Positions 1 to 64,000 of a stretch of 64,000 nt of DNA are shown one piece after another (the first letter of the stretch is position 1; every line of letters begins with the position of its first letter). The translations under genes and the position numbers were made by a program. The DNA lies in NCBI GenBank assembly GCA_016183615.1, contig JACPEG010000009.1, forward strand, positions 1 through 64,000. Reading direction: 5' to 3'. The DNA comes from Betaproteobacteria bacterium (GTDB taxonomy: Bacteria; Pseudomonadota; Gammaproteobacteria; Burkholderiales; UBA6910). The notes under the pieces were generated by a model. That model searched no databases. It had not been told where the DNA came from and worked only from the letters and a program-made list of their open reading frames with translations.

Positions 1-970
1 GTCCGTCCGGCGCGGCGCAGGGGCGCTGGGAATCCTGCTCGCCGCGCTTGCGGCGCCCGCCGCACCCGCGGCCGGCGAATCGAAATCGCAGCCCGCGGTC
101 CGCGTGGCGCAGGCGACGAAGGCCCCGCTGCTCCATGCGGTGCGGGCGGGCAGCCGGCTGGTCGCGGTCGGGGATTACGGGGTGGTGATTCTTTCGGACG
201 ACGGCGGCAGGAGCTGGCGCCAGGCCCGGTCCGTCCCGGTTCGCACCACGCTGACGGACGTCTCGTTCGTGGACGACCGGCGGGGCTGGGCGGTGGGGCA
301 CGGCGGTGCCGTACTTCGGACGACGGACGGCGGAGAGACCTGGAGCCTGCAATACGTCGCACCCATCAAGGATCCCCTGCTTTCGGTCTGGTTCGAAAGC
401 GCCGACCACGGGTTTGCGGTGGGGGCCTTCGGCTTCGCCCTGGAGACGCTGGACGGGGGCGCGAGCTGGAAGGCGGTGAAGGTCGCCGAGGGGGAGGACC
501 GCGACCGGCACTTCAACCGCGTGTTCCCCGGACCCGATGGCGCGGTCTACATCGCCGCCGAGGCCGGCACCGCGTTCCGCTCCGACGACAAGGGCCGGAC
601 CTGGCACCTGCTCAAGCTCCCCTACAAGGGTTCCCTGTGGGGCGGGCTCGCCCTCAGGGACGGCGCGGTGCTGCTGTACGGCATGCGCGGCAACCTGTTC
701 CGGACCCGGGACAGGGGCAGGACCTGGGAGGCGGTTTCCACCGGCACCGACCGCTCCCTCACCGGCGCCATCCAGCTGCCGGATGGAAGAGTGGTTTTGG
801 TGGGCCTCGGCGGCGCCGTGGCCTTCGGAAACCCGGGTGGCGGCCCGCTGACGGCGCTGGTACGTCCCGATCGTCAGAACCTGGCTGCGGTCGCTCACGC
901 TGCGGGAACGGAAGTGCGGGTGTTCGGCCAGGGTGGGGTGATGGCCCAGAGTCTGGCGCCGGCGAAATGA
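1..970 (+). CDS. YCF48-like exported beta-propeller protein (5' end outside window)
   Basis: The reading frame is open from base 2, so the start lies before the window. The first visible residues form an Ala/Leu-rich hydrophobic stretch ending in an AxA-type site, which looks like the end of a signal peptide. After that come at least five Asp-box (BNR) motifs of the form S/T-x-D-x-G-x-T/S-W, for example TTDGGETW, SDDKGRTW and TRDRGRTW. These are typical of the photosystem-assembly-factor YCF48/Hcf136 fold. In non-photosynthetic proteobacteria such proteins often sit beside RND-type exporters of hydrocarbon or steroid degraders (family knowledge). The partner would lie upstream and cannot be seen. 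The role is probably periplasmic scaffolding; no substrate can be named. Confidence 0.8.
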   Translation, partial: SVRRGAGALGILLAALAAPAAPAAGESKSQPAVRVAQATKAPLLHAVRAGSRLVAVGDYGVVILSDDGGRSWRQARSVPVRTTLTDVSFVDDRRGWAVGHGGAVLRTTDGGETWSLQYVAPIKDPLLSVWFESADHGFAVGAFGFALETLDGGASWKAVKVAEGEDRDRHFNRVFPGPDGAVYIAAEAGTAFRSDDKGRTWHLLKLPYKGSLWGGLALRDGAVLLYGMRGNLFRTRDRGRTWEAVSTGTDRSLTGAIQLPDGRVVLVGLGGAVAFGNPGGGPLTALVRPDRQNLAAVAHAAGTEVRVFGQGGVMAQSLAPAK

Positions 971-995
971 GGGCGGCATCGACGGGGCCCAACAC

Positions 996-2171
996 ATGAG
1001 CAAGAGCCAGGGGAATATGAGCCTCGGTGAACCTCCCCGCTTTCCGAATCCCTGGCTGCTGGGAGCTGGCATCCTGGCCGTTGAGATGCCATTGGTGCTG
1101 GTAATCACCTTCCAGCCCTTGCTGGTGGGAGCCATTCTCGACCAGGGGAGGCTTGGCCCGACACAGGCCGGCGCCTTGTTGACGCTGCAGGCGCTGGGAG
1201 CCGCCGCGCTGCCGCCGGTGCTGGCGCGGCACCTTGCCAAGCTGCGCATCGACCGGCTCGGTCTGTTGGGCTTGCTGGTATGGGCCTTGTGCAATGCGTT
1301 GGCGGCGGTGACGGTGCGGGTGGAGTTCCTGTTTTTCGCGCTGGCAGTAGCTGGCCTCGGGCTGGGAGCCATGGCCAGCGCCGCGGGCGTGGCCTTGGCG
1401 ACCGCCGCGCAACCCGGCCGCATGACGGCCCTGGTAGTGATGGTGGCGTCCGCGCTCGGGAACCTCTCGGCGATCCCGCTCGCTACGATGATGCAATCCG
1501 GCGGAGCGAGCATGGGTTTTGCCGCCTTGGCCGGGGCGGGCGGTCTGCTGCTGGGCCTGACCCTGCTTCTGCCCCGCCACGGCCCCGTTGCGGCGCAGCC
1601 GGTTGCCCCGGGCCGGCGGCTGTTGTGCCAGCCGCTCGTTCTTGCCACGGTAGCCGTCGGCGTTGGCGCGACGGCGGTTTGGCCGTTCTCCGAGCGCATC
1701 GGCGTGGGCCTGGGGATGAGCGTCGAGGAGCTTGGTCGGGTGATCGCGATCACCGGCATCGTGGGACTGTCCGGCGGCGGCCTGGCGACATTCGCGGCCG
1801 GGAAGGCTTGCGTCAAACCCTGGATGCTGGCCGGCGTGTTGTTTTTCGGCGCGGCCGGGGCCTGGGTCGCGCTGGCAGGCGATCGGACGGCCTTCTCGAC
1901 GGGACTCGCGGCGCTGGCCATCGGCTATCTGTTCGTGTTCCCTCTGCTCACCGCCCTGGCCCTGAAACTGGACTCCAGTGGCGGCATGGCGGGCACCGTG
2001 ACGGGCGTCCTGATGCTTGCCAACTCGCTATCTCCATTCATTGGCGGGTTGTTGGTGGAGGACGGGGCATATGAGTTCCTGGCTTGGCATTCCCTAACGG
2101 CGACCCTCGTCGCCGCCGTGCTGATCCTCGCGGTGCGGGAGCCGGCGGACCGCATTGCCGTTCGAGCTTGA
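996..2171 (+). CDS. Major facilitator superfamily transporter
   Basis: This 391-residue protein is almost wholly hydrophobic, with about 12 predicted membrane helices separated by short Arg/Lys-containing loops, as in MFS permeases. It lies 25 bp after the YCF48-like gene and 27 bp before the ureohydrolase pseudogene, and heads the catabolic gene run. A second in-frame ATG at 1017 has an AGGGG sequence close upstream and is an equally plausible start. The substrate is not evident from the sequence. Its position suggests uptake or export of the compound metabolised by the downstream enzymes, possibly a guanidino or amino-acid-derived compound (inference). Confidence 0.75.
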   Translation: MSKSQGNMSLGEPPRFPNPWLLGAGILAVEMPLVLVITFQPLLVGAILDQGRLGPTQAGALLTLQALGAAALPPVLARHLAKLRIDRLGLLGLLVWALCNALAAVTVRVEFLFFALAVAGLGLGAMASAAGVALATAAQPGRMTALVVMVASALGNLSAIPLATMMQSGGASMGFAALAGAGGLLLGLTLLLPRHGPVAAQPVAPGRRLLCQPLVLATVAVGVGATAVWPFSERIGVGLGMSVEELGRVIAITGIVGLSGGGLATFAAGKACVKPWMLAGVLFFGAAGAWVALAGDRTAFSTGLAALAIGYLFVFPLLTALALKLDSSGGMAGTVTGVLMLANSLSPFIGGLLVEDGAYEFLAWHSLTATLVAAVLILAVREPADRIAVRA

Positions 2172-2198
2172 GTGAAGATCAGACAGCAGAGGTTCCGA

Positions 2199-3025
2199 AT
2201 GTCAACGATCGCACAGCAAATGGGCCCTCCCTACGAGGGCGTTCCCTGTTTCTGCCGGATGCCGATGTGCTTCGACCTGAATGCGCTCGAGGCCGACGTC
2301 GCCGTCCTGGGTATCTGCCTGGATACCGGAACGAGCAACCGTTCCGGTGCCCGGTACGGCCCGCGAGCAATCCGCGAAGCTTCGATGCTTTACTCGGCGG
2401 GATATGTTCCGAAGCAGGGCTTCTTCGATATTGAGCTGGGTCGCCCGATACTTGCAACCACCCGCATCGTCGATTGCGGCGACATCCCCACGTTGCCGAC
2501 GCTCATGACCGAGACCTTCGATGGGATTACCGAGAGTATTGTGTCGTGCATTTCGATGCTCATCTCGATTTGATGGACGACTTCATGGGCATTCGCTACA
2601 GCCACGCGAATCCCATGAAGCGCATTGCAGAGTTGGAACATATTATCGGGCTCACCCAGATCGGCATTCGCGGGCTGCTCAATGGACTTCTCGGGGCGGA
2701 AAAAAAGGCGCACTACTTTACCGCGGAGGACGTTCGGCAACGAGGAGAGGAATTTGTGGCGTCGCAGATTCCGCAGTCGGAGAACATCTACATCAGCGTG
2801 GACATCGATTGCCTCGATCCGTCGGTGGCGCCCGGTACCGGCACGCCCGAGCCCGGCGGCCTGACGTATCTCCAGCTCCGCGCCCTGTTGCGCGCCTGTG
2901 CGGGGAAGGGAAGGCTGGTGGGGATGGATCTGGTGGAGGTCAATCCCCTGTTCGATCCCACCGGGATTACTGCGAACGTCGCGGCACGGCTGATTCTCGA
3001 TGCGCTTGGCGCAGCGAAGGGCTAA
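2199..3025 (+). pseudogene. Agmatinase/ureohydrolase gene inactivated by an internal deletion with frame change
   Basis: Two overlapping frames encode consecutive halves of one ureohydrolase. The first frame (from ATG 2199, AGAGG upstream) carries the N-terminal part with SGARYGPRAIRE and runs to about 2540. The second frame takes over at about 2534 with VVHFDAHLDLMDD and continues through SVDIDCLDPSVAPGTGTPEPGG to the stop at 3025. Compared with the intact paralogue at 10319-11350, roughly 30 residues between the two halves are absent. The absent part includes the GGDHS motif that supplies the first metal-binding His. The remaining DAHxD and DxD metal motifs are intact. Loss of GGDHS plus the frame change means neither frame can encode an active enzyme. 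Whether the lesion is genuine or an assembly error cannot be told here. Confidence 0.85.
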
Positions 3026-3048
3026 GGCCAAATGAGCAAGGACGAGAA

Positions 3049-4506
3049 ATGAAGGACAAGCTGGGGGCGGTACAGGATGCCGCCGCGCTGCGCATGTCCC
3101 AGGTATTTGAATCGCAGCGCAGCGCGTTCCGGCGGCAGAGCCATCCCTCCGCTGCCGAACGCCGGTCCTGGTTGCGCCTTCTCAAGCGGCAGATCAAGCG
3201 TTATCAGGACCAGCTCGCGGGAGCTTTGTGCCGGGACTTCGGTGTCCGGTCGTCCGCCGAATCCAGGATGCTGGACCTGCTGGGTTCGGTGCTGGAGATC
3301 AACCACGCCGTCTCCCACGTGAGCGCCTGGATGAAGCCGAGCCGTCGCAGGACGGAGATCCTGTTCCGCACCAACAGCCTGAGGGTGACCTATCAACCCA
3401 AAGGGGTGGTCGGCGTGATCGTGCCGTGGAACATTCCCGTCTACCTTGCCCTTGGTCCGCTTGTGGCCGCGTTGGCCGCGGGAAATCGCGTGATGATCAA
3501 GATGCCCAAGATGACGCCGGCGACCAACGGCGTGTTGCGCAGGATGCTCGGCGAGGTATACCTGGAAGACCTCGTTGCGGTGGTGGGCGAGGAACTCGAT
3601 GATTCCAACGCCTTCACCGCTCTGCCGTTCGATCACATCGTCTTTACGGGCTCCCCCGCCGTGGGCCGGACCGTCATGCGAACCGCCGCCGGGAACCTCA
3701 CGCCGGTCACGCTGGAACTCGGGGGCAAATCCCCGGCCGTCGTGACTCGCAGTTACCCCCTTGCCGACGCTGCCGCGCGCATCGCCCACGGCAAATCCAC
3801 CAATTGCGGTCAGGTCTGTGTCGCGCCCGACTATGCCCTGGTGCCGCGGGAGCGTATCGATGCTTTTGTCGAGGACGTGCAGGCTGCCTTCCGCAAGCTC
3901 TTCGGCGGGCGCACCGAGGGCAACCACGACTATACGGCGTTGGTCAATGATCGGCACTACGCCCGTATCGTCGCCCTGCTGGAAGACGCCAGGGCAAAGG
4001 GCGCGCGCATCATCCCCTGCGGCGAGGTCACGTCGGGCCGGCAGCTGCCGCTGCACGTTGTCACGAACGTGAGCGACGACATGCTCCTGATGAAAGAGGA
4101 AATCTTCGGACCGGTCCTGCCGGTGGTCGCCTACGAAACGATGGAGGAGGTCATCGAGCGCATCAATGACGGGCCGCGCCCCTTGGCGCTTTACTGTTTT
4201 GGCCATGACGCGGCCGAGCGCGAGGAGCTCCTGCGCCGGACCCATTCCGGTGGCGTGACCATCAACGACTGGGGCTGGCATGTCATGAATCATGACGCCC
4301 CCTTCGGCGGCATCGGCAACTCGGGGATGGGCTCCTACCATGGCGTGGAAGGCTTCCGCGAGCTGTCCCATGCCCGGACGATCTTCAAACGCCATCGGTT
4401 TTTCCCAACCGGTCTTTTCCATCCGCCCTACGGCAATTTAGTCCAGCGCCTGGCGCTGAGGATTTTCCTCGGCAAGGCAGATCCCTCGCTGGCGAGGAAG
4501 CAGTGA
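3049..4506 (+). CDS. Aldehyde dehydrogenase, coniferyl-aldehyde-dehydrogenase-like
   Basis: This 485-residue NAD(P)-dependent aldehyde dehydrogenase starts at ATG 3049 with AAGGA upstream. Seen motifs are PWNIPVYLALGP in the Rossmann part, FTGSPAVGR (cofactor loop), LELGGKSP with the catalytic-base Glu, and the TNCGQVCVAPD segment holding the nucleophilic Cys. EEIFGPVLPV and the C-terminal FGGIGNSGMGSYHG also match. The Cys context CGQVCVAPDY and the C-terminal GFRELSHAR/hydrophobic tail are typical of the class 3/coniferyl-aldehyde and long-chain alkanal group. It lies 23 bp after the broken ureohydrolase and 28 bp before a CoA ligase. That suggests oxidation of an aldehyde to an acid that is then CoA-activated (inference). 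Substrate unknown. Confidence 0.85.
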   Translation: MKDKLGAVQDAAALRMSQVFESQRSAFRRQSHPSAAERRSWLRLLKRQIKRYQDQLAGALCRDFGVRSSAESRMLDLLGSVLEINHAVSHVSAWMKPSRRRTEILFRTNSLRVTYQPKGVVGVIVPWNIPVYLALGPLVAALAAGNRVMIKMPKMTPATNGVLRRMLGEVYLEDLVAVVGEELDDSNAFTALPFDHIVFTGSPAVGRTVMRTAAGNLTPVTLELGGKSPAVVTRSYPLADAAARIAHGKSTNCGQVCVAPDYALVPRERIDAFVEDVQAAFRKLFGGRTEGNHDYTALVNDRHYARIVALLEDARAKGARIIPCGEVTSGRQLPLHVVTNVSDDMLLMKEEIFGPVLPVVAYETMEEVIERINDGPRPLALYCFGHDAAEREELLRRTHSGGVTINDWGWHVMNHDAPFGGIGNSGMGSYHGVEGFRELSHARTIFKRHRFFPTGLFHPPYGNLVQRLALRIFLGKADPSLARKQ

Positions 4507-4534
4507 CCCCCAGACTTGACCCAGGGACAAGCCC

Positions 4535-6091
4535 ATGACGAACATCGCCATCAATCTCGAGCACAGTGCCGAGCTTTTGCCCGATAAGGTCGCGATCTAT
4601 TTTGGCGACAAGTCATTCACGTATGCACAGCTGAATGCGGCGGCGAACCAGGTCGCCGGCGGCCTCGAATCGCTCGGGATCGGCAGGGGCGACAAGGTGG
4701 CCCTGTCGTGCCCGAACCTGCCTTACTTCCCGATCGTCTATTTCGGCATCCTCAAGGCAGGGGCCGTGGTCGTGCCGGTCAACGTCCTGCTCAAGGCGCC
4801 GGAGATCGCCTATCTTCTCAAGGACTCGGACACGAAAGCGTTCTTCTGCTTCGAGGGCACGCCGGAGCTGCCCATGGGCGCCGAAGGGCGCGTCGGGTTC
4901 GCGCAAGCGGGCACCTGCCCCCACTTCTTCCTGATCACCGCCGACCCCGCCCGGCCGGCGCCGCTCGACGGCATGACCACCCTCGGCATGCTGATGCACG
5001 GTCGATCAACCGCAGGCGTCTCCGCCAACGTGGACGCGACCGACACTGCCCTGATCCTCTATACCTCGGGCACCACCGGCAAGCCGAAAGGCGCGGAGCT
5101 GAGCCATGCCGCCATCGGCATGAACATCCTGGCCTGCCATGCATTCATGCGGGCGACGGCGAGCGATGTGCATCTGGTTGTCCTGCCGCTGTTCCATAGC
5201 TTCGGGCAGGTGGTGCAGATGTGTACCGCCATCCTGGGCGGCGGGTGCATGGTGCTGCTGCCACGTTTCGATCCGGATGCGGTCTTGGCCGCGATGCAGA
5301 CCCATGGCGTGACGGTCTTTGCCGGGGTTCCGACGATGTATATCGCCTTGCTGAACCTTCCGGGAGCGGCCGAGCGGTATGACATGAAGGCGATCGCCGC
5401 CCGGCTGCGCCTCGGCGTCTCGGGCGGCGCGGCGATGCCGGTGGAGGTGATCCGCCGCTTCCAGGAGCGTTTCGGCATCGCCATTCTGGAGGGCTACGGA
5501 CTTTCCGAGACGAGTCCGGTCGCGGCGTTCAGCATGCTCGAATTCGAGCGGGTTCCCGGCAGCGTCGGCAAAGCGATTTGGGGTACCCAGATTCGCGTCG
5601 TCGATCCGGAAGGAAACCCCGCCCCCGCCGGTCAGGAAGGCGAGATCGTCATCCGCGGACACAATGTGATGAAGGGCTACTACAAGCGGCCGGAGGCCAC
5701 CGCCGAGGCGATCAAGGACGGTTGGTTTCACAGCGGCGATATTGGCAAACTGGACGAGAAGGGCAACCTCTTCATCGTCGATCGCCTCAAGGACATGATT
5801 ATTCGCGGCGGCTTCAACGTCTATCCGCGCGAGATCGAGGAAGTGCTCATGACCCACGAGGCCGTCGCGCAGGCGGCGGTGATCGGCGTTCCGCACGAGA
5901 CGCATGGCGAGGAGGTGAAGGCGGTGCTGGTGCTCAAACCAGGCAAGACTGCGACTCCGGAAGGGATCGTGACGTGGGCCAAGGCGCGCATGGCGGGCTA
6001 CAAGTATCCGCGCATCGTGGAGATCGTCGAGGCGCTGCCGATGACCGCCACCGGCAAGGTCCTCAAGCGGGCGATCAAAAACAACGCGTGA
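4535..6091 (+). CDS. Acyl-CoA ligase (AMP-forming, FadD-like)
   Basis: This 518-residue member of the adenylate-forming family converts a carboxylic acid, ATP and CoA to an acyl-CoA. Seen motifs are the P-loop-like YTSGTTGKPKGAELSH, GYGLSETSPV, the hinge GWFHSGDIGKLDEKG followed by DRLKDMIIRGGFNVYP, and the C-terminal TATGKVLKR with the catalytic Lys. Length and motifs fit medium/long-chain or aryl-CoA ligases; the acyl substrate cannot be read out. It follows the aldehyde dehydrogenase in the same direction and is separated by 116 bp from the next SDR gene. Confidence 0.88.
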   Translation: MTNIAINLEHSAELLPDKVAIYFGDKSFTYAQLNAAANQVAGGLESLGIGRGDKVALSCPNLPYFPIVYFGILKAGAVVVPVNVLLKAPEIAYLLKDSDTKAFFCFEGTPELPMGAEGRVGFAQAGTCPHFFLITADPARPAPLDGMTTLGMLMHGRSTAGVSANVDATDTALILYTSGTTGKPKGAELSHAAIGMNILACHAFMRATASDVHLVVLPLFHSFGQVVQMCTAILGGGCMVLLPRFDPDAVLAAMQTHGVTVFAGVPTMYIALLNLPGAAERYDMKAIAARLRLGVSGGAAMPVEVIRRFQERFGIAILEGYGLSETSPVAAFSMLEFERVPGSVGKAIWGTQIRVVDPEGNPAPAGQEGEIVIRGHNVMKGYYKRPEATAEAIKDGWFHSGDIGKLDEKGNLFIVDRLKDMIIRGGFNVYPREIEEVLMTHEAVAQAAVIGVPHETHGEEVKAVLVLKPGKTATPEGIVTWAKARMAGYKYPRIVEIVEALPMTATGKVLKRAIKNNA

Positions 6092-6207
6092 ATTCGGCCG
6101 GGTGTGAAGTTTGAACTGGAAGTGCATCTCGGGGACGATCGGAGCGCCGTGATCGCTCGACTAGAGATCGTGAATTTCGGATTTCATATGGAAAAGAGAG
6201 TCCGTAA

Positions 6208-7014
6208 ATGAAGGAATTGAATGGGCAGGTCGCGATCGTGACCGGGGCCGGCCATGAGCGTGGTATCGGCTACGCCACGGCAGTTGCGCTGGCGCGCCGC
6301 GGGGCACGGATCGTGATTACCGATCGGGCTGATACCGAGGCACGCAAAGAGCAACTGGCCTTGGTGGAAACACGGCTCAAGGACTATGGAACGCCGGTTC
6401 TCAGAATTGCCGCCGACATTACCGACGCCACGCAGCGCAACGCGATTGTCGATCAGGCGCTGGAGGCGTTCGGCCGCATCGATATCTTGTTCAATAACGC
6501 TGGAACGGACATCGGCTGCGGCCCCTATCTGGAGATCCAGGACCAGGCGTGGGCCGCGACAGTCCAGATCAACCTGATCGCGATTGCCGAATTGTGCCGG
6601 CTGGTTCTTCCCGTCATGCAGCGACAGCAGTCCGGCGTCATCATCAATAACGCCTCGATGGCCGGGCTGAAGGCCATTGCGCACATGGCCGCCTACACCA
6701 GCAGCAAGTTTGGCGTGGTCGGCCTGACGAAGGCGATCGCGGCGGAGTTCGGTGCGGACCGTATCCGCTGCAACGCCGTCTGTCCCGGGATCATCGATAC
6801 CCCGATGGGTCGCGGCGGGCTGAAGCAGCTCTGCCCCGAAGGCATGTCGGTGGAGGGCTTCACGGAGCTCGTCGAGGACGGCTTCGCCCTGAAGCGGCTG
6901 GGGCAGCCGCATGAGGTGGCGGAGGCCGTGGCTTTCCTGGCCGGTCCGTATGCCTCCTATATCACCGGCGTCGCGCTCCCCGTCGATGGCGGGGCGGTCA
7001 ACGCCGGCATATGA
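6208..7014 (+). CDS. Short-chain dehydrogenase/reductase
   Basis: This 268-residue classical SDR has the cofactor motif TGAGHERGIGYATA, NNAG, the catalytic Ser of NNASMAG and the Y-x3-K motif YTSSKFG. The C-terminal half carries a CPGIIDTPMG segment. The extended glycine motif (TGA-x4-GIG) is shared with the SDR at 12281-13078, so the two are probably paralogues within the cluster. An AAGAG sequence lies upstream of the ATG. It oxidises or reduces an alcohol/ketone with NAD(P); the substrate is not apparent. It is 16 bp ahead of the thiamine-diphosphate enzyme and likely co-transcribed. Confidence 0.85.
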   Translation: MKELNGQVAIVTGAGHERGIGYATAVALARRGARIVITDRADTEARKEQLALVETRLKDYGTPVLRIAADITDATQRNAIVDQALEAFGRIDILFNNAGTDIGCGPYLEIQDQAWAATVQINLIAIAELCRLVLPVMQRQQSGVIINNASMAGLKAIAHMAAYTSSKFGVVGLTKAIAAEFGADRIRCNAVCPGIIDTPMGRGGLKQLCPEGMSVEGFTELVEDGFALKRLGQPHEVAEAVAFLAGPYASYITGVALPVDGGAVNAGI

Positions 7015-7030
7015 GAAACAAGGTGATGAA

Positions 7031-8755
7031 ATGAAAGATTCGCACATGGCCCAGGGGCGTCAGAAAACGTCCATTACAAGCCGGATTCTGGACCTTCTGG
7101 AAGCAGAGGGCATTGATACGTGGTTCGGCATTCCCGATCCGGGGGTGCAGGCGGTTTTCCGCGAAGCGCAGGACCGGGGCTGGACCCTGGTGGCGCCGCA
7201 CCATGAAGCGGCAGGCGGATTCATGGCCGATGCCTGGTCGCGAATGACCGGCAAGCCGGCGATCGTCAATGGAAACCAGGGGCCGGGCGTGGCCAATCTG
7301 ATGCCCGCCGCGATCTGTGCCGCCAAGGAAAGCGTGCCGGTGATCTTCCTGGCCGAGCAGCGCAGCCGCCGGTTGGATTCGCAGGTCAAGCGCGGCAAGT
7401 TCCAATACACGCCGCAGCCGCGCTATTTCGAGGCGGCGATGAAGTATGTGGGAATCATTGAATTCCCCGAGCAGGTGGACGAGATTTTTCGCGAGGCGTT
7501 CCGGCAGGCGCTGTCGGGCAAGCCCGGGCCGGTTTATATCGAATATCCGGAGGATCATCTGGATGCCGAGCTTGAGGTGCCGCCGGTCCTCCGGCCTGAG
7601 CAGTACCGTCTGACCCGCCAGCTTGCCGACCCCGACGCGGTGGCCAGGGCGGCCGACCTGATCGCTAAGGCCGACAGCCCACTGATTCTGGCGGGCACCG
7701 CCGTCAACCGGGCGCGGGCGCACGAGGTCTTTTTGCGGCTGGCGCGCCAGATCGGATGTCCGGTGCTGACCACGCCTGGCGGCCGGGGCGCACTGGCTGA
7801 AACCGATCCGCAACTCCTGCTCTACTCCGGCGAGGCCGCCGACAAGGCGATCGAACGCGCCGATGTGGTGCTCGCCATCGGCACCAGCATCGGCGAGCAG
7901 ATGCATTCCGGGACGACCCATCACTGGGACCGGGGCAACACCGACCGCAAGTGGATTCATGTGGAACGCGATCCCGCCAATATCGGCGTCAACCGCTTGA
8001 TCGACGTGCCATTGGTCGGCGACCTGCGGGATGTCATTCCCCAGTTGTGCGAGAGCCTGCACCGGGCCGGGGGACGCGCCGCATCGAGACCCCTGCCCGA
8101 ATGGCGGGCGGGGCAGCAGCAGTTCCGCCGCGCGATGATCGAGGCCGCCCCCGAGACGGTCCCGATCCATCCGGGTCGGATGATCGCCGAGGTGATGCGC
8201 CAGCTGCCCGAGGACACCGTCCATATCATGGATGGCGGTTGCACCAGCCTGTGGAACCTGGCGTATGGCGAGATCAGGTCGAACGACTTTCTGGGATCCG
8301 CGCACTTCGGCATGCTCGGCGTCGGTCTGCCCTACGCCATCGGCGCCCAACTGGCCGTGGGTGGCCGCCGCCGCGTCTGCCTGATCACCGGCGATTCGGC
8401 ATTCCAGTTCCATATCGCGGAACTTGAAACCGCGGTGCGCAAGAAGTTGCCGATTGTGGTGGTCGTCAACTCCGACGGCGCCTGGGGCATGGAGCATCCC
8501 GGATTTTACGAGCAGTTCGGGCCGGACAAGGACGTCGAAGTGCGTTGGGGCGCCGTCCGCTTCGACAAGATTGCCGAAGGCTTCGGCGCCTACGGAGAAT
8601 ATGTCGATCGTACCGCCGACATCGGACCCGCTGTCCAGCGTGCCCTGGCTGCCGGCCGGCCGGCTGTCGTGCAGATCGCGGTCGATCCGCAGGTCAACGC
8701 CTTGCAAGCCCCCAACTGGGAAGAATTCGTGAGTTGGTATGGCTCTCTCTATTGA
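7031..8755 (+). CDS. Thiamine-diphosphate-dependent enzyme, acetolactate-synthase family (candidate 2-ketoarginine decarboxylase)
   Basis: This is a 574-residue three-domain ThDP enzyme. The N-terminal PYR domain has the cofactor-activating Glu (E59 in HHEAAGGFMAD). The central domain resembles the acetolactate-synthase nucleotide-fold domain. The C-terminal PP domain has the metal/diphosphate motif beginning GDS at residue 454 and ending VVNS, where most members have GDG and NN. Such enzymes include AruI, the 2-ketoarginine decarboxylase of Pseudomonas, besides acetolactate synthases and 2-hydroxyacyl-CoA lyases (family knowledge). The immediate downstream neighbours are an aldehyde dehydrogenase and a guanidinobutyrase-like ureohydrolase. 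These are the two steps that follow 2-ketoarginine decarboxylation, and this context is the reason for the proposed role. A lyase or synthase role remains possible. Confidence 0.7.
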   Translation: MKDSHMAQGRQKTSITSRILDLLEAEGIDTWFGIPDPGVQAVFREAQDRGWTLVAPHHEAAGGFMADAWSRMTGKPAIVNGNQGPGVANLMPAAICAAKESVPVIFLAEQRSRRLDSQVKRGKFQYTPQPRYFEAAMKYVGIIEFPEQVDEIFREAFRQALSGKPGPVYIEYPEDHLDAELEVPPVLRPEQYRLTRQLADPDAVARAADLIAKADSPLILAGTAVNRARAHEVFLRLARQIGCPVLTTPGGRGALAETDPQLLLYSGEAADKAIERADVVLAIGTSIGEQMHSGTTHHWDRGNTDRKWIHVERDPANIGVNRLIDVPLVGDLRDVIPQLCESLHRAGGRAASRPLPEWRAGQQQFRRAMIEAAPETVPIHPGRMIAEVMRQLPEDTVHIMDGGCTSLWNLAYGEIRSNDFLGSAHFGMLGVGLPYAIGAQLAVGGRRRVCLITGDSAFQFHIAELETAVRKKLPIVVVVNSDGAWGMEHPGFYEQFGPDKDVEVRWGAVRFDKIAEGFGAYGEYVDRTADIGPAVQRALAAGRPAVVQIAVDPQVNALQAPNWEEFVSWYGSLY

Positions 8756-8801
8756 GGCCGTCCCTGGCACCGCGCCGGACAGACCGGTCAAGAGGATCGT
8801 T

Positions 8802-10322
8802 ATGCATCCGAAAATCGAAGCCGTGATCGACAGATACGGCGTCACCGATGCCGCCCGCGCGTTTCTCGGGGAGGAGCACAAGCTCTACATTGACGGCGCC
8901 TTCGTCGAGGCCGCGTCAAAGGACCGCGTGCCGGTGATCGAACCGTCCACCGGCGAAACCCTGACCACCATCGCCGCCGCCGGCAAGGACGACGTGGACT
9001 GTGCGGTTGCGGCGGCGAACCGGGCCCTCGCGGGCGGCGACTGGGCCGGAATGAAATCCAGGGACCGACAGAGGATCCTGCTCCGCCTCGCCGACTTGAT
9101 CGAGGCGAACGCGCAGACCCTCGGCGAAATCGAGTCCCTGGACAATGGCAAGGCGCTGGGCCCCTGCGTCGAGATGGATATTCTCGGCGGCGCCGAACTG
9201 CTGCGCTACATGGCGGGCTTCGCCACCAAGATCGAAGGGGCGACGCGGGAGGTGTCGGCGCCAGGCAGTCACTTTGCCGCTACGCGCAAGGAACCGATTG
9301 GGGTTGTGGCAGCCATCGTGCCGTGGAACTGGCCGTTCAACATGGCGATGTGGAAAATCGCCGCGCCGCTCGCGGCCGGCTGCGCCATCGTGCTCAAGCC
9401 CGCGGAGCAAACCTCGCTGTCCATGCTCTATTTCATGAAACTGTGCGAGCGGGCCGGCCTGCCGAAAGGCGTGCTCAACCTTGTCACCGGGTCGGGGCGG
9501 GCGATCGGCGACCACCTTGTCGGCCATCCGGGGGTGTCCAAGGTGTCCTTCACCGGCTCCACCGAGGTTGGCCGCCGGGTCGGGGAGACGGCGGGCCGGG
9601 CACTCACTCCAGTGACGCTTGAACTTGGCGGCAAGTCGCCGATGCTGGTGTTCGCCGACGCCGATCTCGATGCCGTGGCGGCAAGCACCCGGTGGTCGGT
9701 GTTCTTCAATGCCGGGCAAGTGTGCTCCGCCGGTTCGCGCATTTATGCCCATCGGTCGGTATTCGAAAAGGCGGTCACGAAGATAAAACAGGTGGCCGAG
9801 GGGATGGTCATGGCGCCGGGGCTGGACCCCGCATGCGACATCGGGCCTGTCGTCTCGGCGAGCGCGAAAGCCAACATCGAAACGTATATCCGCAAAGGGG
9901 TGGCCGAAGGCGCCAGAATCGTGTGCGGCGGAGATGAAACGCCAGGCGACGGTTTCTTCGTGAAGCCTACCATCCTCACCGCCGACGACAACACCCTGTC
10001 GGTGGTGCAGGAGGAAATCTTCGGCCCGGTTGTCGTCATCCTGCCCTTTGACGAGGAAGCGGAAGCGGTCGCGCTTGCCAACGACAACCAATACGGCCTT
10101 GCCGCCAGCATCTGGACCCGCGACATTTCGCGGGCGTTGCGGCTGGTTCCCCGAATCAAGGCCGGCACGGTGTGGGTCAACGCCCATGACCTGATCGACA
10201 GCGCCATGCCCTTCGGCGGCTTCAAGAATTCCGGGTTCGGCAAGGATATGGGGCCAGAACAGCTGGATCATTTCCTCCGCACCAAGAGCGTATGGATTTC
10301 CGTTGCGGAAGGGGACGAATGA
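8802..10322 (+). CDS. Aldehyde dehydrogenase (candidate 4-guanidinobutyraldehyde dehydrogenase)
   Basis: This 506-residue NAD-dependent aldehyde dehydrogenase has PWNWPFNMAMWK, FTGSTEVGRR, LELGGKSP (catalytic-base Glu), NAGQVCSAGSR (nucleophilic Cys), EEIFGPVVV and FGGFKNSGFGKD. I place the start at ATG 8802, which has AGAGGA five bases upstream. An in-frame ATG at 8739 would overlap the preceding gene by 17 bp. The stop overlaps the next start as ATGA, so translation with the ureohydrolase is probably coupled. Sequence alone gives only the betaine/gamma-aminobutyraldehyde-type group. The guanidino substrate is inferred from the flanking genes. Confidence 0.78.
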   Translation: MHPKIEAVIDRYGVTDAARAFLGEEHKLYIDGAFVEAASKDRVPVIEPSTGETLTTIAAAGKDDVDCAVAAANRALAGGDWAGMKSRDRQRILLRLADLIEANAQTLGEIESLDNGKALGPCVEMDILGGAELLRYMAGFATKIEGATREVSAPGSHFAATRKEPIGVVAAIVPWNWPFNMAMWKIAAPLAAGCAIVLKPAEQTSLSMLYFMKLCERAGLPKGVLNLVTGSGRAIGDHLVGHPGVSKVSFTGSTEVGRRVGETAGRALTPVTLELGGKSPMLVFADADLDAVAASTRWSVFFNAGQVCSAGSRIYAHRSVFEKAVTKIKQVAEGMVMAPGLDPACDIGPVVSASAKANIETYIRKGVAEGARIVCGGDETPGDGFFVKPTILTADDNTLSVVQEEIFGPVVVILPFDEEAEAVALANDNQYGLAASIWTRDISRALRLVPRIKAGTVWVNAHDLIDSAMPFGGFKNSGFGKDMGPEQLDHFLRTKSVWISVAEGDE

Positions 10323-11350
10323 TGGATCAGGCGAAATTGGAGCGGCTCAGGGCGCTGTTCGGCGATGCCTCCGGCGGGGCGATCCACACGCCGCGGTTCC
10401 GCGAGGTGGCGGCGAGCCAGTTCCGGGGCAAGGTGCGGCAGAAACCCTATTCGGGCATCCCGACCCTGCTGGATGCGCCGCATCGGGAAGGGCCGGACGG
10501 GCTGGACGTCGCGCTCGTCGGCGTGCCGATGGATCTCGGCGTCACCAACCGTCCCGGCGCCCGCTTTGGCCCGCGCGCGGTGCGGACGATCGAGCGGATC
10601 GGCCCCTATCATCATGTGCTCGACGTGGTGCCTTTTGCGGTGCTCAAGGTGGCGGATCTCGGCGACGTGCCGTTTCGCTCCCGATTTTCCCTCGAAGAGT
10701 CGATCAAGGACATCGAAACCTTCTACAAGCAGATCGTGGCGGCCGGCGTCAGGCCCCTGTCCGTGGGCGGCGACCACTCGGTCACCTATCCCATCCTCAA
10801 GGCGGTCGGCGAGGCGCGGCCGGTCGGCATGGTGCATATCGACGCGCATTTCGACACCGCCGGCGAATACGAGAACACCAAGTTCCAGCATGGAGCGCCG
10901 TTCCGCCACGCCGTGCTGGACGGTGTGCTCGATCCCGAACGCTCGATCCAGATCGGTATTCGCGGCTCGGCGGAATATCTCGGCGAATTTTCTTATGAGA
11001 GCGGCATGACCGTGATCCATGCCGAGGAGTTCGCCCGCATGGGGGTTGACGCCGTGATCGAGAAGGCGCGTTCGGTCGTCGGCGAACAGCCCTTCTATAT
11101 CACCATCGACGTGGACGGCTTCGATCCGACCTTCGCCCCGGGCACCGGCACGCCCGAGGTTGGCGGCTTGCTGCCGCTTGAGGTGCAGACCCTGCTGCGC
11201 GGGCTCAAGGGCCTCGATGTCGTTGGCGGCGATGTGGTCGAAATCGCGCCCCAATACGACGCCAATACGACAACGGCCCATGTCGGCGCCCAGATGCTGT
11301 TTGAAATCATCAGCCTGATGGCGCTGGCGCCGCGCCCGGGCGGGAAATGA
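10319..11350 (+). CDS. Ureohydrolase, guanidinobutyrase/agmatinase type
   Basis: This 343-residue arginase-superfamily enzyme hydrolyses a guanidino group to urea plus an amine. All six expected Mn ligands are visible: H153 in GGDHS, D175/H177/D179 in HIDAHFD, and D264/D266 in TIDVDGFDP. SGAR-type NRPGARFGPRAVR and the APGTGTPEVGG loop are also present. The DTAGEY sequence after DAHFD and the approximately 340-residue length fit the guanidinobutyrase/guanidinopropionase branch better than arginase (family knowledge, moderate certainty). The start overlaps the aldehyde dehydrogenase stop by four bases. Together with GabT and GabD further on, it could feed GABA into the succinate pathway. Confidence 0.85.
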   Translation: MMDQAKLERLRALFGDASGGAIHTPRFREVAASQFRGKVRQKPYSGIPTLLDAPHREGPDGLDVALVGVPMDLGVTNRPGARFGPRAVRTIERIGPYHHVLDVVPFAVLKVADLGDVPFRSRFSLEESIKDIETFYKQIVAAGVRPLSVGGDHSVTYPILKAVGEARPVGMVHIDAHFDTAGEYENTKFQHGAPFRHAVLDGVLDPERSIQIGIRGSAEYLGEFSYESGMTVIHAEEFARMGVDAVIEKARSVVGEQPFYITIDVDGFDPTFAPGTGTPEVGGLLPLEVQTLLRGLKGLDVVGGDVVEIAPQYDANTTTAHVGAQMLFEIISLMALAPRPGGK

Positions 11351-11491
11351 CTTGGCGCGCTCCGGAATGAAGTGCAACACCCGACTTTCGGTGATGGGAA
11401 AACACTACAGCCGTCTGCGGATGGAAGAAGCAACGGGACTTGTCGTGGGTTGAACAACCCATTTTTTGGATGCGTTTTGGAGGATCCAGTC

Positions 11492-12262
11492 ATGGATACG
11501 TTCTCATTGAAGAACAAGAATGTCGTTATCACCGGAGGAACAGCGGGGATCGGCGCGGCTGTGGCCGCGCACTTTTCCAGCGCGGGTGCCGATGTCGTCA
11601 TTACCGGCCGGCGCGACTCGGCCAACGACGTCGCCGCGTCCATCGGGGCGCGCGCGGTGGCGATGGACGTGAGCGATCGGCTGTCGGTGGAAAGTGCAAT
11701 GCGCACCGCCGCCGCCATGCTCAATGGCCGAATCGATACGCTGGTTCTCAATGCCGGCATTGACCTGGCGGCCGGTAACATCGACGAGCTCGACGTCGAT
11801 ACTTTTCGCCGGGTGCTCGATACCAACCTGTTTGGTGTCGTCTATTGCCTGCGGGCGGGTCTGGCATTTATGCAGGCCGGGTCGAGTGTCATTGTCACCT
11901 CGTCGCCGGCGGGCGTGCTGCTGGCGCCCGGCATGTCTGCCTACAGCGTCAGCAAGGCGGCAGTCAACACGCTGGTCAAGCAATATGCGCTGGAACTCGG
12001 TCCGAAGGGAATTCGGATCAACGCGGTATTGCCAGGGCTGGTGGCGACAGAAATGCAGCAGGGATCGACCGGCAGCGATGAGCAGATCCTGTGCATGACG
12101 GTCAATGGCTGCATGCGCAAGCCCGCGGAGATGGCGCCGGTGTTCCAGTTTCTGGCCTGCGATGCGGCGGCGCCGGTCACCGGCACCATCTTGTCGGCCG
12201 ACGACGGGGTCAGTGCGGGAATCAGCCCCGGTCTGCTGTCGCGCGCGTTTGGCAATCCTTGA
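11492..12262 (+). CDS. Short-chain dehydrogenase/reductase
   Basis: This 256-residue classical SDR starts at ATG 11492 behind a strong GGAGGA. Motifs are TGGTAGIGAAVA for the cofactor, NAGID in place of NNAG, the catalytic Ser in SSPAG and Y-x3-K in YSVSKAAV. It is more distant from the other two SDRs of the cluster than they are from each other. The 141 bp upstream contain no gene. It is probably transcribed with the next SDR, 18 bp downstream. Substrate unknown. Confidence 0.83.
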   Translation: MDTFSLKNKNVVITGGTAGIGAAVAAHFSSAGADVVITGRRDSANDVAASIGARAVAMDVSDRLSVESAMRTAAAMLNGRIDTLVLNAGIDLAAGNIDELDVDTFRRVLDTNLFGVVYCLRAGLAFMQAGSSVIVTSSPAGVLLAPGMSAYSVSKAAVNTLVKQYALELGPKGIRINAVLPGLVATEMQQGSTGSDEQILCMTVNGCMRKPAEMAPVFQFLACDAAAPVTGTILSADDGVSAGISPGLLSRAFGNP

Positions 12263-12280
12263 ACGGGGAGGAAATGCAAA

Positions 12281-13078
12281 ATGGGTCTGCTCGACAATAA
12301 GGTCGCCGTTGTGACCGGGGCGGCCAAAGCCAATGGCATCGGTTTTGCGGCCTGCAAGGCGCTGGCCATGGCCGGTGCGGCGGTGGTAATTACCGATATC
12401 GACGCGCAACGGACGAACCTGGAGCAGCGGCGGGCGGACATCGAAGCGTTGGGGGGACGCGCGCTGGCGGCGACGCTCGACCTGGGCGATGCGGCGCAGG
12501 CCGATGCCTGTATCGCCCTCGCCGAAGAGGCATTCGGCGGTGTCGATATCGTTTTCAATAACGCTGGCCACCCCGGGGGAATGGGCCTTTTCCACGAGCT
12601 TGCGGACGAGGTCTGGCAGACCACCTGGGAGGTTAACGTGCTTGGCGCGCTGCGTGTGGTGCGCGCCGCATTGCCCGCGCTACGCCGCCGGGGCGGCGGC
12701 AGCATCATCAACAATGCGTCGCTGGCGGGACTGGGCGTGGTGGCGGGCATGAGCGCCTACACCACCAGCAAGTTTGCCGTGGTCGGCCTGACCAAGGCCA
12801 TGGCGGCAGAACTTGGCAAGCACAACATCCGCGTGAACGCCATTTGCCCCGGCATGGTGTGGACCGACATGGGCAGGCTGGAGGCGGAGGCGCTGTCAAT
12901 GGCCGGCGAAGCGGAGGCGGCCGCGAAAGCGCGCCTCGCGGAGGCGGTTCCCTTGGGACAACGCTGGGCGCAACCTGCCGAAGTCGGCGATGCCGTGCTT
13001 TATCTGGCGAGTGCGATGTCCAGTTATGTTACCGGGATTGCGCTGCCGGTCGCCGGCGGCCTCGCGCCCGGGCTGTAG
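12281..13078 (+). CDS. Short-chain dehydrogenase/reductase
   Basis: This 265-residue classical SDR has the cofactor motif TGAAKANGIGFAACKALA, NNAG, the active-site Ser in NNASLAG and YTTSKFAVVGLTKAMA with the Y-x3-K pair. The extended glycine motif and the TSKF-V-GLTKA segment match the SDR at 6208-7014, suggesting duplication within the region. It ends the second plus-strand run. The next 250 bp carry no gene but a series of hairpins. Confidence 0.85.
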   Translation: MGLLDNKVAVVTGAAKANGIGFAACKALAMAGAAVVITDIDAQRTNLEQRRADIEALGGRALAATLDLGDAAQADACIALAEEAFGGVDIVFNNAGHPGGMGLFHELADEVWQTTWEVNVLGALRVVRAALPALRRRGGGSIINNASLAGLGVVAGMSAYTTSKFAVVGLTKAMAAELGKHNIRVNAICPGMVWTDMGRLEAEALSMAGEAEAAAKARLAEAVPLGQRWAQPAEVGDAVLYLASAMSSYVTGIALPVAGGLAPGL

Positions 13079-13099
13079 AGCCGCGTCAACGCGAAGCCT

Positions 13100-13228
13100 C
13101 CGGCCTTCAGGCCGGTGCGGAGTTTGAATGCCCCGGCCTGAAGGCCGGGGTTTCAACCGTAGCAATTGGAGAGGGGATGCAAACCCCTTCCAAATTCATT
13201 CAGTGCGACAGGCCTGAAATCCTGTCGC
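13100..13228 (+). repeat. Four consecutive hairpins in an intergenic region
   Basis: Four inverted repeats follow one another. They are CCGGCC/GGCCGG with a TTCA loop (13100-13115), CCCCGGCC/GGCCGGGG with a TGAA loop (13131-13150), TTGGA-G-AGGGG/CCCCTTCCAA (13166-13193), and GCGACAGG/CCTGTCGC (13205-13228). The first two share the GGCCTGAAGGCC core. No coding sequence spans the block. It may stop transcription after the SDR pair, or be the end of a vanished palindromic mobile element such as a REP or IS200/IS605-type end. No T-run follows any stem, so a simple intrinsic terminator is not evident. Confidence 0.8.
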
Positions 13229-13331
13229 AAAGGCCGGGAATGTAGAAGTGCCCCAATGATGACTATATGAACAAGTGATATGCGCAGACCTTTACGGGGA
13301 AGCGATCATTCGTGAAAAAAAGGAGGAATGA

Positions 13332-14537
13332 ATGATGAATGACTTCGGCTTCGACCCACTCGACCCCGTCGTCTGGCAGAACCCATGGCCGTACTTTGCC
13401 CGCGGACGCGATGAGTTCCCGGCCTACCGTCACCAGGATACGCTGGCACGGTCGGTCTCCGTGTTCCGGCACGAGGACGTCTCCGCCATCCTCAAGGACT
13501 GGGAGACCTTCTCGAGCAGCAGCCCCGCGGATATGAACGAGGGCGGCCTCGGCGAGCTGGCATCGCTGATGGCGGAGGATCCGCCTGAGCACACCCGACT
13601 GCGGGACCACGTTCGCGGCGCCTTCAGTCTGGCGGCGGTGAAGGGCTACGCAGCGGCGATCGAGCGTTTGGCGGACGAGATCCTGGACGAGCTCCTGGAG
13701 CGCGGCACATTCGACGCCGCCGCCGACTATGCCGGCCAGCTCACGGCTCGCACGATTCTGACTGTCCTCGGGCTGCCCGCCTCCGACTGGCGCCGCATCA
13801 GGGAGTGGACGGTGAGGGGCGCGGCGAACGTCACCCGCTCCCATTTCGTGCGGGAGGCCGAACCGGAGGCGGACCGCAGCGTTGAAGCGATCTTCACCGA
13901 GATGGCGGCTTACTTGGACGGCTTCGTGCACCAGGCGGACGCGCTTCCGGACGGTTCGCTGCTGCGCTCGCTCGTGCAAGCGGCCCCGGGCGCTGACCGG
14001 CTGAGCCCGCGCGAGCTGCGCGCGCTGGCAGCGCTCACGCTCCTGGCCGGCAACGAGACCACGACGACGCTCCTCGCGGGCGCCGTGCTCACACTCGAAC
14101 AGCGACCCAACCAGGCGCGCGCACTGCGCGCCGAGCCGGAGCTCGCCGCCAGCGCGGTCGAGGAGACGCTCCGCTTTCGCCCGCCGGTGCCGGCGCTTCC
14201 GCGCCGAGCGACCCGCAACCTGACCCTGCACGGCGTCGAGATCGCCAAAGACGACAATATCGTCGTCTGGCTCGCGTCGGCCAACCGGGACCAGCGCGTG
14301 TTCTCCGAAGCCGACCAGTTCGATATCCGGCGAGGGCTAAGCCCCCAGGCCATCTCCTTCGGCCGCGGCGTGCACACCTGCCTGGGCATGCCGCTCGCCC
14401 GGCTCGAGGGGCGCATCGGGCTGGAGCGTCTCTACCGGCGAACGCGCGCGATCGAGCTGCTCGAGCCAAGTCCGCCACTCGTGCTCGCGCCCGGCGTGTA
14501 CGCGTTCGAACGCCTCCCCGTGCGGGTAACGCCGTAA
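13332..14537 (+). CDS. Cytochrome P450 monooxygenase
   Basis: This 401-residue bacterial class I P450 starts at ATG 13332 after AGGAGG. The I-helix carries LLAGNETTTTLL (acid/alcohol pair for oxygen activation), the K-helix has EETLR (ExxR), and the heme loop FGRGVHTCLGMPLAR holds the axial ligand C350. DPPEHTRLR near residue 85 is a typical P450 signature. Its stop overlaps the start of a ferredoxin gene by one base, so the electron donor is encoded with it. No ferredoxin reductase is seen in the window. Substrate unknown. It is separated from the upstream SDRs by the hairpin block and may be a separate acquisition. Confidence 0.92.
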   Translation: MMNDFGFDPLDPVVWQNPWPYFARGRDEFPAYRHQDTLARSVSVFRHEDVSAILKDWETFSSSSPADMNEGGLGELASLMAEDPPEHTRLRDHVRGAFSLAAVKGYAAAIERLADEILDELLERGTFDAAADYAGQLTARTILTVLGLPASDWRRIREWTVRGAANVTRSHFVREAEPEADRSVEAIFTEMAAYLDGFVHQADALPDGSLLRSLVQAAPGADRLSPRELRALAALTLLAGNETTTTLLAGAVLTLEQRPNQARALRAEPELAASAVEETLRFRPPVPALPRRATRNLTLHGVEIAKDDNIVVWLASANRDQRVFSEADQFDIRRGLSPQAISFGRGVHTCLGMPLARLEGRIGLERLYRRTRAIELLEPSPPLVLAPGVYAFERLPVRVTP

Positions 14538-14788
14538 TGAGCGCCGCCGACGAACCGGGCAGGGGGCTGCGCGTGATTGTCGACCCAGGCGTATGCCTGG
14601 GTGGCGGTCAGTGCGAGCTCATCTGCCCAGATGTCTTCGAGGTCAGCTACGTCTCCCGGGTGAGGGTGGAGCACGTTGATCCGCTCCACGCGGACGCCGT
14701 ACGCACGGCCGCTGATGCGTGTCCAAGCGGCGCAATCCGCATCCTCGACGGCGACATGGCGAAAGGAGGGGGAGAGCCGCGGACGTGA
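14537..14788 (+). CDS. Small P450-associated ferredoxin
   Basis: This 83-residue protein has the single-cluster pattern C-x5-C-x3-C near residue 18 and a distal ACPSGAI motif. It matches the [3Fe-4S]-type ferredoxins that commonly accompany bacterial P450 genes. The position between the first and third cysteines where a [4Fe-4S] ferredoxin would have another Cys is Gly. The one-base overlap with the P450 gene implies translational coupling and service as its electron donor in the cytoplasm. Confidence 0.85.
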   Translation: MSAADEPGRGLRVIVDPGVCLGGGQCELICPDVFEVSYVSRVRVEHVDPLHADAVRTAADACPSGAIRILDGDMAKGGGEPRT

Positions 14789-14885
14789 CGAATGCGGCCG
14801 CTCTCGAGACGAAGAGCGGCCGCACGCCCGGATTGTAGGGCCGTCTCGACGGCGCATCCTGACCAACTTTAAGACAACACAAATC

Positions 14886-15488
14886 ATGCATCTCAAAACT
14901 GTGTACAAAGAAAAACCCGTCCCGATGCAGGACTTTGATGGCCAGCACCACATCAAGCTATTGAACGAAGTGTTGGGCACGCTGACCGACCCGCGCCGAA
15001 GGCAGATCATGCAGAACACGATCGAGCACTTGACCACCCTGGGCAGCGGCCACTACGCGGAGCTGATGGCGGCCTGCTCCAGAGAGAGACAGTCCTATTA
15101 TTCCTGGGGCAGAGGCGATCCCCTGCCTGGCACAAATCCGCAGAGCTATGAAGAGCTGGAAGCCTATTACAAGTATGTGGTGGATTCCAGGGCCTGGATG
15201 GTGCATGCCGAACTCGACAAGATCATCGTCGGCGATGACGAGATTGTACTGGACGGCGTGCTTCACCAGCTGTGTCCGACGGAGCTGATCGAACCAATGT
15301 TCGGCATCCAGGTGGATACCGCCTACCGCGCCTACCAGATGACCAAGCGCATGTGCATGATTTTCATGTTCGACGAGGACGGCATCGGCTGTGGCGCACA
15401 CGCTTATTACAACGGCCCGACCTCGGCAAAAGACCTGACGCCGGTTGCGGACCAGTACCTGCCGGACATATTCCGGCCCGTCGCCTGA
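14886..15488 (+). CDS. NTF2/SnoaL-like protein of unknown function
   Basis: This approximately 200-residue protein has the mixed alpha/beta pattern and aromatic pocket residues (for example YKYVVDSRAWMVHAELD and ACGAHAYYNGP-like segments) expected of the SnoaL/NTF2 superfamily. That family includes small isomerases, cyclases and hydratases, but no specific catalytic residues can be assigned. No clear ribosome site precedes ATG 14886, and ATG 14925 is an alternative start. It lies after the P450-ferredoxin pair and before the first aminotransferase. It may act on the P450 product (inference). Confidence 0.55.
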   Translation: MHLKTVYKEKPVPMQDFDGQHHIKLLNEVLGTLTDPRRRQIMQNTIEHLTTLGSGHYAELMAACSRERQSYYSWGRGDPLPGTNPQSYEELEAYYKYVVDSRAWMVHAELDKIIVGDDEIVLDGVLHQLCPTELIEPMFGIQVDTAYRAYQMTKRMCMIFMFDEDGIGCGAHAYYNGPTSAKDLTPVADQYLPDIFRPVA

Positions 15489-15602
15489 GGGCGGAGTTCG
15501 CGTTTCGGCCATCGGCAGACCACGTCACACCAGCGACCATGCGCGTAGCGCAGTTTGCGGTAGCACTCAAAACGGGTAGTAACGAAGGAAGTAATAGGAG
15601 CA

Positions 15603-16931
15603 ATGACCAAATTGAGCAAAGCGGCGTCGATCAGGCACTTCGAGCAAGCGCGTCGATATATTCCTGGCGGCATACAGAGTAACTATCGAAAAGATGCGAG
15701 TTATCTGCCCACCTATATTTCGCACGGGCGCAATGCCCGGCTATTCGATATCGACGGCAATGAATACATCGACTATTCCCTGAGCTACGGGCCGTCGATC
15801 CTTGGTCACAGCAGCGAAGCTTTGCAAACGGCAATAGTCGCGCAGGCAAAGGAGATGTACAGCAATGAACTCAATGTGCTGGAACTGGAGGCTGCAAAGA
15901 AAATAGTCCAGCACGTGCCCTGCGCGGAGTTGGTGCGCTTCGCCTGCAGCGGCACGGAGGCGAACTTCAATGCGCTGCGCGTGGCGCGCGCCTACACCGG
16001 CCGCAACATGGTGGTGCGCTTTAACGGACACTACAACGGCAGCCTGGACTCCCTGATCGGCGGTGTCGTGAGCGACCCCGGCAACCCCGTCCCCGGTGAC
16101 GGGGAAAGGGAAGACGATCTGTTTTCGGTAATGGGCAATACCAGGGGGCGCGCGGCGCACGCGTTTCATGACAGCTACATGATCGAATGGAACGATCTGT
16201 CCGCTCTGGAAGCGCTGCTGGCGAAGTACGGCGCCAGCATTGCGGCGGTCTACATGGAGCCCGTGATGGTCAACATGCACGGCTGCATGCCCGAACCCGG
16301 CTATCTGGAGGGGGTCAGGCAGTTGTGCGATGACTACGGGGTCGTGCTGATTTTTGATGAGGTCATCACCGGATTCAGGATCGGCCTCGGCGGGGCGCAG
16401 GCCCACTTTGGCGTTACGCCCGACCTCTCCACCTTCGCCAAGGCGCTCGGCGGGGGATTTCCCGTATCCGCCTTCTGCGGCAAGCGCGAAATCATGGATG
16501 CCATCACCCGTACCGACGTGATCGCCGCCGGCACCTATAACGGCCATCCTTTGGCGATGGCAGCCGTCATTGCGACCATCAAAGAGCTGGAGCGCGACAA
16601 CGGCGCTGTGTACGCCAAGATGTACCGCTTGGGCAATCAGCTGGCCGAAGGCCTGCGCGAATTGTTTGCCTGCCATGAACCACGCTTTATCCTGCAGGGA
16701 TTTCCGACCTGCTGGACCATGGCGTGGTCGGAATCGGGTCGAATTCGCAACCAGAGTGATGCCCTTGGCGACGGCTTGCTGGATGTCCTGGCCTTTTCAA
16801 AGCTGCTGAATCAGCACGGCATTATGGTGCAAACCCGCTTCTGTCTGTCAGCGGCCCACGTGCCAGCCGATATCGAGGAGACGCTACAGCGTGCGGAGGC
16901 AGCGCTGAAGGAATTTGTTGCGGGCCGATAG
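15603..16931 (+). CDS. Class III aminotransferase, glutamate-1-semialdehyde-mutase-like
   Basis: This 442-residue PLP enzyme has CSGTEANFNALRVARA, IFDEVITGFR (D252 to the PLP nitrogen) and TFAKALGGGFP with the Schiff-base Lys K280. The overall layout follows the glutamate-1-semialdehyde aminomutase branch. However, the N-terminal PGGIQSNYRK and the catabolic surroundings argue against the heme-pathway HemL. Related proteins act on varied amino donors. It could supply the transamination that makes a 2-keto acid for the thiamine-diphosphate enzyme, but this is inference. AGGAAGTAATAGGAGC precedes the ATG. Confidence 0.8.
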   Translation: MTKLSKAASIRHFEQARRYIPGGIQSNYRKDASYLPTYISHGRNARLFDIDGNEYIDYSLSYGPSILGHSSEALQTAIVAQAKEMYSNELNVLELEAAKKIVQHVPCAELVRFACSGTEANFNALRVARAYTGRNMVVRFNGHYNGSLDSLIGGVVSDPGNPVPGDGEREDDLFSVMGNTRGRAAHAFHDSYMIEWNDLSALEALLAKYGASIAAVYMEPVMVNMHGCMPEPGYLEGVRQLCDDYGVVLIFDEVITGFRIGLGGAQAHFGVTPDLSTFAKALGGGFPVSAFCGKREIMDAITRTDVIAAGTYNGHPLAMAAVIATIKELERDNGAVYAKMYRLGNQLAEGLRELFACHEPRFILQGFPTCWTMAWSESGRIRNQSDALGDGLLDVLAFSKLLNQHGIMVQTRFCLSAAHVPADIEETLQRAEAALKEFVAGR

Positions 16932-17100
16932 TGATTTGAAATCCTTGGCCCGATGGCGCTGGCGCCACGGCCGTGATATCCCTTGTCAAAAGAGGGGTTT
17001 TGTGATGTTGAAAACCACGTTTCTGGTGAAACAATGACTATCTGGAAATCGAATGAATGCGCATGGGCGGCTTTTGAGACGGGTACGGAGGAATAGCACT

Positions 17101-18387
17101 ATGAACAGGAATGCAGAGCTTCTTGAGCGACGGAAAAAGGCGGTGCCGCAGGGGTTGGCGTCAGCCATGCCGATCTATGCTGCGAAAGCTGAAAACGCTG
17201 AATTGTGGGACGTGGACGGCAGCCGTTACCTCGATTTTGCCCAGGGCATTGCGGTGTGCAACACCGGGCACCGGCATCCCCGGGTCATTGAGGCGGTTAA
17301 GAGCCAGCTCGACCTTTTTACCCACACGGCGGTACAGGTGGTGCCGTATGAAATTTATGTGTCGCTGGCGGAACGCCTGAATGCGCTGGCGCCGATCGAA
17401 GAAGAGACCAAGACCATCTTCTTCACCACGGGCGCCGAAGCGGTCGAAAATGCGGTCAAGGTCGCCCGGGTCTACACCGGCAGGCCCGGCGTGATCGCCT
17501 TCCGCGGCGGGTTCCATGGCCGCACCGCGCTGGCGAGTGCGCTGACCGGAAAAATCGCTCCCTACAGGGCGGGCGGCGGCTTGCCGGTGCCCGGGGTATT
17601 CCACGCACCGTTCCCGGTGCCGCATCATGGCGTCAGCGTCGACGATGCATTGGGTGCGCTCGAGACTATATTCAAGGTGGATATCGAAGCCAAGGATGTG
17701 GCGGCTGTCATTATTGAACTGGTGCAGGGTGAGGGCGGCTTTTATATGGCGCCGAAGGATTTCATGCAGCGGTTGCGTGCCCTCTGTGATGAAAAGGGCA
17801 TTCTCCTGATCGTCGATGAGATCCAGTCCGGCTTTGCGCGCACGGGCCGGATGTTCGCCATCGAGCATTATGATGTTGAGCCCGACTTGATCACGGTGGC
17901 CAAGGCGTTGGCCGGCGGTTTCCCGCTGTCGGGGCTGATCGGCCGCGCCTCGGTAATCGACGCTCCGGGACCCGGCGGCATGGGCGGTACCTTTGGCGGC
18001 AGCCCGGTCGGTTGCGCGGCGGCTCACGCGGTGCTTGACGTGATCGCGGATGAAAGGCTGTGCGAGCGCAGCGAACGCATTGGCGCGCGTATGAAGGCGC
18101 GGCTTGAGGCGATGAGGGCACGCACGGATCTCCCTCCCATTGGCGAGATCCGCGGTTTGGGTGCGATGATGGCCTTCGAGCTGGTGACCGAGCGCGGCGG
18201 CAATATGCCGGATGCGGCGACAACAGCCAGGCTGGTCGCCCAGGCGCGGGAAAACGGCCTCATCCTTCTAAGCTGCGGCTATTGGGCCAATACGATTCGG
18301 CTGCTCGCGCCGCTGACGATTCCCGATGCTCATCTGGAGGAAGGAATTGACATTATTGAAAAATCACTGTCGGAGATCGCCAGTTGA
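17101..18387 (+). CDS. gabT: 4-aminobutyrate aminotransferase (GABA transaminase)
   Basis: This 428-residue class III aminotransferase transfers the amino group of GABA to 2-oxoglutarate, giving succinate semialdehyde. Seen motifs are [24 protein letters not shown], the PLP aspartate D239 in [14 protein letters not shown], and the Schiff-base Lys K268 in [15 protein letters not shown]268 is the same residue number as in the E. coli enzyme. The start at 17101 has GGAGGA upstream. An intrinsic terminator follows at 18412-18443, and gabD comes next. Related omega-transaminases for ornithine or putrescine are possible alternatives. Confidence 0.85.
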
Positions 18388-18411
18388 TCCCTGCCGCAGG
18401 GACCGGTAACG

Positions 18412-18443
18412 CCGTTCCGGAATGACCGGAACGGTCTTCTTTT
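18412..18443 (+). terminator. Rho-independent terminator after gabT
   Basis: A perfect 9-bp stem CCGTTCCGG/CCGGAACGG with an AATGA loop is followed by TCTTCTTTT. It lies 24 bp after the gabT stop and 55 bp before the gabD start. It probably ends the long catabolic transcript, so gabD would need read-through or its own promoter. Confidence 0.8.
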
Positions 18444-18497
18444 CGCGCAGGCGCTTTGCCGGCGCCGCCATAACCTACTCGTGAACCTCAAACTGCC

Positions 18498-19952
18498 ATG
18501 AAACTCAACGATGCTCAATTCCTCCGCAGCCAATGCTACATCGACGGCCGCTGGGTCGATGCCGACAGCGGCACGCGCTTTGCGGTCACCAATCCAGCCA
18601 GCGGCGAGACCCTGGCGGAAGTGCCGGAGATGGGCGCGGCCGAGACGCGCCGCGCCATCGCTGCCGCCGATGCCGCCTTGGGCCCGTGGCGCGCGAAGAC
18701 CGGCAAGGAGCGTGGCGCGGTGTTGCGCAAGTGGTTCGAGCTCATCACCGCCCACACCGAGGACGTCGCCCGCCTGATGACCGCCGAGCAGGGCAAGCCC
18801 CTGGGCGAGTCGAGGGGCGAGGTGGCTTATGCGGCCAGCTTCGTCGAATGGTTCGCGGAAGAGGCCAAGCGCGTCTATGGCGACACCATCCCGTCGCCCT
18901 GGGCCGACAGGCGCCTGCTGGTGATCAAGCAGCCGGTGGAGGTGTGCGCCGCGATTACGCCCTGGAACTTCCCGGCGGCGATGATTACGCGCAAGGTGGC
19001 GCCGGCGCTCGCCGCCGGCTGCACGGTGGTGGTGAAGCCGGCGGAGCAGACGCCGCTCACGGCGCTGGCCCTGGCGGAGCTGGCCCACCGCGCCGGCTTC
19101 CCGCCCGGCACGTTCAACGTCGTCACCGGCGATCCGGTACAGATCGGCGGCGAGCTCACCGCAAATCCGACGGTGCGCAAGCTGTCCTTCACCGGCTCCA
19201 CAGACGTGGGGCGGCTGCTCATGCACCAGTGCGCGCCCACGCTGAAGAAGATTTCCCTGGAACTGGGCGGCAACGCCCCCTTCATCGTGTTCGACGACGC
19301 CGACCTGGACGCCGCGGTGGAAGGCGCGCTTGCCTCGAAGTACCGCAACACCGGCCAGACCTGCGTGTGCGCCAACCGCCTGCTGGTGCAAGAGGGTATC
19401 TACGACGCCTTCGCTGCCAGACTGGCCGAGCGCGTGCAGTCGCTCAAGGTGGGCAGCGGCTTCGAGGATGACGTCATGCAGGGGCCGCTGATCGACGAGC
19501 AGGCACTGAGGAAGGTGGAGGAGCACGTGCGCGACGCCCTGGACAAGGGCGCGCGCATCGTCACCGGCGGCAAGCGCCATGCCCTGGGGGGTACGTTCTT
19601 CCAGCCCACGGTGCTCGCCGACGTCACGTCGGAGATGAAATGCGCGCGCGAAGAGACCTTCGGCCCGGTGGCGCCGCTGTTCCGCTTCAAGAGCGAGGAA
19701 GAGGCAGTGCGCCTGGCCAACGACACCGAGTTCGGCCTGGCCGCCTATTTCTACAGCCGCGACGTGGCCCGCTGCTTCCGCGTCGGCGAGGCGCTGGAAT
19801 ACGGCATGGTGGGCGTGAACAGCGGCCTCATCTCCAACGAGGTGGCGCCTTTCGGCGGCTTCAAGCAGTCGGGGATGGGGCGCGAAGGTTCCAAGTACGG
19901 AATCGAAGAGTATCTCGAGATCAAGTACCTGTGCCTGGGCGGCATCGTCTGA
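18498..19952 (+). CDS. gabD: Succinate-semialdehyde dehydrogenase [NAD(P)+]
   Basis: This 484-residue aldehyde dehydrogenase of the GabD type oxidises succinate semialdehyde to succinate for entry to the TCA cycle. Seen are TPWNFPAAMITRK, FTGSTDVGRLLM, LELGGNAPFIVF with the catalytic-base Glu, and NTGQTCVCANR with the nucleophilic Cys and the extra Cys two residues on, a GabD hallmark. EETFGPVAPLF and GGFKQSGMGREGSKYGIEEY at the C terminus are also typical. It completes the GABA branch with gabT just upstream. It converges on the minus-strand acyl-CoA dehydrogenase. Confidence 0.92.
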   Translation: MKLNDAQFLRSQCYIDGRWVDADSGTRFAVTNPASGETLAEVPEMGAAETRRAIAAADAALGPWRAKTGKERGAVLRKWFELITAHTEDVARLMTAEQGKPLGESRGEVAYAASFVEWFAEEAKRVYGDTIPSPWADRRLLVIKQPVEVCAAITPWNFPAAMITRKVAPALAAGCTVVVKPAEQTPLTALALAELAHRAGFPPGTFNVVTGDPVQIGGELTANPTVRKLSFTGSTDVGRLLMHQCAPTLKKISLELGGNAPFIVFDDADLDAAVEGALASKYRNTGQTCVCANRLLVQEGIYDAFAARLAERVQSLKVGSGFEDDVMQGPLIDEQALRKVEEHVRDALDKGARIVTGGKRHALGGTFFQPTVLADVTSEMKCAREETFGPVAPLFRFKSEEEAVRLANDTEFGLAAYFYSRDVARCFRVGEALEYGMVGVNSGLISNEVAPFGGFKQSGMGREGSKYGIEEYLEIKYLCLGGIV

Positions 19953-20087
19953 ACGATGATGGCGAAGGATAAGTTCCCGGTGGCGCTGGCCGATGTCCTG
20001 GGCCAGGCGCCCGGGCGGTTCGGTGACTTTGCGGGTGCCCAAGCGCGGGGTCCGTTTGGGCCCAAACCAGGTCCAGGTCGCCCTTCC

Positions 20088-21233
20088 TCACAGCTTGCGT
20101 GCGATCAGTTCCTTCATGATTTCGTTGGTACCGCCATAGATGCGCTGCACCCGGGAGTCGGCGTACAGCCGCGCGATCGGGTATTCGGCCATGTAGCCAT
20201 AGCCGCCGAAGAGTTGCAGGCATTCGTCGGTCACCTTGCACTGCTGCTCCGAGCACCACCATTTGGCCATGTAGGCCGCGGAATCATCGAGGGTTCCGTC
20301 GAGCAGGCGCTGGATGCAGTCGTTGACGAAGCCGCGCACCACATGGGCAAGCGTCGCGCACTCGGCGAGCTTGAAGCGCGTGTTCTGGAAGTCGTACAAG
20401 AATTGGCCGAACGCCTTGCGCTGCCGGGTGTACTCCAGCGTCAGCTCCACGGCGCGTTCGATGACGGCGGCAGCAGGCACGACGAGCAACATGCGCTCGT
20501 AAGGAAGCTGGCTCATCAGCTGGGCGAAGCCGTTGCCCTCCGTCTCGCCCAGCAGGCGATCGGCGGGAACCCGCACGCCGTCGAAGAACAGCTCGGCGGT
20601 GTCGGAGGCATGCTGGCCCAGCTTCTCCAGCCGCCGCCCGACCTGGAAACCGGCCAGGTTCTCCGTTTCCAGCACGATCAGCGAGACGCCCTTGCTTCCG
20701 GCCTCGCCAGTGCGCACCGCGACCACCAGCAGGTTGGCGGTGAAGCCGTTGGTGATGAAGGTCTTGGCGCCGTCGATGACGTACTCGTTACCCTCGCGCC
20801 GGGCCCGGGTGTGCATCGCCTGCAGGTCCGAGCCGCAGCCGGGCTCGGTCATGGCGATCCCGGCGAGCATCTCGCCGCTGACGAGCTTCGGCAGCCAGCG
20901 CCGTTTCTGGGCCTCGGTGCCATACTCGAGAATGTAGTGGGCGGCGATGGTGTGCACGGCTGTGTTGGCGGGAAACTCCGCTTTGGCCAGCTCGTCCTGC
21001 ACCACCATCTGGTAGGCCAGGCTGGCCCCCGCGCCGCCATAGGCTTCGCCGATTTCCGGCAGCAGGAAACCCATCTCGCCGAAAGGAGCCCACACCTGCC
21101 GGGGGATGTAGCCCTGGCGGCGCCAGCCCTCCAGGTGCGGAGTCAGCTCGCCCGCGATGTAGCGGCGCACTACTTCCCGGAAAGCCTCGATCTCGTCGTC
21201 CATCCAGCGGTGGCGGTAGAGTTGCGGCATCAT
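20088..21233 (-). CDS. Acyl-CoA dehydrogenase
   Basis: This 381-residue FAD enzyme introduces a 2,3-double bond into an acyl-CoA. Seen are the FAD/substrate motif MTEPGCGSDLQAM, the core VIDGAKTFITNG and the C-terminal QLFGGYGYMAEYPIARLYADSRVQRIYGG split around residue 340. The C-terminal IYGGTNEIM has Gly where short- and medium-chain enzymes have the catalytic Glu (YEGT). The base must therefore come from another helix, as in the isovaleryl/long-chain branch. I start it at the MM pair at 21233, two bases after the SDR stop. It is last in the minus-strand operon. Confidence 0.9.
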   Translation of the reverse strand: MMPQLYRHRWMDDEIEAFREVVRRYIAGELTPHLEGWRRQGYIPRQVWAPFGEMGFLLPEIGEAYGGAGASLAYQMVVQDELAKAEFPANTAVHTIAAHYILEYGTEAQKRRWLPKLVSGEMLAGIAMTEPGCGSDLQAMHTRARREGNEYVIDGAKTFITNGFTANLLVVAVRTGEAGSKGVSLIVLETENLAGFQVGRRLEKLGQHASDTAELFFDGVRVPADRLLGETEGNGFAQLMSQLPYERMLLVVPAAAVIERAVELTLEYTRQRKAFGQFLYDFQNTRFKLAECATLAHVVRGFVNDCIQRLLDGTLDDSAAYMAKWWCSEQQCKVTDECLQLFGGYGYMAEYPIARLYADSRVQRIYGGTNEIMKELIARKL

Positions 21234-21235
21234 GG

Positions 21236-22075
21236 TCAGATCCCCGTCAGGCCGCCGCTGCACAACAGCGTCTGGCCGCTCACGTAGTCGGACTCGGGAA
21301 TGCAGAACAGATACACGGCGCCGGCGGCCTCGTCCGGGGTGCCGCCGCGGCCGAGGGGGATGGTGCGCTCCATCATCGCCATCAGGTCGGGATTGACGCC
21401 CACCTTGATCTCACGGCCCTCGATGTGGGCGGTCGCCTCCTCGGCGGCACTGCTCGTCAGGCGGGTCTTGATCAGGCCGTAGGCGACGCAGTTCACCGTC
21501 ACATTGAGGCGCCCCCACTCCTTGGCCAGCGTCTGCGTCAGGCCGACGATGCCGGCCTTGGCGGCGGAGTAGTTCGCCTGCCCGGCGTTGCCGAACAGGC
21601 CGGCGACCGACGAGATGTTCACCACCTTGCGCACCACCCGCTTGCCGGCCTCGCCCTCGGCCTTGACGAGGCTGCGAATCACCGGCTGGGCCGCGCGCAG
21701 GATGCGGAACGGCGCCGTCAGGTGGCAGTCGATCATCGCGTACCACTGCTCGTCGGTCATCTTCTGGATGACGTTGTCCCAGGTGTAGCCGGCGTTGTTG
21801 ACGATGATGTCGAGGCCCCTGTACTGCTCGACCGCCGCGCCGACGAAGCGCTCGGCGAAGTCGGGGGCGGTGACGCTGCCGACGCAGGCCGTCGCCTGCC
21901 CGCCGGTATCAAGGATGGCCTGCACGACCTCCTGCGCCGGTTTGGCATCCAGGTCGTTGACCACAATGCGCGCGCCTTCGCTGGCGAGCTTGAGGGCGAT
22001 CGAGCGGCCGATGCCGCGGCCCGATCCGGTGACGAGGGCGACCTTGCCCTCCAGTTTGCTAGTCGTGGAACTCAT
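21236..22075 (-). CDS. Short-chain dehydrogenase, FabG/3-hydroxyacyl-CoA dehydrogenase-like
   Basis: This 279-residue SDR has TGSGRGIGRSIALKLA, NNAG, the catalytic Ser in NISSVAG and YSAAKAGIVGLT. It resembles the FabG-like domain of multifunctional (R)-specific beta-oxidation proteins and would oxidise a 3-hydroxyacyl-CoA made by the neighbouring hydratases. AAGGAGAAC lies upstream of the ATG. It sits between the MaoC-like gene and the acyl-CoA dehydrogenase, all in one direction with short gaps. Confidence 0.85.
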   Translation of the reverse strand: MSSTTSKLEGKVALVTGSGRGIGRSIALKLASEGARIVVNDLDAKPAQEVVQAILDTGGQATACVGSVTAPDFAERFVGAAVEQYRGLDIIVNNAGYTWDNVIQKMTDEQWYAMIDCHLTAPFRILRAAQPVIRSLVKAEGEAGKRVVRKVVNISSVAGLFGNAGQANYSAAKAGIVGLTQTLAKEWGRLNVTVNCVAYGLIKTRLTSSAAEEATAHIEGREIKVGVNPDLMAMMERTIPLGRGGTPDEAAGAVYLFCIPESDYVSGQTLLCSGGLTGI

Positions 22076-22098
22076 GGAACTGTTCTCCTTGGGTTGGC

Positions 22099-22518
22099 TC
22101 AGGGCAGCGCGACCAGCGCTTCCCCGACGATCTTGGTTTGTCCGAACTGGTTGGCGCTTTGCAGCTCGATGCGCACGCAGCGCTCGCCGTTCACCTCGAG
22201 TTTTTCGACGACGCGGCCGCGGCAGCGGATCGCGTTGCCGAGCTGGGTGATGCCCTGGAAGCGTGCCTGGAAGCGGCGCAGCTGCGATTGCGGCGCCCAG
22301 CCGGTGAGCAGCCGCCCGAGCCAGGCCATGCCCAGCATGCCGTGGGCGAAGACGTCCGGCATGCCGGCGCGGCGGGCGAAGTCGAGGTCGATGTGGATCG
22401 GGTTGTGATCGCCCGAGGCGCCGGCAAAAAGCGCCAGGGTGGTCCGGTCCACCGGCGGCAGGGTGAGCTCGGGCAGGGCGTCGCCGACCGCGACCGCGTC
22501 GAAGCGGGGAGTGCTCAT
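22099..22518 (-). CDS. MaoC-type enoyl-CoA hydratase
   Basis: This 139-residue single hotdog-domain protein contains FAGASGDHNPIHIDLDFA followed by FAHGMLGMAWLGRLL. This is the hydratase-2 motif with its catalytic Asp and His (D-x4-H). It would hydrate 2-enoyl-CoA to (R)-3-hydroxyacyl-CoA. It is the second of two adjacent hotdog genes; such pairs often form a heteromeric hydratase (family knowledge). Confidence 0.85.
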   Translation of the reverse strand: MSTPRFDAVAVGDALPELTLPPVDRTTLALFAGASGDHNPIHIDLDFARRAGMPDVFAHGMLGMAWLGRLLTGWAPQSQLRRFQARFQGITQLGNAIRCRGRVVEKLEVNGERCVRIELQSANQFGQTKIVGEALVALP

Positions 22519-22528
22519 GGAATCTCCT

Positions 22529-22969
22529 TCAATGGCGCACCACGGTCACCGAGCGCAGCCGGGCCACCGGCGTGCCGTGCTGGTTCACCGCCTGGGATTC
22601 GATCTCGATGAACTCCAGGGCGCCGTTCTTCTTGTCGTAGAGGTCGGCGACGCGGGAGCTGACCGTCACCGTGTCGCCGGCCACCACCGGCGCCAGGTAC
22701 TCGAAACGCTGCTCGCCGTGCAGCACCTTGCCGAGCGGCACGCCGAGGCGGTCCAGGAGGGCGAACAGGGCGCCCGAATCCAGCTCGGCGGCAAACAGGA
22801 AGGTGGGCGGCGCCGGCAGGTCGGCGTAGCCGGCCTCACGCGCGGCGGATACGTCGGTGTAGACCGGATCGGTCTCGCCGATGGCCCTGGCGAAGAACTT
22901 CAGCCGGCCGCGCTCGATGGGCAACACCGAAGCACCGACCTCGTGGCCGATCCATTTCCTGTCGATCAT
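22529..22969 (-). CDS. MaoC-like N-terminal (FAS1-type dehydratase) domain protein
   Basis: This 146-residue hotdog protein has WIGHEVG at the N terminus and ARAIGETDPVYTD, the signature of the MaoC_dehydrat_N family that lacks the catalytic His/Asp pair. I place the start at ATG 22969, next to the thiolase stop. With the catalytic MaoC partner 10 bp downstream it probably makes a two-subunit enoyl-CoA hydratase (inference from the usual arrangement). Confidence 0.82.
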   Translation of the reverse strand: MIDRKWIGHEVGASVLPIERGRLKFFARAIGETDPVYTDVSAAREAGYADLPAPPTFLFAAELDSGALFALLDRLGVPLGKVLHGEQRFEYLAPVVAGDTVTVSSRVADLYDKKNGALEFIEIESQAVNQHGTPVARLRSVTVVRH

Positions 22970-22971
22970 GG

Positions 22972-24153
22972 TCAGACCTTCTCGTACAAGGTCACGACAC
23001 AAGCGCCGCCCAGGCCCAGGTTGTGTTGCAGCGCCAGCCGCGCGCCCGCCACCTGTCGGGCCCCGGCCCGGCCGCGCAGTTGCTCGACCAACTCGGTGCA
23101 TTGCGCCAGCCCGGTGGCCCCCAGGGGATGGCCCTTGCAGAGCAGGCCGCCGGAGGGGTTGGTGACCACCTTGCCGCCGTAGGTGTTGTCCCCGTCCTCG
23201 ACGAACTTCTCCGCGCCGCCGACCGGGCACAGGCCGAGGGCCTCGTAGGTGATCAGCTCGTTGTGGGCGAAGCAGTCGTGCAGTTCCACGACCCCGATGT
23301 CCTCGGGGCCGACGCCCGAGGCCTCATAGACCTGCCGGGCTGCATTGCGGGTCATGCTGAAACCCACCACCTCGCGCATGTCGCGCGCCTCGAAAGCGGC
23401 CGGCGTGTCGGTGGTCATGGCCTGGGCGCGGATGCGCACCGTCGTGTCCAGACCATGTTTCTTCGCGAACGCCTCGGAGACCAGAATCGCCGCCGCCGCG
23501 CCGCAGGTCGGCGGGCAGGCCATCAGCCTGGTCATCACGCCGGGCCAGAGCGTCGGCGAGGCCATCACCTCTTCTGCGGTCACGACATTGCGAAACAGCG
23601 CCAGCGGATTGTTCGCCGCATGGCGGCTTGCCTTGGCGCGGATCTTGGCGAAGGTCTCGACTCTGGTTCCGAACTCCCTCATGTGCGCCAGGCCGGCGCC
23701 GCCGAAGTAGCGCAGGGCGAAGGGCAGCTCCACGTCCACCAGCTCGGTGGTTATGGCGTCGAAGCGCTCGAAGGGGCTGGGCCGGTCGCTGAACATCGCG
23801 CCGATCGCGCCAGGCATCATCTGCTCGAAGCCGAAAGCCAGGACGCAATCGGCGGCGCCGCCGGCGACCGCCTGGCGGGCCAGGTACAGGGCGGTCGATC
23901 CGGTGGAGCAGTTGTTGTTGAGGTTAACCACCGGGATTCCGGTCATGCCGACGTCGTACAGGCAGCGCTGGCCGGCGGTGGAATCGCCGTAGACGTAGCC
24001 GGCGTAGGCTTGCTGCACCTGGCCGTAGTCGATGCCGGCATCGGCCAGGGCGGCGCGCACGGCCTTGGCGGCCATCACCGGATAGGGCTCGCTCGCCCCC
24101 GGCTTGGTGAAAGGAATCATGCCGACGCCGGCAACGATCGCGGATGTGCTCAT
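22972..24153 (-). CDS. SCP2-type thiolase / lipid-transfer-protein thiolase
   Basis: This 393-residue thiolase-fold protein has the nucleophilic Cys in NNNCSTGSTAL, the HDCFAHNELITYEALG segment and the C-terminal NPSGGLLCKGHPLGATG with the His and second Cys. It belongs to the SCP-x/lipid-transfer branch that acts on branched or steroid side-chain 3-ketoacyl-CoAs. ATG 24153 has AAGGAGAAC upstream. It is first in the minus-strand beta-oxidation-type operon, divergent from the AraC-type regulator. The operon could degrade a branched or alicyclic acyl-CoA; the substrate is unknown. Confidence 0.87.
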   Translation of the reverse strand: MSTSAIVAGVGMIPFTKPGASEPYPVMAAKAVRAALADAGIDYGQVQQAYAGYVYGDSTAGQRCLYDVGMTGIPVVNLNNNCSTGSTALYLARQAVAGGAADCVLAFGFEQMMPGAIGAMFSDRPSPFERFDAITTELVDVELPFALRYFGGAGLAHMREFGTRVETFAKIRAKASRHAANNPLALFRNVVTAEEVMASPTLWPGVMTRLMACPPTCGAAAAILVSEAFAKKHGLDTTVRIRAQAMTTDTPAAFEARDMREVVGFSMTRNAARQVYEASGVGPEDIGVVELHDCFAHNELITYEALGLCPVGGAEKFVEDGDNTYGGKVVTNPSGGLLCKGHPLGATGLAQCTELVEQLRGRAGARQVAGARLALQHNLGLGGACVVTLYEKV

Positions 24154-24295
24154 AGGTTCTCCTTCTTGCCCGCGAACGCGCGGGGCGGTTGTCGTGTTCG
24201 TGTTACGCATGGTAGAAACGGAAGGGCAGGCGCACAATTGCGCATTGCGTCGATCCCATGGCAAAACACCTCAACCCGCGACTTTTCCCCACTTG

Positions 24296-25303
24296 ATGCC
24301 GCATCCTCCGGTCACCATCCCGATGGCCCTCGTGCACGGCATGCTGTCCGGGGTGCGGGCCCGCGGCCAGGCCAGCGACGCCTTCCTGGCCGACGCGGGC
24401 ATCGCCCCGGAATTGATCGAGCAGGCCGGCGCCCGCGTGACCGCGGCCCAGTACATCGCCCTGTTCCGGTCGCTCATCGACCGTCTCGATGACGAATGTC
24501 TTGGCCTGCTGTCGCGGCCGCTCAAGCGCGGAAGTTTTGCGCTGATGGCCCGTTCCGCCCTGGGCGCACCCGACCTGGAGACGGCCATCCGGCGCATCGC
24601 GCACACCTTGCGGCTGGTGCAGGACGACGTCGTGCTGGAGCCGGTGCGGGAAGGAGGTCTGGCTGGCCTGGCCCTGCGCTTTATCGATCCGACGGTCGAG
24701 CGTCCTGTCTTCCTGCACGAGTATTTGCTGCGCGTCTTCTGGCGCCTGCTGGCATGGCTGGCAGGCGGCCGACTTCGCGCCGCCCGCTTTGACTTCGCCT
24801 TCGAATGCCCGCCGCACGTGGGCAGCTATGACAAAGTCTTTCCCGCACCGCTGAATTTCGGGCAGCCGCGGTCGGCCTGCTGGTTCGATGCGACACGCCT
24901 GAGGGGGCCGGTGCGCCGGGACGAGGCCGCGCTGCGCGCCTTCCTGGCGGACGCGCAGGCCAACATCATCGTGCCGCCGCGCGGCGAAGAGAGGACCGCC
25001 GCGCGTGTACGCGACCATCTGCTGCTCACGCAGCCCACGTGGCCCGGTCTTGCCGCAACGGCGAATGCGCTGCACATGTCGACCGCGACGCTGCAAAGAC
25101 GCCTGGCAGCGGAGGGAACCTCGTTCCGGGCGCTGAAAGATGAATTACGCCGCGATATCGCGATCGTCCGCCTGAACACCAGCACGGTGCCCCTAGCAGC
25201 GGTTGCACAGGAACTCGGATTTACCGACAGCGCGGCCTTCCAGCGCGCCTTCAAGTGCTGGACGGGCAGCCCGCCGGGGACATATCGTCGGAGCGGGTCA
25301 TGA
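24296..25303 (+). CDS. AraC-family transcriptional regulator
   Basis: This 335-residue protein has an N-terminal arabinose-binding-like domain of the OruR/ArgR-type AraC subgroup. A C-terminal double helix-turn-helix holds ATANALHMSTATLQRRLAAEG and LAAVAQELGFTDSAAFQRAFK. The start at ATG 24296 is the first ATG giving the usual length. It is divergent from the thiolase operon across about 140 bp and is its likely regulator, responding to the pathway substrate or CoA ester (inference). Confidence 0.88.
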   Translation: MPHPPVTIPMALVHGMLSGVRARGQASDAFLADAGIAPELIEQAGARVTAAQYIALFRSLIDRLDDECLGLLSRPLKRGSFALMARSALGAPDLETAIRRIAHTLRLVQDDVVLEPVREGGLAGLALRFIDPTVERPVFLHEYLLRVFWRLLAWLAGGRLRAARFDFAFECPPHVGSYDKVFPAPLNFGQPRSACWFDATRLRGPVRRDEAALRAFLADAQANIIVPPRGEERTAARVRDHLLLTQPTWPGLAATANALHMSTATLQRRLAAEGTSFRALKDELRRDIAIVRLNTSTVPLAAVAQELGFTDSAAFQRAFKCWTGSPPGTYRRSGS

Positions 25304-25784
25304 GCGGAGCGCTACGACATCAAGCCGCCGGGCGCCATTTTGTCCCGCTGCGCGGGTGGTTGAATCGATGGCGAAGGAGATATGGCCAAGCTCATCATTC
25401 TTGCTCTTGTGGTTGGCGCGGGCGTCGCCTATGAAGCGCCTCTCGATTCGGGGCTCGAAGAATTCCGCCAGGACCATTGCTGCGCGAGGAAGCGCCGAGG
25501 GCTTTGGAAGCCACCTCGCGGGTCTCACGGGGCGAGCAAGGTGAACTGGGTTCTTGGCAGCAGGCGCTTGAAGCCGGCGTCGATCGTCACCTGCGTTTTG
25601 CTCCTAAAGGCGGGGAACTGTGCGCTACCCCGTGGCGACGTTTCGATAAGCTGACGCCGGTTCGAGAGGACTGACTCCAGGAATACCGCGAGGAGTGCCT
25701 TTGGCCCTCCCTTCGTGGTGTGCTACCTGCCCAGTCACTAAAGCCGTTATCAGGGTGCGCAGCCCGCCGGCAAGCGCTGGCCGT
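25304..25784. other. 481-bp intergenic stretch without a convincing gene
   Basis: Short open frames overlap here in different frames (for example one from ATG 25382 beginning MAKLIILALVV, and one from 25477). None has a recognisable family, a consistent length or a partner. It may hold the remains of a decayed gene between the AraC regulator and the toxin-antitoxin module. I see no repeat or RNA gene in it. Confidence 0.5.
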
Positions 25785-26114
25785 TCATACCATCTGGATG
25801 ATCAACTTCTTGCCGCAGGCGTCCGCGTACTTGCGTAGAGTCGCCAAGGATGGCGAATGCTTCCGGCTGCCTAGGCTCGATTCGATGCGCGCCAGCACGG
25901 GCTGAGAGACGCCCATGCGCGCCGCGACATCGGCCTGGGTCAAGCCGGCTTCCTTGCGCGCGCGCAGCAGCGCGGCCAGGGCCTCGAACTCGTCCTCCAG
26001 CGCATCATAGGCGACGCGGAAGGCCGGATCGGCTCTGCGTTTTTTCGCGGCGTGCGCCTTGGGATCGAACGCCACCGGCTGGTACCGGTCCTTGGACTGG
26101 GTTGTCTTAGCCAT
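25785..26114 (-). CDS. XRE-family antitoxin
   Basis: This 109-residue protein has a C-terminal helix-turn-helix: RKEAGLTQADVAARMGVSQP, then VLARIES and a C-terminal tail ending LIIQMV. The N-terminal half is Lys/Arg/Ala-rich. The start overlaps the end of the toxin gene by eight bases, giving the toxin-first order of HigBA-type systems. It probably neutralises the toxin and represses the operon through the palindrome at 26444-26459. Confidence 0.83.
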   Translation of the reverse strand: MAKTTQSKDRYQPVAFDPKAHAAKKRRADPAFRVAYDALEDEFEALAALLRARKEAGLTQADVAARMGVSQPVLARIESSLGSRKHSPSLATLRKYADACGKKLIIQMV

Positions 26115-26433
26115 GCTGCACCTCCTTCAATCGCTTGCGCGCCAACTTTAATTCCCTGGCCGGGGTCTGCTGCGTCTTCTTGATGAAGCCGTACAGTATG
26201 ACGATCCGCCGGCCCACCAAGGCGCAGAAGAACGCCCGGCCTATGCCTTCCTTCCCCTTGGCCCGAATCTCGAACAACCCATCCCCGAACGGCCGGGTAT
26301 AGGGCAAACCGAGGTTCGGCCCGGACTCCACCATCTGCTCGGCGATGCGGGTGAAGCTGGCGTTGATGCCTGTCCGCCACCCGGTTATCTCCGCCCGCAC
26401 CGCAGCGTTGTAGAACTCGATGGTGTAGGTCAT
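26107..26433 (-). CDS. RelE/HigB-type toxin (phage Gp49-like)
   Basis: This approximately 108-residue protein resembles the DUF891/Gp49 branch of RelE-superfamily mRNA interferases. It begins YTIEFYNAAVRAEI, has a central FEIRAKGKEGIGRAFF and a hydrophobic VILYGFIKKTQQTP strand, and ends ELKLARKRLKE. Two consecutive ATG codons occur, at 26436 and 26433. It is encoded ahead of an XRE antitoxin with an 8-bp overlap. It would cleave translated mRNA at the ribosome when free (family knowledge). Confidence 0.82.
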   Translation of the reverse strand: MTYTIEFYNAAVRAEITGWRTGINASFTRIAEQMVESGPNLGLPYTRPFGDGLFEIRAKGKEGIGRAFFCALVGRRIVILYGFIKKTQQTPARELKLARKRLKEVQHG

Positions 26434-26443
26434 CATAAATATG

Positions 26444-26459
26444 ATAGCACGCGTGCTAT
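26444..26459. promoter_or_regulatory. 16-bp perfect palindrome, likely toxin-antitoxin operator
   Basis: ATAGCACG/CGTGCTAT is a perfect palindrome ending about 10 bp upstream of the toxin start and embedded in AT-rich sequence. Placement and symmetry fit the autoregulatory operator bound by the XRE antitoxin or its complex. Confidence 0.75.
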
Positions 26460-26476
26460 ACGCCTGCAATCTGGAC

Positions 26477-26587
26477 AGGGTCGGTCAGATTACCTGACCG
26501 ACCCTATCGCGATTTAGGCCGAAATCGCGACTTTGTGTCGCCTGGTTCCAATTCCGAATCCGATTCGGAATCGGAATCTGGAGCCAG
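26477..26587. repeat. Three consecutive hairpins upstream of the toxin-antitoxin operon
   Basis: AGGGTCGGTCAG/CTGACCGACCCT (26477-26505, ATTAC loop) is a perfect 12-bp stem. TCGCGATTT/AAATCGCGA (26507-26530) is a perfect 9-bp stem. CTGG...CCAG around a near-palindrome of ATTCCGA/TCGGAAT repeats (26541-26587) is imperfect. No gene spans them. They could be transcription barriers between tRNA-Asn and the module, or remnants of a mobile element. A direct repeat TTTGGGGAACAAAA follows at 26684-26697 and 26701-26714. Confidence 0.75.
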
Positions 26588-26710
26588 GTATTGAAACATA
26601 GCCACACCCGCCACAAGCTTCCAGGCCACGCCGCACGCCGGCCGTCGAGCGAACCTACACCCACTTCTGGAAAGGAAAATGATTTTGGGGAACAAAAGCG
26701 TTTGGGGAAC

Positions 26711-26735
26711 AAAAAAGGCCACTCAAAAGTGGCCT
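26711..26735 (-). terminator. Rho-independent terminator of tRNA-Asn
   Basis: On the minus strand an 8-bp stem AGGCCACT/AGTGGCCT with a four-base loop is followed by a run of six Ts. It lies 17 bp after the tRNA 3' end. Confidence 0.88.
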
Positions 26736-26751
26736 ATCCTGTTGGTTTTTC

Positions 26752-26827
26752 TGGCTCCCCGACCAGGGCTCGAACCTGGGACCTGCGGATTAACAGTCCG
26801 TCGCTCTACCGACTGAGCTATCGGGGA
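26752..26827 (-). tRNA. tRNA-Asn (GTT)
   Basis: The 76-nt cloverleaf includes an encoded CCA. The acceptor pairs TCCCCGA with TCGGGGA. The D arm contains AGCTCAGTCGGTAGAGC, the anticodon loop reads CTGTTAA (anticodon GTT), and the T arm contains GGTTCGAGCC. A terminator follows. tRNA-Asn genes are common integration sites, and the toxin-antitoxin module lies on its 3' side. Confidence 0.97.
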
Positions 26828-26894
26828 AATGCAAAGCGCAATATGTTAATCTTTTAGTGATTTTTGGTCAATCGAAATTGCGTTTTGCCGCCCT

Positions 26895-28244
26895 ATGAAA
26901 GCACTCAAATGGCTGGCCGTCGCGTTTGTGATTCTGTTGGCGCTGGCCGTCGCCTTGCCGTTCCTCATTCCTCTCGGTACCTACATCCCGGTAATCGAAA
27001 AGCAGGCCTCAGGCAAGCTCAAGGAACCGGTCAAAGTCGGTACGTTGCGCTCCGCCTTTTTCCCGGTGTCCCAGCTGACCATTGGAAACATCGCGGTGGG
27101 CCGGGGGCCCGACATCCAGGTGAAGTCCGTCAGCGTGGTGCCGGACCTGGCTTCCCTGTTCGGTGCGGTGAAGGTGCTGAGAGTGATCGAGCTTGACGGC
27201 GTGACCGTCACCCAGGATGCGCTCGCGAAGATTCCCGTCTGGACCAAGGGTGACGGCTCTCCGGCCGCGGTCGCCGTGCGGCGCATCACGTTCAGCGACG
27301 TCACGCTAAAGCTGAAGCAGGGGCCTCTCGGACCTTTCGAAGGGGAGGTACGACTCGCGGCAGCCGGCGGCCTGGAACAGGCGCGGCTCCAGACCACCGA
27401 CGGCAAGGCGAAGCTCACCGCCCAGCCGGAGAAGCAGGACCGCTATGCGGTGCAGTTGAATGCCAGGAACTGGAAGCTTCCTGCGGGACCGGCGTTGGTG
27501 TTCGATGAGCTGAACGCGTCCGGTCATGCCACGGCGAATGACCTGGTACTCCTGAAAATTGCCGCAAAGCTTTACGGCGGAAGCGCCGACGGCAATGCGA
27601 GCCTCAACTGGCAGAAGAACTACCGGCTGAAAGGGGACCTCACCACGAAGCAGGTGGAGCTGGAAAAGCTGGTGTCCCTGTTCAACCCCGAGGTGAAGGT
27701 GAGCGGCAAGCTTAATTCCAAGAGCGCGTTCTCATCCCGGGCCGCCAACGCGGGTCAGCTCGCGGACGCGATGCGGCTGGAGACGGACTTCGACGTGAAG
27801 GACGGGGTGTTCTACGGGGTGGATATCGCCGAGGCCGCCAAGTCCGTGGTCAAGGGCGGCACCAAGGGCGGGCAGACCAAGTTCGACAACTTTACCGGCC
27901 ACATGCTGATGGAGCGGGGCGCGTTCCGATTCACCAATCTCGACATCTCCTCCGGAGTGCTTGCGGCGACGGGTAACGTGGACATCTCCCCGAAGAAGGA
28001 GCTGAACGGCAAGATCAGCGCGGAAGTGAAAGCCGGCGTATCGCTGGCAACGGTGCCGCTGAACGTTTCCGGTACCGTGAAGGACCCGACCCTAAGGCCC
28101 ACCGGAGCCGCTATTGCCGGCGCCGCCGCGGGCACTGCAATCCTTGGACCGGGGGTGGGTACGACCCTCGGGACGAAGGCCGGGGCGTTCTTCGACAACC
28201 TGTTCGGGAAGAAGGAAGAAAAGCCGGCGGAGAAAAAGAAATAG
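26895..28244 (+). CDS. AsmA-family envelope protein
   Basis: This 449-residue protein has an N-terminal membrane anchor/signal (residues about 5-27, LAVAFVILLALAVALPFLI) followed by beta-strand-rich repeats. A C-terminal AsmA domain includes NPEVKVSGKLNSKSAF and GNVDISPKKELNGKISAEV, then a Gly/Ala-rich stretch and a Lys-rich tail. AsmA-like proteins bridge the inner and outer membranes and take part in lipid transfer or outer-membrane homeostasis (family knowledge). It stands alone between tRNA-Asn and a convergent aminotransferase. Confidence 0.85.
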   Translation: MKALKWLAVAFVILLALAVALPFLIPLGTYIPVIEKQASGKLKEPVKVGTLRSAFFPVSQLTIGNIAVGRGPDIQVKSVSVVPDLASLFGAVKVLRVIELDGVTVTQDALAKIPVWTKGDGSPAAVAVRRITFSDVTLKLKQGPLGPFEGEVRLAAAGGLEQARLQTTDGKAKLTAQPEKQDRYAVQLNARNWKLPAGPALVFDELNASGHATANDLVLLKIAAKLYGGSADGNASLNWQKNYRLKGDLTTKQVELEKLVSLFNPEVKVSGKLNSKSAFSSRAANAGQLADAMRLETDFDVKDGVFYGVDIAEAAKSVVKGGTKGGQTKFDNFTGHMLMERGAFRFTNLDISSGVLAATGNVDISPKKELNGKISAEVKAGVSLATVPLNVSGTVKDPTLRPTGAAIAGAAAGTAILGPGVGTTLGTKAGAFFDNLFGKKEEKPAEKKK

Positions 28245-28253
28245 CCGAAAGGC

Positions 28254-28309
28254 GTTGGGCTGCGCCGAGCGCAGCCTAACCTACGAGGCTGCGGTCCGCG
28301 CAGCCCAAC
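28254..28309. repeat. Inverted repeat between convergent genes
   Basis: GTTGGGCTGCGC (28254-28265) and GCGCAGCCCAAC (28298-28309) are perfect inverted copies. The loop has an inner GCGCAGCC/GGCTGCG partial repeat. The element lies between the stops of the AsmA-like gene and aspC. It resembles the TTGGGCT...AGCCCAAC dispersed palindromes seen in many proteobacteria (recollection, not checked) and could act as a two-way transcription barrier. Confidence 0.75.
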
Positions 28310-28323
28310 CGCGAGCCTGGTGT

Positions 28324-29517
28324 TTACGCCAGCGCCTTCTGGATCCGTTCCATCGCCTGCTCCAGATTCTGCATCGAGGTGGCAAAGGAGATGCGGAAGT
28401 AGCCCTCGGCGCCGAAGGCCGAGCCCGGCACCACCGCGACTCCCGCCTTCTCCAGCAGATATTCCGACAGCGCCATGTCGGTCGCCGCCGGGATGACCCC
28501 GCGCTTCGCAAGGTCGGCAATCGCGGCCCGGGCATCGGGGAAGGCGTAGAACGCGCCGCCGCCCCTCAGGCACTTGATCCCCTTGACCTCGTTGAGCCGC
28601 TTCACCACAAACTCGTGGCGCTCGCGGAAGGCCTTCACCATGGGCTCGATGCAGGACTGGTCGCCGTCGAGCGCCGCCTGGGCCGCCACCTGGGAAATGG
28701 AAGTGGGGTTGGAGGTGGACTGGGACTGGAGGATTTCCATGGCCTTGATGATGCGCTCCGGCCCCGCGGCGTAGCCGATTCGCCAGCCGGTCATGGAGTA
28801 GGCCTTGGACACGCCGTTCAGCACCACCGTGCGGTCCCTGAGCCCGGGGCAGGCGTTCAGCATGCTCACGAACTTCTCGCCCGAGAGGTTCACGTGCTCG
28901 TACATGTCGTCGGTGGCGATCAGCACCTGCGGGTGCTGCTTCAGCACCTCGCCCAGGGCCTTGAGTTCCGAGAAGCTATAGACCGCACCCGTGGGGTTGG
29001 ACGGGCTGTTGATCATGAACATGCGGGTCCTGGGGGTGAGGGCCGCCGCGAGCTGGGCCGGGGTGATCTTGAAGCCCTGTTCGATGCCGCAGGAGACGAT
29101 GACGGGCTTCGCCTCCGCCACCAGCGCGATGTCGGAATAGGACACCCAGTAGGGGCCGGGGATCACCACCTCGTCGCCGGGGTTCAGCACCGCCAGCGCC
29201 AGGTTGAAGATGCACTGCTTGCCGCCCACGCCGACGATGACTTCCTTTTCGGCGTAGTCCCAGCCGTTCTCCCGCTTGAACTTGGCGACGACGGCCTTCT
29301 TGAGGCCCGGGATGCCGCCCACCGGGGTGTACTTGGTGAAGCCGGCGTCGATAGCCTTCTTGGCCGCCTCCTTGATGTGGGCGGGCGTGTCGAAATCCGG
29401 CTCCCCGGCGCCCAGGCCGATGACATCCCTGCCCTCGGCCTTCATCCTGGCGGCCCGGGCCGTGACGGCCAGGGTAGGGGATTCCTTGATGGCTTGAACG
29501 CGGGTGGAGAGCTGCAT
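28324..29517 (-). CDS. Class I aminotransferase, aspartate/prephenate type
   Basis: This 397-residue PLP enzyme is of the bacterial I-beta aspartate aminotransferase group. Motifs are GAGEPDFDTP, SPSNPTGAVYS, the PLP-lysine segment NGVSKAYSMTGWRIGYAAG and RGGGAFYAFPD near the C terminus. ATG 29517 gives the usual length with AGGA upstream; an ATG at 29553 would add 12 residues. It interconverts aspartate and oxaloacetate and may also act on prephenate or tyrosine. It is divergent from uvrB, as in many betaproteobacteria. Confidence 0.9.
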   Translation of the reverse strand: MQLSTRVQAIKESPTLAVTARAARMKAEGRDVIGLGAGEPDFDTPAHIKEAAKKAIDAGFTKYTPVGGIPGLKKAVVAKFKRENGWDYAEKEVIVGVGGKQCIFNLALAVLNPGDEVVIPGPYWVSYSDIALVAEAKPVIVSCGIEQGFKITPAQLAAALTPRTRMFMINSPSNPTGAVYSFSELKALGEVLKQHPQVLIATDDMYEHVNLSGEKFVSMLNACPGLRDRTVVLNGVSKAYSMTGWRIGYAAGPERIIKAMEILQSQSTSNPTSISQVAAQAALDGDQSCIEPMVKAFRERHEFVVKRLNEVKGIKCLRGGGAFYAFPDARAAIADLAKRGVIPAATDMALSEYLLEKAGVAVVPGSAFGAEGYFRISFATSMQNLEQAMERIQKALA

Positions 29518-29646
29518 GACGGAGTTCCTGAGGGATTGAGCGGCGATGTCCATGGTTGAATTTCCGGCCGGGACCCCGGTCTATGGGGCGTCCCGGAAGC
29601 AATTTCGGTTAAAATCAAAAGTTTCGCAAAGCGGCTTATTTTACCC

Positions 29647-31707
29647 GTGATCGTCACGTTCCCCAATAGCCCGTACCGCCTGCATGAGCCCTTCGAGCCC
29701 GCCGGCGACCAGCCCGAGGCCATCGTCAAACTGGTGGAAGGGGTGCACGACGGACTCGCCTACCAGACGCTCCTTGGGGTCACCGGCTCCGGCAAGACCT
29801 ACACCATGGCCCACGTGATCGCGCGCCTGGGCCGCCCGGCGCTGATCCTCGCGCCCAACAAGACGCTGGCCGCCCAGCTTTACGCCGAGATGCGTGAGTT
29901 CTTTCCCGAGAACGCCATCGAGTACTTCGTCTCCTACTACGACTACTACCAGCCCGAGGCCTACGTGCCTTCCCGGGACCTCTACATCGAGAAGGACTCC
30001 AGCATCAACGAGCACATCGAACAGATGCGGCTCTCGGCCACCAAGAGCCTGCTCGAGCGCGAGGACTGCGTGATCGTGTGCACGGTGTCGGCCATCTACG
30101 GCATCGGCGACCCGGTGGACTACCACGGCATGATCCTGCACCTCCGGGAAAAGGAGCGCACACCCCAGCGCGACATCATCCGGCGGCTCACCGAGATGCA
30201 GTACGAGCGCAATGAAATGGATTTCCGGCGCGGCACCTTCCGGGTGCGGGGCGACGTGCTGGACATTTTTCCGGCGGAACACTCCGAAACGGCCCTCCGG
30301 GTCTCCCTGTTCGATGACGAGGTGGAAACCCTGTCGCTGTTCGACCCGCTGACGGGGCGGGTGCTGCAGAGGGTGGGGCGCTTTACGGTCTATCCCTCGA
30401 GCCACTACGTCACGCCGCGCAGCACCACGCTGCGGGCCATCGAGGCCATCAAGGAGGAGTTGCGGGAGCGCATCGCGCAGTTCCAGCAGGCCGGAAAGCT
30501 GGTGGAAGCGCAGAGGATCGAACAGCGCACCCGCTTCGACCTGGAGATGCTCAACGAGCTGGGCTTCTGCAAGGGCATCGAGAACTACTCGCGGCATCTC
30601 TCGGGCCGCGCGCCGGGGCAGCCGCCGCCCACGCTCATCGACTACCTGCCCACCAATGCGCTGATGATCATCGACGAGAGCCACGTCACCATCCCCCAGC
30701 TCGGGGGCATGTACCGGGGCGACCGCTCGCGCAAGGAAAACCTGGTGGATTACGGATTCCGCCTGCCTTCGGCGCTGGACAACCGGCCGCTGCGCTTCGA
30801 TGAATTCGAGGGGGTGATGCGCCAGACCGTATTGGTGTCGGCGACGCCGGCCGACTATGAGGGGGAACATGCGGCCCAGGTGGTGGAGCAGGTGGTGCGG
30901 CCCACGGGGCTGGTGGACCCGGCGCTGGAAGTGCGGCCGGCTACCGCCCAGGTGGACGACCTCATGTCGGAAGTGACGCTGCGGGTATCCCGCGGCGAGC
31001 GGGTGCTGGTGACGACGCTCACCAAGCGCATGGCCGAGGACCTCACCGACTACCTTGCTGACCACAAAATCAAGGTGCGCTATCTCCATTCCGACATCGA
31101 CACCGTGGAGCGGGTGGAGATCATCCGCGACCTGCGGCTCGGCGTGTTCGACGTGCTGGTGGGCATCAACCTGCTGCGGGAGGGGCTGGACATTCCCGAA
31201 GTGTCGCTAGTGGCGATCCTGGATGCGGACAAGGAAGGGTTCCTGCGCTCGGAGCGCTCTCTCATCCAGACCATCGGCCGCGCGGCGCGCCACATCAACG
31301 GCACCGCGATCATGTACGCGGACAACATGACCGCTTCCATGCGCCGGGCCATCGACGAGACCAACCGCCGACGCACCAAGCAGATCGCGTTCAATACGAA
31401 AAACGGCATCACGCCCAAGAGCGTGCACAAGCGCATCAAGGACTTGATCGACGGCGTGTACGACGCGGAGGAGGCGCGGCAGGAACTGAAGGCCGCCCAG
31501 ACCCAGGCCCACTATGCCGCCCTCAGCGAGCGCGAGCTGGCGAAGGAAATCAGGCGGGTAGAGAAGGAAATGCTGGAGGCGGCGAAGAACCTGGAGTTCG
31601 AGCGGGCGGCGGAGCTGCGCGACCGCCTGAAGGGATTGAAGAGCAAACTTTTCGTGGGCTTCGAGGAACCGGCGCCCGAGAAGGTGCGGCGCGCGGCGGG
31701 ATCATGA
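29647..31707 (+). CDS. uvrB: Excinuclease ABC subunit B
   Basis: This 686-residue helicase-like subunit performs the damage-verification step of nucleotide excision repair. Seen are Walker [11 protein letters not shown], the beta-hairpin [21 protein letters not shown]-type segment near residue 95, and the Walker B variant IIDESHVT. Helicase motifs [15 protein letters not shown] and the C-terminal UVR motif [15 protein letters not shown] for UvrC binding are also present. The start is GTG 29647. The phosphatase gene overlaps its end by four bases. No CTGT-N8-ACAG LexA box is evident in the 129 bp upstream. Confidence 0.98.
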
Positions 31708-32186
31708 TCCGGGTGCTCTTCGTCTGCATGGGGAACATCTGCCGCTCGCCGACCGCAGAGGCCGTGTTTCGGCGCCAAGTGCGGGAGGCCGGGCTGGATA
31801 CCGAGATTCACATCGATTCGGCCGGAACCCACGATTACCACATTGGCGATGAACCCGATGCCCGGGCCCAGGTTGCGGCCGGGCAGCGCGGCTATGACAT
31901 GACGGGATTACGTGCCCGCAAGGTGGGCCGCGAAGATTTCGCGACCTTCCACCATATCCTCGCCATGGACGCCTACAACCTCAGCCTGCTCAAGCGTGCC
32001 TGCCCGCCGGAGCACGCCCACAAGCTGGGGCTGTTTATGGACTTCAGCGAGCGCTTCGAGGAAAACGAAGTCCCCGATCCCTATTATGGGGGCAATGAGG
32101 GCTTCGAGCGGGTGCTCGACATGGTGGAGGACGCGGCGCGGGGGCTGCTTGCCCATATCCGGGCGACGCGGCTCAGGCAGGACTAG
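31704..32186 (+). CDS. Low-molecular-weight protein-tyrosine phosphatase
   Basis: This 160-residue protein has the active-site loop [13 protein letters not shown] (C-x5-R-S) at residues 8-20 and the general-acid VPDPYYGG near residue 125. It also has [14 protein letters not shown]. It dephosphorylates phosphotyrosine in the cytoplasm. ATGA overlap with uvrB implies translational coupling; the functional link is unclear. Confidence 0.93.
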
Positions 32187-32230
32187 CTGGCAAGAGTAGG
32201 GCGCCCTGGCGCCACCGTAGACCGTCTCCG

Positions 32231-32860
32231 TCAAGCAGCCGTCCTCGGAACCACCTTCAAAAGGTCGCGAACGCGCAACACGACGCGCAGGCCCGATCCG
32301 ATGCACAAAATGGCTATGCCCGTGCCCACCACAAGGTCTGGCCAGGCGGAGGCGGTGGCCCAGGCAAGCGATGCCGAGACAATAACGGCGGCATTGGCCA
32401 GCATGTCGTTGCGCGAGCATAGCCACGCCGATTCCATGTTTATGCCGTCGTTCCGGTGGCGCCACAGCAAATATGCGCACGAAACGTTGGCCAGCAGAGC
32501 CGCAGCACCGACCGCGGCGGTCACGCTGGGCTGAGGCATTACGGGGTACAGCAGCTGGTAAACGGCGTGCCAGATTACCACCAGTCCGAATACCACCATC
32601 ACCATTCCCTTGATCAGCGCCGCGGCGGCCTGCCATCTTCGGCCGCGGGAGGCCGCGAACAGAGTAAAACCATAGAGCATCGCGTCGCCCAGCATGTCGA
32701 GCGAATCCGCGAGCAGCGCCGTTGAATCCACGAGCAGGCCGGCACCCGATTCCACGGCGAACATCACCACGTTGATCAGCAACACGGCGCGCAGCGTTCT
32801 TGCGTGGCGACGCGCCATAGCGCCGCCCGCGGGGATCTCGGCGTCGCAACAGTGATTCAT
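32231..32860 (-). CDS. Cation diffusion facilitator-like transporter
   Basis: This 209-residue membrane protein has about six hydrophobic helices. The metal-site pattern DSTALLADSLDMLGDAMLYG is in helix 2 and SRNDMLANAAVIV in helix 5, with Asp and Asn/Asp where zinc CDF proteins have H/D-x3-D. The N terminus carries MNHCC and the usual long cytoplasmic C-terminal domain is missing. It is likely a short CDF-type metal exporter. It is divergent from the sigma-54 promoter of the carbonic-anhydrase-like gene. Confidence 0.78.
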   Translation of the reverse strand: MNHCCDAEIPAGGAMARRHARTLRAVLLINVVMFAVESGAGLLVDSTALLADSLDMLGDAMLYGFTLFAASRGRRWQAAAALIKGMVMVVFGLVVIWHAVYQLLYPVMPQPSVTAAVGAAALLANVSCAYLLWRHRNDGINMESAWLCSRNDMLANAAVIVSASLAWATASAWPDLVVGTGIAILCIGSGLRVVLRVRDLLKVVPRTAA

Positions 32861-33093
32861 CGTGGCTTCATTCAGGTCCGGGAAACGTTGTCCTCCGAAA
32901 GGTACGGCCTCTGCGCTACCGGCGCAAGGAACGGGAAGTGATCATTCCACCGCGAAGCTCAACTTCCCTGGGCAAAAACATTCGCGTCTTCAGTGCGTTG
33001 CGCGAGGCCACCGGCGAAACCGGCTGTTCGGGGTTCGCGCAGCGCGAAGCGGTCCCTAACGCTATCCCCTTGAAATGGCGGCAATCACGTGTC

Positions 33094-33109
33094 TGGCACG
33101 GAGTGTGCT
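33094..33109 (+). promoter_or_regulatory. Sigma-54 (-24/-12) promoter
   Basis: TGGCACGGAGTGTGCT matches the consensus TGGCACG-N4-TTGCW at all but one defined position and has the required GG-N10-GC spacing. It lies 64 bp before the start of the beta-carbonic-anhydrase-like gene. A sigma-54 activator is encoded 3.4 kb downstream at 36503-38119. Confidence 0.75.
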
Positions 33110-33173
33110 GAAGCACTTGGCGGCACTTTGGACGCTGCCAGCAATTCGCGTCGATCAACCAAGGAGGAAAGCG

Positions 33174-33827
33174 ATGATGACTCTCAAGGAGCAACTGGAA
33201 CAGGCGGTAGCCGAACGCTCGCGGTGGGAAATTCGGCGGCAATTCGGGGCAGATGGCCCCAACATGCGCAACCTTTGGGTGCTCGCCTGCATGGACGAAC
33301 GCATGCCCGTGGACGAGGCCCTCGGGATCCGGGCCGACTCCCCGGTAGGGGGAGGGGATGCACATCTGTTCCGCAACGCGGGCGGCATCGTGACGGATGA
33401 CGCGATTCGCTCGGCGATGCTGACCATCAATTTCTTCGGTACCCGGGAAATCGTGGTAGTGCAGCACACGGGATGCGGGATGCTCTCCGCCAACGGCAAC
33501 GACCTTGTCGCGGCGCTGCGCAGCAAAGGGATCGACGTGGACAACGTGCCGCTCGATCCGACGCTGCCGGAGCTCCGGCTGGAAAAGGGTGCATTCGGTA
33601 AGTGGATCGGCATGATGGATGACGTGGATCAGACGTGCATCAAGACGGTCGAGGCGTTCCGCAACCATCCGCTGATACCCAAGGACATCGTGATCAGCGG
33701 GTGGGTCTGGGAAACCGAGTTTCGCCGCCTGCGGGCGCCGAACAAGAACGCCCCAACCCGGCCCGTGACGCAACCCACCGCGGCCTCGATGAAGGTGAAA
33801 GGGGCACAACCGCCGCGCTGGGCGTGA
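33174..33827 (+). CDS. Beta-class carbonic anhydrase-like protein, possible carbonyl sulfide hydrolase
   Basis: This 217-residue zinc enzyme has ligands visible as C39 (ACMDERM), H98 and C101 (VQHTGCGM), with the D41/R43 catalytic dyad. GDAHLFRNAGGIVTDDAIRS is the class D signature. Class D includes the carbonyl sulfide hydrolase of Thiobacillus thioparus besides true carbonic anhydrases (family knowledge). The insertion around residues 110-150 and the sulfur-gene surroundings favour COS hydrolysis, but sequence reading cannot separate the two activities. The start at ATG 33174 has AAGGAGG upstream and is preceded by a sigma-54 promoter. Confidence 0.82.
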   Translation: MMTLKEQLEQAVAERSRWEIRRQFGADGPNMRNLWVLACMDERMPVDEALGIRADSPVGGGDAHLFRNAGGIVTDDAIRSAMLTINFFGTREIVVVQHTGCGMLSANGNDLVAALRSKGIDVDNVPLDPTLPELRLEKGAFGKWIGMMDDVDQTCIKTVEAFRNHPLIPKDIVISGWVWETEFRRLRAPNKNAPTRPVTQPTAASMKVKGAQPPRWA

Positions 33828-33909
33828 CGGGAGCGCATCGGAAAAATCTCTCCGCGGCGCCGGCGCTCCCCGAAGCTGCCGGCGTCGAGAGGCCCGTCGA
33901 GGAGGAGTG

Positions 33910-34125
33910 ATGCCCAGCTACGATTTTCGCTGTCCCCGCTGCCGAAGGGTGTTCGAGGTCAGCCGGCGCATCGGCGCTGCCGACCCGTTATGCCCGGGCT
34001 GCGGCGGTGCGGTTGAACCAGTTTTTCTCGTGGCCCCAGCGGTCCACGGCGTTGACGCGGCGGGGCGCGAACTTGCCGCGAGGTCGCTCCCCGAGTGCGG
34101 CAAGGGCTGCAGCTGCTGTCCCTGA
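33910..34125 (+). CDS. FmdB-type zinc-ribbon protein
   Basis: This 71-residue protein begins MPSYDFRCPRCRRVFEV and carries CPGCGG, making a CxxC...CxxC zinc ribbon as in FmdB-family putative regulators. It ends in a cysteine cluster, CGKGCSCCP, unusual for the family and possibly metal-binding. GGAGG precedes ATG 33910; GTG 33907 is also in frame. It lies between the carbonic-anhydrase-like and MerC-like genes, probably in the same transcript. Confidence 0.8.
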   Translation: MPSYDFRCPRCRRVFEVSRRIGAADPLCPGCGGAVEPVFLVAPAVHGVDAAGRELAARSLPECGKGCSCCP

Positions 34126-34197
34126 TCCGGACGGCCGGAGGGGATAACCCTGTGCCGGCCATCTATCTGTTTGCGAATCACCCATGGAGGATGTCAC

Positions 34198-34644
34198 ATG
34201 GATGCCGTGTTTACCCTGTCGGCCAGAGCGTCGGTCTGGGACCGAATTGGTGTCGGAATGTCGGGCCTTTGCATCGCCCACTGTCTGGCAGTGCCATTTA
34301 TCGCGACTCTTCTGCCGCTCCTCGGCGCAATGGAGTATGCCACCCATACCGCCCTCGCGATCGGGATTGCCGCGGTCGGCGGACTCGCATTCGTACCGGG
34401 CTATCGGCGCCATCGCCGTATCGATGTGCCGGCACTTGCCGCAGCCGGGATCGGCATGATCGTGCTGTCCCTTCTCCTTCCCGAAGGTCCTAGAACAGAG
34501 GCGCTGGAAACATGGCTTACGGTAGGAGGCGGAACACTGATGATCTTTTCCCACCTCCGCAACGCGTACTTCTGCAGGCTTTGTCCGGATTGCGGAGGCG
34601 ACAAGTGTCAGCTCGACGCACCCCACGTCGTCGAACGCGGCTGA
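34198..34644 (+). CDS. MerC-domain membrane protein
   Basis: This 148-residue protein has four hydrophobic helices. The first holds GLCIAHCLAVP, which corresponds to the cysteine pair of MerC mercury transporters (here C-x3-H-C). A C-terminal CRLCPDCGGDKC cluster may bind metal. GGAGGATGTCAC precedes the ATG. No merR, merA or merP is nearby, so mercury uptake is not supported by context. It may move another soft metal or thiol compound. Confidence 0.8.
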   Translation: MDAVFTLSARASVWDRIGVGMSGLCIAHCLAVPFIATLLPLLGAMEYATHTALAIGIAAVGGLAFVPGYRRHRRIDVPALAAAGIGMIVLSLLLPEGPRTEALETWLTVGGGTLMIFSHLRNAYFCRLCPDCGGDKCQLDAPHVVERG

Positions 34645-34700
34645 ACAGCGCCCGTCATTGCGCAGTGCCCGCTATCCTCGCAGGGAGAGCTTCATGCTGC

Positions 34701-36128
34701 GTGGCGCTCGGCTGTGAAACCGTGGAGGAGCCGCCTCCGGCTCGGTCCGAACCCCAGACCGGCCCGGCAACGTGCTGCTCCTGCAGCCTGTGCGCGAGCA
34801 TTGCCTTTTGGGTCGCGACCACGCTGATGGCGTTGGCGCACATGCCGCCGGCGTGGGGAAACGGGACAGAAGTCGCGCCAGTTCTCTCTGCAGGGCGCGC
34901 GGCAACCCCGCCTGGCTCGACGGCACCGGGTCACGCTGCGCCGGGCGGGGGGCGGATCATACGCGTCTCCCAGGGGCCGGACGCCGCCCATGAGACATGC
35001 TGCGATCACCAGGGCGACGAGCCCGAAGCTCCCTTCGAGGTGAATCTAACCTATATCGGGACGGTGGGCGTGTCCAGCGCCGGTGAGGACATCCTGGGTA
35101 CATTGCACGGAGGCGAACACGAACCCAATCGCAATGGGCTGCCTCTGCACCTGCTGACCCTGGCACCGGGGTTCAGGATTACGCCCGGCCTGACTGCAGT
35201 GGCGAGCATCATGGCGCGTTCGGGATCCGGCGAACCCTCCGCGGCGGAGGTCGAGGAGGCATACCTGGCCGCGGAAGCGGATGACCGCCGGCTGCGGATC
35301 AGGGTGGGACGTTTTTTCACGCCGTTTGGCCGCGTCAACCTGCAGCACTTCGAGGATGGCGACTTCGTGGATAAGCCGGTGATTCATGCGCGCCTCTTCG
35401 GGCCCGAACAGCTCAGCGGCTTCGGCGCCAGCGCGGCCTGGAACCCTGCCGCGGCAGGCCGACGCGGGAGCGTCGTTCTGAGCGTGCAGGACCCGGGCGG
35501 GGAGACCGCGCACAGCTTTCTTTCCACCCCCGGGGAGGAAATCGCGGGCCATGAGCTCGCGGCGCGTACACCCAGGGGTCTCAGCGAACTGCTGTACACG
35601 GTGCGCTGGCAGAGCGCGGGGCAAGCCGACGCCGGGAAAGACATTCAATTCGGATTTTCGGCGTCCCGGGGCCCCAACGCCTCCGGCAGGGATACGTTTA
35701 CGGAGATCGTCGGGGCCGACCTCGCAGTATCCTGGAACCCGGATGCCGCGGGGCGGGAAAACGCTCTCAACTGGCGGAGCGAGGTCCTGCATCGGCGTTA
35801 CACGGCCGGGGATCCCGACGATCCGGCGCGAGAAATCGTGAGGGACCGGGGTTTTGTCACCGAGGCGGTATGCAATGCGGCACCGGGGATGCGCCTCGGT
35901 GCGCGCCTCGAGGCGGCAGCGGGCAGCGGCGGATCTGCCGGTGATCCCGAGCGGGCGAAGCGCTGGCGCCTGAGCGGGAACCTGACCCGAGCCCTGGGAA
36001 AGTTCACTTCCGTCAGGCTTCAGTTCAACCGAGACGTAACCGACCATCCGTCACTCGGCAGTGCCAACTCGGTTTGGTTTCAGCTCAAGGTCAGCACGGA
36101 ACGGGGGTCGCACGAAAGCCGCCACTAG
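34701..36128 (+). CDS. Porin-like outer-membrane protein (start uncertain)
   Basis: The C-terminal approximately 350 residues alternate hydrophobic and polar residues as in a beta-barrel. They include RVGRFFTPFGRVNLQHFEDG and a GFGASAAWNPA segment typical of porins that have a zinc- or phosphate-selective-porin-like fold. The last residues, VWFQLKVSTERG, are not the usual terminal aromatic. A membrane-like stretch SIAFWVATTLMALAHMPPAWG could be the signal peptide. The start is unclear: GTG 34701 with AGGGAGAG upstream is my choice and the frame is open to 34512. The preceding cysteine-rich stretch (TCCSCSLC) is odd for a signal sequence. It directly follows the MerC-like gene. Confidence 0.6.
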   Translation: MALGCETVEEPPPARSEPQTGPATCCSCSLCASIAFWVATTLMALAHMPPAWGNGTEVAPVLSAGRAATPPGSTAPGHAAPGGGRIIRVSQGPDAAHETCCDHQGDEPEAPFEVNLTYIGTVGVSSAGEDILGTLHGGEHEPNRNGLPLHLLTLAPGFRITPGLTAVASIMARSGSGEPSAAEVEEAYLAAEADDRRLRIRVGRFFTPFGRVNLQHFEDGDFVDKPVIHARLFGPEQLSGFGASAAWNPAAAGRRGSVVLSVQDPGGETAHSFLSTPGEEIAGHELAARTPRGLSELLYTVRWQSAGQADAGKDIQFGFSASRGPNASGRDTFTEIVGADLAVSWNPDAAGRENALNWRSEVLHRRYTAGDPDDPAREIVRDRGFVTEAVCNAAPGMRLGARLEAAAGSGGSAGDPERAKRWRLSGNLTRALGKFTSVRLQFNRDVTDHPSLGSANSVWFQLKVSTERGSHESRH

Positions 36129-36502
36129 AACCTGTTGCGATGGAAGAAGCGGCGCTTCCCACTGCGAAGCGCAGTTTCCCGTTGCTTATCTACTTGGAAC
36201 AATTCAGCTTTCCTGATTCAACGGCGCCACGCCCGGGTTCCGTGCCACAATCTGGTGCTGGCGTGCGTTCGGCCGCAATATCCAGTCACTTGTTTTTTCA
36301 CGGCATTTTGCGGTGACTTCTCCTGGCATGTTCCGTGCGTAGGCGCTGCACGGGGCACTCCGGGCCAAGGGTCCGTCGCGCCCGTGTAATAATCGACCGA
36401 AGGACGTCGCGGGCCGACCTGCCGAAGGGTGGGCGACCCGTGAGTCCCAAAAAACAACATTCCGATACGTGTTGGCACAACCGGTAAGGAGGAGGACGCA
36501 CC
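36129..36502. other. 374-bp intergenic region upstream of the sigma-54 activator gene
   Basis: No open frame with a recognisable product. Short inverted repeats occur near 36145-36185 (GAAGCGGCGCTTC and CTGCGAAGCGCAG). I found no good sigma-54 promoter here, so the activator gene is probably read from a housekeeping promoter in this stretch that I cannot pinpoint. Confidence 0.5.
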
Positions 36503-38119
36503 ATGCACACCAAGCCATTGTCGCGCCTGAGCGCGATCTCGTTCCTGCAAAGCTTCGTCACACAAAGCGTCAAGGCAGCCAACCAGCTTGGATGCACTGC
36601 CTGCGGTGACCGCCTTCAGGTCATCGAGTACGTGGGCCTTGCCGCCAGCGGCTGCCTGGAAGACGCCTGCCGGGAGCAGGCAGGTCTGACCGCCGGTCCG
36701 CTGTCCTCGGACCAGTACGCGGACATCATCATTTCCCTCAAGAACCAGATCGGCGGTAATTTCTCCCGTGCGACGAGCGAGCCCGGCGTTGTACGCGTGG
36801 TGAATACTCGTTGCCCGTTCGGCGATGCTGTGAAGGAGGCGCCGGAGCTCTGCCGGATGACCTCCAGCGTGTTCGGCGGCATCGCGGCTCGCAACATGGG
36901 CTACGCCAAGGTGGAGCTGAAGCGGCGAATCGCCGCAGGCGACGACATGTGCGAGGTGTGCATTCATCTCGACCGCAACAGGGCGGCCGGAGCGGACGGG
37001 GACGAATACCATCTCGAGGGGGACGCCATCGTGTCACGCTCGTCCTGCGCGGAGATGACGGTGCGGGTCGAGGAAAAAATGCGGCAGGCCTGGTGTGCCG
37101 TCAACCGGGAGCAGGGCGTAGCCGGGGTCAACGTTCCCAAGATCGTGGCCGAATCCACGGCCATGCGCCGGGCCCTGGAGAGCGTGGAGCGGGTCGCGCC
37201 GACAGCGGCTTCGGTGCTCATATCGGGGGAAACCGGGGTCGGCAAGGAGATCATCGCGCGGGCGGTGCATGCCCTGAGCGGGCGCTGTGCCAAACAGCTC
37301 ATCACCGTCAACTGCGGCGCCATTCCGGAGAACCTCATCGAAAGCCAGTTGTTTGGCCACGAGCGGGGCGCGTTCACCGGCGCCTACCAGGTGCATCACG
37401 GCTTCTTCGAGCGCGCTGAAAAGGGAACCCTCTTTCTCGACGAAATCAACTCGCTTCCGCTCCCGGCGCAGGCGCGGTTGCTGCGCGTGCTGCAGGACGG
37501 CACCTACGAGCGGGTGGGCGGAAAACAGGCGCTGCGCGCCGACGTTCGCATCGTTGCGGCGACCAACAGGCACTTGGACGAAATGGTGGCGGCCGGCGAG
37601 TTTCGCCGGGATCTTTTCTTCCGGATCAACGTGGTTCCAATCCACATTCCCCCTCTACGGGAACGCAAGGAGGACATTTCCGCGCTGACTGACCATGTCA
37701 TCAGGCGTCTGGCCGAAAAATACGGCACCGGGGCGAGGGTATTGAGCGAACGTGCCTGGATCCAGGTGATGGGCTACGACTGGCCCGGGAATGTGCGCGA
37801 ATTGGAGAACGTGATCGAGCGCTCTTTCATCTTCGCGAAGGGGCAGGTCATCGAAGAGGTGCTGCTCAAGGCGCCCCGTTCCGGACAACGGGAAACCGGC
37901 GCCGGCGAGAACGCCGTGTTCCGGACCATCAAGAGGCAGGCCGCCAAAGAGGTGGAAGACAAGCTCATCCGCGATGCGCTGTCCCGCTTCGGGGGAAACG
38001 TCACGGCCGTTGCCCGCGGGATGGGGATCACGCCCCGCGCCGTGCATCAGAAACTGCGTACCCACGGAATCGACGCGGCCGCCTACCGCACCGGCGCCAA
38101 GAACCGCGTGCCCGCCTGA
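36503..38119 (+). CDS. Sigma-54-dependent transcriptional activator with cysteine-rich sensor domain
   Basis: This is a 538-residue enhancer-binding protein. Residues 1-205 form a sensor domain with cysteines C104 and C117 (RCPFGDAV...ELCRMTSSVFGG) and C150/C153 (GDDMCEVCIHLD), resembling the MetOD1-type domain; these could bind an Fe-S cluster or metal. The AAA+ domain has Walker A GETGVGKE (242-249), the sigma-54 contact loop GAFTGA (289-294) and Walker B GTLFLDEIN (308-316). The C terminus carries a Fis-type HTH (FGGNVTAVARGMGITPRAVH). AAGGAGGAGG precedes the ATG. Sigma-54 promoters at 33094 and 38331 on either side are its probable targets. Confidence 0.9.
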   Translation: MHTKPLSRLSAISFLQSFVTQSVKAANQLGCTACGDRLQVIEYVGLAASGCLEDACREQAGLTAGPLSSDQYADIIISLKNQIGGNFSRATSEPGVVRVVNTRCPFGDAVKEAPELCRMTSSVFGGIAARNMGYAKVELKRRIAAGDDMCEVCIHLDRNRAAGADGDEYHLEGDAIVSRSSCAEMTVRVEEKMRQAWCAVNREQGVAGVNVPKIVAESTAMRRALESVERVAPTAASVLISGETGVGKEIIARAVHALSGRCAKQLITVNCGAIPENLIESQLFGHERGAFTGAYQVHHGFFERAEKGTLFLDEINSLPLPAQARLLRVLQDGTYERVGGKQALRADVRIVAATNRHLDEMVAAGEFRRDLFFRINVVPIHIPPLRERKEDISALTDHVIRRLAEKYGTGARVLSERAWIQVMGYDWPGNVRELENVIERSFIFAKGQVIEEVLLKAPRSGQRETGAGENAVFRTIKRQAAKEVEDKLIRDALSRFGGNVTAVARGMGITPRAVHQKLRTHGIDAAAYRTGAKNRVPA

Positions 38120-38330
38120 CGGGCATCTTCGATACCACCGGCCGGCAAGACCCCGCCGCCCCGGCTGGCGCGGCTCCTCCGGATTCCTCTGCGAAGCGCT
38201 GCTTCCGCCGTCGCAACCGCCTGTTGCAGTTGAAACATCGGCCGGTGCTCCGCAATCCGCGCGAAGCCCGGCTTCCCACCCCGAGCCTGGGAGATCCTTG
38301 ATCGACAATGCGTTAGCGATTGCCATGCAC

Positions 38331-38346
38331 AGGCATGGTAATTGCT
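38331..38346 (+). promoter_or_regulatory. Sigma-54 (-24/-12) promoter before the OmpW-DsrE-TusA-SQR operon
   Basis: AGGCATGGTAATTGCT fits TGGCACG-N4-TTGCW with two mismatches and exact GG-N10-GC spacing, 152 bp before the ompW-like ATG. A partial dyad TGTT-N8-AACA at 38222-38237 lies about 100 bp upstream, where an activator site would be expected. The remainder of the 379-bp gap (38120-38498) shows no gene. Confidence 0.68.
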
Positions 38347-38498
38347 GAAAGCCAGCTAGATAAATTGCCGCCATCCCCCTGGCCCCGGCAGACCCGACGG
38401 CCGCCCGCGACGCAGTGCGGCGGATCCGGTTGGCTCTCCTGGCCGAAGCCATGGTCTGGCGTTCGATCATCAACCGTTTCCCCAGGGAAAGGACGGTC

Positions 38499-39128
38499 AT
38501 GAAACGAGTCCGGCACGGTTTGGCAACTGCAGGTTTGTTGTTGATTTTCCCGATCACCCAGGCCGAACCCGGGAACTGGATGGTTCGAGTCCGGGCGATC
38601 AACATTCAGCCCGAGAACAAATCCGAGGCGGTTCCGGCGCTGGGTGTCCCGGCGGACGCAATCACGCTCAACAACAAGCTCGCTCCGGAAGTGGACGTAA
38701 CTTACTTTCTGAATCCCAGATTCGCGCTGGAGCTGATCCTCACCTACCCCCAGGAACACGACATCTCGCTGCTCGGGGCAAAAATTGGCAGCGCCAAGCA
38801 TCTGCCGCCGACCCTGACCCTGCAGTACCACTTCGCCCCGGAGGCGAAGCTGAGGCCCTACGCAGGGGTCGGTATCAACTACACGCGGTTTTCGGGGGTC
38901 AGCCTGAACGTGCCCGGCGTGGGCGCGCTGGACCTGGAGCGCGACAGTTGGGGCGGAGCCTTGCAGGCGGGATTGGATTTCGAGGTGGCGAAGAACGTTT
39001 TTCTGAATCTTGACTTGAAGAAGATCTGGATTGACACCGACGCCAAAATTGCGGCGACCGGCGCCAAGGTCAGCCGTATCACATTGGATCCCTTGGTCGT
39101 CGGAATCGGAGTGGGTTGGAGGTTCTAA
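38499..39128 (+). CDS. OmpW-family outer-membrane protein
   Basis: This 209-residue protein has a signal peptide (residues about 1-22, HGLATAGLLLIFPITQA) and an eight-strand barrel pattern. Typical OmpW segments are GNWMVRVRAINIQPEN, YFLNPRFALELI, PPTLTLQYHF and RPYAGVGINYT, ending in GVGWRF with the C-terminal Phe signal for outer-membrane insertion. AGGGAAAGG precedes ATG 38499. It probably provides a hydrophobic or small-molecule channel for the sulfur operon that follows. Confidence 0.92.
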   Translation: MKRVRHGLATAGLLLIFPITQAEPGNWMVRVRAINIQPENKSEAVPALGVPADAITLNNKLAPEVDVTYFLNPRFALELILTYPQEHDISLLGAKIGSAKHLPPTLTLQYHFAPEAKLRPYAGVGINYTRFSGVSLNVPGVGALDLERDSWGGALQAGLDFEVAKNVFLNLDLKKIWIDTDAKIAATGAKVSRITLDPLVVGIGVGWRF

Positions 39129-39198
39129 GCCTTCGATAAACGCATCCCCCGGTTTCCCAACGGGCTGTCCGCTCGTTGAACGAGAGAACGAATTGACG

Positions 39199-39591
39199 AT
39201 GACATCCAGCAAGGTCTGCGTGGTGATGGTCTCCGGCAGCCGCGAGCGCCTGCAAATGGCGGCGATGGTGGCCTCGGTAGCTGCCGTGAGCGGCAGAGAG
39301 GTGCTGGTTTTTCTATCGATGAACGCGTTGCCCTATTTCGTGAAGGGCATGAGCACCGACGCTGCGGCCGAAGGCAAGCTCGGCAGTCTCATGGAACACA
39401 AGAACGCCCCAGACTTCAAGACGCTGTTCGAGCAGGCCGTGTCTTTAGGGGAGGCCAAGCTCTACCCCTGTTCAATGGCAATGGACGTGCTCGCCGTCGG
39501 CCCGGACGATCTCGAGCCTTACCTGGGCGAGCCTACCGGTCTCACGCGTTTTCTGGACGCCGCCCGGGACGGGCAGGTCTGGACGTTCTGA
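39199..39591 (+). CDS. DsrE-family (DsrE2-like) sulfur-trafficking protein
   Basis: This 130-residue protein has the DsrE/peroxiredoxin-like fold pattern: KVCVVMVSGSRERLQMA at the N terminus, GREVLVFLSMNAL, and a conserved cysteine in LYPCSMAMDVLAV. DsrE-family proteins carry persulfide sulfur between sulfurtransferases in the cytoplasm (family knowledge). It is followed after 22 bp by TusA and then the SQR-like gene. This combination is found in sulfur oxidisers. Confidence 0.87.
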   Translation: MTSSKVCVVMVSGSRERLQMAAMVASVAAVSGREVLVFLSMNALPYFVKGMSTDAAAEGKLGSLMEHKNAPDFKTLFEQAVSLGEAKLYPCSMAMDVLAVGPDDLEPYLGEPTGLTRFLDAARDGQVWTF

Positions 39592-39613
39592 GCTGCCACG
39601 GAGGAAAACCGCG

Positions 39614-39844
39614 ATGCCAGGGAAGACAGTGGTGGATGCCCGCGGCAGCTTTTGCCCCGGGCCCCTGATGGAATTGATCGCCGCCCTGAAATCGTGCCAA
39701 GTGGGCGACGAACTGGAGGTGCTGTCCACCGACAGGGGCTCCGCCAACGATATCCCAGAGTGGGTCCGCAAGGTAGGGCATGAACACTTAGCTACGCACG
39801 TGGAGGCGGGCGTGTGGCACATCACGGTACGCAAGGCGAAGTAG
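39614..39844 (+). CDS. TusA-family sulfurtransferase
   Basis: This 76-residue SirA/TusA protein has the active-site motif CPGPLMELI (CPxP) at residues 14-22 and the compact beta-alpha-beta-alpha-beta-beta layout. The single cysteine would carry a persulfide received from or passed to the DsrE-like protein. GGAGGAAAACCGCG precedes the ATG. It is part of the OmpW-DsrE-TusA-SQR transcript. Confidence 0.92.
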   Translation: MPGKTVVDARGSFCPGPLMELIAALKSCQVGDELEVLSTDRGSANDIPEWVRKVGHEHLATHVEAGVWHITVRKAK

Positions 39845-39881
39845 TCTTTTTCGGTTCACCCAGAAGGTGGAGGAAGCGCAG

Positions 39882-41015
39882 ATGAAGATTCTGATTGTGG
39901 GCGGCGGCATGGGCGGAACGATCCTCGCCAACAACCTGGCGCGGCGCCTGAATGGCGAACTCAAGTCCGGCGGGGCGCGCATCACCATGCTGTCGGCCTC
40001 CGACAAGCACATGTACCAGCCGGGGCTGCTGTATCTGGCGGTGGGGCGCATGACCCCCGACGAGCTCTACCGGGACCAGGCGGGCCTGCTCGAGCCGGGC
40101 ATCGAGTTCCACGTCGACCCGGCCGAGGAGTTCCAGCTCGATCACAATAGGGTGAAAACGAAGAGCGGCAAGCTCTACGACTACGACACCCTGGTGATCG
40201 CCACCGGCTCGCGCATGTACCCCGAGGGCATACCGGGGCTGGCGGAGCACGCGGAAACCTTCTATACCGAAGCCTCCGCGCTCAAGATGTTCAAGCGCCT
40301 GCAGGAATTCCAGGGCGGGCGGGTGGTGATCGCCGTGGGCGTGCCCCACAAGTGCCCGATGGCGCCGCTGGAGATTACCTTCATGCTCCACGACTATTTC
40401 AAGGACCGGGGGCTAGGCGACAAGGTACAGCTTCACTACACCTATCCCATCAATCGCATCCACAGCCTGGAGAACGTCGCCAAGTGGGCGGCCCCCGAGT
40501 TTGACCGGCTCGGGATCGCCTACGAGACCTTCTTCAACATCAAGGAGGTGGATGGAAAGAACCAGATCCTGCGAAGCGAGGAGGGGGCTGAGATCAAGTA
40601 CGATTTGCTGATCGCGATCCCGGCTCACAAGGGCATGGAGGTGATCGAGAAGAACGGTCTCGGGCAGAACGGATGGATTCCGACCGACCGCCAGAAGCTC
40701 AACATGGAGGGCCGCAAGAACGTGTTCGTGCTGGGCGACACCACCAACATCCCCATCAGCAAGGCCGGATCCACGGCCCACTTCGAGGCCGACACCCTGG
40801 GCGAGAACATCGCGGCCATGGTGAAGATGGGCACGCCGGTGCGCGATTACGACGGCAAGGTCTTCTGCTTCATCGAGGCCGGCAAGGACCGCGCCACCTA
40901 CGCCATGTTCAACTACCAGAATCCGCCCGACCCCAAGGCCCCGACCAAGGCGGTGCACTGGTTCAAGATGGCCTACAACAAGCTCTACTGGGTGTCGGCC
41001 CGCGGGCTGCTGTAA
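39882..41015 (+). CDS. Sulfide:quinone oxidoreductase-like flavoprotein
   Basis: This 377-residue FAD-dependent protein has the N-terminal dinucleotide fold KILIVGGGMGGTILAN. Also seen are YDTLVIATGSRMYPEG, the FAD-ribityl motif VFVLGDTTNIPISKAGS, and a C-terminal amphipathic region for membrane association. Cysteines C158 (PHKCPMAP) and C329 (KVFCFIEAG) correspond to the two essential SQR cysteines (C160/C356 of Acidithiobacillus); the third, non-essential Cys is absent. It would oxidise sulfide to a persulfide and pass electrons to quinone. GGAGGAAG precedes ATG 39882. The downstream DUF1641 gene is a common partner. Confidence 0.87.
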   Translation: MKILIVGGGMGGTILANNLARRLNGELKSGGARITMLSASDKHMYQPGLLYLAVGRMTPDELYRDQAGLLEPGIEFHVDPAEEFQLDHNRVKTKSGKLYDYDTLVIATGSRMYPEGIPGLAEHAETFYTEASALKMFKRLQEFQGGRVVIAVGVPHKCPMAPLEITFMLHDYFKDRGLGDKVQLHYTYPINRIHSLENVAKWAAPEFDRLGIAYETFFNIKEVDGKNQILRSEEGAEIKYDLLIAIPAHKGMEVIEKNGLGQNGWIPTDRQKLNMEGRKNVFVLGDTTNIPISKAGSTAHFEADTLGENIAAMVKMGTPVRDYDGKVFCFIEAGKDRATYAMFNYQNPPDPKAPTKAVHWFKMAYNKLYWVSARGLL

Positions 41016-41028
41016 CAAAGGAGAAACC

Positions 41029-41652
41029 ATGAGCGCAGTGATCACGGAAATACCCGATACGCGACGCGAAGTGGAGCGCGTGATAGAGGCGGCGCGCGAC
41101 GCGGTGACCGACGAGATGCTTGGGCGCCTGGCGGCCACCGGGGCCGAGGCCATGGACCTCGTCGACCAGGTGAATCGCAGCGGGTTGGCGATGGCCATTC
41201 CCGCCTTGGCGCAGATGGTGCACAACGGCGACCTGGAGCGGCTCACCCAGCTGGCTCGGGTCTATGGATCGGCCCAGGACGCGCTCACCGACGAAATGGT
41301 AGGCCGCCTGGCGGAGACACTGGGCGACAGCCTTTCGTTGCTCGATCGGCTGAATCGCGGCGGATCAGGGCGCTTGGTGGAAATGCTAGAGCGGCTTGAG
41401 TCTACCGGCGCCCTGGAACGCATCGCACGGTTGCTGCCGGAAGTGGCGGAACGGTTGGATACGGTGGGCGCACTCCTGGAATGCATGGAAGGCGCGGCGC
41501 AAGAAGGTGCGGTTCGTGTCGGCGCTACCGGTGGCCTCGGCGGCCTCCTGCGTCTGCTCACGAACGCGCAGACTCAGGAAACCGTCGAGTTTCTATGCAT
41601 TTTCGGGCGCCGCTTCAAAGCGCGCTGCAATCGTCCGGTATCCGCCGCGTAG
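41029..41652 (+). CDS. DUF1641-domain protein
   Basis: This 207-residue, mostly helical protein has two similar halves: DEMLGRLAATGAEAMDLVDQVNR, split across residues 25-50, and DEMVGRLAETLGDSLSLLDRLN around residue 85-108. This internal duplication is seen in DUF1641 proteins associated with SQR-like flavoproteins and formate dehydrogenases (family knowledge). AAAGGAGAAACC precedes the ATG 13 bp after the SQR-like stop. Likely an accessory subunit, function unknown. Confidence 0.82.
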   Translation: MSAVITEIPDTRREVERVIEAARDAVTDEMLGRLAATGAEAMDLVDQVNRSGLAMAIPALAQMVHNGDLERLTQLARVYGSAQDALTDEMVGRLAETLGDSLSLLDRLNRGGSGRLVEMLERLESTGALERIARLLPEVAERLDTVGALLECMEGAAQEGAVRVGATGGLGGLLRLLTNAQTQETVEFLCIFGRRFKARCNRPVSAA

Positions 41653-41757
41653 CGACGCCCGACGCTGCGTAAGCCGGACTTCGGGAAGGAGTGGTAGCGC
41701 AGAGGGCTGGTTGCCCATATTCGCGCCGCGCACCACAAGTAAGGCGGGGTTTGTCCT

Positions 41758-41792
41758 CCCGTTCACCCTTCGACAAGCTCAGGGCGAACGGG
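41758..41792. repeat. Dispersed palindromic repeat
   Basis: CCCGTTCACCCT and AGGGCGAACGGG form a 12-bp stem with one A-G mismatch around TCGACAAGCTC. This CGTTCGCCCTGAGC-type element is widely scattered in bacterial genomes (recollection, not checked). It lies 13 bp past the rne stop, between convergent transcripts, and could stop transcription from both sides. Confidence 0.78.
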
Positions 41793-41804
41793 GGACTCGA
41801 ATAA

Positions 41805-44396
41805 TTAGGCTGGCTCGCCAGTCTTGTGGGTCTCGATCTGGACCAGGGGTTCTTCCGCCGCGGGCTTCACGACCGGTCGGGACCGGCCCAGCTTCGGCGC
41901 CGGTTCCTCGGGCTGGGGAACGGGAACCGATTTCGCCTTGTCGGTCTCGATCAGGATCAGGCCGCTCGACGCCAGATCCGGCATGGGCATGGGTGGAATT
42001 TCGCGACGGGGCGCGGGCTTTTCCACGGCAACCGGAGCGACCTCGACCTGAACCGGTGCCGGGCTTGGCTGCGGGTGTTCGACCGGCTGCGGCGCCACCG
42101 GGACCGCTTCCTGTGCGGGGCTCGCCATCCACTCCCGCTGCGGCTCTACGACGGGGGCAGGAGCGGGCTCAACCGCTTCCACCGGCTCGTGTATCCGCTG
42201 CTCGGGCCCGGGTTCTCTGGGCGCGCGGGGCTGGAGGGCGGCAGCAGGGGTGGTTTCCAGTCCCAGGGTCTGTTGCGCTTCGGGTACGGTTCTCGGTTCC
42301 CCGCGCTCGCTTCCGCGGCCACGCCGCCGACGCCGCCGGCCCCGCCCTTCCTGGGGCGGCTGTTCGGCGCCCTGTGCTTCGGCGGCGGCCACCGGGCCTT
42401 TGCGTTCCAGTTCCGGCTGCTGCTCCCGGCGCGGCCGTTCCCGTTCGGGCTGGGGTTGACGGGGCTTCTGGGCCTCAGCCTGGCGCTGGCCCTGTTGCGG
42501 TTGGGCGGCGGGCATCGGACGACTGCGTTCGCCGCGGCGTTCGCCACGCCGGTCTTCGCGCTCTCCACGTTCCCTGCGGTCGCGATGACGATCCCGCTCG
42601 CCGCGACGCTCGCGTTCCCGCCGCGGCTCGACGGGCCTGGGCGCCTGCACGATGATCTCGGGCTCTTTTTTCTCGGCGCCCCGCAGCCAGCCGAAGAAGC
42701 GACCGAGCAGCGAGGGCCTTGCCTCCGGCGCCGCCGTAGCGGCCGCCGGTGCCGGGGCTGGCACAGGGGCGGGGATAGGCGCCATCGGGGCCGGCTGTTC
42801 GGGTGTGATTCCTTGAACCGCGGCCTGGGGCCGGGGTGCCTTGGGCTCGGACGACGGCAGGGCCATTTCCTCTTCGGGCTTCTCCACCATCTTGTAGCTC
42901 ACCGGCAGCGGCTCCGCCTTGTTCATCTCCTCGTGGCGCATGCGAGTGATGCTGAAGGCCGGCGTTTCCAGATGCGGATTGGGGATCAGCAGCACGTTGA
43001 CCTTGAGCCGCGCCTCGACCGCGTGGATCTCCGCGCGCTTCTCGTTCAGCAGGAAGGTGGCCACGTCCACGGGAACCTGGGCGTGGAGCGCCGCGGTGTT
43101 TTCCTTCATGGCTTCTTCCTGGATCAAGCGCAGGATGTGCAGCGCCGAGGACTCGATGGAACGGATGTGGCCGATGCCGTTGCAGCGGGGACAGGGCAAG
43201 TGGCTGGTCTCGCCCAGGGAAGGCTGCAGACGCTGGCGCGACAGCTCCATCAGGCCGAAGCGCGAGATCTTGCCCATCTGGACCCGGGCGCGATCGTAGC
43301 GCAGGGCATCGCGCAGGCGGTTTTCCACCTCGCGCTGGTTCTTGGCGATCTCCATGTCGATGAAGTCGATCACGATCAGCCCGCCCAGGTCGCGCAGTCG
43401 CAGCTGCCGCGCCGCCTCGTCGGCCGCCTCCAGGTTGGTGTTCAGCGCCGTCTGCTCGATGTCGGTGCCGCGGGTGGCACGTGCCGAGTTGACGTCGATG
43501 GCCACCAGCGCCTCGGTGTGGTCGATGACCAGCGCACCGCCGGAGGGCAGGAGAACCTGGCGCGAGTAGGCGGTTTCGATCTGATGCTCGATCTGGAACC
43601 GGGAGAACAGCGGGATGTCATCCCGATAAAGTTTCACCTTGTTGACGTTCGCCGGCATCACGTGGCTCATGAACTGCCGGGCCTGCTCGTAGATGCTCTC
43701 GGTATCGATCAGGATTTCGCCGATTTCGGGCTGGAAATAGTCGCGGATGGCGCGGATCACCAGGCTCGATTCCTGGTAGATCAGGAACGCTCCGGATTGG
43801 TGTTGCGACGCGCCTTCGATCGCGGTCCAGAGCTGCATCAGGTAGTTGAGGTCCCATTGCAGCTCTTCCAGCGAGCGGCCGATGCCCGCGGTGCGGGCGA
43901 TGACGCTCATGCCCTCGGGCACGTCAAGCTGGTTGATCAGATCCCTGAGCTCGTTGCGATCCTCGCCCTCCACCCGGCGCGACACGCCGCCGCCGCGCGG
44001 ATTGTTGGGCATGAGGACCAGGTAGCGGCCCGCGAGACTGACGAAGGTGGTGAGGGCCGCGCCCTTGGTGCCGCGTTCGTCCTTGTCCACCTGGACGATG
44101 AACTCCTGGCCCTCGCGGAGCGCGTCCTGGATGCGGGCGCGGGAAACGTCCACATCGGGCCGGAAATGGGCGCGGGCGACTTCCTTGAACGGGAGAAAAC
44201 CGTGCCGGTCGCTGCCGTAGTCTACAAACGCAGCTTCCAGGCTGGGTTCGATGCGGGTGATGACACCCTTGTAGATATTGCCCTTTTTCTGCTCTTTGCC
44301 GGCCGACTCGATGTCAAGATCGACGAGCTTCTGGCCGTCCACGATCGCGACGCGCAGCTCCTCGGGCTGGGTCGCGTTGAACAACATGCGCTTCAT
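41805..44396 (-). CDS. rne: Ribonuclease E
   Basis: This 863-residue endoribonuclease governs mRNA decay and rRNA/tRNA processing. The N-terminal catalytic half has the S1 domain ([20 protein letters not shown]), the DNase I-like catalytic segment ([19 protein letters not shown]), and the Zn-link CPRCNGIGH. From about residue 500 the protein is Pro/Ala/Arg/Glu-rich and presumably disordered, with [18 protein letters not shown]-type basic RNA-binding stretches, as expected for the degradosome scaffold. The approximately 400-bp upstream region to rluC is long, as for other rne genes that autoregulate through their leader. Confidence 0.97.
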
Positions 44397-44800
44397 TTTT
44401 CATGTTCTCCGGCGCTCGGGCGCGGCGAGGACAGGCCAGCCTGCTGGTGGCAGGATCGGCGTACACGGGGTCGCGAGTCAGGGTACTCATCGAGAGAGGG
44501 GGTAACTTCGGGTCGCGTGTCGTGTGAAGTGGCTTGTCGTTTCGGTTCCGCCCGGTTCGGGCGGAATCATTAACCTTAAGGGCAACGGGGCGGGGCCGGA
44601 TCGGGCCGTGTCACCGCCTTGCGGCGTCGCCGTTCAGTCTCAGCGTATGCCTGGAGCGCGCAATTCTATTACCATCGCTACTTTTGCTGGTGAGCGAGCT
44701 TAACCAGTGACAGGCGCCGGGCAATGTCGTGACGCACCCGCAAATCGCGGTTTTTTGCATCTGGCCCGCATGCCGCCTGGAACGGCCGAGTATACGGTAA
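44397..44800. other. 404-bp divergent intergenic region between rne and rluC
   Basis: No gene is seen. It must contain both promoters and the rne 5' leader. A GGAGAAC ribosome site precedes the rne start, and several short GC hairpins occur, for example CCGCCTTGCGG around 44612. I could not identify a defined RNA structure or individual -35/-10 boxes with confidence. Confidence 0.6.
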
Positions 44801-45748
44801 ATGAATGACTTAAGCAAAGATTCGGTGGCCTGGGTGGACGTCGGCGACGAAGACCACGACCAGCGGGTGGATAACTACCTCATCAGGCGGCTGAAAGGGG
44901 TTCCCAAGAGCCATATCTATCGCATCCTGCGCAGTGGCGAGGTGCGCGTAAACAGCCGCCGGGTGGAACCCACCTACCGGCTTCGGACCGGTGACCGGGT
45001 CCGGATTCCGCCGGTCCGCACCGCTGCCCCCGCCAAGGCTTCTCCCGCGCCGGGGCCGCGGCTGGCCGACCGGCCGCTCTACGAGGACGAGGTGTTGCTG
45101 GCGATCGACAAGCCCGCCGGCAAGGCCGTGCACGGCGGCAGCGGGATCAGTCTCGGCGTCATCGAACAGTTGCGCCGGGAGCGTCCCCAACTCCGGTTCC
45201 TCGAACTCGTGCATCGCCTGGACCGGGACACTTCCGGTGTGTTGCTGCTGGCCAAGAAGCGGGCGGCCCTGGTCGAACTGCACCGGCAGTTGCGGGAAGG
45301 GGAGGTGGAAAAACGCTACCTTACCCTGGTCAAGGGGGTGTGGAGGGAAAACAAGAAGGAAGTCAGTCTGCCTCTCAACAAATATGTCACCGCCGAAGGC
45401 GAGCGGCGGGTGAGCGTGCGCCGGGAGGGGCTCCCCTCCCGCACCATCTTTAATCTGCGCGGAACCCATGGCGGCTATTCCCTGCTGGAAGCGGAACTCA
45501 AGACCGGACGCACCCATCAAATCCGGGTCCACCTGGCGCACCTGGGCTACCCCATCGCCGGGGACGACAAATACGGAGATTTCGCCCTGAACAAGAGCCT
45601 TGGCCGGTCCGGGTTAAAACGCATGTTTCTGCACGCCCACCGTATCGCGTTCCGCCACCCGGTGACCGGTGAGCGGCTGACGCTGGACGCGCCGCTGCCG
45701 CAGGACCTCCGGCGCTTTCTGAAAGTCGCGGATGCCGAAGCAGTTTGA
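44801..45748 (+). CDS. rluC: 23S rRNA pseudouridine synthase RluC-type
   Basis: This 315-residue protein has an N-terminal S4 domain (RVDNYLIRRLKGVPKSHIYR, residues about 22-70) and an RluA-type catalytic domain. Motif II is LVHRLDRDTSGVLLLAKK, with the catalytic Asp in HRLDRDTSG, and KTGRTHQIRVHLAHLGYPI is also present. It makes pseudouridines 955/2504/2580 of 23S rRNA in E. coli. The start is at ATG 44801, divergent from rne, the standard arrangement. The HAD gene overlaps its end by 17 bp. Confidence 0.95.
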   Translation: MNDLSKDSVAWVDVGDEDHDQRVDNYLIRRLKGVPKSHIYRILRSGEVRVNSRRVEPTYRLRTGDRVRIPPVRTAAPAKASPAPGPRLADRPLYEDEVLLAIDKPAGKAVHGGSGISLGVIEQLRRERPQLRFLELVHRLDRDTSGVLLLAKKRAALVELHRQLREGEVEKRYLTLVKGVWRENKKEVSLPLNKYVTAEGERRVSVRREGLPSRTIFNLRGTHGGYSLLEAELKTGRTHQIRVHLAHLGYPIAGDDKYGDFALNKSLGRSGLKRMFLHAHRIAFRHPVTGERLTLDAPLPQDLRRFLKVADAEAV

Positions 45749-46388
45749 ATTGCTGGTGTTCGACTGGGACGGGACGCTCATGGATTCGGCGGCCGTGATC
45801 GTGGAGTCGATCCAGGCCGCCTCCGGCGACCTGGGTCTGCCCGTGCCCTCGGACGAGGCAGCCCGGCACATCATCGGCCTGGGACTCACCGATGCCCTGG
45901 GCTATCTGTTTCCGCAGCTTCCGCAGGAGCGCTACGGCGACCTGGTGGAACGCTACCGGTTTCATTTTCTGGCCCGCGACAGCGAGATTCCCCTGTTCGG
46001 CGGCGCCCAGGAAGCGATCCGCGAGTTGCACCAGGCGGGCTTTCTTCTGGCCGTGGCCACCGGCAAGAGCCGCGTCGGCCTCGACCGGGCGCTCGGGAAC
46101 ACCGGGCTGCGGGCCTATTTCCACGCGTCCCGCTGCGCCGACGAAGGCTTTTCCAAGCCCCATCCAGGCATGCTGCTTGCCCTCATGGAAGAGCTGGGGA
46201 TGGCCGCCGATCGAACGCTCATGATCGGCGACACCACCCATGATCTGCAGATGGCCGCCAACGCGGGCGTGGCGGCCGTGGGCGCCGCCTACGGCGCCCA
46301 TCCGCGGGACAACCTGCTGGCGCTTTCCCCGCTCGCCTGCCTGGAAAGCTTTGCCGAATTGCACCGATGGCTGATGAGCAACGCGTGA
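45732..46388 (+). CDS. HAD-family phosphatase (phosphoglycolate-phosphatase-like)
   Basis: This 218-residue protein has HAD motif I FDWDGTLMDS (residues 10-19), motif II ATGKSRVG, motif III with KPHPGML and motif IV MIGDTTHDLQMA. It is homologous to Gph/pyrophosphatase-like HADs. The preferred phosphate ester is unknown. It overlaps rluC upstream and the Rieske gene downstream by 22 bp, so the four genes rluC to sppA form a tightly packed operon. Confidence 0.9.
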   Translation: MPKQFELLVFDWDGTLMDSAAVIVESIQAASGDLGLPVPSDEAARHIIGLGLTDALGYLFPQLPQERYGDLVERYRFHFLARDSEIPLFGGAQEAIRELHQAGFLLAVATGKSRVGLDRALGNTGLRAYFHASRCADEGFSKPHPGMLLALMEELGMAADRTLMIGDTTHDLQMAANAGVAAVGAAYGAHPRDNLLALSPLACLESFAELHRWLMSNA

Positions 46389-46738
46389 TCTGCGCGAGCG
46401 AGCAATTGCGGGATGGCGGCAAGGGCCTGCGCTTTTCCCTTGAAGGGGAGGGGGAAGAGGTCCCGGCATTTGCCGTGCGCTACCGGGGGAAGGTGTATGC
46501 CTACCTCAACCGCTGCGCCCATGTGGGCGTTGAACTGGATTGGCTGGAAGGTGAGTTTTGGGACCTCACCGGTTTATACTTGATCTGCTCCACCCACGGT
46601 GCGACCTATGAACCGCACACCGGGCATTGCGTGATGGGCCCCTGCAAGGGTGCGGCCCTCACCCCGGTTGAGCTGGAGGAGCGAAACGGCAAGATCTACC
46701 TGACGACTGCGAGACACGATCATGACCGAACCGTCTGA
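46367..46738 (+). CDS. Rieske [2Fe-2S] protein
   Basis: This 123-residue single-domain Rieske protein has the cluster ligands C-x-H in RCAHVGVEL and C-x2-H in ICSTHGATYE, about 25 residues apart. HCVMGPCKGAALTPV provides the following loop. No signal peptide or membrane segment is seen, so it is a soluble cytoplasmic ferredoxin-type Rieske protein. Its position between a HAD phosphatase and SppA is conserved in betaproteobacteria, but its electron partner is unknown. Confidence 0.92.
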   Translation: MADEQRVICASEQLRDGGKGLRFSLEGEGEEVPAFAVRYRGKVYAYLNRCAHVGVELDWLEGEFWDLTGLYLICSTHGATYEPHTGHCVMGPCKGAALTPVELEERNGKIYLTTARHDHDRTV

Positions 46739-47675
46739 ATCCGGCGGCAACTGGGAACGGCAGGTGCTCGAGAAGCTCGCCACCGGCGCGCTCCAGGAGC
46801 AGCGCCGGGCGCGCCGCTGGGGCATCCTTTTCAAGACACTGACCTTCGTCTACCTGTTTATCCTGTTGTTCCTCTGGCTGGGCTGGATCGGCGACCGTGA
46901 AACCCCCATCGCCGGAAAGCACACCGCGCTGGTGGAGCTGCGGGGTGTGATCGCGGCGGACAGCCAGGCGAGCGCCGCCGCCATCACATCGGGCCTGCAG
47001 GAGGCGTTCAAGGACAAGAACACCCAGGGCATCGTGCTCCGCATCAACAGCCCGGGCGGAAGTCCGGTGCAGGCGGGCTACATCAATGACGAGATTCGCC
47101 GGCTCAAGGCCAAGCACCCTGAAATTCCACTCTACGCCGTGATCGAGGACGTGTGCGCCTCGGGCGGCTATTACGTGGCCGCCGCAGCCGACAGGATTTT
47201 CGTGGACAAGGCCAGCATCGTGGGATCCATCGGCGTGCTGATGGACGGCTTCGGATTCACCGGCACGCTCGAGAAGCTGGGCGTCGAGCGCAGGCTGATT
47301 ACTGCCGGCGAAAACAAGGGTTTCCTCGACCCGTTCTCGCCGCTGGATGAAAAGCAGAAGGCGTATGCGCAGCAGCTTCTCGGCGAAGTGCACCAGCAGT
47401 TCATCCAGGTGGTGCGCCAGGGCCGGGGCAAGCGGCTGAAGGAGAATCCTGACCTGTTCTCGGGCCTGGTGTGGACCGGCCAGAAGAGCATTGAGCTGGG
47501 GCTGGCCGATGCCATGGGAAGCCTGGAGTATGTGGCGCGGGAGGTGATCAAGGCCGAGCGGGTCGTCGACTTTACCCCCAAGGAAGGCTTCGCCGAGCGC
47601 TTTGCCAAGCGTTTCGGTGCGGCGCTGGCCGAAACCCTGGTCACGGTGTCCGGTCGCAATCTGTCAGCGCGCTAG
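46722..47675 (+). CDS. sppA: Signal peptide peptidase SppA, 36K type
   Basis: This 317-residue S49 serine protease has a transmembrane anchor at residues about 33-52 (TLTFVYLFILLFLWLGWIG). The peptidase domain has IVLRINSPGGSPVQAGYI, the nucleophile Ser in CASGGYYVAAAADRI and the general-base Lys in the DKASIVGSIGVLM region of this short form. It digests signal peptides left in the inner membrane. It overlaps the Rieske gene by 17 bp and converges with a 12-bp overlap on the methyltransferase gene. Confidence 0.93.
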   Translation: MTEPSESGGNWERQVLEKLATGALQEQRRARRWGILFKTLTFVYLFILLFLWLGWIGDRETPIAGKHTALVELRGVIAADSQASAAAITSGLQEAFKDKNTQGIVLRINSPGGSPVQAGYINDEIRRLKAKHPEIPLYAVIEDVCASGGYYVAAAADRIFVDKASIVGSIGVLMDGFGFTGTLEKLGVERRLITAGENKGFLDPFSPLDEKQKAYAQQLLGEVHQQFIQVVRQGRGKRLKENPDLFSGLVWTGQKSIELGLADAMGSLEYVAREVIKAERVVDFTPKEGFAERFAKRFGAALAETLVTVSGRNLSAR

Positions 47676-48395
47676 CGCCAGCAGTAAAAACACGGTCGGC
47701 CGTTTTTCGATTTCCGGCCGTTTCCCCTTCCATTTCCCGATCGCCCGGGTCGTCACCCGTTCACCGGGAAGGGTGAGATCCGTGGCCACGCACAGCAGGG
47801 TGTCGGGCCGGCAGGTTTCCACCAGCGCGGCAAACAGCTTCCCGTTGCGGTACGGGGTCTCGATGAAGATCTGGGTCTGGTCCCGGGCCGCCGATTCCCG
47901 CTCCAGCTCTGTGATCCTGCGATCCCGCTCCCCGGCTGCGGCCGGCAGGTAGCCATGAAACGCGAAGCGCTGTCCGTTCAGCCCAGAGGCCATCAGGGCC
48001 AGCAGGATGGAAGAGGGGCCCACCAGGGGCACTACCCGGATTCCGTGCTCGTGGGCCAGCCGCACCAGTTGTGCTCCGGGGTCCGCCACGGCGGGGCAGC
48101 CCGCTTCCGAAAGCAGGCCGGCGTCCATTCCCGCCACGACGGGAGACAGCAGGCATTCCAGTTCCGTGGCCACCGTGTGCTCATCGAGCACCGCAAGCGT
48201 GAGTTCCTGCAAGGGCTTGCAGGTTCCGATTCGCTTCAGCACCGCACGGGCCGTTTTCAGGTGCTCGACGACGAAATAATCGAGGGTGGCCACGGTGCGC
48301 CGGGCGGGCTCGGACAGCGTTTCGGCGGGGTCCTGTTCCCCCAGGGGCGAGGGGATGAGGTAGAGCACGCCCGGCTTCGGGTGCCGCTCAGACAA
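47664..48395 (-). CDS. Tetrapyrrole-methylase-fold SAM methyltransferase, RsmI-like
   Basis: This 243-residue protein is of the YraL/RsmI group. It has [13 protein letters not shown] at the N terminus, [20 protein letters not shown] for the SAM site, and [33 protein letters not shown] is also present. True RsmI (2'-O-methylation of C1402 in 16S rRNA) is about 280 residues and has a DAGTP motif. This shorter paralogue, next to maf, is a common betaproteobacterial extra copy of uncertain substrate. Confidence 0.85.
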
Positions 48396-48972
48396 TCGGG
48401 ACTCCTTCGCCGGCCAGCATGTCCACCAGGGCGATCAGGGGCAATCCGATCAGTGCATTCGGATCGTCGCCCTGCATGGATGCGATGAGGGCAATGCCCA
48501 GGCCCTCGGTCCTGGCGCTGCCGGCGCACTGGTAAGGCTGCTCCTTCTCGAGGTAATGCTCGATCTGGGCGTCAGTCAGCGAGCGCATCGTGACCCGGTA
48601 GGGCACGACCTGCTCCTGGAGCCGCCCGGTCCTGCCGTTCAGCAGGCACAGGGCGGTGTGGAACACCACGGTTTTCCCGGACATGAAACGCAGTTGCCTG
48701 ACGGCGTTTTCGTGGGCCAGGGGTTTACCGAGCGCGACACCCTCCAGGACCGCCACCTGGTCGGAGCCGATGATCAGGGCATCGGGCATTTTTTCGGCAA
48801 CTCTCCGGGCCTTGGCACGGGCCAGGCGGGAGGCCGTAATCTCCGGGGTTTCGCCGGGCAACGGGGTTTCATCCACGTCGGGAACGCTGATATCGAAGGG
48901 CAGTTGCAGCCGGGCCAGGAGCTGGCGCCGGTAGGGGGAACCGGAAGCGAGGACAATTTGTTGAGTTTTCAA
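48388..48972 (-). CDS. Maf-family nucleoside triphosphate pyrophosphatase
   Basis: This approximately 194-residue protein begins [19 protein letters not shown] (the SxSPRR-type nucleotide site). It has [13 protein letters not shown] and [12 protein letters not shown] with the catalytic Asp. These features match the YceF/m7GTP branch of Maf proteins that clear non-canonical nucleotides. I start at TTG 48972 with GAGGGA upstream; TTG 48999 would add nine residues. It overlaps the methyltransferase gene by eight bases and is divergent from yceD. Confidence 0.88.
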
Positions 48973-49031
48973 AAGATTATCCCTCGATTTTTTTGACAAA
49001 TGGGAGGCAAAAAATATATCATGCGCCGCTT

Positions 49032-49532
49032 ATGTCTGGACAGCTGGTGATCGACGGCCTGGAGTTTGCCCGTAACCGCAAGACCCTGCATGGTAAAATT
49101 ACGGTGGCAAGCTTGGGCCGGCTTCACGATCAGCTGTTTTCCGACGAAGGGGAATTGGAGTACACGGTTCGCGGCGAGCTCGATCCCGACGCCAATCCCA
49201 TGCTGCATTTGGCGATTCGGGGAACGGTTCAGCTGCGTTGCCAGCGTTGCCTTGGACGGTTTGCCTTGCCGCTGGAACTGGAATCCCGGCTCCTGTTGGT
49301 GCAGGACGAGTCCGAGCTGGGCGACATGGTCGAAGAACCGGCGGAGGTGGACCGCATCGTTGTGCAACCCCGGCTCGATGCCCGGGCGCTGCTCGAGGAT
49401 GAGATCCTGTTGGTTCTGCCCATTTCCCCCAGGCACCCGGAAGGCGAATGCCAGGCCGGGATAGGGTCGTCGGCGAGCGCAGCGAAGGATAAGCCTTTCG
49501 CTGTCCTATCGGCCCTGAAAAAACGCGATTAA
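49032..49532 (+). CDS. yceD: YceD-family (DUF177) 23S rRNA accumulation protein
   Basis: This 166-residue protein starts at ATG 49032 (MSGQLVIDGLEFARN). It has QLRCQRCLGRFALPLELES (paired cysteines), ELGDMVEEPAEVDRI and LDARALLEDEILLVLP, then EGEC and PFAVLSALKKRD. DUF177 proteins act in ribosomal RNA accumulation in plants and bacteria. It lies directly ahead of rpmF, the usual position, with a 27-bp gap. Confidence 0.9.
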   Translation: MSGQLVIDGLEFARNRKTLHGKITVASLGRLHDQLFSDEGELEYTVRGELDPDANPMLHLAIRGTVQLRCQRCLGRFALPLELESRLLLVQDESELGDMVEEPAEVDRIVVQPRLDARALLEDEILLVLPISPRHPEGECQAGIGSSASAAKDKPFAVLSALKKRD

Positions 49533-49559
49533 ATCAAGTATTGAGTTGAGGAGTCAAAG

Positions 49560-49739
49560 ATGGCCGTTCAGCAGAACAAGAAGTCCCCGTCCAAGCGTGG
49601 CATGCACCGGGCTCACGATTTTCTGACCAACCCGCCGCTGGCGGTGGAACCCACCACCGGCGAAGTGCACCTGCGCCACCACATCAGCCCCAGCGGCTAC
49701 TACCGCGGCAAGAAGGTCGCCAAGGGCAAGGGCGAATAA
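49560..49739 (+). CDS. rpmF: Ribosomal protein bL32
   Basis: This 59-residue basic protein begins [20 protein letters not shown] and continues with the typical [17 protein letters not shown] segment. It is the alternative, zinc-independent form: the four zinc-ribbon cysteines are absent. GAGGAGTC precedes ATG 49560. The order yceD-rpmF-plsX-fab couples ribosome and lipid synthesis genes. Confidence 0.97.
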
Positions 49740-49768
49740 GCCACCCTGGCCGCATCCTTCCCTGCGGC

Positions 49769-50806
49769 ATGGACATCACCGTTGCAATTGATTGCATGGG
49801 GGGCGACCACGGCCCCCATGTGACGGTGCCGTCTGCAGTCGGATTCCTGCGGGCGCACCCCGAAACCAACATCGTTCTGGTGGGGCTTCCGGACGCCATT
49901 CAGGCGGAGCTGCGGGCCCTGAAGATCGACGCCGGGCCCCGGTTGCGGGTGCACGCGGCGAGCGAGGTCGTCACCATGGACGAGCCGCCGGCCCTCGCGC
50001 TGCGCAACAAGAAGGATTCCTCGATGCGCGTGGCCATCAATCTCGTGAAAAGCGGCGAGGCGGATGCCTGCGTGAGCGCGGGAAATACCGGCGCGCTGAT
50101 GGCGATTTCCCGGTTTGTGCTCAAAATGCTGCCGGGCATCGAGCGTCCCGCCATTGCCACCATTCTTCCCACCCTCAAGGGCCACACCTACGTCCTGGAC
50201 CTGGGGGCCAACGTGGACTGCGGCGCCGAGCACCTGCTTCAGTTCGGAATCATGGGTTCCATGCTGGTCTCTTCCGTGGAGCACCGGGACGGGCCCACAG
50301 TGGGATTGCTCAATATCGGCCAGGAGGACATCAAGGGCAACGAGGTGGTCAAAAAGGCCGCCGAGCTGCTGCGCCAAAGCGGCCTCAACTTCTACGGCAA
50401 CGTGGAGGGCGATGACATTTTCAAGGGCACCACGGACGTCGTGGTATGCGACGGCTTCGTCGGCAACGTGGCGCTGAAAACCACCGAGGGCCTGGCCCAG
50501 ATGCTGGCGACTTTTCTCCGGGAAGAATTCAAGCGCAACCTCTTCACCCGGCTTGCTGGCTTGGTGGCGCTGCCGGTCATCAGCGGCTTCAAGCGCCGGG
50601 TCGACCACCGCCAGTACAACGGCGCGAGTCTCCTTGGCCTGAAGGGAATCGTCATCAAGAGCCACGGCTCCGCGGACAAGTACGCCTTCGGCTGCGCCAT
50701 CGAGCGCGCAGCGGAGGAGGTACACAGCGGCATGTTGCGCCGGCTCTCGGAGCGCTTGGCCCAGATGCATCCCCATCACCCCCCCCTGCGGGAGGGAGCG
50801 GCTTAG
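49769..50806 (+). CDS. plsX: Phosphate acyltransferase PlsX
   Basis: This 345-residue enzyme converts acyl-ACP to acyl-phosphate for phospholipid synthesis. It begins [14 protein letters not shown], has [22 protein letters not shown] and [11 protein letters not shown], and near the C terminus [10 protein letters not shown]. The stop codon shares a base with the fabH start. Confidence 0.97.
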
Positions 50807-51765
50807 TGGCTTACTCCAGGATTGTCGGCACCGGCAGCTACCTGCCGAAAAAGGTGCTCACCAACCGCGACCTCGAAAAATTGGTGGACACCACTGACGA
50901 GTGGATCGTCGCCCGCACCGGAATCACCCAGCGCCACATCGCCGACGACCAGGAGCTGGCGAGCGACCTGGCGCTGGAAGCAAGCCGCAGGGCCATCGAG
51001 GCGGCGGGGATCAAAACCGAGGACATCGGCCTTATCATCGTCGCCACCACCACCCCGGACGTGGTGTTTCCCAGCACCGCGTGCATTTTGCAGGCCAAGC
51101 TCGGTATCAAGCACTGCCCGGCTTTCGACGTGCAGGCCGTATGCAGCGGTTTCGTGTATGCCCTCGCCACCGCCGATCTCTACCTTCGTGCCGGCCAGTG
51201 CGAATGCGCCCTGGTGGTCGGGGCCGAAATCTACTCCCGGATCCTGGACTGGAAGGACCGTTCCACCTGCGTGCTGTTCGGCGACGGGGCAGGGGCGGTC
51301 GTGATCAAAAAAAGCGACACCCCCGGCATACTCTCGAGCCACCTGCACGCCGATGGCAGCTACCACCAGGATCTCGGCGTCCCCGGCCAGGTGTGCCACG
51401 GCGGTGTCCGCGGCAGGCCTTTCCTGATCATGGACGGCGGCGCCGTATTCAAATTCGCCGTGAAGGTGCTGGAGGAGGTGGCGCTGGAGACCCTGGACGC
51501 CAACAAGCTGGGGAAATCCGATATCGACTGGCTGATTCCCCACCAGGCCAATGTGCGCATCATCCAGGCCACCGCCAAGAAACTGGGGCTGGACATGAGC
51601 AAGGTGGTGGTCACCGTCGATCGCCATGCCAACACCTCGGCGGCGTCAATTCCTCTGGCTCTCGACCTGGCGGTGCGCGACGGCCGGATCAAGCCCGGCC
51701 ACCACGTGCTGCTGGAGGGGGTGGGCGGGGGCTTCACCTGGGGATCGGTGCTGATTCGCTGGTAA
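50806..51765 (+). CDS. fabH: 3-oxoacyl-ACP synthase III
   Basis: This 319-residue condensing enzyme starts fatty-acid synthesis from acetyl-CoA and malonyl-ACP. The triad is visible: Cys in [14 protein letters not shown], His in [11 protein letters not shown] and Asn in [20 protein letters not shown]-like [15 protein letters not shown] is at the N terminus. The start is GTG 50806, overlapping plsX by one base. Confidence 0.97.
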
Positions 51766-51782
51766 CCGGGAACGATCAGATC

Positions 51783-52712
51783 ATGAAATTCGCGTTCGTC
51801 TTCCCTGGCCAGGGCTCCCAGTCGGTGGGCATGATGCAGGGCTTCGCGGAATCCTCCCCGGTGCGCAAGACTTTTGACCAAGCCTCCGAGGTCCTCGGCC
51901 AGGACCTCTGGAAGCTGGTGGCGGAAGGGCCCGCCGACGATCTCAATTCCACCGTGAATACCCAGCCGCTGATGCTCACCGCGGCCTACGCCGTGTACCA
52001 GGCGTGGCTCACAGCGGGAGGGCCGAAGCCGGCCATGGCGGCGGGTCACAGCCTTGGCGAATACACGGCACTGGTGGCGGCGGGGGCGCTCGCGTTCCGC
52101 GATGCGCTGCCGCTGGTCCGCTTCCGCGCCCAGGCCATGCAGGATGCGGTACCTCGCGGTGAGGGCGCCATGGCGGCGATCCTTGGCCTGGATGACGATG
52201 CAGTGCGTGCCGCGTGTGGCGAGGCGGCTCAGGGCCAAGTGGTGGAAGTGGTCAACTTCAATGCCCCGAGCCAGATCGTCATCGCCGGCCACAAGGCTGC
52301 GGTGGAGCGCGGGGTCGAGGCCGCCAGGGCCCGGGGCGCAAAACGTGCGGTCATGTTGCCGGTGAGCGCGCCGTTTCACTCCTCGCTCCTGAAGCCCGCC
52401 GCCGCCAAGCTGGTCGAGCGGCTCGCAAACATCGTGTTCTCGGTGCCGCAGATCCCGGTGGTCAACAACGTGGACGTGGCAGTGGTCAATGATCCTGAAA
52501 AGATTCGGGACGCCCTGGCGCGCCAGGCCGCGAGCCCCGTGCGCTGGACGGAAACGGTCCGCCAAATGTCCGGCGCCGGCATCACCCACGTCGCGGAATG
52601 CGGGCCGGGCAAGGTGCTGGCGGGGCTGACCAAGCGTATCGATGGCGCCCTGCAGGGCATCGCCATCACGGACCTCCAATCCCTGGAGCAGGCGCTCCAA
52701 GTACTCAAATGA
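51783..52712 (+). CDS. fabD: Malonyl-CoA:ACP transacylase
   Basis: This 309-residue enzyme has FVFPGQGSQSVGM at the N terminus, the nucleophilic Ser in AGHSLGEYTALVAAG, the substrate Arg in LVRFRAQAMQ and the His in VSAPFHSSLL. It transfers malonyl groups to ACP. It sits 17 bp after fabH. Confidence 0.97.
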   Translation: MKFAFVFPGQGSQSVGMMQGFAESSPVRKTFDQASEVLGQDLWKLVAEGPADDLNSTVNTQPLMLTAAYAVYQAWLTAGGPKPAMAAGHSLGEYTALVAAGALAFRDALPLVRFRAQAMQDAVPRGEGAMAAILGLDDDAVRAACGEAAQGQVVEVVNFNAPSQIVIAGHKAAVERGVEAARARGAKRAVMLPVSAPFHSSLLKPAAAKLVERLANIVFSVPQIPVVNNVDVAVVNDPEKIRDALARQAASPVRWTETVRQMSGAGITHVAECGPGKVLAGLTKRIDGALQGIAITDLQSLEQALQVLK

Positions 52713-52718
52713 GCCGAC

Positions 52719-53459
52719 ATGCTTGAGAAAGACATCGCGCTGATAACCGGCGCTTCGCGCGGGATCGGGCAAGCCATCGCCCGGGAACTGGGAAAGCAGG
52801 GTGCTACCGTGGTGGGCACCGCCACCAGCGAAGCCGGCGCCCACGCCATTTCCGCGCAACTGGGAAAGGATGGGATCAAGGGCAGCGGAATGGTGCTCAA
52901 CGTGAAGGACGCGACCCAGATTGAGCAGGTGCTCGAGGCCATCCGCACCCGATTCGGGGAGATTTCGATCCTCGTCAACAACGCCGGCGTCACCCGCGAC
53001 AACCTGCTCATGCGCATGAAGGACGAGGAGTGGGACGAGATCATGGACACCAACCTCAAGTCCGTGTTCCGGCTTTCCAGGGCCGTGCTGCGGGGCATGA
53101 TGAAGGCGCGCCACGGGCGCATCATCAGCATTTCTTCAGTGGTGGGCGCCGCCGGCAACCCGGGCCAGACCAACTATGCCGCCTCCAAGTCAGGGCTGTC
53201 CGGCTTCACCAAGTCTCTCGCCCGCGAGGTGGGCAGCCGCAATATCACCGTGAACTGCGTGGCACCGGGCTTCATTGATACCGACATGACCCGGGCACTC
53301 ACGGACAAGCAGCGTGAGGACCTGGTGCAGCACATCCCGCTCGGCCGCCTCGGGCAAGCGGAGGAGGTGGCGGCGGCCGTCGCCTTCCTGGCCTCATCGC
53401 CGGCGGGATACATTACCGGCTGCACCATTCACGTCAACGGCGGCATGTACATGGACTGA
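52719..53459 (+). CDS. fabG: 3-oxoacyl-ACP reductase
   Basis: This 246-residue SDR uses NADPH to reduce 3-oxoacyl-ACP. It has TGASRGIGQAIA, NNAGVTRDNLLMRMKDEEW, the Ser in SISSVVGAAGNPGQ and YAASKSGLSGFTK. The DNLLMRM segment is specific to true FabG. Confidence 0.97.
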   Translation: MLEKDIALITGASRGIGQAIARELGKQGATVVGTATSEAGAHAISAQLGKDGIKGSGMVLNVKDATQIEQVLEAIRTRFGEISILVNNAGVTRDNLLMRMKDEEWDEIMDTNLKSVFRLSRAVLRGMMKARHGRIISISSVVGAAGNPGQTNYAASKSGLSGFTKSLAREVGSRNITVNCVAPGFIDTDMTRALTDKQREDLVQHIPLGRLGQAEEVAAAVAFLASSPAGYITGCTIHVNGGMYMD

Positions 53460-53581
53460 GCCTGTTCCGGGAATCGCCGCGCTGTCGGCGCGGGAATTCG
53501 CGAGACAGATTCTTATTTGGTTGACCCAGCCGATTTTGGTAAAATGGCCGGGTTTTATTTTCAGACCGGAAGGGGGTTTTG

Positions 53582-53818
53582 ATGGAAAACGTAGAACAAC
53601 GGGTCAAGAAGATTGTCGCCGAGCAGCTGGGCGTCAATGAGGCCGACATCAAGAACGAATCGTCCTTCGTGGACGATCTCGGGGCCGACTCACTGGACAC
53701 GGTGGAGCTGGTGATGGCCCTGGAAGAGGAATTCGAGTGCGAAATTCCCGACGAGGAGGCCGAGAAGATCACCACTGTGCAGCAGGCCATCGATTACATC
53801 AACGCTCACCTCAACTAG
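53582..53818 (+). CDS. acpP: Acyl carrier protein
   Basis: This 78-residue acidic helical protein carries the phosphopantetheine Ser in [18 protein letters not shown]. The start is ATG 53582 with AAGGGGG upstream; TTG 53579 is also in frame. The 122-bp gap after fabG contains TTGACC and a TAAAAT box (around 53521-53545), a likely promoter for the abundantly made ACP. Confidence 0.97.
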
Positions 53819-53863
53819 CCAGCCCGTCTCCCCACCCGCATACCCTGCCCAGGGGGTGCCCAG

Positions 53864-55102
53864 TTGTCCAAACGCAGAGTTGTCATCACCGGTCTCGGGA
53901 TCGTTTCGCCGGTAGGAATCGGTGTGGCCGAGGCTTGGAGCCAAGCCGTTGCCGGCAAATCGGGAATCACGAAGATTACCCGGTTCGACGCGTCCGCCTT
54001 CAGCTCCCGGATCGCTGGGGAGGTGAAAGGCTTCGACGTTACTCAGTACCTCTCCGCCAAGGACGCCCGACGGATGGACGTTTTCATACACTATGGCATG
54101 GTCGCAGCCATGGAAGCGTTCAAGGACTCGGGCCTGCAGGTAACCGACGCCAACGCCGAGCGCATCGGCGTCAACATCGGTTCCGGCATCGGCGGGCTGC
54201 CGATGATAGAAGACACCCATAACACCTATCTCGCGGGCGGGCCGCGCAAGATCTCCCCGTTCTTCATTCCCGGCACCATCATCAACATGATCTCCGGGAA
54301 TCTATCCATCATGTACGGGTTGAAGGGGCCGAATCTCGCCATGGTTACGGCGTGCACCACGGCAACCCATTGCATCGGGGATTCGGCACGCCTTATCGAA
54401 TACGGCGATGTGGACGTGATGATTGCCGGGGGTTCGGAATCCACCGTAACCCCGCTTGCCGTCGGCGGTTTCGCCTCTGCGCGGGCCCTGTCGACCCGTA
54501 ACGATGATCCCGCAACCGCGAGCCGGCCCTGGGACAAGGACCGGGATGGATTCGTGTTGGGTGAGGGGGCCGGCGTGCTGGTGCTGGAGGAATTCGAGCA
54601 CGCCAAGGCCCGGGGCGCGAAGATTTACGCCGAGGTAGCCGGTTTCGGCATGAGCGCCGATGCCTTCCACATGACCGCCCCCTGCGAGGATGGCGAAGGC
54701 GCCGCGCGCTGCATGACCAATGCCCTGCGGAACGCCGGCATCGACGCCGACCAGGTGGACTACATCAATGCCCATGGCACTTCCACGCCCTTGGGCGACA
54801 TTGCCGAAACTGTCGCGGTCAAGCGCTGCCTTGGGGACCGCGCGAGAAAGGTGGTCGTCAATTCCACCAAGTCGATGACCGGTCACCTGCTGGGGGCGGC
54901 CGGCGGCGTGGAAGCGGTATTTTCGGCGTTGGCAATCCGTCACCAGGTTTCCCCACCTACCATCAACCTGTTCAACCAGGACCCCCAGTGCGACCTCGAC
55001 TATGTTCCCAACACCGCTCGGGAAATGAAGATCGCCGTGGCGCTGTCTAATTCCTTTGGTTTCGGGGGAACCAATGGAACACTGGTGTTCCGCCGCGTCT
55101 AG
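53864..55102 (+). CDS. fabF: 3-oxoacyl-ACP synthase II
   Basis: This 412-residue condensing enzyme for chain elongation has the nucleophilic Cys in [13 protein letters not shown] and His in [13 protein letters not shown]. The second His is in [15 protein letters not shown], and [11 protein letters not shown] is at the end. The start is TTG 53864. It lies 45 bp after acpP. Confidence 0.97.
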
Positions 55103-55126
55103 CGGGTTGTCCTGCGCGGCAGCGCC

Positions 55127-56149
55127 GTGATGGCTGCGGCAAGACGCTGGGTAGGGCGGCTCGCTTTCCTCGTCGTCGCCGGTTGCCTATTGTCCGCGGG
55201 CTTGTTCTGGTTCCGGATCAATCTTCCGGTCATGCCACCCGGCCTGCCCTTGGAATTCAGCGTGAAGCAGGGCGCCAGCCTGCGCACCGTGGCCTATGGG
55301 CTGCAGGAAGCAGGCGCCCTCGAGGAGCCCTGGACCTTCATTGTGCTGGGCCGCGTCCTCCGCCAAGCCGGCAACCTCAAGGCCGGAAACTATGAGATTT
55401 CCGAGGCGCAGTCCCCGCGGCAGCTGCTTGCCAAGTTCACCGAAGGGGACGTGATCAAGGGCGCGATTACCTTTCTCGAGGGCTGGACATTCCGCCAGAT
55501 GCGGGAAGTGCTCGACACCCATCCTAGGATCCGCCATGACACGGCCGGCCTCCCGGACCAGGAACTTCTCGCCCGGATCGGCATCGCCCAGCCCTCGGCC
55601 GAGGGATGGTTTTTCCCCGAGACCTATTTCTTCGCCACTGGTGCAAGCGACCTCTCCATCCTCAGGCGCGCCCACCAGCTGATGCAGCGCCAGCTGGCTT
55701 CGGCCTGGAGCGCGAGGGCGTCCGATGTTCCCTTGGCGGACCCCTACCAGGCATTGATCCTGGCCTCCATTGTGGAAAAGGAAACGGGGTTCCCGGGGGA
55801 TCGGGATAGGATCGCTGGCGTTTTTGTCAACCGTCTCAGAATTGGAATGATGCTCCAGACCGACCCGACCGTGATCTACGGCCTCGGCGAGAAGTTCGAC
55901 GGCAACTTGCGCAAGCGCGACCTGCTGAGCGATGGGCCTTACAACACTTACACACGGGCAGGGCTTCCGCCGACACCGATCGCCATGCCGGGACAGGCGT
56001 CGCTCCTGGCGGCGGTGCGCCCCGCGAGGACCACCGCCCTATATTTCGTGGCACGGGGTGACGGAAGCTCCCAATTCTCGGACAATCTGGCGGACCATAA
56101 CCGGGCGGTGGAGCGCTACCAGAAAAACAGCATGCAGCCGGGACGCTGA
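55127..56149 (+). CDS. mltG: Endolytic murein transglycosylase MltG
   Basis: This 340-residue inner-membrane protein has an N-terminal anchor (residues about 10-30) and a LysM-like region ([20 protein letters not shown]). The YceG catalytic domain has [19 protein letters not shown] (the catalytic Glu in EKET) and [13 protein letters not shown], and [13 protein letters not shown] near the end. It cuts nascent glycan strands. GTG 55127 and ATG 55130 are both possible starts. The fabF-mltG-tmk-holB order is conserved. Confidence 0.96.
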
Positions 56150-56160
56150 TACGGAACGCA

Positions 56161-56781
56161 ATGAATAAAGGGAAATTTATCACTCTGGAAGGTATTGACG
56201 GCGCCGGCAAGAGTACCCATATGGGTTGGCTCAAGTCCCTGCTCGAGGGCTGGGGATACGGGGTCGCATTGACCCGGGAGCCGGGGGGCACGCCGCTTGG
56301 CGAACGGCTCCGCGACCTCCTTCTTCACCGCGACCGGCGCCTGAATCCGGAAACCGAGGCCCTGCTGATGTTCGCAGCGCGCCGGGAGCACCTGGATAAG
56401 GTGATCTATCCTGCCCTTGACCGCGGGGAATGGGTCATTTGCGATCGCTTCACCGACGCGAGCTTCGCCTATCAGGGGGGCGGGAGCGGCGTGAGTATCG
56501 AAAAGCTCCGGATCCTGGAGCGCTGGGTGCAGCAGGACTTCCAGCCCGACCTCACCTTTTATATCGATGTGACTGTGGAAACCGCGCGGGACCGGCTTGG
56601 CGGCGTTCGTCATGCCGACCGGTTCGAGCAGGAGCATGATGGTTTTTTTCAGAGGGTCCGGGGTGCCTATCTGGCCCGGGCCGCCCAATGGCCCGGCCGC
56701 ATTCGCGTGATTGACGGAAATCGGCCCATCCCGGATATTCAGAAAGAACTTGAACTTAATCTATCAATAGTTTGTAAATAA
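56161..56781 (+). CDS. tmk: Thymidylate kinase
   Basis: This 206-residue enzyme phosphorylates dTMP to dTDP. It has the P-loop [24 protein letters not shown], the [14 protein letters not shown] substrate segment and the [11 protein letters not shown] lid. The start follows mltG by 11 bp, and its last base is the first base of holB. Confidence 0.97.
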
Positions 56782-57797
56782 TGAGTTTACTTCCTTGGCA
56801 TGGCGAGATATGGGAACGGCTCAACGGTTTAAAGGGGCGTTTGCCTCATGCCGTTCTGCTGAAAGGGCGCATGGGAATCGGAAAGCTTACCTTGGCGCAG
56901 TACTGGGCCAAGGCCTTGCTCTGCGAAAAGCCGGGACAATGGGACGAGCCCTGCGGCCGATGCGTCGCCTGCGGCTGGTTTCAGCAGGGGAACCATCCCG
57001 ATTTCCGCTTGGTGGAGCCGGATTCCTCGGGCGAGGAAGGAACCGAATCGGGCGAGAGTCGGGTCAAGCGTTCCCGCCAGCATATCGGAGTGGAGCAGAT
57101 CCGCGATCTTTCCGATTTCCTGAACGTTTCCTCCCACCGGGGCGGATTCCGCATCGCCCTCATTCATCCGGCAGACGCGATGAACGCGCCAGCCGCCAAC
57201 GCCCTGCTGAAGACGCTGGAGGAGCCTGGCGCCGGAACCGTGTTCATCCTGGTTTCCCACCACCCTCAGCGGCTGCCCGCGACCGTGCTCAGCCGATGTC
57301 ACCAGATCAGCGCGACGCGACCGGACCCGGGGGCAGCTCAGGGGTGGCTGAAGGAACAGGGCGCAGCGGAGCCGGAGCTTTGTCTGGCTGAGGCGGGGGG
57401 CGCCCCGCTGGCGGCGCTGGAGTTCAGCGACGTGGAATATCGCCAAGTGCGCAAGAACTTCCTGGATGCGCTGGCCAAGCCGAAAACCCTGGATCCCATC
57501 GTCCTGGCGGACCGGCTGCAGAAGGTGGAACCCGCACGGATCGTTCTGTGGTTGCAGAAATGGTGCTACGACCTTGCGAGCCTAAGACTCGCGGGACGGG
57601 TGCGCTACAACCCGGATTTTGCCGAGCGGATTGCCGCCGTGGCCCCGGGCACGGACCTGCCGGGACTCACCCGTTATCTCCGGACCCTGGTTGCCGCCCA
57701 GCGCGTAGCCCAGCACCCCCTGAACAGCCGATTATTCGCTGAAGATTTACTGTTATCCTATCGCGAACTGGCGCAGAGCAGGAGGGGAAACTCATGA
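56781..57797 (+). CDS. holB: DNA polymerase III subunit delta'
   Basis: This 338-residue clamp-loader subunit has HAVLLKGRMGIGKLTLA as a degenerate P-loop and zinc-ribbon cysteines C-x2-C in CGRCVACGW. HPADAMNAPAANALLKTLEEP and the SRC-type LSRCHQI motif are also seen. As in other delta' proteins ATP hydrolysis is not expected. It overlaps pilZ by four bases. Confidence 0.95.
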   Translation: MSLLPWHGEIWERLNGLKGRLPHAVLLKGRMGIGKLTLAQYWAKALLCEKPGQWDEPCGRCVACGWFQQGNHPDFRLVEPDSSGEEGTESGESRVKRSRQHIGVEQIRDLSDFLNVSSHRGGFRIALIHPADAMNAPAANALLKTLEEPGAGTVFILVSHHPQRLPATVLSRCHQISATRPDPGAAQGWLKEQGAAEPELCLAEAGGAPLAALEFSDVEYRQVRKNFLDALAKPKTLDPIVLADRLQKVEPARIVLWLQKWCYDLASLRLAGRVRYNPDFAERIAAVAPGTDLPGLTRYLRTLVAAQRVAQHPLNSRLFAEDLLLSYRELAQSRRGNS

Positions 57798-58162
57798 GCG
57801 ACGGCGACAAACCGCAACCATCCACCCGGCCCGGGGTGTTGTCGCTGAATATCAAGGAGAAGACCGCCCTTTATGCGGCGTATATGCCCCACGTCAAAGG
57901 CGGGGGGATCTTCATCCCGACCAACAAGCCGTATCGCCTTGGCGACGACATTTATATGCTTCTGAGCCTCCTTGATGACCCGACCAAACATCCGGTCGCG
58001 GGGCGCGTGGTCTGGGTAACGCCTCCAGGCGCCCAGGGAAACCGCGCCCAGGGGATCGGCGTCAAGTTCGCCGACGATGAAAGCGGGAACGCTGTGCGCA
58101 ACAAGATCGAGACCCTGCTTTCGGGCATGCTCCAGTCCAACCGCCCCACCCATACGATGTAA
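57794..58162 (+). CDS. pilZ: Type IV pilus protein PilZ
   Basis: This 122-residue PilZ-domain protein has a VLSLNIKEKTALYAAYM start and GGGIFIPTNKPYRLGDDIYM. The end of the domain is VAGRVVWVTPP...GIGVKF. The RxxxR c-di-GMP-binding motif is missing, as in canonical PilZ that acts through PilB rather than by binding c-di-GMP. The holB-pilZ-tatD order is standard. Confidence 0.93.
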   Translation: MSDGDKPQPSTRPGVLSLNIKEKTALYAAYMPHVKGGGIFIPTNKPYRLGDDIYMLLSLLDDPTKHPVAGRVVWVTPPGAQGNRAQGIGVKFADDESGNAVRNKIETLLSGMLQSNRPTHTM

Positions 58163-58191
58163 CCTGCGGCCCGCGGCAACCGGGCCGAAAA

Positions 58192-58980
58192 ATGCGGGAC
58201 GCCGTGCTCGTCGATTCCCATTGTCATCTCACGTTTCCGGAGCTGCATGACCGCCTCGATAAGGTGGTCGCGGCAATGAAGGCCAGCGATGTCGGAATGG
58301 CGCTCTGCGTTTCCGTGGACTTGGAGGATTTTGCCCTGGTGCGGGCGGTGGCCGCCCGCTTTCCCCAGGTATACGCTTCAGTCGGCATCCATCCGGATAA
58401 TGCTCCGGGAGTGGCCGTGGATGAAGAGGAGCTGGTGGGTCTCGCGCGGGACCCGCGGGTCATCGCCATCGGCGAAACCGGGCTCGACTACTACCGGCTG
58501 AAAGGTGACCTGGAGTGGCAACGGGAGCGCTTTCGGACCCATATCCGGGCCGCCCGCCGCAGCGCCAAGCCCCTCATTATCCACACCCGGGCGGCGGCCG
58601 TAGACACCCTGCGGCTCATGCGCGAGGAGAGTGCAGGGGCCGCGGGGGGCGTCATGCACTGCTTTACCGAGAGCTGGGAGGTCGCCTCCGCGGCACTCGA
58701 TCTGGGCTTCCATATTTCCTTCTCCGGAATCGTCACTTTCAAGAACGCCACGGAACTGAAGGAGGTGGCAAAAAAGGTGCCCCTCGACCGGCTCCTGGTG
58801 GAAACCGATGCGCCTTACCTGGCGCCGGTCCCTCACCGGGGCAAACCCAACGAACCGGCATACGTCCGCCATGTGGCGGAGTACGTGGCCCAGCTGCGGA
58901 GCCTCCCGTTCGAGGAAGTCGCTGCGGCCACCACACGCAACTTTCTGCGCCTGTTCCGGCTGAAGCGGGGGAGCCACTGA
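58192..58980 (+). CDS. tatD: TatD-family metal-dependent hydrolase
   Basis: This 262-residue TIM-barrel nuclease has metal ligands in DSHCHLTFPEL, GETGLDYYR, LIIHTRAA, GVMHCFTES and VETDAPYLAP. TatD-type proteins are 3'-5' DNA exonucleases/deoxyribonucleases. It lies 29 bp after pilZ. Confidence 0.94.
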   Translation: MRDAVLVDSHCHLTFPELHDRLDKVVAAMKASDVGMALCVSVDLEDFALVRAVAARFPQVYASVGIHPDNAPGVAVDEEELVGLARDPRVIAIGETGLDYYRLKGDLEWQRERFRTHIRAARRSAKPLIIHTRAAAVDTLRLMREESAGAAGGVMHCFTESWEVASAALDLGFHISFSGIVTFKNATELKEVAKKVPLDRLLVETDAPYLAPVPHRGKPNEPAYVRHVAEYVAQLRSLPFEEVAAATTRNFLRLFRLKRGSH

Positions 58981-58991
58981 GGGGCACGGTA

Positions 58992-59648
58992 ATGCGATAT
59001 CGAAACCCCGGAATGGGCATCGGGACGCTCCTGGTCGGGGCGGCGCTGGCGCTGGGACCGAACGCCGCTCCGGGCGGTCCCTACGAGGATCTGCTGGAGG
59101 CAGCCCGGGAAAACAAGCCGGAACTCTTGGCCGAACTCGTTTCGAAGGGATATGACGTCAACACCCCCGACAAGGATGGATACAGCCTGCTCATGCTGGC
59201 CTCGCGGGCCGGCCACGAAGGTATCGTCAAGTTCCTGCTGGGGGCCGGCGCCCGGGTCAATCTGCGCAACAGGTTCGGCGAGACAGCCATCATGCTGGCG
59301 AGTTACCAAGGGTATCCCGGGGTGGTCAAGCTGCTGTACGCAAAAGGAGCCGAAATCAATGGGAAAGGATGGACCGCCCTGGGTTACGCCGCCTTCCGGG
59401 GCCACGCTGAGGTGGTGCGCATGCTTATCAGCCTTGGAGCGGATGTCAACGCCGTGTCTGACAACGGAACCACGGCCTTAATGCTGGCCGCCCGGGAAGG
59501 CCATCTTGAGGTGGTGAAACTGCTGGTTTACGCCAAGGCCCGAGTTAACGCCAAAAACGAGGTTGGAGGAACGGCGCTGGGTTGGGCCATGGATGGGGGG
59601 CACCGGGAAGTGGCTGAATTCCTTATCCGGGAAGAAGCCGAAGAATAG
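58992..59648 (+). CDS. Ankyrin-repeat protein, probably exported
   Basis: This 218-residue protein has a hydrophobic N-terminal segment (GIGTLLVGAALALGPNAA, a probable signal peptide) followed by about five ankyrin repeats with consensus G-x-T/S-x-LM-x-A-x-x-G-H. Examples are GYSLLMLASRAGHEGIVKFL and NGTTALMLAAREGHLEVVKLL. Ankyrin repeats mediate protein contacts; the partner is unknown. It ends the fab-tatD gene run and converges on the DUF504 gene. Confidence 0.88.
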   Translation: MRYRNPGMGIGTLLVGAALALGPNAAPGGPYEDLLEAARENKPELLAELVSKGYDVNTPDKDGYSLLMLASRAGHEGIVKFLLGAGARVNLRNRFGETAIMLASYQGYPGVVKLLYAKGAEINGKGWTALGYAAFRGHAEVVRMLISLGADVNAVSDNGTTALMLAAREGHLEVVKLLVYAKARVNAKNEVGGTALGWAMDGGHREVAEFLIREEAEE

Positions 59649-59693
59649 GTGTATACGTATAATGGATATTATGTTAAATCGCGGAACTACGTC

Positions 59694-59906
59694 CTAAGTC
59701 GTTTGCTTCGGATGCCAACGCCTCCTTTCCAGGACCGCGTCGCGCTTCCATATCAACTCCCCATCCCGGAGCACTTCTCTTACCCGGTGAAGCGGAACGC
59801 GGCGAATTTTCGCCTCGACTCGATCATAGTACCCCAACACGAAATCCCCTTTCGCAAATTCCGAATCCCACTGGATGCGGCTGAGCAGTCGCCGGATGGG
59901 GATCAT
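59694..59906 (-). CDS. MJ1316/DUF504-domain protein
   Basis: This approximately 70-residue protein begins MIPIRRLLSRIQWDSEFAKG and continues with VLGYYDRVEAKIRRVPL and DGELIWKRDAVLERR. This is the DUF504 (MJ1316 RNA cyclic-group end recognition) pattern, in which IP-HRI is usual at the place that here reads IWKRD. In eukaryotic/archaeal contexts the domain is linked to RNA 2',3'-cyclic-end recognition (family knowledge). A longer in-frame start at 60092 lies inside the riboswitch and is rejected. The gene is preceded on the same strand by a GEMM riboswitch and terminator, so its expression is probably controlled by a cyclic dinucleotide. Confidence 0.78.
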   Translation of the reverse strand: MIPIRRLLSRIQWDSEFAKGDFVLGYYDRVEAKIRRVPLHRVREVLRDGELIWKRDAVLERRRWHPKQTT

Positions 59907-59999
59907 GGTTTCGGCGAGAGACCCGGGGCGGAGTAACCGGGGCGCGATGACTTGCCCGTTCGTTGACGGGGATCGGTCGCATCGGATTAGCCCCCCCCA

Positions 60000-60048
60000 A
60001 TAAAAACCACCGCGGGCGAGGGTAACCATCCCCAAGCGCTCGCGGTGG
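60000..60048 (-). terminator. Intrinsic terminator between riboswitch and DUF504 gene
   Basis: On the minus strand CCACCGCG (60048-60041) pairs with CGCGGTGG (60014-60007), extended by a GAGCG/CGCCC-type imperfect inner stem. TTTTTATT follows. Its 5' arm begins almost directly after the riboswitch's last conserved segment, which fits transcription attenuation controlled by ligand binding. Confidence 0.85.
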
Positions 60049-60049
60049 C

Positions 60050-60165
60050 CCGTGCTGGCAGCCCCGCTACCGTCGAACCCGAGGGTATACACGCAACCTG
60101 TGGTTCACCAGGCCGGAGGCTTTGCGTCCCCGCTTTTCAGGGGGTCTGCTTCTGCAGTACGGTCT
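60050..60165 (-). ncRNA. GEMM-I cyclic-dinucleotide riboswitch
   Basis: On the minus strand the conserved core reads GCAGACC, a CCCC/GGGG hairpin with a GAAA tetraloop, then ACGCAAAGCCTCCGGCC and, 40 nt later, GTAGCGGGG. The second and third segments are identical to those of the Vibrio Vc2 c-di-GMP-I aptamer as I know it. The apical arm is about 20 nt longer than in Vc2. The base before the G that pairs with the C of ACGC is A where Vc2 has G20; A at this site marks the GEMM-Ib (cyclic AMP-GMP-responsive) subclass. A TATAGT box lies just upstream (60172-60167). A terminator and the DUF504 gene follow. Confidence 0.9.
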
Positions 60166-60274
60166 AACTATAGGCCTACCTATCGCCTTGGCACGGATAG
60201 CCCAAGCGCGACTCAGGCGCTGTCAGCGCACACAAGCCCCCTGTCTTGCCGACGGCGCGAACCGCCACCGGGTT

Positions 60275-60583
60275 TTAGGCCGCTTTCCGCAGCTTTTCGA
60301 TCATCCCCTTGAATTTGTTCCACTCTGTGGCTGGGCAGACCTCCGAATAGGCATGCCCCCAGGTGCGCATGATCGTCGATACCTTCGTCGCCGTCTCGAT
60401 ATCCGGCGCCGTAAAGATATCCAAATAATCGTACGGGCCAAGCAAGGCGTAGCTGGCCATCCACTTCACCTTCGGACATTCGGCGTGGATATGATCCATG
60501 GCTTGGCGCTCCAGCGTGCCAAGTTCCTTGGGAGTGTGGACGGCTTCCGGGGAAACACGGGTCAGCATTACGAATGTGTTCAT
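60275..60583 (-). CDS. GYD-domain protein
   Basis: This 102-residue protein has FVMLTRVSPEAV at the N terminus, LGPYDYLDIFTAPD as the GYD-family signature, and TKVSTIMRTWGHAYSEV. The family is uncharacterised and structurally ferredoxin-like, dimeric in known relatives. GGAGGGATCGTC precedes ATG 60583. A CCCGGCG/CGCCGGG hairpin lies in its leader at about 60616-60642. Confidence 0.85.
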   Translation of the reverse strand: MNTFVMLTRVSPEAVHTPKELGTLERQAMDHIHAECPKVKWMASYALLGPYDYLDIFTAPDIETATKVSTIMRTWGHAYSEVCPATEWNKFKGMIEKLRKAA

Positions 60584-60809
60584 GACGATCCCTCCTCTCC
60601 GACGGGTCAAATCACCCGGCGCAGCGGTGTCGGGCGCCGGGTTAACTGGCACTGAAAAAAGCTCAACCCAGGCCAGAAGCTCTACCTCCTTTCAGGATAG
60701 CAGAGGACCGGCAATCCGCACTGGAGAACGCCCTGCGTCCGGCACCTTTTTGGGGTGCGGTGAAAGAAAGGAGGCTGCCTCGCGGGCGAAGAGTGTCTTT
60801 GGCAGGCGC
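60584..60809 (-). other. Leader/intergenic region of the GYD gene
   Basis: The minus strand holds a GC hairpin (CCCGGCG/CGCCGGG) shortly before the GYD ribosome site. Near 60740-60762 there is a GGCACC/GGTGC stem that may end the DUF1178 transcript. No gene is seen. Confidence 0.45.
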
Positions 60810-61229
60810 CTAATGCCACCCTTCCCTGGGCGGGATCGGAAGCGGGTAGACGCTAATGCCTTCCTCGGCCAAATCGTCCGCCTCTGCCTTCGAGGCCACG
60901 CCCCGAATATTGCGCGCTGCCGCTTCTCCGTAATGGATGCGCCGCGCTTCGCCGGCAAATTCGGCGCCCATGTCTTCGGCGTTGGCAAGAACGTATTCCA
61001 CCAATGCCTGCACCAGCGCCTTCTTGTTGACCGGAACCTCCGATTGCTGCGGCCGGTCACCGACTTCCCGGTTGATGCGCGATGCGGAAGGAAGTCTCTC
61101 GACGATCGAGTCGCCGCACACCGGGCAAGTCACCGCACCACTGTCCTTCTGCGCGACAAAACCCTCGGCCGAGGGAAACCACCCCTCGAACCGGTGCTGG
61201 GCGGAACAGATCAAGTCGTAGACGATCAT
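60810..61229 (-). CDS. DUF1178-family protein
   Basis: This 139-residue protein begins MIVYDLICSAQHRFEGWFPS and has VTCPVCGDSIVERLPSA, giving a C...CxxC putative zinc ribbon related to FmdB. A helical EFAGEARRIHYGEAAARNIRG segment and the C-terminal GISVYPLPIPP follow. The family is common and uncharacterised in proteobacteria. It lies 41 bp downstream of tRNA-Leu on the same strand. Confidence 0.88.
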   Translation of the reverse strand: MIVYDLICSAQHRFEGWFPSAEGFVAQKDSGAVTCPVCGDSIVERLPSASRINREVGDRPQQSEVPVNKKALVQALVEYVLANAEDMGAEFAGEARRIHYGEAAARNIRGVASKAEADDLAEEGISVYPLPIPPREGWH

Positions 61230-61270
61230 AAGTCGGCAGTCTTATCTGGCTAGACAACAACCAAGCGGAT

Positions 61271-61587
61271 TGGTGCCCGGAGCCGGAATCGAACCGGCAT
61301 GGGCTGTTTAGGCCCGAGGGATTTTCTTCGCACTTCGGCTTTCGCCGCCCGCTGGTGGCGGTTCGTGCGCCGGACTATGCCTTCGCCATAGCTCCGCGTT
61401 ACCGAGCGACAGGCGCCCCCCGTCTAGTCTCTACACCTTCCCCGCACGAAACGGGGCTTGGCTCGGCGTTGGCATCAGTTACCGCTCTGTAAGCGTTCGC
61501 CGAATTTGAGGGGTTTCATCCGAGGCGTTTCCGCCCCGGCGCCCAAATTTTCAAGTCCCTTGTGTCTACCAATTTCACCATCCGGGC
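61271..61587 (-). tRNA. tRNA-Leu (TAA) interrupted by a group I intron
   Basis: The 5' exon (61553-61587) begins GCCCGGATGGTGAAATTGG and ends AGGGACTT. The 3' exon (61271-61325) begins AAAATCCCTCGGGCC and ends CCGGGCACCA. Joined, they give the acceptor GCCCGGA/TCCGGGC, the stem AGGGA/TCCCT, the anticodon TAA, a long class II variable arm (CGGGCCTAAACAGCCC) and the T arm CCGGTTCGATTCCGG. This leuZ equivalent sits in the conserved pgsA-glyW-cysT-leuZ order. Confidence 0.95.
61326..61552 (-). ncRNA. Group I intron in tRNA-Leu(UAA), Azoarcus/cyanobacterial type
   Basis: The 227-nt insertion begins after the anticodon U and ends with G, as required for group I splicing. The core matches the Azoarcus tRNA-Ile intron: CAAATTCGGCGAA, GCCAACGCCGAGCCAAGC, GAAGGTGTAGAGACTAGACGG and CTATGGCGAAGGCATAGTCC. 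A P2 stem CCGGGGCG/CGCCTCGG is capped by GAAA. P3 CCCCTC pairs with GACGGGG. A GGG near the 5' end could be the guide pairing with exon CTT. The intron has no internal open frame. Confidence 0.93.
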
Positions 61588-61600
61588 ATTTCTGGAACCT

Positions 61601-62128
61601 TTATCTGGCGGAAACGGAATACCTTCTCCGAACCGGTCGTGTCCCAAGTCGACGCTTTACGGAAATATTCTTGCCTCGATAAGTCGGTGTCAGCGCGTGG
61701 CAGTTGGGACAAATCAGCCGCAAGTTGCGCAACTCGTGGTTGAAACCATTTCCGTCCAAATGATCGAGCTCGAGAGGGATCGGCCTTCCCAGCCACTCCG
61801 CAAGTCGACAGACTGCGCATTTTGCTTCCAGGATGCCTTCCTGGATAAGGCGCCGCCGTAGCTTGTTGCTCTGGTAATTCGACCCGTTTCTGAGGATTTT
61901 CTCCAGAGGCATCTTGGGCGCATGCGGATTCGTTTTTCCCCTGAGATGCCCCTGGCCGGTCCAGTGCGATGTGTTTAACCCGAGCTCTCTTATTCGAACC
62001 TGCACGGTGACATAATTTCCCCCCGCCGCTCTCAATCCAAGCGCCTTCAGAACCTGCGCCACGCTCCGCGCCTCAATCACGGCGCGAGTAAGATCTTCAT
62101 CCGACCAGGTTTTTCGTCTGCCAGACAT
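61601..62128 (-). CDS. HNH endonuclease
   Basis: This 175-residue protein has an N-terminal helical HTH-like region (WSDEDLTRAVIEARSVAQVL) and a C-terminal HNH nuclease. The zinc cysteines are C104/C107 (AKCAVC) and C140/C143 (CPNCH), with catalytic D122/H123 in LDHLDGNG and N135. The layout matches freestanding phage or homing-type HNH endonucleases. A TATAAT box lies just upstream of the ATG. Its stop is 13 nt before the intron-containing tRNA-Leu, on the same strand, and it separates tRNA-Cys from tRNA-Leu. It may be the mobility factor of the intron (inference). Confidence 0.87.
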   Translation of the reverse strand: MSGRRKTWSDEDLTRAVIEARSVAQVLKALGLRAAGGNYVTVQVRIRELGLNTSHWTGQGHLRGKTNPHAPKMPLEKILRNGSNYQSNKLRRRLIQEGILEAKCAVCRLAEWLGRPIPLELDHLDGNGFNHELRNLRLICPNCHALTPTYRGKNISVKRRLGTRPVRRRYSVSAR

Positions 62129-62303
62129 CGTTGCAATTATAGCAGACTTATTGGAATATGCTCTCAATGCGTCTTCCAATACTGTTTCCGAAACGAAGGT
62201 GCAGGCACCATTCGCGGATGAGTGCATCAACTTTCAGACAAGGCACTCGTGATGACTTCATCCTCCGCGTCCAAAAAACGCGAAGCCTAGCCTAGGGAAG
62301 AAT

Positions 62304-62377
62304 TGGAGGCGGGGGTCGGAATCGAACCGGCGTCCACGGCTTTGCAGGCCGCTGCATAACCACTCTGCCACCCCGCC
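62304..62377 (-). tRNA. tRNA-Cys (GCA)
   Basis: The 74-nt cloverleaf includes CCA. The acceptor pairs GGCGGGG with CCCCGCC, the anticodon loop reads CTGCAAA (GCA), and the T arm has GGTTCGATTCC. It is the cysT position of the pgsA-glyW-cysT-leuZ block. Confidence 0.97.
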
Positions 62378-62419
62378 GCTGGATCTTGACGGCCAACTGC
62401 GTATCCGCGTCAGCCCATG

Positions 62420-62448
62420 AAAAAAGGGAAAGCGTGAACGCTTTCCCT
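62420..62448 (-). terminator. Rho-independent terminator between tRNA-Gly and tRNA-Cys
   Basis: A 10-bp perfect stem AGGGAAAGCG/CGCTTTCCCT with a four-base loop is followed on the minus strand by a T-run. Its position implies that tRNA-Cys (and perhaps HNH and tRNA-Leu) has its own promoter, or that termination is partial. Confidence 0.85.
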
Positions 62449-62456
62449 GAGAGTTC

Positions 62457-62532
62457 TGGAGCGGGAAACGAGTCTCGAACTCGCGACCTCAACCTTGGCA
62501 AGGTTGCGCTCTACCAACTGAGCTATTCCCGC
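62457..62532 (-). tRNA. tRNA-Gly (GCC)
   Basis: The 76-nt cloverleaf includes CCA. The acceptor pairs GCGGGAA with TTCCCGC, the D arm has AGCTCAGTTGGTAGAGC, and the anticodon loop reads TTGCCAA (GCC). It lies 68 bp after pgsA. Confidence 0.97.
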
Positions 62533-62600
62533 GGAAAACGAAGTCAGCATTATATTTGCGGGTGCCAATTTGTCAAGAAAAACGGCGGTTTTTCCAGCGA

Positions 62601-63173
62601 TTATCCATACTTGGCAGCGAGCGGCAGCGCGCGCTTCAGATAGTAGAACATCGACAGCAGGGTGAGCCCGGCGGCAACGTAGATCAATGCCGTTCCGAGG
62701 GCCTGGCCGGTAATGCCCCAGGCGATATGATGCTGGTAGAGCAGGAGCAGGATCGCCGCCATCTGGGCGGTGGTCTTCACCTTGCCCACGAATGAAACGG
62801 CAACGCTTCTGCTCTCCCCTATTTTCGCCATCCATTCGCGCAGCGCGGATATCGCTATCTCGCGGCCGATGATGATGAACGCAATCAGCGCATGCACCCG
62901 CCCGAGTTCCACCAGCACGATGAGCGCTGCTGCCACCATCAGCTTGTCCGCGACCGGATCGAGAAACGCACCGAATGCGGAAGTCTGATTCAGCACCCGC
63001 GCCAGGTACCCGTCGAGCCAGTCGGTGACGGCCGCTGCCGCGAACAGCAGTGTCGCGAACAGGTTCTGCTGGAACGGCGACAGCCACTGGTTCGACAGGT
63101 AGAAGATCCCCACGAACAGCGGAATCATAAGGATCCTCAGCCAGGTAAGGAGATTGGGAAGATTGAACGGCAT
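62601..63173 (-). CDS. pgsA: CDP-diacylglycerol--glycerol-3-phosphate 3-phosphatidyltransferase
   Basis: This 190-residue membrane enzyme makes phosphatidylglycerophosphate. The CDP-alcohol phosphotransferase motif is DWLDGYLARVLNQTSAFGAF followed by LDPVADKL, that is DG-x2-AR-x8-G-x3-D-x3-D. It has about five helices and starts NLPNLLTWLRILMIP. The start ATG 63173 is 22 bp after the uvrC stop. uvrC-pgsA is a conserved pair. Confidence 0.96.
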   Translation of the reverse strand: MPFNLPNLLTWLRILMIPLFVGIFYLSNQWLSPFQQNLFATLLFAAAAVTDWLDGYLARVLNQTSAFGAFLDPVADKLMVAAALIVLVELGRVHALIAFIIIGREIAISALREWMAKIGESRSVAVSFVGKVKTTAQMAAILLLLYQHHIAWGITGQALGTALIYVAAGLTLLSMFYYLKRALPLAAKYG

Positions 63174-63195
63174 GGGCGGCAATGGCAATGCTCTG

Positions 63196-64000
63196 TCAGT
63201 GGAGTTCCCGGAAGATTCTTTCGGCAAGGGCCCTGCTGATGCCGTCGACCTGTGTGAGTTCGTCGACGCTCGCATTCAGCACGCCCTTCAATCCGCCGAA
63301 CCGTGCCAGTAGCCGCTGGCGGCGCTTCGCCCCCACCCCGCCGATCTGCTCCAGGACCGATGTGGTGCGTGCCTTGCCGCGCCGCACCCGGTGCCCCTGG
63401 ATCGCGAAGCGGTGAGCCTCGTCGCGGATCTGCTGGATGAGATGCAGACCGGGATGATCCTTGGGCAATTGTAACGGGTTTCCCCGGTCCGGAAAGAACA
63501 GCTGTTCCAGGCCGGGCTTGCGCCCCTCGCCCTTGGCCACGCCGACGAGTGCCACCCCGTTTACGCCCAGGTCCGCCAACACGCCGCGTACCACGCCCAA
63601 CTGCCCTCTTCCGCCGTCGATCAGGATGAGGTCGGGAAGCTTGCCCTCCCCCCCGGCGATTTTCGAGTAGCGCCGGTGCAGGACTTCGCGCATGGCCGCG
63701 TAATCGTCTCCCGGCCTGACTTGCGCGATGTTATAGCGCCGGTATTCGCCTTTCTGCATGGCAAGGTGATCGAACACCACACAGGACCCCACAGTCGCCT
63801 CGCCGAAGATGTGGCTGATGTCGAAGCACTCGACGCGGGAGACCGGGAAATCGAGCTCGAGCGCCTGCTGCAGCGCCTGCAGGCGGCCTTCCTGGCTCGC
63901 CTGCTCGCTGAGGCGCTGGGCCAGCGCCAAGCGGGCGTTTTCTTCGGCCATGGCAAGCCACTCGCGGCGCTCACCCGCGGGCCGCTGGATGATCTGCACC
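63196..64000 (-). CDS. uvrC: Excinuclease ABC subunit C (N-terminal part outside window)
   Basis: The C-terminal approximately 268 residues are present. They include the RNase H-like nuclease domain ([21 protein letters not shown] and [13 protein letters not shown] with its acidic residues). The C-terminal tandem HhH domain ([19 protein letters not shown] and [18 protein letters not shown]) makes the 5' incision. The reading frame runs off the window end. It heads the uvrC-pgsA-tRNA block. Confidence 0.96.

Follow-up and report, generated by a model that had tools for sequence, protein, structure and literature searches.

The group I intron of tRNA-Leu(UAA) is the textbook ancient intron common to cyanobacteria and plastids. 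Proteobacterial cases exist as well, and Vepritskiy and colleagues reportedly described one in a deep-subsurface gamma-proteobacterium in 2002. Further tRNA-Leu(UAA) introns have been published in Thiomargarita and Beggiatoa (PMC4853749). None of the 242 plastid trnL intron entries in a 2007 survey had an open reading frame (ORF), and for a tRNA intron the survey lists only the PD-(D/E)XK enzyme I-Ssp6803I (PMC1995217), an endonuclease assigned to the tRNA-fMet intron of Synechocystis (Bonocora and Shub 2001; table in PMC1995217). Collaborative homing, which pairs a free-standing homing endonuclease gene (HEG) with an ORF-less intron, is known from phages, where cyanophage psbA and T7-like phages are the cases cited (Zeng 2009; Bonocora and Shub 2009, via PMC10448857 and PMC3984707). 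According to a 2014 review, every group I intron seen in phages up to then was in a protein-coding gene, despite the many tRNA genes that phages carry (PMC3984707).

The window, the whole 64-kb stretch of betaproteobacterial DNA that we analyzed, holds a tRNA-Leu(UAA) gene split by a group I intron and, directly beside it, a gene for an HNH endonuclease (Table 1). The preliminary description of this DNA characterized the intron in terms that partly hold, and made no mention of the adjoining HNH gene, which is the informative part of the locus.

Table 1. Features of the tRNA-Leu(UAA) locus in the window, by position.
Feature	Coordinates	Strand	Basis
DUF1178 gene, downstream flank, syntenic in intronless sister genus	60810..61229	-	Pfam PF06676; synteny with L159
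tRNA-Leu(UAA) 3' exon, A35 to encoded CCA	61271..61325	-	ARAGORN
Group I intron, 227 nt, no ORF of its own, starts after U34 and ends in G	61326..61552	-	Rfam RF00028, covariation, nhmmer
P7 3' strand TAGTC and following bases	61370..61377	-	covarying pseudoknot
P7 5' strand GACTA and following bases	61420..61429	-	covarying pseudoknot
P6 hairpin with terminal loop; the loop is the HNH insertion place in relatives	61440..61456	-	split intron matches
Internal guide region TTTGGGCGCC	61538..61547	-	read from sequence
tRNA-Leu(UAA) 5' exon, acceptor stem to U34	61553..61587	-	ARAGORN intron mode
HNH endonuclease gene, 175 aa, intact	61601..62128	-	PHROG_10822, invariant residues, AlphaFold, relatives
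tRNA-Cys(GCA), upstream neighbor, conserved Gly-Cys-Leu cluster	62304..62377	-	same order in relatives
tRNA-Gly(GCC)	62457..62532	-	ARAGORN
Perfect sigma-70 promoter match TTGACA-16-TATAAT before the tRNA cluster	62549..62576	-	consensus match only

A group I intron in the tRNA-Leu(UAA) gene

ARAGORN in intron mode called a tRNA-Leu(taa) on the minus strand (61271-61587) and placed a 227-nt intron after its position 35; without that mode it called no tRNA there. The junctions (CTT/GAAAA...GAAG/AAAATCCC; 3' junction GAAG/AAAA) read as had been described, with the gene split after the anticodon U by an insertion ending in G. A covariance-model search with cmscan matched the full Intron_gpI model (RF00028) at 61362-61563 with 42.9 bits (E 2.7e-9), which falls under the Rfam gathering score of 50 bits for this family; it was the sole match both in the window and in the whole assembly, and in nhmmer the intron scores 168 bits. 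Covariation supports the assignment. An alignment of 16 related introns yielded P2, P3, P4, P5, P6, P7, P8, and P9 with a P9 extension, in which 96.3% of cells are paired. Both partners have changed in 33 of the 49 pairs, P3 and the pseudoknotted P7 among them, the latter in three versions (GACTA/TAGTC, GACTT/AAGTC, and GAGCA/TGCTC). Because this covariation spans 16 introns and 0 of 500 shuffles matched it, the intron lies far beyond chance; free-energy folding of the intron alone was uninformative (z -1.6), and covariation decided the matter. As in group I introns generally, the 5' splice follows a U paired with G, the last intron base is G, and the P3/P7 pseudoknot and P4-P6 are kept by compensatory change. 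The G of the guide region forms the U34.G wobble of P1 and is invariant in 16 of 16 introns, while the UUU of the same region is able to pair with AAA of the 3' exon (P10).

We found no second tRNA-Leu(UAA) in the 94%-complete genome, where the next best match is a tRNA-Leu(CAA); as the split gene is the only copy found, splicing is probably needed. The intron is real and very probably functional, and it appears to be of the small tRNA type, subgroup IC3.

Automatic calls of such introns need care. ARAGORN in intron mode miscalled three loci (L019, L023, and L024) that are tRNA-Ile(CAU) with an intron after U33 and not Leu, and it assigned phage Leu(UAA) introns to Tyr, Phe, or Ser; exons were therefore inspected by eye. 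Automatic splicing and rescanning returned ambiguous anticodons because the boundaries slide by a few bases. After exon inspection, 10 of the 31 genomes with a group I match among 300 genomes of the order, including that of the window, carry it in tRNA-Leu(UAA), and the other group I introns of the order sit in tRNA-Ile(CAU) and further tRNAs. Those in further tRNA genes (L002-L009, L011, L013-L015, L025, L027-L030), several of them at or near the anticodon, are apparently more diverse than the usually cited Ile, Leu, and Arg cases, with ARAGORN identities unreliable there.

In a tree that covers introns of the same order, that of the window is placed with those of Leu(UAA) (SH-aLRT 89, weak support, not starred) and apart from the Ile(CAU) and other-tRNA introns; the intron most similar to it, at 75% identity, is also in a tRNA-Leu(UAA) gene (L017). 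The window intron is thus an ordinary member of an already known group of proteobacterial Leu(UAA) introns. Given the 10 cases in the order and the published precedents, the novelty that the preliminary description saw in the combination of intron body and insertion site is not supported. Its view of the intron as an Azoarcus-type body in a cyanobacterial site likewise finds no backing in the weak grouping with Leu(UAA) rather than tRNA-Ile introns, the comparison with Azoarcus being indirect.

An HNH gene next to the split tRNA

The HNH gene lies 13 nt upstream of tRNA-Leu(UAA) on the same strand, between tRNA-Cys and tRNA-Leu. Its product matches the HNH endonucleases of PHROG_10822 (E 2.6e-47), and the residues invariant in the family, Cys104/Cys107/Cys140/Cys143 (zinc) and His123-Asn135-His144, are intact. 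The Pfam families HNH_3 and HNH match 30/33 and 27/33 relatives, respectively, with the window copy by itself under the Pfam cut-off. In the AlphaFold model (mean pLDDT 82) the HNH domain comes after a helical N-terminal part, and the top Foldseek matches are mostly HNH nucleases, all of them weak, with none below E 0.001; a PDB sequence search found nothing. Differences between the window gene and its relative L033 amount to 0.31/0.29/0.69 at codon positions 1/2/3, and this concentration of substitutions at third positions points to purifying selection. A C-terminal extension of ~40 residues found in the three nearest relatives is absent from the window protein, so this copy could be inactive or altered.

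The sequence TCTGCTATAAT comes just before the HNH ORF in the window (62128-62155, minus strand) and also before the HNH copy in L032, a genome from another family. The HNH gene may have been inserted behind an older tRNA-Leu promoter.

A sister genus (G092, locus L159) preserves the empty site, with tRNA-Gly, tRNA-Cys, 188 nt, an intronless tRNA-Leu, and DUF1178 in intact synteny and with neither the intron nor the HNH gene at the locus. Because both are absent there, both were gained in the window lineage or both were lost in the other.

Genomic position of the HNH family

We searched 669 genomes, 300 from the order and 369 from the class, and found 10 strong HNH relatives besides the window copy, one of which (G228) lies at a contig edge and was left out. 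All 9 assessable relatives (9/9) are at tRNA-Leu(UAA), where the chance for a random gene to fall within 200 nt is ~2.5e-4. In the order, the HNH gene is upstream of an intron-bearing tRNA-Leu(UAA) in G022 and of an intronless one in G070 and G249; elsewhere it lies inside the intron in antisense (G393, G424, G477, G562, and G539), or, in decayed form, immediately past the 3' end of an intronless tRNA-Leu(UAA) (G542). The loci of 7 weaker matches in the same genomes, which are other HNH genes (E 5e-4 to 2e-6), contain no tRNA. The intron also persists without the HNH gene, since such a gene is missing from the surrounding 1.5 kb or so in 8 of the 10 genomes of the order that have a Leu(UAA) intron; co-occurrence in the order (2/10) is too small to prove an association, and it is position that serves as evidence.

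Scanning 84,980 species with the HNH alignment returned 40 loci: 25 at a UAA tRNA, 13 at another tRNA (Thr UGU, Leu UAG, Leu CAA, or Arg CCU), and 2 cut by a contig end. The family thus has addresses besides tRNA-Leu(UAA), some of its members lying next to other tRNAs. The hosts on record include Mycolicibacterium isolates, Acidobacteria, Candidatus Fermentibacteria, Ectothiorhodospiraceae, Bacteroidetes, and Lachnospiraceae metagenome-assembled genomes (MAGs), some of whose names may reflect mis-binned or phage-derived contigs. Among viral contigs, 75 of the best 80 matches, a set ranked by similarity and not a random sample, are at a UAA tRNA, and more distant phage relatives stand beside other tRNAs in tRNA arrays; in phages generally, tRNA arrays have HNH genes around them. 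In plasmids there was a single weak match.

Diverged relatives also lie directly upstream of tRNA-Arg(CCU) and tRNA-Thr(UGU) in L066, L068 (Agromyces), and L069-L074 (mostly Anaerolineae), and tRNA-Arg(CCU) is another known intron-bearing bacterial tRNA. Some UAA-anticodon tRNAs beside the HNH gene do not have the long variable arm that a tRNA-Leu should show (L038-L040, L042, L052, L118, L106, L110, L150, and many viral loci); such tRNAs occur in phages and in Mycobacteriaceae loci. In the two HNH-bearing loci of the order with an intronless tRNA-Leu (L032 and L034), the anticodon-stem pair 30:40 is C:G, and it is G:C in 11 HNH-free relatives and in the intron-bearing tRNA-Leu of the order. 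We considered this pair as a mark of resistance to cutting and took it as a hint at most, because phage tRNAs vary too freely.

Arrangements of HNH gene and intron

Three arrangements recur, all of which also occur in phages: the HNH gene lies beside an intronless tRNA, beside an intron-split tRNA as in the window, or inside the intron. The second, with the gene next to an ORF-less intron in its presumed target tRNA, is found in the window, in L033, and in phages. Positions inside the intron, as indicated by split matches of the intron and by the sequence of the exons, fall in two places. In 14 relatives (L043-L045, L047, L050, L063, L086, L118, L131, L200-L204) the gene occupies the terminal loop of P6, with the intron halves matching on either side of it at model positions ~100/108, and is usually antisense, with a sense copy in L086. 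In L053, L055, L058, and L152 it occupies the P1 loop in sense. There the gene leads directly into the guide sequence; since the 5' splice site is in P1, this is an unusual position for an insertion.

Across many phyla and phages, members of the family adjoin tRNA-Leu(UAA) on either side and on either strand, and intron-internal copies occur in five sampled gammaproteobacterial families. On the HNH tree, a quick tree with many weak branches, the architecture changes at least 20 times, including between close phage relatives that differ in the presence of the intron, and the window copy clusters, with weak support, with free-standing rather than intron-internal copies. Stop codons interrupt the intron-internal genes of G393, G539, and G562, and decaying copies with stops are seen both beside and inside tRNA-Leu (L032/L037, L200, L203-L205, and L213).

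Phage tRNA genes contain group I introns that score up to 69 bits with Rfam, which contradicts the 2014 statement that the phage group I introns seen by then were all in protein-coding genes (PMC3984707). Seven of the phage introns share 88-98% identity among themselves. The intron of L106, whose tRNA is without the long variable arm, is 89-94% identical to other phage introns, with exons at 71-78% and HNH DNA at 75-77%; to those of L121, L135, L122, and L153 it is 93-94% identical, with tRNA exons at 71-75%. The intron has been transferred between unlike tRNA genes in phages, and this near-identity supports the horizontal movement that the preliminary description had proposed for such introns.

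Proposed mechanism and alternatives

We suggest that the intron is probably spread through collaborative homing by an HNH homing endonuclease family directed to tRNA-Leu(UAA), and that it has taken up the HNH gene on two or more occasions. The members of this family would be homing endonucleases addressed to tRNA-Leu(UAA) genes, most likely cutting the intronless gene in or close to the anticodon. When the break is repaired from a donor copy, the nearby HNH gene would be carried in by co-conversion, together with the intron where one is present, and the intron, by splitting the target, would protect the tRNA gene from cutting. The HNH copy of the window may be active at present. The intron would have to splice for the cell to have tRNA-Leu(UAA). 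In other lineages the HNH gene would have entered the intron itself, in the P6 or P1 loop, to give a conventional mobile intron.

In one alternative, homing is intronless: the HNH protein, by cutting in tRNA-Leu(UAA) or beside it, would spread only its own gene, and the intron would have arrived separately and share the locus by coincidence. We consider this unlikely, though it has points in its favor: most phage and several chromosomal members adjoin intronless tRNA genes, most Leu-intron genomes of the order are without the HNH gene, and gain or loss of the intron beside closely related HNH genes is frequent. Entry into the same intron at no fewer than two places and in several phyla, however, needs the two elements to meet repeatedly, and their joint absence from the syntenic sister locus also argues against separate arrival.

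The history could also have run in reverse, with the HNH gene first inside the intron and later expelled or replaced outside it by HEG turnover, which would make the window a decaying, formerly mobile intron. Such turnover has been proposed as an alternative to collaborative homing for phage loci (PMC10448857), and it would suit the internal copies of the gammaproteobacterial families, some of which are decaying. The frequency of HNH genes beside intronless tRNA genes, widespread in phages, speaks against this reversal, as does the weakly supported clustering of the window copy with free-standing ones, and we regard it as quite improbable.

It is very improbable that the intron was inherited vertically or derives from tRNA-Ile, an Azoarcus-type intron having moved into the cyanobacterial site with the HNH gene as a bystander: all these introns do belong to one broad tRNA-intron family, but both the grouping and the best identity of the window intron are with Leu(UAA) introns. 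That the HNH gene landed here by chance, tRNA genes being insertion hot spots that attract mobile elements in general, is hardly credible given its specificity for UAA tRNAs, its placement inside their intron, and its occurrence on both sides and strands across many phyla and phages.

If collaborative homing by the HNH family is accepted, it would extend this process from phage protein genes to tRNA genes. The trnL intron has been reported without an endonuclease, its mode of movement left open, and the HNH family would supply a concrete, testable engine, with loci that offer intermediate stages in the assembly of mobile introns. More tentatively, phages might carry the HNH gene and the intron and seed bacterial chromosomes, where the loci could preserve the steps from a free-standing cutter to one beside the intron, as in the window, and then to one inside it; the 'ancient, immobile' trnL intron might then be the residue of a mobile element with its engine still findable, a picture that we hold as a possibility somewhat short of even odds.

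Comparison with known systems

We found no report of the association of HNH with trnL in the open-licence literature, and its novelty is provisional. The cyanobacterial and plastid trnL introns resemble that of the window in gene, U34/A35 site, small ribozyme, U.G splice-site pair, and P3-P9 core; they differ in that the window host is a proteobacterium with an adjoining HNH gene, whereas plastid trnL is reported to be ORF-less. The tRNA-Leu(UAA) intron that Vepritskiy and colleagues reportedly described in a gamma-proteobacterium, which is not known to have an associated endonuclease, shares gene, intron type, and presence in Proteobacteria with the window. Those of Thiomargarita and Beggiatoa are likewise alike in these respects, and unlike the window they have no associated endonuclease described (PMC4853749).

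Among endonucleases, the phage HNH enzymes of PHROG_10822 belong to the same protein family as that of the window and are without a target assignment. T4 SegB, a member of the GIY-YIG family, is similar as a homing endonuclease of a tRNA region, and differs in family and in not being known to go with an intron. I-Ssp6803I is similar in going with a group I intron and in targeting the anticodon region of a tRNA, which we presume for the window HNH; it differs in its PD-(D/E)XK fold, in its tRNA, and in being encoded inside the intron. A parallel in arrangement is the collaborative homing of cyanophage psbA and T7-like phages, as those cases are relayed in the reviews, with a free-standing endonuclease gene beside an ORF-less intron in the presumed target. 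Those systems concern phage protein genes and are biochemically tested, whereas the one described here concerns a tRNA gene, spans bacterial chromosomes and phages, and is proposed from sequence.
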